30,317 bases of DNA from a virus, in the IMG/VR virus record IMGVR_UViG_3300030331_001353, positions 1-30,317 of that record. One strand, written 5' to 3'. Shown here piece after piece: positions 1 to 30,317 of this stretch. The notes under the pieces are model-generated. The model was given only the letters and a program-made list of their open reading frames with translations. It did no database searches and was not told the origin of the DNA. Both the position numbers and the translations under genes were made by a program. The number at the start of each line of letters is the position of its first letter. The stretch's first letter is position 1.

Positions 1-3000
1 CAAAGAAAAAGTTTCGTTCGCTAGTCCGTGAGTTATTAAGTGCTCTGCTACTTGCTGGTTGATAGATTCAATCGTAAAGTTTTCAAGATTGTTGGCCTCG
101 TTGTTAAGGTCGTTTATTTCCTCTACGAGATCACTAAGTCCAGTAGGAAGTACCCCATCGTCACCGTCTCCCTGTGAGTTTAGTTGAGCTATCAGTTCGG
201 CTATCTGGGCATTCAATTCTGCGATGGTTTGCAGCGCAGCAGCAAGATCAGCTTCCGTTGTAGCAAGATCTGCCAAAAGAGCAGCTTCTTCTTCAGCAGT
301 AAGGCCGTCAGATGTAACCTCTTCGTTAAGGTCATCAAAGGTATCAGAGCCAAAATCATCGTCAGTTCCCGTGTCAATCTCTGGTATGATATCAGGAGTG
401 AAGTCTATAACCTGTTGATTGTACGCAGACAAGATATACTCGTCATAGTTGGGGTCATATCCCCCAACAACCCTTGGTTCTCCCGCACCTTCGTTTAGAT
501 CATTAAAGAACTTTGTAAAGTACGATGCCATACCCATGTCGGAGATAGCCTTAACGCCGTTGGCGTTGTTGAACTTGTAGACCTTTGCCCTTTTTCTGTT
601 GGCCCAGTATATGGTATTGCCAACAACAGCTATAGACTCAGGGTTTGTGTGGCAACCGTTCTCGCCCGCCCAGTATCTTTGGTTACCAAGGACTTTTGAC
701 GTGGCAATAATAGACTCATTGCCTGACACATCAGAAATAATCTGCCTGTTTACAGGGATAAGGCTTGTCTTTGTTTGCTGAAAAATAAACAGCGCGTCGT
801 TGTAATCAAGAATAGCAGAGATATTCCCGTAAGAGTTGGGCACGTCCTTAAATGGCTGCTTAGTAGCGTCAAAAGAATTAAGCCTTAACTGCGCATCAGA
901 GTAATCGTCTTGATCTGAGAAGATTATACTAGAATATCTGCGAACTTCAGATGCATTAGGAACAACGGCCTTGATCCTTCCGTAATCATGCTGGTCAGCA
1001 CGCAAAACATTGTCATTGAATGTTGGTGACTCTAGATAGTAGTTGAAGAACGAAGGGGTCGAAGACTCCTCAGCATTGATTATGCTTTGATAACTACCCT
1101 GACTAAGAGAAGGCAAGTTTACGGCGTGACGTCTAAAGTAAACATCACCGTCAGTAAGTACCATAGGGTTGTACTGGTGGGTAGCAGTGGCTATCTCTTG
1201 CCCACTTGAGTCAGTGGTAATTGATTTCAGGATTTTGTAAGACTCTCCTATCTCAAAAAAAGCAGTGTCGTCGAGATCAGTCAAAGATGCGGGAGAATAA
1301 AGCTCAAACACACACCTGTTGTTCCACAAAGACGACGTAGATGGGAGGGTGTTGCCACCATCTTTAATTGAGTTGACATTAAACCCTACTGCCGCTGGGT
1401 TATTGCGAAGTATAACAAAGCTTCCCTGCTTGAAGTTTGGTACTGGCGTACTATTAAGAGAAGAATGCAGGGGGTTGTCCTCAGTGTCACCAAGAGTAGC
1501 TGTACCTACAACATCAAAGACGAGGTTATTAGCAAAAATTCTAGACCCACCCTCGTAGTAAGAGATTATCCTGAGCTTATCGCCAGGTCTATACTCGTAA
1601 AATCTATCTGAACCATCAGATGGTCTAGCCCCAAAAGCCTTGGCGTATGACACATCGCTATTCTCCTGAAGGTAGTTCAGGGATACATATATGTTTCCCG
1701 TAGATACAAATCCCAAGTCATCGTTAACTTCAGCCAGATCTACTTGAGAAATAAAGGCCCCACCAGCAGAGTACTGTATAAAGTTGTTGTACGTAGAGTT
1801 ACCTCCGTAAACAATCTGATATGAGTGAGCCCACTCTGGAGGAGCAGATGTGATGTCAATCTGCATACTTACCGCACCACCATCGCCACCTACTTGAGAT
1901 TCATACGGAGGAACAAATGCTGACCCCAGGGGGAACACAGAACTTTGCCTTCCAAAAAAGTCTGAGTATACAATTCCAAACGAGTGGTTTGCGTTACTCT
2001 TAAAAGACTTCCTGTCTGCAACATCTCCACCCTCTTGTAAGAACGAAATTTGCTGCGTTATTTCTACAGCTGGGATGGTCTGCCTGTACCAGCCCATGAT
2101 GTCGTCAATAACATACGTTCCTAAGTCCTCGTTCTGGGTTATACTGTCTGCAAAATCTGAAAAGTTGATGTTTGCCCCACCAACATTTCTAATATTCCCA
2201 TCAAGTCTTCCGTCATATGCGTTAAGATTGGCTGTATTGGGGTTGATGTCGAGTATAATAGAAGGATCTGCTCCTAAATCCCCATTCTGCACATAGGCCA
2301 TGTAGTACTCAAACACATTGTTGTAGTATCCAAGAGGGAGTGCATAGGAAACTCCAGGCGCCGCCGTGTTGACAGACCCACCCAAGGAAAGGTTTCCGTT
2401 AAGACCACCAATGTTATTAAATGGGTCAGTGATTCCTGCCAAGGCATTTGGTGTACCAGGCTTTTCCCCCGTACCAGCAGTGTGGTAGAGTATGCCGTCC
2501 CTAAGGATTGACGAGTTTATAGATCCAATAAACGAGTTTGATCCTGGCCCGCTCTCCCCATCAACAAGGGTGTAGCCAAGCAGGTTTTTTGATATGGCTT
2601 GAGCGTCGTCAATGATATTGGTTGATGATCCAAATTGAACTGCTAACTCCTCAACAATCCTTTGCCTAGTGCAGATAATTCTACCCGTGCTTGTCGCTAC
2701 GTCTAATCCACCTCGACCCTCGTCAGCAGTAGTTTCTGCCCCTGGGGAAGACACACTTCTTCCTGGTGGGTTAAAATACCCAAGAATTTTTCTAACGTTC
2801 TCTATGTTTCCAAAGGAAGGGCTAGTGTCGATGTTGTATTCCACAACACCAGGGTCAAACTCTATGCGGAACGGAAGGCTGTTTATCCCTTCATTAGCGT
2901 ATTGACCTCCAGCGTACGACCCATCAATCATTGTCTGTACGTCTATCTTAGATTGCTGCTGCGTTATCGCGTCAATAAGCTGAGAACCGCTAATACTTTG

Positions 3001-5412
3001 GTTTACAATAGCTGCCGCTGTTCCTCTGCTCAACACAACCCACCCACGTATATTATTGCTTCCTGGTCGAGGGACATTTTGAGCTGCACCAAAAAGGAAG
3101 AGATCATCAAGCTTTGATGCACCAACATTAGCTGTATGCATATACCCACCCTTAATATCTGGGATACATGTAAATACTTCAGCCTGACCAATATCCCTTA
3201 CGTCAAGACCAAAAAATATGTCGTCAGTTTGAGATGACGGAGAGCCAGTAAACAGCTGATCCTCAAATGAACCAGCGGCGTTTTTTCTAGAACTATCAAA
3301 CGTGTCTGACTCCGTGATGTTTACTAGGCCAAATGTGATATCAGCTTTGTTTACGATAAAGTATCCGCAAGGGGGTATAAGCTCTGGGTTACTTTCAGCG
3401 AAAGTCCTATCTACTGCAAAACAAATCTTTTTGTTGTTTGAAGACCCTCTATTTATGTAGTCATAGTTGTTGAGACCGCAATCTATTGTATACGAAGAAG
3501 ATGTCTTGACGTCTAGCACCAAAACATCATTGCTAACAATCTGGCCTGGACCAGGATTTACGTCTATTCTTGGGGGCACAACTTCCTTGCCTGATAGTAT
3601 GTCGCCCAACAGCCCAGACAAATCAGACTTTGATATATCATTGTTTATGAATATCCTAACGAAGAACGTCATAGGCTTACCCTGAAGGATAAGCGGGTTA
3701 GATGCAGAGGTTCCGTATGCAATTTCAACCTCCCCATTCACAGAAGTCCAACTAGCAGAAGGTGAGTTCTGTTGAGTGTCAACAACAGATGCAAGAGGGT
3801 CCCAACCAATATCCTTTACAGTAAAGGCTCTACCCTTAAATGTTCTATTAGTCCCTGTTACTTTTCCTGCACACTGCTTTGATGGATGGAATTCTTCCGA
3901 AGACATAATTGAGTTTATGTCTTGACTCCCAGTATTATCAAACACATCTCTTACAAGAGTAGCGTCGTCAGGATCATTAAAAGTTACGAACCTGCTGGAG
4001 TGAAAACTATCCTTTGACTGGTAAAGATGAATGTTTTGATCTGGGTTCAGAGACACACTTACGTTAAGTGTAGAGCCTGAAGATAAAACATCAGCAACTC
4101 CAGACATATCAAGTCTGTAACCAGAAATCCTATTCTTAACGCCTGACTGGTTTCCAATTACTCTGACCTCAGGGATAAGAGAAAGGTCAATAGACTGAAA
4201 GTCTTCTGGTCTAGATTGAGGCAAGTATGATAGGTTGGCTGATACTTCAGGCTTGTCGTAGCCTTCTACGTAGTTACCCATAAACAGCCTATCGTTAGAT
4301 ATAGCGAGGGCTTCTGCCAACTTTGGAACGCTATCGAACTGCTTGAATGTTATGTCTTCAGGAATATACGATACAAGCCTGTCGTTGTAGAAAGTAAACG
4401 TGTTGTACGTAAAAGGAACAACAGGTGTTCCCTCTTGAGTCTGAGTATAATGCCCTCCAAAAGGCCCACTCCAATCTCTTCTAGTAGCTGTTTCTGACTC
4501 AACAAAGTCATCAATAAAGAACCAAGCGCCATCGTTACCCTCTCTTCCGTAGAGTCTTATAGATTCTACATTATTGTTTTGAGTAGGGATTCTAACTTTC
4601 AGTACGTTGTAGGCGTCAACTTCTGGTGTGGGGTCGGCACCTTGAAACAAGTATGCTGGGTTAACAGCAAGCTTTGAGTAAACAGAGAAAGCACTAACAG
4701 TGCCGTTCTTATAAACATTCTGATACGCAAACTGTAGACCCCTAGAGTTCCTGAAGTTACTAGTAGTGCGAGATGCATCGAAATCAAATTCCGTTTGAAT
4801 AGGGCGCGTAGGAGTGATGGGGCACATAGAGATAAACTCTATGTTCTCATTTTCCGAATATCCTGAGTTCTCGTTTGAAAGACACGCATCAACATCCAAG
4901 CATCGTGGTTCGTTTGCATTGTCCGTAAAGTACAAAAAAGTTTTCTCCCCAGTACCCTGTCCGTATTCTGCGCTTGAGGCATGAGTTACAGCCCCCTGAA
5001 CGTAAGAGTTGTAATAAAAGTTGAAATATTGACTTTCAAGGACAATAGAAATCTTTTCGCTTTCATCGTCATAAACAATGACGGAGTGCTTGACTGGGTT
5101 TTGGTGCCACAAAAAGTAGTATATCTTTCCGCGAGCCTCATCAGAAACACTGCCAATTAAACTGTAAGGAGTATCGTCACCATCAGAATTAATGGCACTC
5201 CTCAACTCGACAAGCGTGTTGCCAAGCACGGGCTTCAACACACCAGCATTGCCTGACTCACCATTCGTTATGTTTTCTGAGTCGCCGCCTTGGTGTGCGT
5301 CATTAGACTCGTCAACCCTTACATTAAGGGCATCGAGCATCTCAGTTTTCTTGCGCAGTCTAGCGTCTTTAGACTTAGACAGCGATCTAGGATAGACCTT
5401 GTTTACCGCCAT
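1..5412 (-). CDS. Giant tail/muzzle-like virion protein, 3' end outside window
   Basis: I read this frame open from its ATG at 5412 through base 1, so at least 1,804 codons are present and the C-terminus is missing. The N-terminal third has a segment reading FAYQNVYKNGTVSAFSVYSK, followed by IRLYGREGNDGAWFFID and NDRLFMGNYVEGYDKPE. Near the end come YWANRKRAKVYKFNNANGV and YDPNYDEYILSA. This combination resembles the very large stabilisation/muzzle proteins of crAss-like and other podovirus-type Bacteroidota phages, which close the tail and contact ring proteins. The last roughly 110 visible residues contain an Ala/Leu/Glu-rich heptad segment (ADLATTEADLAAALQTIAEL and onward), a likely coiled coil. 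The start overlaps the stop of the upstream ring-type gene as TAATG, so translation is probably coupled. The tail role is inference from context and resemblance. A host-recognition function is possible but not shown. Confidence 0.75.
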   Translation of the reverse strand, partial: MAVNKVYPRSLSKSKDARLRKKTEMLDALNVRVDESNDAHQGGDSENITNGESGNAGVLKPVLGNTLVELRSAINSDGDDTPYSLIGSVSDEARGKIYYFLWHQNPVKHSVIVYDDESEKISIVLESQYFNFYYNSYVQGAVTHASSAEYGQGTGEKTFLYFTDNANEPRCLDVDACLSNENSGYSENENIEFISMCPITPTRPIQTEFDFDASRTTSNFRNSRGLQFAYQNVYKNGTVSAFSVYSKLAVNPAYLFQGADPTPEVDAYNVLKVRIPTQNNNVESIRLYGREGNDGAWFFIDDFVESETATRRDWSGPFGGHYTQTQEGTPVVPFTYNTFTFYNDRLVSYIPEDITFKQFDSVPKLAEALAISNDRLFMGNYVEGYDKPEVSANLSYLPQSRPEDFQSIDLSLIPEVRVIGNQSGVKNRISGYRLDMSGVADVLSSGSTLNVSVSLNPDQNIHLYQSKDSFHSSRFVTFNDPDDATLVRDVFDNTGSQDINSIMSSEEFHPSKQCAGKVTGTNRTFKGRAFTVKDIGWDPLASVVDTQQNSPSASWTSVNGEVEIAYGTSASNPLILQGKPMTFFVRIFINNDISKSDLSGLLGDILSGKEVVPPRIDVNPGPGQIVSNDVLVLDVKTSSSYTIDCGLNNYDYINRGSSNNKKICFAVDRTFAESNPELIPPCGYFIVNKADITFGLVNITESDTFDSSRKNAAGSFEDQLFTGSPSSQTDDIFFGLDVRDIGQAEVFTCIPDIKGGYMHTANVGASKLDDLFLFGAAQNVPRPGSNNIRGWVVLSRGTAAAIVNQSISGSQLIDAITQQQSKIDVQTMIDGSYAGGQYANEGINSLPFRIEFDPGVVEYNIDTSPSFGNIENVRKILGYFNPPGRSVSSPGAETTADEGRGGLDVATSTGRIICTRQRIVEELAVQFGSSTNIIDDAQAISKNLLGYTLVDGESGPGSNSFIGSINSSILRDGILYHTAGTGEKPGTPNALAGITDPFNNIGGLNGNLSLGGSVNTAAPGVSYALPLGYYNNVFEYYMAYVQNGDLGADPSIILDINPNTANLNAYDGRLDGNIRNVGGANINFSDFADSITQNEDLGTYVIDDIMGWYRQTIPAVEITQQISFLQEGGDVADRKSFKSNANHSFGIVYSDFFGRQSSVFPLGSAFVPPYESQVGGDGGAVSMQIDITSAPPEWAHSYQIVYGGNSTYNNFIQYSAGGAFISQVDLAEVNDDLGFVSTGNIYVSLNYLQENSDVSYAKAFGARPSDGSDRFYEYRPGDKLRIISYYEGGSRIFANNLVFDVVGTATLGDTEDNPLHSSLNSTPVPNFKQGSFVILRNNPAAVGFNVNSIKDGGNTLPSTSSLWNNRCVFELYSPASLTDLDDTAFFEIGESYKILKSITTDSSGQEIATATHQYNPMVLTDGDVYFRRHAVNLPSLSQGSYQSIINAEESSTPSFFNYYLESPTFNDNVLRADQHDYGRIKAVVPNASEVRRYSSIIFSDQDDYSDAQLRLNSFDATKQPFKDVPNSYGNISAILDYNDALFIFQQTKTSLIPVNRQIISDVSGNESIIATSKVLGNQRYWAGENGCHTNPESIAVVGNTIYWANRKRAKVYKFNNANGVKAISDMGMASYFTKFFNDLNEGAGEPRVVGGYDPNYDEYILSAYNQQVIDFTPDIIPEIDTGTDDDFGSDTFDDLNEEVTSDGLTAEEEAALLADLATTEADLAAALQTIAELNAQIAELIAQLNSQGDGDDGVLPTGLSDLVEEINDLNNEANNLENFTIESINQQVAEHLITHGLANETFSL

Positions 5413-6311
5413 TAGTACTTAGGTGCTTGCTTAAAGTTCTTTCTCACCACGCCAAGAATGTCGTCTTTACTGATAGAGTTCATTCTAGCTCTAGCCTTCC
5501 TTCTCTCATTGTAGTATTCCGCTCTAGACCTTGCTTTCTCTGAGGCAGGTACGTTGCGCTTACGCTCACACACCTTGTAGTATACGTAGCTTCTAAGGGC
5601 CTCTTCAGCATATACATGAATCAAAGGGTTAGTGCTTCTTGCCTCATCAGATATGTACTCAATGATTACCTCTGTAGTATTGGAATTGGTTGCAACTTCA
5701 ATTCTGAATTGATCGAGGTTGAGTCTGTACTCTCCTACACCTACCCCACCTCCAAGGCCATAAAGAGCTCCGAGAGTGTTTTCATACAAGTAGTTTCTAA
5801 AGATATCTTCTCTCAGTTCCTCACTGCTGCTGCCCGTTTGACCTGCCGTGGAGCCCTTGCTATCCTCTCTGTTCTGTATGAGATCAGCGTTCTGCTGAAT
5901 CATAAGCGGAGGCGTGACGTCGTTATTAGCACCATCCACATAGCCTTCTGAGTCTTGAAGAGGTCCTCCTGTTCTGTCGGCAATAATCTTTTGAGAGAAG
6001 TTAATGTTCTTGTTTTCTCTCATCACACGGATCACACCGTCTGTGTCTACGATACCAACCTTGATAAGCCCCACGAAGTCTTCAGGCAGGGTGATCGTGT
6101 CGTTAGATTCAATAGTCCTTTTTACTGATTTGACTCTAGTGGTGACATCAAACCCAAACTCTCTAATTCCGCGCAAGGCGAGGTTACGAACCGTAACATC
6201 TGATACGTTTGCAGTGTAGTCGTCTTCGTCGACTGTCAACAAAAAATCATCTACTATCTGGCGAAGGGGTACATAAGCCATCCCCTTAGTGGAGTAATCT
6301 ACATACGCCAT
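5412..6311 (-). CDS. Ring-type head-tail connector/tail adaptor protein
   Basis: This 299-aa protein has no signal peptide or membrane segment. The N-terminal half contains PLRQIVDDFLLTVDEDDY, an alpha-helical stretch, then TITLPEDFVGLIKVGIVDTD, a pattern I associate with the P22 gp4-like and crAss-like ring protein families that sit between portal and tail. The C-terminus is helical and basic (ERKRNVPASEKARSRAEYYN and onward). Its start codon overlaps the stop of the gene before it (TAATG), and its own stop overlaps the start of the giant tail gene in the same way. The three therefore form one translationally coupled unit: ring, ring, giant tail protein. The family assignment is by pattern and position. 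Which ring it corresponds to cannot be told from the sequence alone. Confidence 0.65.
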   Translation of the reverse strand: MAYVDYSTKGMAYVPLRQIVDDFLLTVDEDDYTANVSDVTVRNLALRGIREFGFDVTTRVKSVKRTIESNDTITLPEDFVGLIKVGIVDTDGVIRVMRENKNINFSQKIIADRTGGPLQDSEGYVDGANNDVTPPLMIQQNADLIQNREDSKGSTAGQTGSSSEELREDIFRNYLYENTLGALYGLGGGVGVGEYRLNLDQFRIEVATNSNTTEVIIEYISDEARSTNPLIHVYAEEALRSYVYYKVCERKRNVPASEKARSRAEYYNERRKARARMNSISKDDILGVVRKNFKQAPKY

Positions 6312-7108
6312 TACTTAACTACTTTAGGTGCGACTTTCACCATGAATGGGTCGCGGAGGTTAATACCAATCATGCTCACTATCTCTTCCATGAGCTCAGG
6401 GAACATGTCTGGAGGCAGGTCAAAGTTTCTACTCGAAGAAAGATCTACAACACTACCAAAAGCAGAGTTCTCAGACATAGAGATGCGTGGAGAAGAAAGA
6501 AAGTCAACAGAGTTTGCAGGCAAGGAGGAACCTAAAATGGTACGAGAAGAAGGAATCCTGTAGTACGTCATTTTAATTGTTTCAGAAACACTTGCTGCAT
6601 CAGGGAATATCTCTATGTTATTAGAGATGAGAGCTACAGGAAACTCTTGAGTAGGGGCAGAAAGATTGCTTCTAAGAATCCTTGCCATATCTCTAGTGTT
6701 GTACACCAGCTCAAAGTTTTTGTACCCAAGGTCAGAGTCGCCGTCAAAAATAGAAATAATACTGTAGCAATCCTTGGGCTTTGCAAAGGGTTGTGTCTCT
6801 ACTACGTCTCCCTCAGCGAACACCGTAGAATCTACAGGAGAGAGAAGCGATCCCTGACTGATGTTGACAGTCCTTTCGTAGTTAGACATAAAGTTCTTAT
6901 ACTTAATAAGAACAGAGTCTGTGTCAGATGGGTCTATGCCCCTAGCCCTCGCAGCTTTTGCTGCCACGATCTTGTCTGAGATCTTAGCAAAAACATTTCT
7001 CTGTGCAGCAGCAGCAAAAGAATTAAAAACAACTGGCGTGACGAATCCCTTCTGATCCTGGTTCGCCATATCCCTTACGGCGTTGAATACTTCTACTACA
7101 GATATCAT
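6311..7108 (-). CDS. Ring/tail-tube-like connector protein
   Basis: Starting at ATG 7108 this encodes 265 aa. An upstream in-frame extension to 7129 (MFLYICF...) is rejected because it runs through the promoter element. The protein is mixed alpha/beta: an N-terminal helical part (NAVRDMANQDQKGFVTP, then an Ala/Lys-rich helix), a beta-rich middle (NIEIFPDAASVSETIKMTYY), and a C-terminal helix (LPPDMFPELMEEIVSMIGIN). The C-terminal pattern, LPPDxxPxLxxxIvxxxGinLrd, is typical of small ring or tail-tubular proteins in podovirus-type Bacteroidota phages. It is the first gene of its transcription unit: a TATATTTG promoter element ends 4 nt before the ATG, and a strong terminator for the upstream gene lies just before that. 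Its stop overlaps the start of the next ring-type gene. Confidence 0.62.
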   Translation of the reverse strand: MISVVEVFNAVRDMANQDQKGFVTPVVFNSFAAAAQRNVFAKISDKIVAAKAARARGIDPSDTDSVLIKYKNFMSNYERTVNISQGSLLSPVDSTVFAEGDVVETQPFAKPKDCYSIISIFDGDSDLGYKNFELVYNTRDMARILRSNLSAPTQEFPVALISNNIEIFPDAASVSETIKMTYYRIPSSRTILGSSLPANSVDFLSSPRISMSENSAFGSVVDLSSSRNFDLPPDMFPELMEEIVSMIGINLRDPFMVKVAPKVVK

Positions 7109-7112
7109 GAAG

Positions 7113-7120
7113 CAAATATA
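7113..7120 (-). promoter_or_regulatory. Bacteroidota -7 promoter element, ring/giant-tail operon
   Basis: Minus strand TATATTTG matches the Bacteroidota sigma -7 consensus TAnnTTTG. It is followed by CTTC and then ATG, so the predicted transcription start falls on or beside the start codon and the mRNA would be leaderless. No convincing -33 TTTG is visible at the usual spacing, though a T/G-rich stretch precedes it. Confidence 0.7.
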
Positions 7121-7130
7121 CAAAAACAAA

Positions 7131-7150
7131 AGAGGCCCGTTTGGGCCTCT
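7131..7150 (-). terminator. Rho-independent terminator after AT-hook gene
   Basis: On the minus strand AGAGGCCC-AAAC-GGGCCTCT forms a perfect 8-bp GC-rich stem with a 4-nt loop, followed by TTTTGTTTTTG. It lies 3 nt past the stop of the 278-aa gene and directly upstream of the next promoter, so it separates two transcription units. Confidence 0.88.
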
Positions 7151-7153
7151 CTC

Positions 7154-7990
7154 TTAGAGCTTTGCAAGCTCTTCTTTGATGCGCTCATGAACTAGCGATC
7201 CTTTCTCTGTTAGGCAGAATCGAGTCATAACATCATACCCATCCATACCTGCTGGAATAGAAACAATAAGCGTGTTGCTGTCAGTCCAGTACACACCATC
7301 AGACTTTACTTTGATAATATCAAAGTCATTGGCCTGCTGAACCTGTGCTCGAGTCTGAACCTGAGGCGAATCAAAGGATTCAATAAAGGCCTTGGGGTCC
7401 CGCTTAGCAATACGCAAAAGGTTATGTCGAATCTCGCTTGATTTAGCGTCAACGTTTACACCAAAGTAGATTGCAACAGGAACCAAGTCTAGAATGTCTT
7501 TGTCTCGAACCATTGATACAACCTCTGCTGCCTTAAACTCTGTCTCAAGTTCTTGAGAAATTTTCTTTGTAGTATCGCGCAACTTAAAAGTTGACCCACC
7601 GTTTGCTGCATTTCCAGGATGAGCTCTCAAAAACTTTTTGAGGTTTGGCTGATCAGATCGAACAATAAGGCGACCATTTCTAAAAATAATAGCTCCGACC
7701 GTTGCAAATTCACTTTGCTCTTCAGTCCAAATAGAGTCTTCGTTTGGGCAGTATCGAATTGATCTAATCTTATCTTTTTCAGAGTCGTAAACAGTGACAT
7801 TTTTTTGCTTTATGATTAAAGCAACAGGGTTTTTTGATCGTACTGTCACCCACTCTTCAGCAGTCATTCTGCTGTCCTGTTTTTCCTCCCACTTAATTTT
7901 AGGAGTTGAAGGTGCCGCAACAGCGGTGTCAGTGTCTTGGGCCTGGACTTTTTTAGGTCTTCCAGGAGACCGTCTTTTTTGTTCAGCCAT
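7154..7990 (-). CDS. AT-hook-containing protein of the virion block, unknown function
   Basis: This 278-aa protein begins with a basic segment carrying an AT-hook core, RRSPGRPKKV (residues about 6-15). The GRP flanked by basic residues is the minor-groove-binding signature. A low-complexity Ala/Thr/Pro linker follows. The rest is globular and mixed: NPVALIIKQKNVTVYDSEKD, then FATVGAIIFRNGRLIVRSD, a helical middle, and a C-terminal half ending in a Glu/Lys helix. It lies between a fibre-like gene and the ring genes, and it ends at a strong terminator. crAss-like phages keep DNA-binding (IHF-like) genes in a comparable place, so a DNA-associated virion or morphogenesis role is possible. That is inference. 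I do not recognise the globular part. Confidence 0.6.
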   Translation of the reverse strand: MAEQKRRSPGRPKKVQAQDTDTAVAAPSTPKIKWEEKQDSRMTAEEWVTVRSKNPVALIIKQKNVTVYDSEKDKIRSIRYCPNEDSIWTEEQSEFATVGAIIFRNGRLIVRSDQPNLKKFLRAHPGNAANGGSTFKLRDTTKKISQELETEFKAAEVVSMVRDKDILDLVPVAIYFGVNVDAKSSEIRHNLLRIAKRDPKAFIESFDSPQVQTRAQVQQANDFDIIKVKSDGVYWTDSNTLIVSIPAGMDGYDVMTRFCLTEKGSLVHERIKEELAKL

Positions 7991-8001
7991 ATTAAATGTA
8001 A

Positions 8002-9309
8002 TTAAGATATTGGTTTGTAAAGGTCGTGCAAGTCCGTGGCTAAGCGGGCTGCGCGTTCTGTTCCTATGTCGTTTTTTATAACCCCAAACCTAGCAATGTG
8101 GCCTGCAAATTTAGGGTTAGGTGAGAGTGGTGCCCCACCAAAGTTTTTGATGGCAAGGTTTCCATCTTGCCTGCCTGAATCATTAACAGAGCCAAAAAAA
8201 GAGGCAGTATCTGACACAAGGTTATCAACTCCAAAGTCAGTTGGGTCAAACGTAGATATTATTTCTCCAGTATGATCGTGAATAAACATCACGTTAAACT
8301 CATCTCTTCTAAAAACAAACACATCAATCGTTCTGATAAGATCGTCTTCAGTTTCTTGTTGAGCCACGTTTCCAGGGGCCTGAGCTGGCAGACCCGTAAA
8401 GGTATCTCCTCTTACTGAAAACAAATTTTGAGATGCGTCTTGAAGAGATCCAAATATTCCAAACGAAGTGCCATCAGCGCCACCAAAAATGTTTCCATGC
8501 ATAATCCTACCGCCTTTTTGAGTTATTATGGCAGAAGGATTATCAGCTAAAACCATGTAAGTTGTAAAAGGTCCCGCAACTTCTAGCTCTGTTCCAATTA
8601 TAAAGTACTGGCTCGTTGTTACGTCCGCTGCAACAGTGTTGACACCACTCCCATCCCTGCCTACAGCGGTAAGTTTTGTAGGGGTTCCGTTTGTAGTAGA
8701 GTCATATGTGGAGCCACCAGTACCGCTGTTTGTCCATCCGTTAATGCTGGTTCCTGAAGAAACAGTAATGCCAGACTCATTGTAATCTACGATTGGCTTA
8801 TTGGAAGATGATCCAAAGTCTATTCCCTGAATGCTGTTGGGTGAACCAAACGCCGTACCACTAGTCCCCCCAATAAATGTTTTTGATGAAGACTCTCCTG
8901 TAATTCTTTCTACTGGAGTCTTTCTTACCTGTGAGAGGACATCTGTAATGCCTGTTGTGGTTACTCCTTCGAGGTTAGAGAATCCTTCTACAGCGTCAAA
9001 CTTCATGATGTTAAACCTCGGCCCCTCACTACCAATAAACCTCATGATAGACTCAATGACATCCGCTTCTTTTCCATCTGTGCATGACACAGTCACTGAT
9101 GTCTTTTGCATAGAGTCCCCGTCGACAAGGTTGTTATCTTCGTAGGGGGTAGCGTTGTTAAATACAATCTTAACCTTGCCAAGCTCTGCGCTCATGAAAG
9201 CAAGCAAGTCGGCAGGTACACCAAAGATATCTACACCAGTGCCAGAGTCTGAAGCAAAGGTGCTTGATCTAGATACCTCTTGTCTTCTAAACAGGAAAAA
9301 CTTTTTCAT
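8002..9309 (-). CDS. Fibre/adhesin-like virion protein with lectin-type C-terminal domain
   Basis: This 435-aa protein is beta-rich and Gly/Ser/Thr-rich. The N-terminal 130 residues look like a structural anchor domain (VKIVFNNATPYEDNNLVDGD, then VIESIMRFIGSEGPRFNIMK). After a Gly/Ser/Thr linker, the C-terminal 200 residues resemble a concanavalin/LamG jelly roll: FTTYMVLADNP, then IDVFVFRRDEFNVMFIHDHT, then PLSPNPKFAGHIARFGVIK and a final helix ARLATDLHDLY, the usual end of such domains. It probably decorates the virion and binds a surface glycan or polymer. It sits downstream of a terminator hairpin and 11 nt upstream of the AT-hook gene, with an A/T-rich leader before its ATG. Whether it is on the head or the tail cannot be decided here. 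Confidence 0.62.
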   Translation of the reverse strand: MKKFFLFRRQEVSRSSTFASDSGTGVDIFGVPADLLAFMSAELGKVKIVFNNATPYEDNNLVDGDSMQKTSVTVSCTDGKEADVIESIMRFIGSEGPRFNIMKFDAVEGFSNLEGVTTTGITDVLSQVRKTPVERITGESSSKTFIGGTSGTAFGSPNSIQGIDFGSSSNKPIVDYNESGITVSSGTSINGWTNSGTGGSTYDSTTNGTPTKLTAVGRDGSGVNTVAADVTTSQYFIIGTELEVAGPFTTYMVLADNPSAIITQKGGRIMHGNIFGGADGTSFGIFGSLQDASQNLFSVRGDTFTGLPAQAPGNVAQQETEDDLIRTIDVFVFRRDEFNVMFIHDHTGEIISTFDPTDFGVDNLVSDTASFFGSVNDSGRQDGNLAIKNFGGAPLSPNPKFAGHIARFGVIKNDIGTERAARLATDLHDLYKPIS

Positions 9310-9325
9310 TAAAATTAAAATAAAA

Positions 9326-9357
9326 GGGGAGGGGGGAAAGTTATTTCCCGCCCCCCC
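9326..9357 (-). terminator. GC-rich hairpin terminator
   Basis: The plus strand reads GGGGGGAAA-GTTA-TTTCCC-G-CCCCCC, a stem of about 12 bp with one bulged G. On the minus strand it is followed by C/T-rich and then TTTTATTTTAATTTT sequence. It fills the gap between the 124-aa gene and the fibre-like gene, so it probably ends or attenuates transcription coming from the capsid genes. Confidence 0.72.
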
Positions 9358-9365
9358 AATTACAA

Positions 9366-9740
9366 TTAGAAGTTTTTCTCAATGACGAGATATCCCTGTT
9401 CAACAGCCAAGAGCAAAACGCTTTCAGCGGAAGCATCTTGAGTCAAAGTGATATTTGACCCAGCAGCATCTGGGAACACAATGTCATTGTCCGCGCTTGA
9501 ACCACCGTTGGTCTTTTGCGTAATTCTCAGCAATCTTCCAACTTGAACCTCACCATCCTCGTTGGTGATTTTCTTAGGCGCGGGAAGAGTGCAATCAGCA
9601 GTAACGCCTGAACCAACTGTTGTTTGAATTTCAAAAACTTCGCTGCTAACGTTGGCAAGCAGGTTTCCAAAACTAGCAGTCACTGCAATGTCTGAACTTT
9701 CTTTTGTCTGGCCAGCAAAGGCCGCAATAAGGTTTGCCAT
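9366..9740 (-). CDS. Small beta-rich capsid-associated protein
   Basis: This 124-aa protein directly follows the major capsid gene. It has no signal peptide or membrane helix. It is rich in Ala, Thr and Val with alternating beta-strand patterns (VFEIQTTVGSGVTADCTL, GRLLRITQKTNGGSSADNDI, then SAESVLLLAVEQGYLVIEK). Small proteins of this size and composition next to the capsid gene are often decoration or head-fibre components, which is the likeliest role. I do not recognise a specific family. It is bracketed by a 12-bp hairpin upstream and a GC-rich terminator downstream, so its expression is probably tuned separately from its neighbours. Confidence 0.6.
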   Translation of the reverse strand: MANLIAAFAGQTKESSDIAVTASFGNLLANVSSEVFEIQTTVGSGVTADCTLPAPKKITNEDGEVQVGRLLRITQKTNGGSSADNDIVFPDAAGSNITLTQDASAESVLLLAVEQGYLVIEKNF

Positions 9741-9762
9741 AATTAAAAATATTATGAAGATC

Positions 9763-9790
9763 AGAGCGAGAGCCCTAAGGCTCTCACTCT
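9763..9790 (-). terminator. Perfect 12-bp hairpin after capsid gene
   Basis: On the minus strand AGAGTGAGAGCC-TTAG-GGCTCTCGCTCT forms a 12-bp stem (one G-U pair) with a 4-nt loop, 17 nt past the capsid stop codon. A run of Ts does not follow immediately: the sequence is GATCTTCATAATATTTTT. It could be a leaky terminator or an mRNA 3'-end stabiliser. Confidence 0.65.
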
Positions 9791-9807
9791 TTACTTCAGG
9801 TTAGTTA

Positions 9808-11256
9808 TTACGACTTGGTGATCAAGACGTGCTGGTTACGAGCACGAGTCAACAACGCAGTCTCAGAACGGTAGTGGAACGTCATAACGTCCTGACCGTT
9901 GTCTCCGTTGGTGTGACCCATGATTCCGCCGCCAGTTACCCAGTGCTCCATCTCTCTGCTGTAGCCATTTGAAGCCTTGTACTTCATCTCCAATGCAGGA
10001 GCGGAAATACCAGTGCGGGCATCAGCAACAGTAGTCAATGGGCACATGACGCCTTTGAAGAAGTTAGCTGAAGCTCCACCCAACAAGGTTGGATCGTTCA
10101 GCAACTTAAAGTCGTGCTTGTGGAAAGTGTAGCCACCACGAGTAAAGCTCTTAAAGCCCAACTGAACAGCCAAATCAGCGCTGTTGTTGAAGGCTCCGAA
10201 CTGACCTGGGAGACCAGCAGTAACCTGTGTAGCAACACCTGCAGCCAACATGTCGTCAATCTTCAAAGACTGATCTCTGTCGAGGTACATAGCGTACTCA
10301 GAAGGAGCACCGTTAGCGTCCAACTCAGCAATGATGGTGTCGATGTCAGACAAAGAGTCGATGCCTGCGCTGTCAGCCCAGTTGATACCTCCGTCTTGAA
10401 GAGCAGTGATGTAGCCTTCAGTACCAGCAAACTTGCCGTTAGAGCCATCAGTAGAGACCGCCAAGGTGTTGGCATCAGAGTGATCATTCAACTCACCAAA
10501 CAACATGATCATTTCGCGGCGATCTTCGAAACGCTTACGAGCTTCTTGCTCACCGTACATAAACCATCTGTAGTCACCGTTACCGATGTTGATGTAACCA
10601 ACATTGGTAGCCTGTGACCCATTAACTTGGTAACGGTCCTTAGTGATAGCGTAAGTGTTAATGCGACGCTTAACCTCTGGCTGAGTGAATTTAGTTGGCT
10701 GATTAGAGCCCTGTGAGTACATGTTTCCAATGTGGATCAAAGAACCTCCAGTTCCCGCTGCAACTTCATTAGTGCCAGATGCGTTTTTACCATCCAAGCG
10801 ATTGAACAACAAGTGAGTGCTATCGTTTTGAACAAAGAACAGTCTTGCGCCTGTTCCAAGATCCATGAACACATCACCAGCTTCAAAATCAATTTCAGCG
10901 GTAGTTCCACCAGCGCCATCGTCAAAGGTCAATCCGTCAACGTCAATTCTGACTTGGTTACCTGAAATGTCAGTATCAGAAGCATAGGTGTACTTTTTGT
11001 GGCGACGACCAACTTCGTAAAATTCCAACTGGTCAGAAGCACCAGCAGAAGTAACTGCACCAGTCAACTTCAAAAAGCCAGTGATGCCTTGGTCACCGTA
11101 GGTTTGCACCAACAGTTCAGACACATCTGGCTTACCATGCACATCAGTAACGGTAGACGCCGCAGCGTTCAGGAGATCGCCAATCGCAGCATACTTGTCT
11201 GGGTTGGCTTGAATATCAAAGGGAGCGTTGTCCCTATTTGCAGCTGTTAAGCTCAT
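9808..11256 (-). CDS. Major capsid protein (HK97-fold type)
   Basis: This 482-aa protein has the size, position and composition of the major capsid protein of large podovirus-type Bacteroidota phages. It lies directly after the scaffold gene in the block with portal and terminase. It starts MSLTAANRDNAPFDIQANPD and has an N-terminal helical region (IGDLLNAAASTVTDVHGKPD) followed by mixed alpha/beta sequence. An Arg/Glu-rich helix, EQEARKRFEDRREMIMLFGE, is consistent with the spine helix. The C-terminal third contains GGYTFHKHDFKLLNDPTLLG and an apparent beta-rich end (VMTFHYRSETALLTRARNQH). Cleavage of an N-terminal delta domain is not evident, since a separate scaffold is encoded upstream. 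The fold assignment is inferred from context and pattern. A structure prediction against the HK97 fold would settle it. Confidence 0.82.
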   Translation of the reverse strand: MSLTAANRDNAPFDIQANPDKYAAIGDLLNAAASTVTDVHGKPDVSELLVQTYGDQGITGFLKLTGAVTSAGASDQLEFYEVGRRHKKYTYASDTDISGNQVRIDVDGLTFDDGAGGTTAEIDFEAGDVFMDLGTGARLFFVQNDSTHLLFNRLDGKNASGTNEVAAGTGGSLIHIGNMYSQGSNQPTKFTQPEVKRRINTYAITKDRYQVNGSQATNVGYINIGNGDYRWFMYGEQEARKRFEDRREMIMLFGELNDHSDANTLAVSTDGSNGKFAGTEGYITALQDGGINWADSAGIDSLSDIDTIIAELDANGAPSEYAMYLDRDQSLKIDDMLAAGVATQVTAGLPGQFGAFNNSADLAVQLGFKSFTRGGYTFHKHDFKLLNDPTLLGGASANFFKGVMCPLTTVADARTGISAPALEMKYKASNGYSREMEHWVTGGGIMGHTNGDNGQDVMTFHYRSETALLTRARNQHVLITKS

Positions 11257-11267
11257 AATTTCTTAGT

Positions 11268-12383
11268 TTAGATTTTGAAAGTCATTTTGCCTGCCTGACC
11301 CATAATTTGTTTTAGGCCAGATACAAGCGGAGATTGTTCTCGACCCGTATCTCCTGTTTGAGGTGTATCGACAGACACATTGGCTGCGGTAGTTACAACG
11401 TTTCGCTGTCCATCACTGAGTCCTTGTCTATATGCAGACTGAACAATTGTGTCTACATTATCAATAAGGGCTCTGTGAGAAGACAGTGTGTCGTAATCCC
11501 AGCTACCATCCTCACGGACGTATGGGTCAAAAAATTGCTCTAGCTGTGCATTCTTCTCCTTGAGAACAGACTTGTATGAATCATCAAGTGCGAACGTAAA
11601 AGACTTATCTCCTCCGAGGTCGAACTCCAACCCAGTGAGAGTATCTACTTCACGCTCCATCTTTGAAATCCAATCAGCGTCAATAAAGTCATCAGCGTCT
11701 ATAGGTGCAGACTCTTTTTGTTCAGGTGCTTTATAGCTTTCACGAAGATCATTGATCTTGTTCTTAGCTTCAGCGCCGTCAATCTTGAGTTGCAGCTGAG
11801 ACAGCCTGACCTCTTCCTCTGAGAACATGTCAGTGTCGAGCTTGTATTTGCTTTGGACAAGCGTGCTGATCTCATCTTGCGTGAGACTAGGGTATTGAGA
11901 CGCCATGTTGATTCTAACTGCCGTTACGTCATCCATCTCGGATGGGTTCAACGACTGGTATGCGAACCAATCTTCTGGCTTTCTACCCGTCTCTTCGACG
12001 AATCGAGCGATGCTTTCAATGCGCTCATCCAATGCGCGTGGAGCTTCCGCTTCATAGTTCAAGTCATTGATTGAGCTTACTTCTCTTCCAAGCCTCTCGC
12101 TCAAAAAAGAAAAGACAGCACTCTCAATTTCTTGTTCGCTGTATTGCGGTTGTTCCGTATTTATTTCTGGTTCAGTAGCAGACTCAGGATCTACGTAAGG
12201 CGTAGACTCCATAGGCTGCTCTACTTGCGGCTGTGGGTCTGGTGTAGGCTCAGGCTGAGGAACTGCAGGGGGGACATTGTCCTGTACCTGTGGCTCTTCA
12301 CCTTGAGATACATCATTAGCCATTGATTGCTGAAGAGCTTCTGGACTGTCCAGAACCTCAATCTTTGAAACGTTGTTTTCCAT
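11268..12383 (-). CDS. Capsid scaffolding protein
   Basis: This 371-aa, strongly acidic protein lies 11 nt upstream of the major capsid gene, the classical scaffold position. Residues 1-80 are a disordered Gln/Pro/Glu-rich segment (PPAVPQPEPTPDPQPQVEQP). Helical sequence follows (SEQEIESAVFSFLSERLGRE, then RALDERIESIARFVEETGRK, then TQDEISTLVQSKYKLDTDMF), and the C-terminus is short and basic (GLKQIMGQAGKMTFKI). A disordered acidic start, a helical middle and a basic helical tail that docks on capsid protein is the usual scaffold plan. No protease domain is visible, so it is probably expelled rather than self-digested, though this is not shown. Its start is preceded by an A/T-rich leader identical to that of the 43-aa gene upstream of terminase. 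Confidence 0.75.
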   Translation of the reverse strand: MENNVSKIEVLDSPEALQQSMANDVSQGEEPQVQDNVPPAVPQPEPTPDPQPQVEQPMESTPYVDPESATEPEINTEQPQYSEQEIESAVFSFLSERLGREVSSINDLNYEAEAPRALDERIESIARFVEETGRKPEDWFAYQSLNPSEMDDVTAVRINMASQYPSLTQDEISTLVQSKYKLDTDMFSEEEVRLSQLQLKIDGAEAKNKINDLRESYKAPEQKESAPIDADDFIDADWISKMEREVDTLTGLEFDLGGDKSFTFALDDSYKSVLKEKNAQLEQFFDPYVREDGSWDYDTLSSHRALIDNVDTIVQSAYRQGLSDGQRNVVTTAANVSVDTPQTGDTGREQSPLVSGLKQIMGQAGKMTFKI

Positions 12384-12395
12384 TTAAATTAAATT
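12380..12395 (-). promoter_or_regulatory. A/T-rich translation leader shared with gene at 21615
   Basis: The plus strand CCATTTAAATTAAATT covers the start codon and 13 nt upstream of the scaffold gene. The identical 16-mer occurs at 21612-21627 over the start of the 43-aa gene. Neither has a Shine-Dalgarno sequence. An A/T-rich unstructured leader is the normal initiation context in Bacteroidota. Confidence 0.5.
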
Positions 12396-12408
12396 TTGTT
12401 TGTATATA

Positions 12409-12786
12409 TCAGGGCGCGAAGTACGCAATGTACCCTGTGTTTGCAGTAACAGATTTTGCACGAACCTCAGTCCATCTTCCGTAGACAGTCAACCCTTTTG
12501 GGAAAATAATGTCGTCATTGATAGGCTCTCCATTTGCCGCTGCAGAAGCCGCACCCTCGTTTGTGTGGTTAAAAGAGGAATCCTTATTGAGCCCTCCACC
12601 ATCATCAATAGCGCCTTGCTTTTCAGCAGTAAGAATGTCAAGAGTTGTGTCGCCCAAAAACGTAATAGCAACAATAACCATCCCAGCGGGAGGTTTAATT
12701 GTTTCGGTAACCGTAACAGAAAATGTGCTACCAAACTGACCAAAGGCCGCCTGGCTTGCTACTCCTTGATTTGAAATATTAGCCAT
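12409..12786 (-). CDS. Small virion protein, probable head decoration/fibre
   Basis: This 125-aa protein is beta-rich with no signal or membrane segment: TFSVTVTETIKPPAGMVIVA, then a Gly/Asn-rich loop, then GLTVYGRWTEVRAKSVTANT and a final GYIAYFAP. The final GRWTEVrakSvTaNtGyiayf pattern is a small-virion-protein signature seen in many marine phages. The start overlaps the stop of the gene upstream as TAATG, and it is the third of a run of three small beta proteins ahead of the scaffold. Decoration or head-fibre function is inferred from size, composition and place. Confidence 0.6.
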   Translation of the reverse strand: MANISNQGVASQAAFGQFGSTFSVTVTETIKPPAGMVIVAITFLGDTTLDILTAEKQGAIDDGGGLNKDSSFNHTNEGAASAAANGEPINDDIIFPKGLTVYGRWTEVRAKSVTANTGYIAYFAP

Positions 12787-13190
12787 TATCCAAGAGTTGT
12801 GTCTGAGTCATCTTCTCCAAAGACCATGAACTCGATCAACTGATCGGCAAGCGTTCCATACGCCTTGAAGGTCTTGTCAAAGGGGACTGGGATGTAACAG
12901 AATTCACCCCCACCAATCTTCGCAACCGCAGCGTTAGAGTCAGTAGAGTTATGAATGTATATATAGTTCTCAAGATCTTGGTTCAGGTTTCGAACAAACA
13001 AGTATGCGGCAACGTTCTTGTCGTTTTCCTTGTAGATTGTCAGGTCGTCCGAGCCTGCGGATGTACCCTTTACCTTAGCACGCATAACCAAGCCTGCATT
13101 GGCAGAAAAATTTTTGCCAGCAGAAACATTGACTGGCGTAGCAATAACGTCAGTGCTTGAGATTGTTAGATTTGCTCTAACAGTACCCAT
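12786..13190 (-). CDS. Small beta virion protein, paralogue of next gene upstream
   Basis: This 134-aa protein aligns along its length with the 133-aa protein encoded just upstream. Both have a YIxNxSxSN strand (IYIHNSTDSNAAVAK here) and then GGxFxxIP (GGEFCYIPVPFD), and both end with xEFxVxx (LIEFMVFGEDD). The pair therefore looks like a tandem duplication followed by divergence. A compact beta sandwich that decorates the capsid or forms a fibre base is the likeliest role. Start and stop codons overlap those of both neighbours (TAATG on each side), giving a tightly coupled operon. No enzymatic motif is visible. Confidence 0.62.
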   Translation of the reverse strand: MGTVRANLTISSTDVIATPVNVSAGKNFSANAGLVMRAKVKGTSAGSDDLTIYKENDKNVAAYLFVRNLNQDLENYIYIHNSTDSNAAVAKIGGGEFCYIPVPFDKTFKAYGTLADQLIEFMVFGEDDSDTTLG

Positions 13191-13591
13191 TAGGCTTCGT
13201 AGATTACGAGGAACTCAACGGTCATCGACGGATCAGATGTATCAATGTCAATGTCGTTTTCGCCATCGTAGGGGATAAACAGAAAGTCACCACCGTAAAG
13301 AAAACCAACGGAAAGGTTAGATGCTCCCATTTCAACTTTAACAAACTCAGAGTTGCTGGTTGAGGTGTTCTTGATGTAGACCTTGTGAGCCTTTCCAGCT
13401 GTGAAATCTGAAGCAGCAATAAGGGTTGTATTAGACTGAGCTGTAGCAAAAAACTTGCGAGCAACGCCCGTCGTTTGATCCAAGCCAGTAGAGTTTCCAG
13501 CCTTCTTAAGCTGGGTGGTCGTGCTCAACGACAAAGAATCTCCAGTGAGGTCTCCACTAGAGATCGTAAGAGATACGGTTGTAGTAGCCAT
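13190..13591 (-). CDS. Small beta virion protein, first of a tandem paralogous pair
   Basis: From ATG 13591 this encodes 133 aa beginning MATTTVSLTISSGDLTGDSL. A longer in-frame extension to 13684 is rejected because it crosses the promoter and the end of the neighbouring gene. The sequence is Thr/Ser-rich and beta-patterned, with VYIKNTSTSNSEFVKVEMGA, then GGDFLFIPYDGENDIDID, and a final VEFLVIYEA. These three landmarks recur in the next protein downstream. It is the first gene after a TATATTTG promoter, about 20 nt away, and so heads the unit that leads through scaffold to the capsid protein. A head-decoration or fibre role is inferred. Confidence 0.65.
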   Translation of the reverse strand: MATTTVSLTISSGDLTGDSLSLSTTTQLKKAGNSTGLDQTTGVARKFFATAQSNTTLIAASDFTAGKAHKVYIKNTSTSNSEFVKVEMGASNLSVGFLYGGDFLFIPYDGENDIDIDTSDPSMTVEFLVIYEA

Positions 13592-13610
13592 TTTGTTGTG
13601 GTTGTTTGCG

Positions 13611-13618
13611 CAAATATA
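13611..13618 (-). promoter_or_regulatory. Bacteroidota -7 promoter element, capsid operon
   Basis: Minus strand TATATTTG sits in TAATTATTATATTTG, the same 15-mer found at the 14781 promoter. The start codon lies 19 nt downstream, leaving a short A/C-rich leader. This is the most likely promoter for the small beta proteins, scaffold and major capsid gene. Confidence 0.7.
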
Positions 13619-13622
13619 ATAA

Positions 13623-14024
13623 TTATTTCTTCTTCTTTTTCTTGCCCTTCCCAGCAGCAATCTTAGCAGCCTCACGTTTTCCAAATGCAGACTTTACACG
13701 AGCCATAGCCCATGCGTGCTGTGACACCTTGGGTCTGTTTCCAGAACTCATGTACGCAGCAAGGCCTCTACGATAGACTTGTTTTTGAGCTGCAGTTAAG
13801 TTTGCAAAGCTCTTACCTTTCTTCTTCTTCTTCTTTCTTTTAATCTTACCACCCTTTTTAAGAATAGTCTTTGTTGGGTCTACTTGACGTACAGGCTTAG
13901 CACCTGGCTTTCTTTTGCCATAGTCTTTTTTGTCTGGCTCTGCAAACTCAGGTGTGCCCTTTGAGCTTAAAGCCTCCAGCCCCTTTAAGAAAATCCTAGT
14001 CTTGCCGTCTTTTAAAAGTATCAT
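13623..14024 (-). CDS. Lysine-rich protein with poly-Lys tracts
   Basis: This 133-aa protein has about 33 Lys and 9 Arg. The N-terminus is ordered (ILLKDGKTRIFLKGLEALSS), then comes a lysine tract (IKRKKKKKKGKSF). A compact helical domain follows (ANLTAAQKQVYRRGLAAYMS, then SQHAWAMARVKSAFGKREAA), and the C-terminus is six lysines. It is the last of four adjacent basic genes sharing a promoter, with a start that overlaps the previous stop as ATGA. Electrostatic DNA binding or condensation in the head is the simplest idea, but it is inference. Late-block position next to virion genes supports packaging in the particle. Confidence 0.65.
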   Translation of the reverse strand: MILLKDGKTRIFLKGLEALSSKGTPEFAEPDKKDYGKRKPGAKPVRQVDPTKTILKKGGKIKRKKKKKKGKSFANLTAAQKQVYRRGLAAYMSSGNRPKVSQHAWAMARVKSAFGKREAAKIAAGKGKKKKKK

Positions 14025-14212
14025 ATCTTATCTCTTTCTGCCATTAGCTTCTTCAGTCTCGCTGCAACGGCTGGTGGGAATCCTTTTCTTTTTCTTTTGG
14101 ACTTGGTGCCCCTGTACTTCTTGTAGATAGCTGCGATCTGAGACATAAGTTGTTTACGCCTGGCAACATTGCTACTGCCTGCGGTGTACTTCTTGTTAAA
14201 CTTTTTGGCCAT
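14021..14212 (-). CDS. Small highly basic protein
   Basis: This 63-aa protein has about 21 Lys/Arg against 2 acidic residues. It contains KKYRGTKSKRKRKGFPPAVA and a helical end (ARLKKLMAERDKI). The predicted form is one or two short helices with a basic loop. Its start overlaps the previous stop (TAATG) and its stop overlaps the next start (ATGA), so it is translated as part of the four-gene basic cluster. I do not recognise an assigned family. Nucleic-acid binding is likely from charge alone. Confidence 0.62.
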   Translation of the reverse strand: MAKKFNKKYTAGSSNVARRKQLMSQIAAIYKKYRGTKSKRKRKGFPPAVAARLKKLMAERDKI

Positions 14213-14466
14213 TACCCTTTTGGATGGTTTACAAGCCTAAACTCAGCCTTTCTTACAGCCCCTGGATGTGGAGCATAATCCCCCTTCATGAGATAATACC
14301 TTCCCTTGTCAAGCATCCAGTGAAAACCCTTTGGGGCCTCTACTGACTTTTTACCTTTTAAAAACTCAAGCTTGACAGAACCACCTTTTTTAAGAACTCT
14401 CATTCCCTTATGTGCTTTGCGTGGTCTTCCTACTTGATTTCCGTATGTACCTTCTCCTTGTGGCAT
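14212..14466 (-). CDS. Small basic virion-block protein
   Basis: This 84-aa protein begins MPQGEGTYGNQVGRPRKAHK, a start I associate with small basic proteins of tailed phages, where MPxGxGTYGxxxGRP recurs. A beta-rich middle follows (FHWMLDKGRYYLMKGDYAPH) and the end is basic. The GRPRK core also resembles an AT-hook. It is the second gene in the basic cluster, 4 nt from the gene before it. Function is unknown. Association with DNA or with the capsid is possible. Confidence 0.6.
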   Translation of the reverse strand: MPQGEGTYGNQVGRPRKAHKGMRVLKKGGSVKLEFLKGKKSVEAPKGFHWMLDKGRYYLMKGDYAPHPGAVRKAEFRLVNHPKG

Positions 14467-14470
14467 AATT

Positions 14471-14776
14471 TTACCATTTTGATTTGTTTGCCCAGAAAGC
14501 TGCGCTCATCTTTCCTTTAGCAATATTGCGTCTATGTCTAGCCTTAAAGCTAGCTCTTTTCTTTTTCATGCGATCACTCTCCCCCGCCTTTGGCTTACCT
14601 GCTGTCTTAGCTCCTTGCTGTCCATAACGAATCAGCTTTACTTTATTTCCTTGCTTGGCAAGAACGATATGTGACTTTTTAGGATGGTTGGGTGTGCGTT
14701 TTGGTTTATTTACACCAGAAAGCCCATGCTTTTTTAGCATGCGCTTAATTCTGTTTCTCAATCCTTCTTTGCTCAC
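14471..14776 (-). CDS. Basic virion-associated protein, GTG start
   Basis: This 101-aa protein has about 32 Lys/Arg and 3 acidic residues. The C-terminal 30 residues (RASFKARHRRNIAKGKMSAA, ending in FWANKSKW) match a pattern recurring at the end of small virion-associated proteins in marine tailed phages. The middle has a beta hairpin, KSHIVLAKQGNKVKLIRYGQ. It starts with GTG exactly 4 nt after a TATATTTG promoter element, so the transcript is predicted to begin at the start codon. It is the first of four consecutive basic genes. A DNA- or capsid-binding role is inferred. Confidence 0.65.
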   Translation of the reverse strand: MSKEGLRNRIKRMLKKHGLSGVNKPKRTPNHPKKSHIVLAKQGNKVKLIRYGQQGAKTAGKPKAGESDRMKKKRASFKARHRRNIAKGKMSAAFWANKSKW

Positions 14777-14780
14777 AGCA

Positions 14781-14788
14781 CAAATATA
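14781..14788 (-). promoter_or_regulatory. Bacteroidota -7 promoter element, basic-protein operon
   Basis: Minus strand TATATTTG preceded by TAATTAT, then TGCT and the GTG start at 14776. The spacing of 4 nt equals that at 7113, 21738 and 29981. A TTTG lies upstream at 16 nt, shorter than the usual -33 spacing, so its role is uncertain. Confidence 0.68.
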
Positions 14789-14792
14789 ATAA

Positions 14793-15230
14793 TTACGTAA
14801 GAGTCAAAGTAATCGACTTTGAGACTCGCCCGCTGGTTGCGGTCAACGTTATTTGATACGTACCTCTGCTAGGTTCAGTCAAGTCCCCAAAAGAAAGCGT
14901 GGTGTTTGATCCAATGCCCACCAGTTTGGTATTACCTGCCAAAGCTGTGTTTTTTGTTGTACCCAAGGTCATGCTTGTTTTAGCTGTGTTAGCTGTGATG
15001 GCACTTGCCTGACTAGATGTAATCCCAGTTTTAGCTTTATTTAATGCAATCTCAGTTCTGAGATAATCCAGCTCCTCTTGCATCTTCTGCATTTGATAGA
15101 TAATTGCAGCCTCTGGGCCAAACTCTATTATTTCAAGGTGCTTGCCATTGTCAAAGTTTGCCTTGATACGTGCCAATTCATCTCCAGTTTTGTCGTGTAT
15201 TGGCTCGTGCTTTCTTGTATTTAATGCCAT
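14793..15230 (-). CDS. Small virion protein with coiled coil and beta C-terminus
   Basis: This 145-aa protein has an N-terminal helical part (EAAIIYQMQKMQEELDYLRT, residues about 40-60) that could form a trimeric coiled coil. An Ala/Thr/Asn-rich repeat-like stretch with several NTA/TAxT units follows, then a beta-rich end (GTYQITLTATSGRVSKSITL). This is the plan of a short fibre or fibre-attachment protein. It follows the collagen-like fibre gene by 1 nt and is the last gene in the portal operon. It may assemble with that fibre, which is inference. Confidence 0.6.
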   Translation of the reverse strand: MALNTRKHEPIHDKTGDELARIKANFDNGKHLEIIEFGPEAAIIYQMQKMQEELDYLRTEIALNKAKTGITSSQASAITANTAKTSMTLGTTKNTALAGNTKLVGIGSNTTLSFGDLTEPSRGTYQITLTATSGRVSKSITLTLT

Positions 15231-15231
15231 C

Positions 15232-16422
15232 TTATACTGCTGCTATTGTTACGTAACCACCGTGAATCTCGTTGCCAGAAGCATTAGCTACCTGCAACAG
15301 CAAATAATTCGTTGTACTGCTGGTGACATCTGTTATGTTAATCTCTGTACCTACGTTACCCGTACCCTTGCTCACTCCTGACTTAGAGTCAATTTGCATC
15401 TCAAAGACTTCAATAGCATCTGCAGCAGAACCATTGACTTTAACGGCTGTTGCTTTAAAGCCTGTTGGTATTTCTACAGAAGCGTATGCAGTAAAAGAGG
15501 CATTTGATTCTAAGAAAAAGTTGCCAGCAAAACCAGAATCATCTATCATAAGGGGCCTACCACCATCATCAGCAATAAAGTCTCTAGGCAATAACTTAAT
15601 TCTTGTCGTTGAACCATGCCAACCATCTGACGCTGTAATAAATGACAAATTACCACTTCCATCTGTAGACATCAATTGACCGCTTGTGCCGTCAGCGGAT
15701 GGAAGAGTAAATTCCACATCAGAGCCTAAACTATCTGGACAATTTAAACGAACATGGTTCGTGCCATTGGCCGATGCCTCTTCTAAAAAAAAAGATGCAC
15801 CCTGAGCGGTGCCCTGAACTCTAACACCCCTTCTAAAAACACCATCACCAACATTACTTATAGAGGCCACTCCAGATGTGGCACCTGAATCAAATGTCAA
15901 ACTATTAGATCCTAAGTCAATAGTCCTGTTTCCAGTAAGAGCTCCATCAGTGTCGTAAATGTTTGTGTTAGTATCTGACGACGCTATGGTTACAGTATCA
16001 CTTGAAGCATTGGTTGTTACGGTAACATTAGATCCAGCAGCTATAGTCAAAGTATCATCAGTTGCATCAGCTACAACATTATCTTGACCAGCAACAGAGA
16101 TAGTAGTAAACGCATTTGGTGATGTACCATCAGATCCAGCAGGCCCCTGTGGTCCAGTAGGTCCCTGAGGTCCTGTGTCTCCCGTCGCCCCCTGAGGACC
16201 TGTTGCGCCAGTAGCTCCCGTCGCTCCTGTTGGACCAGCAGGACCTTGTATGCCTGTAGCACCCGTATCCCCTTTCGGTCCCTTTTCAGTTACTGCTATA
16301 CTACTTGGCAGAGAGTTAGATACTGAAACGGAAGACGTAGTAGTGGTCAGATTTACAGTAGACCCTCCGTTTACGCTTACGCTTACAGTATTTCCTGCAG
16401 CTGTTGTTACAGATACGCTCAT
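15232..16422 (-). CDS. Collagen-like phage fibre protein
   Basis: This 396-aa protein has a Thr/Ser/Val-rich N-terminal beta segment (1-47), then 17 uninterrupted Gly-X-Y triplets (residues 48-98, for example [20 protein letters not shown]). A Thr/Asn-rich region follows, then a C-terminal globular beta domain ([18 protein letters not shown], then [20 protein letters not shown], ending in GGYVTIAAV). Bacterial and phage collagen-like repeats form trimeric stalks, so this is a fibre shaft with an anchoring N-terminus and a distal head. The start overlaps the preceding stop (ATGA), and the small coiled-coil protein follows by 1 nt. Whether it is a head or tail fibre is not shown; its place between portal and capsid genes favours a capsid appendage. 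Confidence 0.75.
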
Positions 16423-16886
16423 CGTCTAGCCTCTGGAGTAGCATCACTGACATCCTCGTTAACTCTAAAGTTACCCTTAAGGATAGTTGTATGTTCGTCT
16501 ACACCTGTTGTAGTATTTGGCTTAATCTGCTGAATGTCATAAACATAAAGTCCGCCAGGAATTTTTCTCATCGTTTCTGCAGTAGCACTTATAGTAAGAT
16601 TGCCACTGTTGTCAACAACAAACGGTTCAAAAGATCTTTGAACGCCGTCTCTGCCAATAGCCTTTGGCCCAAGCTCTTGTGTAGAAAGAACAAGTCCAGC
16701 AGTTCCTTTTGCTTTAGATGCATTAATGCCAGTGCGCACTTGCATTACAAACGAGTAATTATCCGTGGCAAGTGGGAGTGCCGTGCCAGAAGAATCCTTT
16801 AGGGTAAGCGTGATAGAAAAGGAGTCACCCCTTCTGCATGTTATGTCGAGACGTTCACTTACGTCAAGGTTTACTTTTTTTGCCAT
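16419..16886 (-). CDS. Small beta-sandwich virion protein
   Basis: This 155-aa protein begins [20 protein letters not shown], followed by [20 protein letters not shown] and [10 protein letters not shown], a pattern of paired strands typical of an Ig-like or beta-sandwich fibre-base domain in tailed phages ([32 protein letters not shown]). The C-terminal part continues beta-rich ([20 protein letters not shown], then [16 protein letters not shown]). It lies between the portal and the collagen-like fibre in one operon, and its ATG overlaps in ATGA form with the next gene. It probably links a fibre to the virion. That role is inference. Confidence 0.62.
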
Positions 16887-16887
16887 G

Positions 16888-19317
16888 TCAGATTAGTTGT
16901 GATAGGTTTACTGATTCCTTTGGTTGCTCCTGTAGTTCTTGCCTTTTGCCTTTTCTCTGAGAAATAAGCTTACTCTGCTCGATAGCTTGCTTCTCTACCC
17001 TATCGTCTTTTCTGTCTTCTTTTAGAACCTCAAGCTTTTCTTTAAATTCTTGTTCTTCAGTTCTAAACCCAAGTGTAGCCTGAGCTCTAATCATCTCAAT
17101 TTCCTTTCGATACTCGTGCTTGACTTGCTCCATCTGCATTTCGATCTGAGCTTTCATCTGCATTGTTTGTGCTTCAAGCTGACTTTGCAGTTGCAGTTCT
17201 TGCATTCTTCCTTGAGAAGCTGATTGAGCTGCTGCCTGAGCTTGTTCAGCCTGGACCCTTGCGTTTTCAGCTGCTTGCTTTTGCATTCTTTCGATTCTCT
17301 TTTTTCTTCTGAGAACCAACAGTCTCTCTGCTTGCGTAATATCTTTAATAGACCTGATAGCAATTGCATCTTCTAAATCAATTTCTTTTTGAGCAAGAGA
17401 AGCTTGAATACTTTGCTCAAGATAAATCTTATCTTGATCCTCCATTTCTTTTACAACCCTTACTCCAAAGTTGTACATAGGCAGATCGCTGAACGAAGAC
17501 AGAATGTCCATGTTCGTTTTTCCAATAGCGTTGGTATACGTTTTAAACAATACAGACTCAAGTGGAATAATCTGCAAGCACTTTACAATGTCTTCGCATG
17601 TCTTTTTGAAAAGAATCATGGCTGCATTGGTAATGTCGTAAATCGCATTGTTACCTGCAGCAATTGCATTCTGCTGCACCCCAACAAGAGTGTCACCCTT
17701 TGGGGTTGAAGCATCCATCATTTCATTAATACCTGTGGTGTCACGAATCATTCTTAGATAATGATTGTAAAGACCAACAAGCTCATTGATGTTTCGAATG
17801 CTATTACCGATCTCTCTAACTGGAGGGTTTTGGAAACCACCCTCTGGGTTCTTACTTCTGTAATAGAAAACACCTGTCTGCTCGTAGATGTCGTGGAGGT
17901 CTAGAGGCTGAAGTTCCCCACCGTTGCCAAGCTGTACATTTTCAAGACCTTCAATGTCAATAATCAAACCGTCAGGTTTAGCCTTTGCAATAGCTTGCTG
18001 GATCTTAAGGTGCGTAAGCTGAAGCATATCAGCAAAGCCTATGCAGCTGTTGACCATAGACTTAGGAATCATACGACGCATATTCGTGCTAACCGCAGAG
18101 TAAGAAAGCCTACACCTACTCAAGTCGTGCATATTCCTAGGAATGTTTGTTTTCATTCCGTAGTTAAAAATATGCTTAGTTCCAGTAATGTAAACGCCAC
18201 CGTAAACCATAGAGACCTCCATCTTGTGAGGCTTTCTTTCGAAAACGCCACCAGCTCTTTCTTTGTATTTAAAGCCCTGGTGATAGAAGCCAGTGTTTCC
18301 GTGACGGTTGTCTTTTTCTTCGTAGTGTATGCAGTCGACAGACATAAACTCGAACTCAAGAACTTCGATCATGTAATCGTCGTACTCGTACTTCATCCTG
18401 TTCGACGTGCTGTCAAAGTATCCTTTGTTTCCTGAGCCGTATTGATACTTGGTTGACGTTTTTGCCAGCTCTTCGTAATCCTTTTCCTCTAACTGATCCC
18501 CAGCAAGTCTCTTAAGTTCTGAGATTGATATTCTTTTCATGTGACCCGCATACATCAAGTCATTCATACCAGGGTCTTCGGTATAGCTGTGGATGAAGTC
18601 AATGGGATCAACATAGTCAACCTTAATGCCGTAGTTAGGGTCATTGCTTCTCTTTACCACAGACATCCCAAGAGCAGTCAAGTCATTGACAGATCTCCTG
18701 TACGTATTGTCATTGAAATCATTCCAAGACAGCGTGAGATTTGTTGCGACTTGAGCCGCCATCTCTGCATCTGTTTTGATATTGGTGTCAATGAGAATCT
18801 CTGCCTCCTCTAAAGTTTCTGGCAACTTATCTGGGTCTTGATCAAGAACGAGACCACCAGTCATCTGCTTAAGAGACTGAAGCTTTTCCCTCATCTTTAC
18901 TTGATTGCGAATCCTGTTTTTCTCATTATTCTTTTCAGAAGAAGAGATAGGGTCGATTGCCTCAAGATTTGGGTATGGGTTTCTTGACAGTATCTTGTTA
19001 GAAACTATCTTTGCAAACTTAGGAAGGATTGGAACTGGAGTGTAGTCCAGGTTTACTAGAGACCCATCAGCATTGTTTGGGTCCAAAGAATTCAACAGCT
19101 GCTTGTAAATGGTAGTATCTTGTGTACCATTTGCATACTCTCTGTTCTTTTCAAAGATCTTGTTCCTGCGCCTGTATAGCGATTCCGAATTAGCAAAATC
19201 TCCCCATTGATTTTCAATTGCCTTTGCGTACTTCAGCCCGTATTCCTTTGAGGCTTTTACCTCCTGTTTTGCTAGGGGATCAGGGAATCCACGGGTGTTT
19301 TTGTTTTTGCTATACAT
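16888..19317 (-). CDS. Portal protein
   Basis: This 809-aa protein follows TerL and forms the DNA entry ring at the capsid vertex. It shows a portal-like N-terminal clip/wing layout (NLDYTPVPILPKFAKIVSNK) and the helical core motif GDTLVGVQQNAIAAGNNAIY near residues 540-560. The C-terminal roughly 170 residues form a long, Gln/Glu/Lys-rich helical segment (AAENARVQAEQAQAAAQSAS, then MKAQIEMQMEQVKHEYRKEI), comparable to a barrel or extended C-terminal coiled coil. The length matches the roughly 800-aa portals of crAss-like phages, longer than many siphovirus portals. It is the first full gene of a transcription unit, preceded by a TATATTTG promoter and a 5-codon open reading frame whose stop (TAA) directly abuts its ATG. 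Confidence 0.82.
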   Translation of the reverse strand: MYSKNKNTRGFPDPLAKQEVKASKEYGLKYAKAIENQWGDFANSESLYRRRNKIFEKNREYANGTQDTTIYKQLLNSLDPNNADGSLVNLDYTPVPILPKFAKIVSNKILSRNPYPNLEAIDPISSSEKNNEKNRIRNQVKMREKLQSLKQMTGGLVLDQDPDKLPETLEEAEILIDTNIKTDAEMAAQVATNLTLSWNDFNDNTYRRSVNDLTALGMSVVKRSNDPNYGIKVDYVDPIDFIHSYTEDPGMNDLMYAGHMKRISISELKRLAGDQLEEKDYEELAKTSTKYQYGSGNKGYFDSTSNRMKYEYDDYMIEVLEFEFMSVDCIHYEEKDNRHGNTGFYHQGFKYKERAGGVFERKPHKMEVSMVYGGVYITGTKHIFNYGMKTNIPRNMHDLSRCRLSYSAVSTNMRRMIPKSMVNSCIGFADMLQLTHLKIQQAIAKAKPDGLIIDIEGLENVQLGNGGELQPLDLHDIYEQTGVFYYRSKNPEGGFQNPPVREIGNSIRNINELVGLYNHYLRMIRDTTGINEMMDASTPKGDTLVGVQQNAIAAGNNAIYDITNAAMILFKKTCEDIVKCLQIIPLESVLFKTYTNAIGKTNMDILSSFSDLPMYNFGVRVVKEMEDQDKIYLEQSIQASLAQKEIDLEDAIAIRSIKDITQAERLLVLRRKKRIERMQKQAAENARVQAEQAQAAAQSASQGRMQELQLQSQLEAQTMQMKAQIEMQMEQVKHEYRKEIEMIRAQATLGFRTEEQEFKEKLEVLKEDRKDDRVEKQAIEQSKLISQRKGKRQELQEQPKESVNLSQLI

Positions 19318-19340
19318 TTAGCCAAACTTATTCATTTCTG

Positions 19341-19348
19341 CAAATATA
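19341..19348 (-). promoter_or_regulatory. Bacteroidota -7 promoter element with 5-codon leader ORF, portal operon
   Basis: Minus strand TATATTTG is followed after 5 nt by ATG at 19335, which opens a five-residue frame (MNKFG) ending in TAA at 19318. The portal ATG begins at the next base, 19317. The leader frame could feed ribosomes into the portal gene, or the ATG may be chance. The element itself matches the consensus exactly. Confidence 0.66.
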
Positions 19349-19357
19349 AGAAAGTCG

Positions 19358-21487
19358 CTATTCTGACTGAATTGGCTTGTATCTCCTGAAAAACTTTCGT
19401 TCAGAAAAGTCAGACTTCTTTTTTTTCTTGTTGACTTTTTGTGCGGCAAGAAGACAAAGTCCAGAACTTATTGTCAAGTCAAACTTTGTGCGATTGTCAA
19501 TCTTGAATCCAATCCAATCCTCAAGGGTTTCGTTAAAGTACATGTTTCCAGACTCACCTGTTTCTGAATTGAATCCAACGTGGTCATGGATGTAAGATTC
19601 TATTGCGTGAGCGTGAGCCTGAATAACCTCTTGTGAGTTTGATGGTATTCCCTTTGTTTTAACATTGACCTTTGCATTTGGAGAGCTTAGGTGCCGTGGC
19701 CTACCCATTAAGTATCCATCGTAACCTCTTGATTCAAAGTATCTTGCAATGCCATACTTATTGTTTTCAATGAGGATAGGGTATCCGTAATAGAACGCAG
19801 CCATAAGTACATCTTCATAAAAGATCTTAGCCAAAGGCGGACGGGACGCATACTCCAATACAAACATGTTTGATGGGTGCTCCATATGAAACTTGTTGTA
19901 CAGGTGTAGCGCTCCTTTCGACCCCCGTCCATCGACGGTGGCGTCAAGGTCGTAGGAGTCAACCCCGCCTACCCCCAGCTCTGCATTAGGTGCGACCAGC
20001 TTTCCCTGATCAAATTTCTTTTTGTTTCTTAACTCCTTTGGAGGCAACCATGAGATATTAAACTTACCCCTTGGGTCTGGAGAGAAAACAACTTCACTAT
20101 CCTGCACCCCATTTTTCCAAATGAAGTTGCCAGTCACCACTGGGTTTGGAAACAACTCTTCGTTGTGATCCATCTGTTCATAGATCTTACCAACATTAAA
20201 TATGCTGCCATCTATGCTGTCCCTAAAAGCTTCATCCTGACTGAATGGAAACTGCCTAATAACCTCGTTAAGTTCTGAGGCATCATGCTTCAAGCTATCT
20301 CTTTCGTTTTTTAAGTAAACCTTCGCCCCCTGATATATCATGTCTCCGTCTACACCCTCTACGGCAGACTCAGGCTGATCTATAACGGGGTTTCCATAAA
20401 CATCAAAGAATCCCTCAAGAGATTCATATGCTGGAATAAACAGTCTGTAAAGACCTGTTCTCGTTCTTCCGTTTGCGTTGCGCTCAAAAGGATCGGAGTC
20501 TCTCCACAGCTCTTTGTATTCCTTGCCCCCTTTGTCCATGGGATTTACGGTGCTGCCTACCAAGGCCTTACCGACAATCTTCCTACCCACAATAAGGCAG
20601 GTTCTTTGAATCCTCCAAGCGTCTCTAATGTCTGTGGGCTTTTCCCACTTGCCCGCCTCGTCAAGGTATAAGATATGTAGTTTTTCCCCGTCGTATGCGT
20701 TGTTGGTGGTGTTCTTCCAGTTTATTACCGTATTAAGAGCTTCGCCCGTCTGCGTAGTCTTATTCTTCTTCGTGATTCTCTTAGAGGGCTCGCGAAAAGC
20801 CAGCTCCATGCGTGGATTGGTCGTTCCATCTTGAATGGGTTTAAAGAAGAAAGGGTAGTGACGAAACATCTGCACCACCTTCTTCATGAATATATTTTCT
20901 TGAGCGTCCTTACCAGTCTTTGACTGGATGCCAAGAAGTTTATCCTTGACTTGTGTCGCTTCATCTAGAAGTACAGACGAGCAGATATTTGTATACCCAC
21001 TACGTCTGCACTTTGTATAAAGCTGCCCAATGCATCTTGGGTCTGCTTCACACGCTGCTAAATGTACGAAAATATCTCTTTGGAATGAAAGAAAGCTCGG
21101 ATAACCTATGTCCATCCGAGTCCACTGAAGCATCATGTAGTGCCTGCCCGTAATATATGTAGGGACACCATTATTGAAAAACCAAAAGCCCTCACGCCTA
21201 CGGCGAAACTCTTCTTCGATATACGGAGAAAACTTTTGTCTGAACTCCCTTGGCATCTCTGCCCACTCATCCATAGACCTAATCCTAGACAGCTCGTCTG
21301 GCATAGGAGCCCTTTCCCACATTTGCATGCGGTTTGACTTGCCATGTCCATGAATTTTCTTTTTGGAAGGGACAGCGGGAAGAACAATGACCAGCCCACC
21401 AAGTTCAACAACTTCACCCTCCGTACCGTTGGGGCAAATCTTAATCCCTGGATCATTGTATTCATCTATGTCTACAAGAACGCTCAT
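19358..21487 (-). CDS. terL: Terminase large subunit (ATPase-nuclease)
   Basis: This 709-aa packaging motor protein drives genome translocation and cuts concatemers. In the N-terminal ATPase domain, the deviant Walker A is CRRSGYT (160-166), Walker B is LHILYLDEAG with D276 and E277, and a coupling motif GSTVNP lies near 311-316. In the C-terminal RNase H-like nuclease domain I see D510 in GVDSYDLD, E574 in ILIENN and D670 in KFDLTISSG, the three expected metal ligands. The length agrees with TerL proteins of crAss-like phages. Its ATG overlaps the stop of a 43-aa basic gene (ATGA), and both lie downstream of tRNA-Arg, probably on one transcript. A small terminase subunit is not recognisable beside it. 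Confidence 0.92.
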   Translation of the reverse strand: MSVLVDIDEYNDPGIKICPNGTEGEVVELGGLVIVLPAVPSKKKIHGHGKSNRMQMWERAPMPDELSRIRSMDEWAEMPREFRQKFSPYIEEEFRRRREGFWFFNNGVPTYITGRHYMMLQWTRMDIGYPSFLSFQRDIFVHLAACEADPRCIGQLYTKCRRSGYTNICSSVLLDEATQVKDKLLGIQSKTGKDAQENIFMKKVVQMFRHYPFFFKPIQDGTTNPRMELAFREPSKRITKKNKTTQTGEALNTVINWKNTTNNAYDGEKLHILYLDEAGKWEKPTDIRDAWRIQRTCLIVGRKIVGKALVGSTVNPMDKGGKEYKELWRDSDPFERNANGRTRTGLYRLFIPAYESLEGFFDVYGNPVIDQPESAVEGVDGDMIYQGAKVYLKNERDSLKHDASELNEVIRQFPFSQDEAFRDSIDGSIFNVGKIYEQMDHNEELFPNPVVTGNFIWKNGVQDSEVVFSPDPRGKFNISWLPPKELRNKKKFDQGKLVAPNAELGVGGVDSYDLDATVDGRGSKGALHLYNKFHMEHPSNMFVLEYASRPPLAKIFYEDVLMAAFYYGYPILIENNKYGIARYFESRGYDGYLMGRPRHLSSPNAKVNVKTKGIPSNSQEVIQAHAHAIESYIHDHVGFNSETGESGNMYFNETLEDWIGFKIDNRTKFDLTISSGLCLLAAQKVNKKKKKSDFSERKFFRRYKPIQSE

Positions 21488-21615
21488 CGGCCCTGAGAGG
21501 CATAAGGCTTCTTGTAGCTCTTAGAGTTTTTGTTCTTAGAGCTCTTTGTCTTAGCGTGAACTCCTTTACGACGAACCCTTTTCTTCTGGTAGGTTGAAAC
21601 TACTTTCTTTGCCAT
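21484..21615 (-). CDS. 43-aa highly basic protein upstream of TerL
   Basis: This short gene was found by reading the gap above TerL. It encodes 43 aa with no acidic residue and about 18 Lys/Arg (STYQKKRVRRKGVHAKTKSS, then NKNSKSYKKPYASQGR). The RxGVHAKTKxSxNKxSKxYKKxYxxQGR pattern is one I associate with very small conserved proteins encoded near terminases in Bacteroidota phages. The stop overlaps the TerL ATG (ATGA), so the two are translationally coupled, and the start sits in the A/T-rich leader shared with the scaffold gene. Binding of DNA or RNA is likely from charge. A packaging-accessory role is inference from position. Confidence 0.65.
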   Translation of the reverse strand: MAKKVVSTYQKKRVRRKGVHAKTKSSKNKNSKSYKKPYASQGR

Positions 21616-21630
21616 TTAAATTAAATTATG

Positions 21631-21704
21631 TACCCCTGTCAGGACTCGAACCTGAAACCTGCGCATTAGAAGTGCGCTGCTCTATCCTGTTGAGCTACAA
21701 GGGC
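21631..21704 (-). tRNA. tRNA-Arg (anticodon TCT)
   Basis: Minus strand, 74 nt with the discriminator base. The 7-bp acceptor (GCCCTTG with CAGGGGT, two G-U pairs) is complete, as is the D arm AGCTC...GAGC. The anticodon loop is in GCGCACTTCTAATGCGC with anticodon TCT, reading AGA codons. The T arm is TCAGG-TTCGAGT-CCTGA. No CCA is encoded. It lies between the divergent promoter and the 43-aa gene and is probably co-transcribed with the packaging genes. Confidence 0.92.
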
Positions 21705-21726
21705 GGCCGACATAAAATGAATCATT

Positions 21727-21745
21727 CAAAGATAAGGTATCTTTG
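21727..21745. promoter_or_regulatory. Palindromic bidirectional promoter, tRNA/TerL versus cargo operon
   Basis: The sequence CAAAGATAAGGTATCTTTG is a perfect inverted repeat of 8-bp arms around AGG. Each arm is a TAnnTTTG -7 element: the plus copy (21738-21745) is followed by TCCC and the ATG at 21750, and the minus copy (21734-21727) points to the tRNA-Arg start about 22 nt away. The palindrome could equally serve as an operator. No clear -33 element is visible on either side. Confidence 0.72.
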
Positions 21746-21749
21746 TCCC

Positions 21750-23651
21750 ATGTACAAAAAACTATTCTTTATGGTGTTCGCATACACCAGCATTTTACAC
21801 GCTCAAGAGCCATGCTCTATGTTAATTCCAAAAGTTAAAACTATGGGGATCAACAGGTTGCAGTTAGACCTTGATGACATCGAAACCGTTACACTACCCA
21901 TCGTGTTTCATGTGGCTCACACTGGTCTTACATCAGAGACCAACATTTCTGACGAGCAAATACTTTCTCAGCTTGATGTACTAAACGAAGAGTTTGAAGA
22001 TAGCAAAATTCAGTTTTGTTTGGCTGTGCGCGACCCTGATGGAAACCCAACCAACGGGATTACAAGAACAGACATGAGCTCAAACAACGAGTACATGATC
22101 AACGGAATCAGCAACGGTCAAGGTATAGGGGCTGACCAGCTTCAGGTTAAGGTTGAGTCTGGGTGCTGGAATCCTGACGAGTACATCAACTACTACATTG
22201 TTTCTGAAATCAACGGCAATGACGGGGGCAACGGTATTCAAGGCTTTGCATACCTAGGTCCAACCAATGACTGCCGAGACGGTGTAGTTTGTTTGTACAA
22301 CGTAACAGGAACAGTGGGTACTCTTAAGCCAGGCCGTGAACTTGGATTCACTGGTGTACATGAGGTTGGTCACCACCTTTCACTCTATCATACCTTCTCC
22401 AATAGCAACGATTGTGTTGAAACAAACTGTGAAACTCAGGGAGACCAAGTGTGCGACACACCGCCAACTCAGTCTAACACTGGGTGTGACAACCCTGTTT
22501 GCCCTGATGCCCTGACAGAGAACTTCATGGACTATACAGTTGAGTCTTGCAAAGAAAGCTTTACTGTTGGTCAGTCAGAGCGCATGCACGAGCAGATTCA
22601 AACTCTCAGGACTGAGCTCGTAGACAACCTGTCTTGCGTTCCTGTTGTAGACTACGACGTAACTCCACTAACAGCACTGTATCAAGATACATGGTGCACC
22701 CCATACCAGGACATCTGGATTGATGTCGTGAATCAAGGAGTTCTTCCTATTGACCTCGTAGAGGTTCAGCTATACTGCAATGGAAACGAATATATAGAGT
22801 ATATCTACGACATTGTTCCTGGTGTACAGTCTGTTCTTTTTGAAGAGGTGTTTGTTGATGGAGCTCAGCAGTTCGAAGTGCAGACTATCAGCTCTCAAGA
22901 TCAGTATGCTGACAATGACTATGCATGGTGGCCCATATCTACCGATGACGGAGATTTGATGGAAATCTTAGTAGATACAGATGTTTGGGCTAATGAGACT
23001 GACTGGGTGATATACGACTCTTTTGGAGAGGAAGTAATAGGTGATGGGAACTATCCTTTTCAGTCAGGTCCATTTGCCTATGAGGTTTGCGTTTTCAACG
23101 GATGCTATGAAGTGGTTATAACAGACATAAACGGAGATGGCTTCTGTCAAATTGATTTTAATAATGATGGAGTATGCGATATTGGGTCAGACGGGATTAC
23201 AGCAACCATCGGTGCTGACACCGTATTTACCACGGGTTACGGCGCTCAATTCTCTGTATGGGAGGAGACCTTTTGTATTGACATCGACCCATGCCCCTTA
23301 GACTTTGATGGCAACGGTACCGTGGGTAACGGGGATATTATTTACATGGTGGGTGAGTGGGGCTGTCAGGGAGATTGCGAAACAGATCCGAACAATGACG
23401 GGGTAGTAAATGTTTTTGACTTGCTGTATGTTCTTACTGAAATCGGAGATGAATGCCCAGTAGAGCAAGACTTGTCAATTGGAATGCTAAAAGATCTTAC
23501 CGTAGCATCATCTAATGGCATTTTCGGAGGGGGTCCACCTCAAATTTACGACATTACTGGCAGGCAAGTTAGAGGGCCAGTCCATAATCTTGCAACTGGT
23601 GTATACATTCTCAAATGGGGTAGGGTGACTAAGAAAGTATTTGTGCAATGA
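21750..23651 (+). CDS. Secreted M43-type metalloprotease with T9SS type A sorting domain
   Basis: From ATG 21750 this is 633 aa. Residues 1-18 form a signal peptide (MYKKLFFMVFAYTSILHAQE, cleavage after HA). The protease domain has H204-E205-x-x-H208-x5-H214 in HEVGHHLSLYH and a Met-turn NFMDY at 259-262, the zinc and Met-turn layout of pappalysin/cytophagalysin (M43) enzymes. The usual glycine at position 211 is serine. Cys-rich loops surround it. A beta region (about 300-450), calcium-type loops (DINGDGF) and a dockerin-like pair (DFDGNGTVGNGD at about 518-529, DPNNDGVVNVFD at about 546-557) follow. The last 35 residues (IYDITGRQV, then GVYILKWGRVTKKVFV) are a T9SS type A sorting domain. 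It would be exported to the cell surface or released by the host T9SS. An earlier in-frame start is rejected because it crosses the tRNA. Its stop overlaps the next gene (ATGA). Confidence 0.87.
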   Translation: MYKKLFFMVFAYTSILHAQEPCSMLIPKVKTMGINRLQLDLDDIETVTLPIVFHVAHTGLTSETNISDEQILSQLDVLNEEFEDSKIQFCLAVRDPDGNPTNGITRTDMSSNNEYMINGISNGQGIGADQLQVKVESGCWNPDEYINYYIVSEINGNDGGNGIQGFAYLGPTNDCRDGVVCLYNVTGTVGTLKPGRELGFTGVHEVGHHLSLYHTFSNSNDCVETNCETQGDQVCDTPPTQSNTGCDNPVCPDALTENFMDYTVESCKESFTVGQSERMHEQIQTLRTELVDNLSCVPVVDYDVTPLTALYQDTWCTPYQDIWIDVVNQGVLPIDLVEVQLYCNGNEYIEYIYDIVPGVQSVLFEEVFVDGAQQFEVQTISSQDQYADNDYAWWPISTDDGDLMEILVDTDVWANETDWVIYDSFGEEVIGDGNYPFQSGPFAYEVCVFNGCYEVVITDINGDGFCQIDFNNDGVCDIGSDGITATIGADTVFTTGYGAQFSVWEETFCIDIDPCPLDFDGNGTVGNGDIIYMVGEWGCQGDCETDPNNDGVVNVFDLLYVLTEIGDECPVEQDLSIGMLKDLTVASSNGIFGGGPPQIYDITGRQVRGPVHNLATGVYILKWGRVTKKVFVQ

Positions 23652-24664
23652 AAAAGTTTATATGGTTTTTAATTCCACTGTTGAGTTGGGGTCAGTGCGA
23701 CATAGAGATTATTGGATTCAATCCTATCTCCACGGACATGACAATTGCTGTCAACGGAGGGTACTGCGGGACCCCCTCAGACTCGATTGGAGAGTTCTTG
23801 CTTGCCCTATCTTTTACTCCGCCTATAGAAGATATACAAGATGATTTTCCTTGTTTCTATGAGGACGGCTGGGCTAAATTAATATTCCCCTTGGACTTTC
23901 CTGGATTCGACATAGGCGAGGGTGAAGACGACATACTTCAGACGGGCGACACTGTTACTTTTAATCTTGCAGAGACGCCTTGGGCTGGATCTGGATCTGC
24001 AGACTGCTGGATTGATGTAATGCAAAGCGCAGCGTACTTCATGGAGTGCGTTATAATAACTGTGTGGCAGATAAATGACAGCGAGGACATAACAGGCGGC
24101 AGCGGACTCGGTGGGTTCCCGTATCCAGATGAAGATGTATGGAACAACTGGATCATGTGGTCTCTAAATGGTGCTTGTTCGCCACCACCACCTCCAATAG
24201 TGTACGGATGCACAGACATGTTCGCATACAACTACAACGGAACCGCTACGATAAATGACGGCAGCTGCGTGTATCAGGGGTGTTTAGATCCTGACGCGCT
24301 CAACTACTGTGAGGAATGCACTATAGAAGGTGACTGCATATATCCTCCAGATGACAACGACTTAGACATTGATTGTAACGACCCATCTATTTACGTTCCA
24401 AATGCGTTTACGCCAAACAATGATGGTATCAACGATATCTGGAGACCCATAACAAAGCAGGATTGTTGGTGGAAGTGGGAGTGCCGCGTGTATAACAGAT
24501 GGGGCACTTTAGTTTGGATAAGCTACGACCCTAACGACAAGTGGATAGGGGAAAAGTTAGAGTATTTTGTTCCTGACGGAGTTTACACATGGGTTATTCA
24601 GGGGTCAACTTGGGGGAGTCAAAAAGTTGTGAGCATGGCTGGCAACGTATCTATATTTAGATAG
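23648..24664 (+). CDS. Secreted protein with T9SS type B (gliding-motility-type) C-terminal domain
   Basis: This 338-aa protein begins with a signal peptide (MKKFIWFLIPLLSWGQC, probable cleavage after SWG). Residues about 20-180 are a Trp/Asp/Gly-rich beta region with several Cys. Residues 187-231 hold a YGCTDMFAYNYNGTATINDG segment, then SCVYQGCLDPDALNYCEECT. This is the GCTDxxAxNYNxxAtxnDGSC module common in surface proteins of marine Bacteroidota. Residues 249-338 are a type B sorting domain: VPNAFTPNNDGINDIWRP, then RVYNRWGTLVW, then DGVYTWVIQG. It would leave by the T9SS along with the protease, with which it shares an overlapping ATGA junction. Its own activity is unknown; adhesion or partner binding is possible. 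Confidence 0.85.
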   Translation: MKKFIWFLIPLLSWGQCDIEIIGFNPISTDMTIAVNGGYCGTPSDSIGEFLLALSFTPPIEDIQDDFPCFYEDGWAKLIFPLDFPGFDIGEGEDDILQTGDTVTFNLAETPWAGSGSADCWIDVMQSAAYFMECVIITVWQINDSEDITGGSGLGGFPYPDEDVWNNWIMWSLNGACSPPPPPIVYGCTDMFAYNYNGTATINDGSCVYQGCLDPDALNYCEECTIEGDCIYPPDDNDLDIDCNDPSIYVPNAFTPNNDGINDIWRPITKQDCWWKWECRVYNRWGTLVWISYDPNDKWIGEKLEYFVPDGVYTWVIQGSTWGSQKVVSMAGNVSIFR

Positions 24665-24741
24665 TCCGCAAGGTGGGACTTGAACCCACATGTGACCAGT
24701 TACCCTTTCTACAAGGTATAAGCTTGAGGGGATACTCGCGG
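24665..24741 (-). other. tRNA-like element, degenerate
   Basis: On the minus strand this 77-nt element has a full 7-bp acceptor stem (CCGCGAG with CTTGCGG, one G-U) and a perfect T arm (GTGGG-TTCAAGT-CCCAC). The 43 nt between them do not fold into normal D and anticodon arms. A TTGTAGA heptamer could read as a Tyr (GTA) loop but its flanks do not pair. No CCA is encoded. It abuts the HNH stop codon on one side and the cargo stop codon on the other. I call it a tRNA relic or a tRNA-like structure, not a functional tRNA. Confidence 0.6.
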
Positions 24742-25095
24742 TTAGTTTCTACGATTGTAAGTTCTGACCCTGTGGCAATTTGCGCATACAACATCGCATT
24801 TTCTTATCTCATCTTTTATTGCTGACATAGAATAGGATTGGTGTACCATGTCAGCTATATTTGCAAGCTTTTCACCCTGAACATGATCGAACTCAAGAAC
24901 GACTAGGTTAGACTCACCGCAATCAACGCACTTACAAAAGGACTTGTATCTATTTACAAAGTTTTTGTTTCTCTTTCTAGTAGACTTGTTGTGTAGATGA
25001 GCCTTGTCTTTATAGTAATCCTTATTGTTTTCGTAATGCTGCTTTTGATACAACTTCTGATAGGCCTTTCTTTTTGCTGCGTGCTTGTAGGGCAT
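24742..25095 (-). CDS. HNH-type endonuclease
   Basis: This 117-aa protein (ATG 25095; a GTG lies one codon earlier) has a Lys-rich N-terminal half (PYKHAAKRKAYQKLYQKQHY) likely to bind DNA. Its C-terminal HNH/zinc-ribbon core has CVDC, then LEFDHVQGEK with the central Asp-His, then CDVVCANCHRVRTYNR. The two CxxC pairs bind a structural zinc, and the His residues bind the catalytic metal. Such small HNH proteins occur as nickases in packaging or as free-standing homing-type nucleases. It is the last gene of a six-gene operon and overlaps the previous stop (TGATG). Its own stop touches the tRNA-like element. The targeted site is unknown. Confidence 0.78.
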   Translation of the reverse strand: MPYKHAAKRKAYQKLYQKQHYENNKDYYKDKAHLHNKSTRKRNKNFVNRYKSFCKCVDCGESNLVVLEFDHVQGEKLANIADMVHQSYSMSAIKDEIRKCDVVCANCHRVRTYNRRN

Positions 25096-25385
25096 CACTT
25101 AGAAAATCGCTCAGCAAATCCTCCTGAGTAGTCCTTAGCCTCTTCTATCCCTCCGTTAGTTTCAAGATCTTTAATCATTTGCTCAAGTCGCTGTCGCTCT
25201 ATGATTAGCTCTTTGGCATCGACAGCAGTCTGCTTTATTGACTGAAGCTCTGCCTTTCTCGCAGACCCAGTTATCTCTTGATCAACTGGTTTCTTGACCT
25301 CTTCAATCATATTGTCGATTGCTATGGCCATACTGTCCATAAGTCTTTTTGACGCCTCAAGCGTCGTGAACTTCTTCCTGGACAT
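25095..25385 (-). CDS. Small helical protein, unknown
   Basis: This 96-aa protein is nearly all helix: RLMDSMAIAIDNMIEEVKKP, then ITGSARKAELQSIKQTAVDA, then a heptad-like IIERQRLEQMIKDLE and a Gly-containing end SGGFAERFSK. It has no signal or membrane segment. It overlaps the GroES-like gene by 29 nt and the HNH gene at its stop. I do not recognise the family. A small coiled-coil protein beside an HNH gene could be a terminase small-subunit analogue, but nothing in the sequence proves that. Confidence 0.6.
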   Translation of the reverse strand: MSRKKFTTLEASKRLMDSMAIAIDNMIEEVKKPVDQEITGSARKAELQSIKQTAVDAKELIIERQRLEQMIKDLETNGGIEEAKDYSGGFAERFSK

Positions 25386-25974
25386 AGTCTACAAGAGATT
25401 TAGGAACTCGGATGTACTTCTTGCCCTCCATATTAAACGGGTAGGCAATACCTTCTTTAAACGCTACTATCTCACCAATCTTAATACCAAGATCTTTACT
25501 TGCCTCTGACTCAAAGGCAAGCCTACCCTTGAAAAGTTTTTTGTCTTTCAGGTCTACCTCCTCAATAATCTCAGACCTATTTTCTTTCTCGTCGTAATAC
25601 TCTTCAAGAATAATCCAGTGACCAATCACGTTTATCTCTCCACTATCTTTCTTTTTGTATGCTATTGCTTGGTTTGCCATGCAAGAATCCTCAAACGGAT
25701 TGTACATGCATATGTAGTTTTTGTCAGTGTAATCTTCTCCAAAAAGTTTTTGACCTCCTTGGATAACTACGTGGTGATGAAAGTAAAGTGTATCACCCTC
25801 TTTGACCCCTGTGTCATATTTAGCTGGGCCGCAAACAACGGGGGCTTCATTAACCCTGTTATTAAACTCTCCCATCTCAAAGCGAGTGTCGATAAACAGT
25901 TCTTTGCCACCTACGTCGATGGTGTCGTTGATAAGCTTGTCTAGCTCAACAACAAAAATGTTAAGTGTTTTCAT
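25357..25974 (-). CDS. GroES-like co-chaperonin homologue (possible)
   Basis: This 205-aa cytosolic protein has two parts that resemble the GroES barrel. The first has APVVCGPAKYDTGVKEGDTL followed by YFHHHVVI, matching the GxVvavGxG...vkvGDxVxf pattern. The second, at the C-terminus, has GIKIGEIVAFKEGIAYPFNM and then GKKYIRVPKSLVDYV, matching GdxVlf...yxvxidGxxYlxvxxxDvl. Phage GroES-like proteins (T4 gp31 is the known case) help host GroEL fold a capsid protein, so such a job would fit a phage with a 482-aa capsid protein. The central region (CMYNPFEDSCMANQAIAYKK) may carry the mobile-loop replacement. At twice the usual GroES length it could be a fused or expanded form. The assignment is by pattern only. 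Confidence 0.5.
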   Translation of the reverse strand: MKTLNIFVVELDKLINDTIDVGGKELFIDTRFEMGEFNNRVNEAPVVCGPAKYDTGVKEGDTLYFHHHVVIQGGQKLFGEDYTDKNYICMYNPFEDSCMANQAIAYKKKDSGEINVIGHWIILEEYYDEKENRSEIIEEVDLKDKKLFKGRLAFESEASKDLGIKIGEIVAFKEGIAYPFNMEGKKYIRVPKSLVDYVQEEVHDA

Positions 25975-25983
25975 TGTATTTAA

Positions 25984-26334
25984 TTAGTACCCGCCGCCAC
26001 CGCTAGATCCACGTCTTCTACTAGAAGTGCGAGATCGTGCTGCGCGAGACGGAGCTCGACGTGGCGTGGGCGTATTTGTTCTTTGTGACATAATCTGTCG
26101 ACGAGGCTGTCTGCGACGCGGAGCTCTTCTTTCTTCTTGAAGCTCATTCATTATAGAAATGACTTTTTTTGCAGAAGCCACATTAGCTGGGGTAAGAGAA
26201 TCATGATACTCAGGAGAGTGCTCTGCACCAACCATAGCTCCCTTAGAAACATGCACATGGTACTTACCCTTGTAATTAGTTCCGTTGGGAAGATTGAACT
26301 CGCCGCCCTTTGTAAAAAGATTCTCTCTTGTCAT
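25984..26334 (-). CDS. Small protein with Arg/Ser-rich C-terminal tail
   Basis: This 116-aa protein has an N-terminal globular part (FNLPNGTNYKGKYHVHVSKG, then AMVGAEHSPEYHDSLTP). This resembles the GxYxGxYHvHxxkGpMvGaeHxxxxHdxLt pattern of small virion proteins in marine phages, and its three His residues could bind metal. From residue about 70 it is low-complexity and Arg/Ser/Pro-rich (APRRRQPRRQIMSQRT, then PRRAPSRAARSRTSSRRRGS) and ends GGGGY. The tail probably binds nucleic acid or an acidic surface and is disordered. Its ATG touches the stop of the gene before it. Confidence 0.58.
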   Translation of the reverse strand: MTRENLFTKGGEFNLPNGTNYKGKYHVHVSKGAMVGAEHSPEYHDSLTPANVASAKKVISIMNELQEERRAPRRRQPRRQIMSQRTNTPTPRRAPSRAARSRTSSRRRGSSGGGGY

Positions 26335-26573
26335 CAGAAGTTAAGGTCGTACTCAACAATACATGGCATAGAATCTATAGATTTCCACAGCCTTGTGTCA
26401 CTGTCAGTCTCAATATAGATAAGATATCTCGTCTTGCCGTAATGATGTTGAAATCTTTCGTCAGGCACAATGGCTGAGATAAATCCTTTGCCAGCCCTCA
26501 TCCCCACATAATATGCCATAGCATCTTTTGGATCGCGACCAATCACGACCTTTCTAATAAGTCCGTATTCCAT
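26334..26573 (-). CDS. Small protein, unknown
   Basis: This 79-aa protein is beta-patterned: YGLIRKVVIGRDPKDAMAYY, then VGMRAGKGFISAIVPDERF, then RYLIYIETDSDTRLWKSID. It starts just 1 nt after the gene upstream and ends overlapping the next one in the operon. No known motif, signal or membrane segment is visible. The tight spacing between neighbours supports a real gene. Confidence 0.55.
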   Translation of the reverse strand: MEYGLIRKVVIGRDPKDAMAYYVGMRAGKGFISAIVPDERFQHHYGKTRYLIYIETDSDTRLWKSIDSMPCIVEYDLNF

Positions 26574-26574
26574 T

Positions 26575-26874
26575 TTAATTCATTGATATGCCAAGATCAT
26601 TTAGCATGTCGTTAAGATCATCGCTATCGTCTGGGCCATATGATTCTCTAATAAATTCTAGTATGTCTTCAAGCGTATCTGAATTTGGTATGTTGTAGCC
26701 ATAGATGGCTTTAAGGTGGTCCTCACCATCTTCTTCTATTACCACACCACACAGGCTAAGTGATATGATAGAGTCTTCATAACCATACTCTTTGACAGTG
26801 CTTTCTATTTTCATCTGCAGTTTCTGAATTTCTAAGAGGAATGATGTAAGGTTATCTTTGTCTTCAAAATTCAT
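26575..26874 (-). CDS. Small acidic protein, unknown
   Basis: This 99-aa acidic protein is the first gene of the accessory operon. It has an N-terminal helix (NLTSFLLEIQKLQMKIESTV), a strand pair around ISLSLCGVVIEEDGEDHLKA, and an Asp/Glu-rich C-terminus (SYGPDDSDDLNDMLNDLGIS). It could be an inhibitor or DNA mimic judging by charge, but that is only a guess. Its start codon lies 4 bp from the start of a divergent plus-strand gene, so its promoter must lie inside that gene. A TACCTTTG at 26943-26936 on the minus strand is a candidate. Confidence 0.55.
   Translation of the reverse strand: MNFEDKDNLTSFLLEIQKLQMKIESTVKEYGYEDSIISLSLCGVVIEEDGEDHLKAIYGYNIPNSDTLEDILEFIRESYGPDDSDDLNDMLNDLGISMN
26853..26860 (+). 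promoter_or_regulatory. Bacteroidota -7 element inside the divergent gene
   Basis: Plus strand TATCTTTG, preceded by T as in the 29981 and 21727 copies, lies inside the first codons of the minus-strand acidic gene. The plus-strand ATG is at 26879, giving a leader of about 13 nt if transcription starts 5-7 nt past the element. Confidence 0.6.
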
Positions 26875-26878
26875 TTCA

Positions 26879-27310
26879 ATGCCAAAAAGTTCTGTTTCAC
26901 GAAAGAAGATGTTTCGAGAGTTCTCGAAGCTAAATCAAAGGTACATAAAAACAAACTACCTAAAGTACCTCAGGGCTACGTTCAGCAGCTTTTGCACTAA
27001 GAAAGATATCTTTGAAAAAGAACTGCACTTTATGCTGTGGGCATACGACCTAGAATTCTTTACAATCAAACACGCATCAAAGGATTACGGAGCCACAGAA
27101 AAAAAAATTGGGGATAGATACATATACCCGCTTATGAAAGAAGGGTATATATACAAGCACTTTGATAAGCTGACCCCAAGTAAAACAAGAGAAGATCACC
27201 TGTTTAGAAGTGAAACAAAATTTAATTACAGGGTAAGATATGCGCTTACGCAAAAGGCCCGCTTGTTAGTGCAGGCCTTTTACAGGGAGTTAGAGACAAA
27301 TCGTTTATGA
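26879..27310 (+). CDS. Basic protein, possible winged-helix transcription regulator
   Basis: From ATG 26879 this encodes 143 aa (a TTG-started extension to 26858 is rejected as it reads through the promoter). The protein is basic with N-terminal helices (SRKKMFREFSKLNQRYIKTN). A helix-turn-helix-like stretch reads ELHFMLWAYDLEFFTIKHAS, then GATEKKIGDRYIYPLMKEGY and IYKHFDKLTPS. That last stretch looks like the recognition helix and wing of a MarR/winged-helix domain. It then ends in a helix, YALTQKARLLVQAFYRELE. It is one of the few plus-strand genes and diverges from the accessory operon with 4 bp between start codons, an arrangement common for regulators. The stop overlaps the end of the convergent lectin-like gene. 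The regulator role is inference. Confidence 0.55.
   Translation: MPKSSVSRKKMFREFSKLNQRYIKTNYLKYLRATFSSFCTKKDIFEKELHFMLWAYDLEFFTIKHASKDYGATEKKIGDRYIYPLMKEGYIYKHFDKLTPSKTREDHLFRSETKFNYRVRYALTQKARLLVQAFYRELETNRL
26936..26943 (-). promoter_or_regulatory. Candidate -7 element for accessory operon
   Basis: Minus strand TACCTTTG fits TAnnTTTG and lies inside the plus-strand gene, 61 nt upstream of the minus-strand ATG at 26874. The leader would be longer than at other promoters here, so it may be a chance match. Confidence 0.35.
27252..27281. terminator. Possible bidirectional hairpin in convergent gene ends
   Basis: AAAAGGCC and GGCCTTTT flank a 14-nt loop near the 3' end of the plus-strand gene. 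The A and T runs on both sides would allow termination in either direction. It lies inside the coding sequence and the loop is long, so confidence is low. Confidence 0.3.
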
Positions 27311-28150
27311 ACCTATTATGGCTATGCTGTCAATAGCCAGGTCTTGCTGAAAATTATTGCTAGAAGCTTCGTGACTCGTAAACATACCAAAGTGTATGTA
27401 CACACTACTTTGACCAGCTGCGTTACTTAAATCAACAGTTGCTTTTATCCAGTCGTCATCCTGGAGGTCCTGAACCTCACCACTATCTCCAATTCTAACG
27501 ACATTTCGAGAGGTTCCACCTTGATCAGTATATGCTATTGTTGCCCCACCTGCTGTGTCGCTTGTAAATCCCAATCCTGTACCAGCTTGATGAGCACTGC
27601 TGGCAGACGTTGCGTTTGTAGTAGCGGCAACTCCAACCCCTCTGTTGTTTCCAAAATGAAGTCCATGAGCGTGGAACCAAAAAGTCATTGTGATATTAGT
27701 GAAGCTACTAAAGTCAAGTTCATTAGTTCTAATGACGTGTCTTCTAACGTCATTGCTAGCCTGACCAGACCCACTAGCTTCATAGTAAAGATATCTGTCG
27801 CTGTTGTCATTTGTTGTTGATCGAGCGCCACTAGTTATTGTGGTAGCCAATGAATCAGGACCTCCAGCGTGAGCACCATTTGGACCAGTGCTGCCACTCG
27901 CAGTGCCTTCGGTATTAATAAACCACCCAGCCGAACTTGAATCAGGCACGACATCCATAGCATCATTTACTGTGCTACCATACAGAGTGAAGTCACCATT
28001 TGCACTAACGGCCCATCCAGTAGGCAAAGACGATCTGCTTCTGCCAGTGCCCGTCCCACTATTTAAATCATAAGAAGCAATTAAAGTTGGGTTGATGACG
28101 ATGGGCTGAAAAAAATCACTTTTACCTGAAGATAATCCTAGTCCTAACAT
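27305..28150 (-). CDS. Lectin-like jelly-roll virion or surface protein
   Basis: From ATG 28150 this is 281 aa. The upstream TTG extension (to 28168) overlaps the peptidase stop and is rejected. It has no signal peptide, so it is probably a virion component. It is Gly/Ser/Thr/Asn-rich and beta-patterned, with RYLYYEASGSGQASNDVRRH, then ELDFSSFTNITMTFWFHAHG, then DDWIKATVDLSNAAGQSSVY and IHFGMFTSHEASS. The arrangement, ending in the strand DLAIDSIAIIG, resembles a MAM- or LamG-type jelly roll, which binds glycans or partner proteins. It follows the M15 peptidase gene by 1 nt, so it may be an adhesin beside the lysis gene. It is distinct from the other lectin-like protein at 8002-9309. Confidence 0.6.
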   Translation of the reverse strand: MLGLGLSSGKSDFFQPIVINPTLIASYDLNSGTGTGRSRSSLPTGWAVSANGDFTLYGSTVNDAMDVVPDSSSAGWFINTEGTASGSTGPNGAHAGGPDSLATTITSGARSTTNDNSDRYLYYEASGSGQASNDVRRHVIRTNELDFSSFTNITMTFWFHAHGLHFGNNRGVGVAATTNATSASSAHQAGTGLGFTSDTAGGATIAYTDQGGTSRNVVRIGDSGEVQDLQDDDWIKATVDLSNAAGQSSVYIHFGMFTSHEASSNNFQQDLAIDSIAIIGS

Positions 28151-28151
28151 A

Positions 28152-28631
28152 TTATAGTTGTTTTCCAAATATCACTTCGTAGTACGTTTTCCCCTTATCA
28201 TCACGACAAGCTTTGAGACACCTCTTACGATTAAACCCGTCGTGAACGTAAGAAACGTGAACCCAATCAGGATTATCTGTATCACCAAATTCCCAAATGA
28301 GTTGATCAAACTCAAGGTTCTCTCGTATCCAGTTGAAGATCTGACTGTTTGTACACCTCTTGAATACATCAGCGTCAAGATCGAGTGCTCTTCCTTCCAC
28401 ATGTTGACTGCGCCTCGAACCGCCGATAGCAGCATTGAGGTCACTCGAACGATAGCCGCTTGACACGTATATAGGACACTTGAAAGCGTCCCTAAGAGGT
28501 TGAAATATATTCTCTGCAGTCTTACGTAAATTCTCTGTAGTCCACTCATCAGGTGTGTTGTCTATTCCAAGTCTTCTGGCTGTGATGCTTTTTGTCACTT
28601 CTGAAAGAGAAAGATTCTTGCAAAGCTTCAT
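28152..28631 (-). CDS. M15-family peptidoglycan peptidase (endolysin type)
   Basis: This 159-aa protein has the complete zinc-site layout of peptidase M15: SGYRSSDLNAAIGGSRRSQH with H77, then GRALDLD with D84, and DWVHVSY with H125. D122 or E114 may act as the general base. Members cut D-Ala-D-Ala or L-Ala-D-Glu bonds in cell-wall peptides, and phage examples are lysins or virion-associated lysozymes. No signal peptide or membrane helix is seen, so release would need a holin, and none is recognisable in this window. It overlaps the upstream gene (ATGA type) within the operon driven from 29981. Confidence 0.85.
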   Translation of the reverse strand: MKLCKNLSLSEVTKSITARRLGIDNTPDEWTTENLRKTAENIFQPLRDAFKCPIYVSSGYRSSDLNAAIGGSRRSQHVEGRALDLDADVFKRCTNSQIFNWIRENLEFDQLIWEFGDTDNPDWVHVSYVHDGFNRKRCLKACRDDKGKTYYEVIFGKQL

Positions 28632-29278
28632 CTATTGAATATTGTTTTAGCACCAGGCTGTTGCGACCTTCTGATAAGATCTTGCATAGCGGCGCTAGTA
28701 GCTTCGCCTTGAGCCCTTGCTTCTGCAATGCTAGGAGTTCTAGGCATGCTGGCTTCTGCTCTAGCTGCGGCAGTAGCTCTTCTCAATCCAGCTTCTGAAA
28801 CATCAATCACCCCATCGTCAATAAGGTTTTTCATAGCAGTGGCTGCTTGATTCTTTCCAGCAGCTCTAAGTGCCTCTGGGGTAACACCACTTCTTGCAAG
28901 TCTAGTAAAACCTAAAACTTCTTCTGCGTCATCAAACGGGAAGTCTGGCATGTTTGAACCCTGATAATTCTTCAAGGCTTCGTCATAGTCATCAAACTTT
29001 TTCAGAAAAGCAGACGACGCTTCGTCAAGCTGACCCATTGCAGCTTTTGCGCCTGAGCCTCTGAGTGCCCTAACGCCAGACATCACCAAACCTGGAGCCT
29101 CTTTCATAAGAAGCAAGGCGTCCATCAAGAGGTCAGGCCTCATCTGTACAGGACCTTCCTCGAATCCATAAAGCTGCTGAGAAGCGCTTAAGTTGGATGG
29201 TGCAAGAGCAGGATCGGCTACTGCTTCAGGACCCATAGGTCCCCCTTCCTGATACTTCTTTTTTTTCTTGGGCCTCAT
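28628..29278 (-). CDS. Ala-rich helical protein, unknown
   Basis: This 216-aa protein begins MRPKKKKKYQEGGPMGPEAV, a basic Gly/Pro-containing start seen in small internal proteins of phages. The rest is helical and Ala/Leu-rich: LLMDALLLMKEAPGLVMSG, then ASSAFLKKFDDYDEALKNYQ, then LRRATAAARAEASMPRTPS. It has no clear membrane segment. It overlaps the M15 gene by ATGA. An internal virion or ejected protein is possible on composition and place, but I do not recognise a family. Confidence 0.55.
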   Translation of the reverse strand: MRPKKKKKYQEGGPMGPEAVADPALAPSNLSASQQLYGFEEGPVQMRPDLLMDALLLMKEAPGLVMSGVRALRGSGAKAAMGQLDEASSAFLKKFDDYDEALKNYQGSNMPDFPFDDAEEVLGFTRLARSGVTPEALRAAGKNQAATAMKNLIDDGVIDVSEAGLRRATAAARAEASMPRTPSIAEARAQGEATSAAMQDLIRRSQQPGAKTIFNR

Positions 29279-29283
29279 GAGCT

Positions 29284-29517
29284 TTACTTTGCTTTGTCAA
29301 CAGCCTCGTGAGCTGCAGACTTACCCATCTTCTTTACAAGTGCATTGAAAAGGGCTCCTGCTTGTGCCGTGCGGCCTTCAGCTTTGATCATGGCTCCCAT
29401 GTCAGCATACATCTTGCCACCCATAGAGTACATAGGCTTTTTCATCATGCCGCCACCAGGCATCATGGGCTTTTTCATGTGCCCCCCACCAGGCATTTTT
29501 TGTTTTGTTGCTTTCAT
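29284..29517 (-). CDS. Met/Gly/Lys-rich small protein
   Basis: This 77-aa protein has about 15 Met. The N-terminal 40 residues repeat a unit near MPGGGxMKKPM (MPGGGHMKKPM, then MPGGGMMKKPM). The rest is a helix (AGALFNALVKKMGKSAAHEA). The start has no signal peptide and the segment is too charged for a membrane anchor. It sits in the operon running from 29976 with 3-6 nt gaps to its neighbours, which supports translation. The function is unknown; Met-rich repeats can bind copper or form disordered surfaces. Confidence 0.52.
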   Translation of the reverse strand: MKATKQKMPGGGHMKKPMMPGGGMMKKPMYSMGGKMYADMGAMIKAEGRTAQAGALFNALVKKMGKSAAHEAVDKAK

Positions 29518-29520
29518 AAC

Positions 29521-29976
29521 TTATGATTGTGCTACTAGAACTTCAAGTGTTGCGCCATCTGCCGCAGAGCAGATAGCTTTTATTACGTCAATTTGACTGG
29601 CAGAAAAGCCTCCACCAATAGATGCGCTAACAGACTCGGCGTCGATAGAATCAAAGAACATGATGTAGCTCTCTCCTGCGCTAAGTCTAATAATGAACTC
29701 CTTATTGTCTACTGTAGATTGAACTCTTAAGTCAACAGTGTTTGCTGTGTTGGAGTCCGTTCTGGTAAAACGAGCGTATTTAAGGGTTTCATCCTCTACG
29801 CTACCGCCATTAGATCTATCTGCCTGAAAGTCAAGAACAGTATCCTCTGTGCTGTCAATCACGTATACTCTGTTGTAAACGTTGTTGATCCCTGTGATGT
29901 CAGTCACATTAGATGTGCCCTGTTGCTTGCCGTTTATGACAAGGTCTTCCTTAATGGTCAGTGTAAGTGTTGCCAT
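29521..29976 (-). CDS. Small beta virion protein
   Basis: This 151-aa protein is beta-patterned: ATLTLTIKEDLVINGKQQGT, then RVYVIDSTEDTVLDFQADRS, then TVDLRVQSTVDNKEFIIRLS and AGESYIMFFDSID. The central DLRVQSTxxxxEFIIRLsaGESYimFfD stretch is typical of small phage head or fibre proteins, and its size and topology resemble those at 13190 and 12786. It starts 4 nt after a TATCTTTG promoter and heads an operon of five genes through the lectin-like protein. Confidence 0.58.
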   Translation of the reverse strand: MATLTLTIKEDLVINGKQQGTSNVTDITGINNVYNRVYVIDSTEDTVLDFQADRSNGGSVEDETLKYARFTRTDSNTANTVDLRVQSTVDNKEFIIRLSAGESYIMFFDSIDAESVSASIGGGFSASQIDVIKAICSAADGATLEVLVAQS

Positions 29977-29980
29977 GGGT

Positions 29981-29988
29981 CAAAGATA
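29981..29988 (-). promoter_or_regulatory. Bacteroidota -7 promoter element, small-virion/lysis operon
   Basis: Minus strand TATCTTTG is followed by ACCC and ATG at 29976, the 4-nt spacing also seen at 7113, 14781 and 21738. The mRNA is predicted to be leaderless. No strong -33 element is seen. Confidence 0.7.
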
Positions 29989-29989
29989 A

Positions 29990-30317
29990 TCATTTCTGAT
30001 TGTAATACTTTTCATAGATTTCTTTAGGCAACCTATTGGGATCAGCTTTTATGACGCCAGGAACTACGAGCCCATAATCCCTTGTCTCTTTAGGAAAAAA
30101 GTAACCATCGTAAATAGCACCAGGAGTACCCTTAGGTGCTCGGAAATTTATAAAGACTCTGGGATCGTCATTGTAAATGTCTGCTCCTGCGGCTTTAGCA
30201 AACTCCAACTGCCTAAGGAGTTTGTTCCCCCCAAAGTTATAAGCCATGTATATTCTTGATCGTCTGTTCAATGGGCTAATAGGCTTTGGTGGATTTTTGA
30301 TAAAATCCTTTTCCGCT
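29990..30317 (-). CDS. Unknown protein, 5' end outside window
   Basis: The frame is open from the right edge to a stop at 29990. An internal ATG lies at 30247 (MAYNFGG), but the residues above it (EKDFIKNPPKPISPLNRRSR) look coding, so I take the gene as truncated by the window. It has a C-terminal part of mixed composition (YNDDPRVFINFRAPKGTPGA, then YFFPKETRDYGLVVPGVIK). No known motif is visible. Confidence 0.5.
   Translation of the reverse strand, partial: AEKDFIKNPPKPISPLNRRSRIYMAYNFGGNKLLRQLEFAKAAGADIYNDDPRVFINFRAPKGTPGAIYDGYFFPKETRDYGLVVPGVIKADPNRLPKEIYEKYYNQK

Follow-up and report, generated by a model that had tools for sequence, protein, structure and literature searches.

Back-to-back predicted promoter elements between an inverted protease cassette and the packaging genes of a Bacteroidota phage

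What is the role of a short, nearly palindromic word that lies between the start of a protease cassette and, facing the other way, a tRNA-Arg gene followed by the packaging genes of a phage? The question is raised by an IMG/VR virus record that is 30,317 bases long (the window, analysed over its whole length), whose genes lie mostly on the minus strand and whose terminase is 42% identical to those of the elemo phages of Flavobacterium and 49% to that of MW202828, deposited as Podoviridae sp. The word CAAAGATAAGGTATCTTTG is indeed present at positions 21727-21745 (Table 1). The initial annotation had described it as a perfect 19-bp palindrome, which is true of the two 8-bp arms, CAAAGATA and TATCTTTG, as they are exact reverse complements, but not of the asymmetric AGG between them, from which the 3 mismatches in the reverse-complement self-match of the 19-mer derive. 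It had also placed two TAnnTTTG elements on opposite strands around a 3-nt spacer, with the protease cassette beginning 4 nt away, and both points stand: the plus arm ends 4 nt before the protease ATG at 21750, and the minus arm lies 22 nt from tRNA-Arg.

The 19-bp word and its chance expectation

Taken by itself, the symmetry of the word is uninformative, since chance alone would give 0.85 repeats with 8-bp arms and a 3-nt loop per window, and 12 inverted repeats with 8-bp arms and loops of 0-6 nt, some of them overlapping, are listed in this one. What is rare is the arrangement of the two elements: an outward-facing pair of TAnnTTTG elements no more than 5 nt apart is expected 0.085 times by chance in the window, where TAnnTTTG as such is not over-represented (28 found, 24 expected). 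We ruled out the palindrome as a signal in its own right, given that 8+3+8 repeats occur at chance level and that the symmetry is not conserved in relatives; a multi-copy operator, given that the window holds no second copy of the dyad and 14 relative records only same-site copies; a terminator, given that the 19-mer has no T tail and no terminator-like hairpin was reported there; and, by reasoning, an invertible promoter, as 8-bp arms around 3 nt are too close together to flank one.

Table 1. Coordinates of the promoter pair and of the surrounding features in the window.
Feature	Position	Strand	Basis or remark
Back-to-back -7 pair, dyad CAAAGATA-AGG-TATCTTTG	21727..21745	none	Sequence scan, chance estimate, same-site relatives with CAAATATAAGGTATCTTTG
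Plus-arm -7 element TATCTTTG, protease cassette	21738..21745	+	4 nt to ATG; top plus-strand TAnnTTTG on profile
Minus-arm -7 element TATCTTTG, tRNA-Arg/packaging genes	21734->21727	-	Profile rank 8/60,562; single -7 before tRNA-Arg in 29/49 relatives
TTTG, -33-like, minus promoter, within first protease codons	21755..21758	-	Weak; 0.66 expected by chance
Predicted +1 of cargo transcript, A of protease ATG (leaderless)	21750	+	Predicted from Flavobacteria -7 geometry
Predicted +1 of tRNA-Arg/packaging transcript	21722	-	Predicted from the same geometry
tRNA-Arg (TCT)	21630..21704	-	Kept upstream of terminase
Small conserved ORF between tRNA-Arg and terminase	21487..21612	-	Conservation in relatives
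Terminase large subunit	19358..21487	-	phrog_6681, E 6e-209
Portal protein	16888..19317	-	phrog_6547, E 7e-192
Cargo gene 1, M43-type metalloprotease (HEVGHHLSLYH)	21750..23651	+	PF05572, E 1.3e-15; 18-member alignment
Cargo gene 2, C-terminal CHU_C / type IX type-B sorting domain	23648..24664	+	PF13585, E 6e-14
Conserved tRNA-like element, far cassette junction	24666..24741	-	Comparison with relatives

Use of the -7 element and predicted transcription starts

Promoters of the Bacteroidota sigma-A factor (sigma-ABfr) carry a -33 TTTG and a -7 TAnnTTTG element (F. johnsoniae, PMC6847099; F. psychrophilum, PMC9723704), and both arms match this -7 as well as its revised form, TAHHTTTG. The element spans -12 to -5 in F. 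johnsoniae, 4-5 nt from the start (PMC6847099), and the same positions in F. psychrophilum (PMC9723704). In 80 loci fetched by their terminase, we counted the distances between TAnnTTTG and ORF starts and compared them with control motifs: TAnnTTTG clusters sharply at 4-5 nt (30 hits) and more broadly at 12-26 nt (636 genes), and the controls peak at neither distance. About 30 genes in L002-L081 thus have the element 4-5 nt before their start codon, where it would lie for a leaderless mRNA. On a promoter profile built from 53 non-redundant sites of relatives, with the same-site L003 and L004 left out, the two arms come 7th-8th among 60,562 positions and the remaining top sites lie mostly immediately before gene starts; as the profile positives come from related phages, the enrichment counts are not independent.

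Applied to the window, this geometry predicts sharp starts at 21750 and 21722, 28 bp apart. The plus arm stands as far from the ATG (4 nt) as the -7 does from the start in F. johnsoniae, and together with the published geometry this would make the protease mRNA essentially leaderless. By the counts above, the uncultured Bacteroidota phage family as a whole often sets its -7 at this leaderless distance, and in Flavobacteria studied to date a minority of mRNAs are leaderless (5.5% in F. psychrophilum, PMC9723704). Should transcription begin further upstream, a longer protease would be possible from an in-frame ATG at 21717, the reading frame being open upstream to 21594. On the minus side, the TTTG-N20 spacing of the arm makes it the sole TTTG-N18-21-TAnnTTTG in the window, with 0.66 expected by chance; no TTTG precedes the plus arm at -33, this element is not conserved across the phage set, and -33 is weak in F. 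johnsoniae (PMC6847099).

The cassette and its junction in related phages

Cargo gene 2 reaches 34.4 bits against TIGR04131, slightly below the 35-bit cut-off, and a simple scan found no intrinsic terminator at the cassette end, where the tRNA-like element follows directly. Annotated phage records gave one weak partial match to the cassette, and in annotated relatives the gene preceding the terminase is co-directional with it and overlaps it. Pairs of an M43 metalloprotease and a CHU_C-tagged protein recur in a few dozen viral contigs (L082-L108, L228-L272), at varied sites and facing either way; several cassettes elsewhere have a single -7 of their own, commonly as TAnnTTTG-N7-ATG. The best cellular relatives found for the protease come from Bacteroidota MAGs, mostly Flavobacteriales, at ∼30-43%.

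Four relatives (L003, L004, L251 and L379) carry the word CAAATATAAGGTATCTTTG at the same place, and behind it, in the three whose contigs are long enough (L004, L251, L379), lies the cassette, inverted as in the window. As these three are 99.7-100% identical over the 377 nt around the word, and L003 has the same word and visible flanks, we count the four as one lineage; the layout with the cassette comes from two independent lineages only, this one and the window, among contigs that are fragments and relatives whose ORF calls are mechanical. The words of the two lineages agree at 18/19 positions, although their 60-nt flanks align no better than shuffles, and the one base that differs falls in the 'nn' left free by the -7 consensus. 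The perfect symmetry of the arms in the window is therefore a one-base accident: same-site relatives do not share it and have kept both -7 elements, the AAGG centre, the gap of 3 and the divergent layout, so that the significance first attached to the palindrome as such is not supported. In the same-site lineage, the minus -7 reads TATATTTG and precedes by 4 nt the GTG of a small basic gene missing from the window, and the plus -7 lies 17 nt from the protease ATG.

A single -7 is found within 330 nt in 29 of 49 other tRNA-Arg-bearing relatives, and the back-to-back pair in none of them, against its presence at gap 3 in all inverted same-site cassettes (Fisher p 8e-4, with two lineages counted). 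Likewise, there is no pair in L252-L254, where the cassette precedes the terminase co-directionally, and in some empty sites (L048, L029, L075) the tRNA-like element lies ∼4 nt from tRNA-Arg with no -7. The initial annotation had proposed outward promoters, one to tRNA-Arg and packaging and one to the protease cassette, and had suggested cargo-free relatives as a check: cargo-free or co-directional ones keep at most the minus arm, the plus arm is present wherever a relative has the cassette inverted at this site, and both the sequence and the relatives support the proposal. The coupling or switching between virion and cargo expression and the regulator site that it also proposed would be hypothetical.

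The window and L251 have the same order of HNH gene, tRNA-like element, CHU_C and M43 genes (inverted), promoter pair, tRNA-Arg, small ORF and terminase; L251 has in addition the small basic gene ahead of tRNA-Arg. In both, the tRNA-like element is directly adjacent to the stop codon of the CHU_C gene, and both insertion junctions are in common. Their terminases are 88% identical and their proteases fall into different strongly supported clades, that of the window with L082/L083 and that of L251 with L249/L272/L252, for which an exchange of cargo alleles beside a retained promoter pair would be the simplest account. The tRNA-like element itself is 76 nt long and 98% conserved among 14 phages (window 24666-24741, minus strand; L002:58-133, L048:3051-3126, L075:4716-4791, and others). 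It was missed by ARAGORN and scores slightly below threshold with the Rfam tRNA model in L048 (27.1 against 29 bits). Acceptor and T arms are present, as is an anticodon-like loop, CTTATAC (UAU, Ile), a D arm is apparently missing, and columns 13 and 39 covary (C-G / T-A). In relatives, the corresponding region has a canonical tRNA-Ile(TAT).

Beyond this site, CAAATATAAG[GC]TATCTTTG occurs in six viral stretches only, all in the same phage family and all between a small basic gene and a divergent partner: the four of the same-site lineage, and L182 and L219 (terminase 43-47%), where the dyad lies 4 nt from the small basic gene and 6 nt from an ORF unrelated to the cargo. In MW202828, CAAAAATA-CT-TAAATTTG separates an HNH gene from a gene that carries the annotation repressor, so that the family reuses outward -7 pairs with varied partners and centres. 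A scan of viral contigs with the pattern CAAAGATANNNTATNTTTG was too loose to be informative; its commonest divergent class, CAAAAATAAGTTATCTTTG, lies in unrelated prophages between an XRE/S24-like repressor ORF and a small ORF, at 20/38 nt from them in L111, L113 and ∼25 similar loci, where it is possibly an operator. In the L182 and L219 records (G015:15347-18364, G016:42209-45226), the terminase matches fall in two blocks of a single 1072-aa frame, which looks like a large in-frame insert (intein-like).

Promoter pair, operator or coincidence

We favour, with a probability of roughly three in four, a back-to-back pair of ordinary promoters, of which one serves the secreted-protease cargo and the other tRNA-Arg with the terminase and packaging genes. 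The observed basis of this reading is the sequence, the synteny, the positional enrichment of the -7 element and the presence or absence of the pair across relatives. Two housekeeping-type Bacteroidota promoters, with their -7 elements 3 bp apart, would then stand at the edge of a cargo that sits inverted in a hot spot between the HNH/tRNA-like block and tRNA-Arg. Because of this inversion, transcripts of upstream genes would meet the terminase only after antisense passage of the 3 kb cargo; the minus promoter would restart transcription beyond it, at a place where we infer the need for a new promoter, and drive the tRNA-Arg and terminase/packaging operon, and from the plus promoter both cargo genes, for the M43 protease and the CHU_C protein, would be transcribed into an mRNA that is essentially leaderless. 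With the predicted starts so close, two polymerases would hardly fit both promoters simultaneously, and cargo and packaging outputs probably compete through polymerase exclusion. The arrangement suggests that an inverted cargo block may fit into a phage packaging operon without silencing it when a promoter pair is fused at the junction.

The dyad could also be an operator, at which a dimeric phage regulator blocks both promoters or shifts their balance. A candidate is the MarR-like ORF at 26879-27310, which is conserved across the phage family and whose structural model resembles MarR, MepR and SlyA (Z up to 10.7 over ∼93 residues). Almost all of its top structural neighbours belong to the MarR family of regulators, but at Foldseek E-values of 0.58 or worse and for a low-confidence model (mean pLDDT 63.7), and assignment to MarR from sequence failed, with no Pfam and no relevant PDB match. 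The ORF, on the plus strand in a region of minus-strand genes, has its ATG at 4 nt from the start codon of gene 26575-26874, which diverges from it; a motif common to the plus arm and to its promoter (TAAGGTTATCTTTGTC) is not retained in L251 and was discarded. The spacing of 3 and the centre AAG[GC] are maintained across a large divergence; in L182/L219, the ORF that begins 6 nt from the dyad CAAATATAAGCTATCTTTG, opposite the small basic gene, is weakly similar to ORF 26879-27310 (26%, E 0.001), and its homologue in MW202828, the 'repressor' gene, adjoins a back-to-back -7 pair within a longer TGTCACAAA/TTTGTGACA repeat. The single copy of the dyad in the window, its restriction to the same site in the 14 relative records, its absence upstream of the MarR-like gene itself, the presence of that gene in relatives without the dyad and the loss of symmetry in CAAATATAAGGTATCTTTG make such an operator unlikely in our view. 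A two-way switch, in which a MarR-like regulator or polymerase competition alone selects either the protease cargo or the packaging operon and the module is kept while cargo alleles swap, appears rather improbable.

We are quite doubtful that the minus arm alone is a promoter, with the plus arm a chance TATCTTTG and the cargo expressed by read-through or from a start further upstream. The missing -33 of the plus arm, the open frame upstream of the protease and several cassettes in other phages that have no -7 just upstream and follow close behind an upstream ORF speak for this account, but read-through would have no obvious co-directional source, because the flanking upstream genes lie on the other strand, and the plus arm is the top plus-strand TAnnTTTG of the window by profile, stands at the family-preferred 4-nt gap and recurs in the same-site relatives at a different ATG distance. 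That the 19-mer is palindromic by chance and serves neither direction seems very improbable. Such repeats are common, and the exact window 19-mer is also found in unrelated viral contigs (L192/L387, L384, L385, L388), which we take as background; the near-identity of the same-site words between unalignable flanks, and the confinement of CAAATATAAG[GC]TATCTTTG to one family and one kind of gene neighbourhood, argue against coincidence.

Phage morons are cargo genes that have their own promoter and frequently lie inverted within a late operon. The cassette resembles them in that its accessory genes run in the opposite orientation, have a predicted promoter of their own and are present or absent among relatives; it differs in that a simple scan found no terminator and in that the cargo promoter would be fused to that of an essential operon. 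MarR-family regulators and their operators (MarR, MepR, SlyA) involve a short palindrome over divergent promoters, and here too a short palindrome overlies predicted divergent promoters and a conserved phage ORF has a predicted MarR-like fold, but the candidate regulator is encoded 5 kb away in the window, the dyad symmetry is not conserved and binding would be hypothetical. As in Bacteroidota sigma-A promoters, both arms match the -7, the 4-nt ATG gap fits the measured -7-to-start distance and a weak -33 is usual; unlike in the usual ones, the elements face outward 3 bp apart and one transcript is predicted to be leaderless. In bidirectional promoters of E. coli and other prokaryotes, pseudo-symmetric DNA gives divergent transcription and one polymerase excludes the other; those of E. 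coli share a -10 and have starts mostly 18 bp apart, with distances of 10 and 23 bp frequent as well (Warman et al., PMC12825309; PMC10268837). The window shares with this Warman/Grainger type the pseudo-symmetric DNA, the predicted divergent transcription and, as we would expect, polymerase exclusion, and departs from it in having two separate -7 elements with 3 bp between them and predicted starts 28 bp apart.
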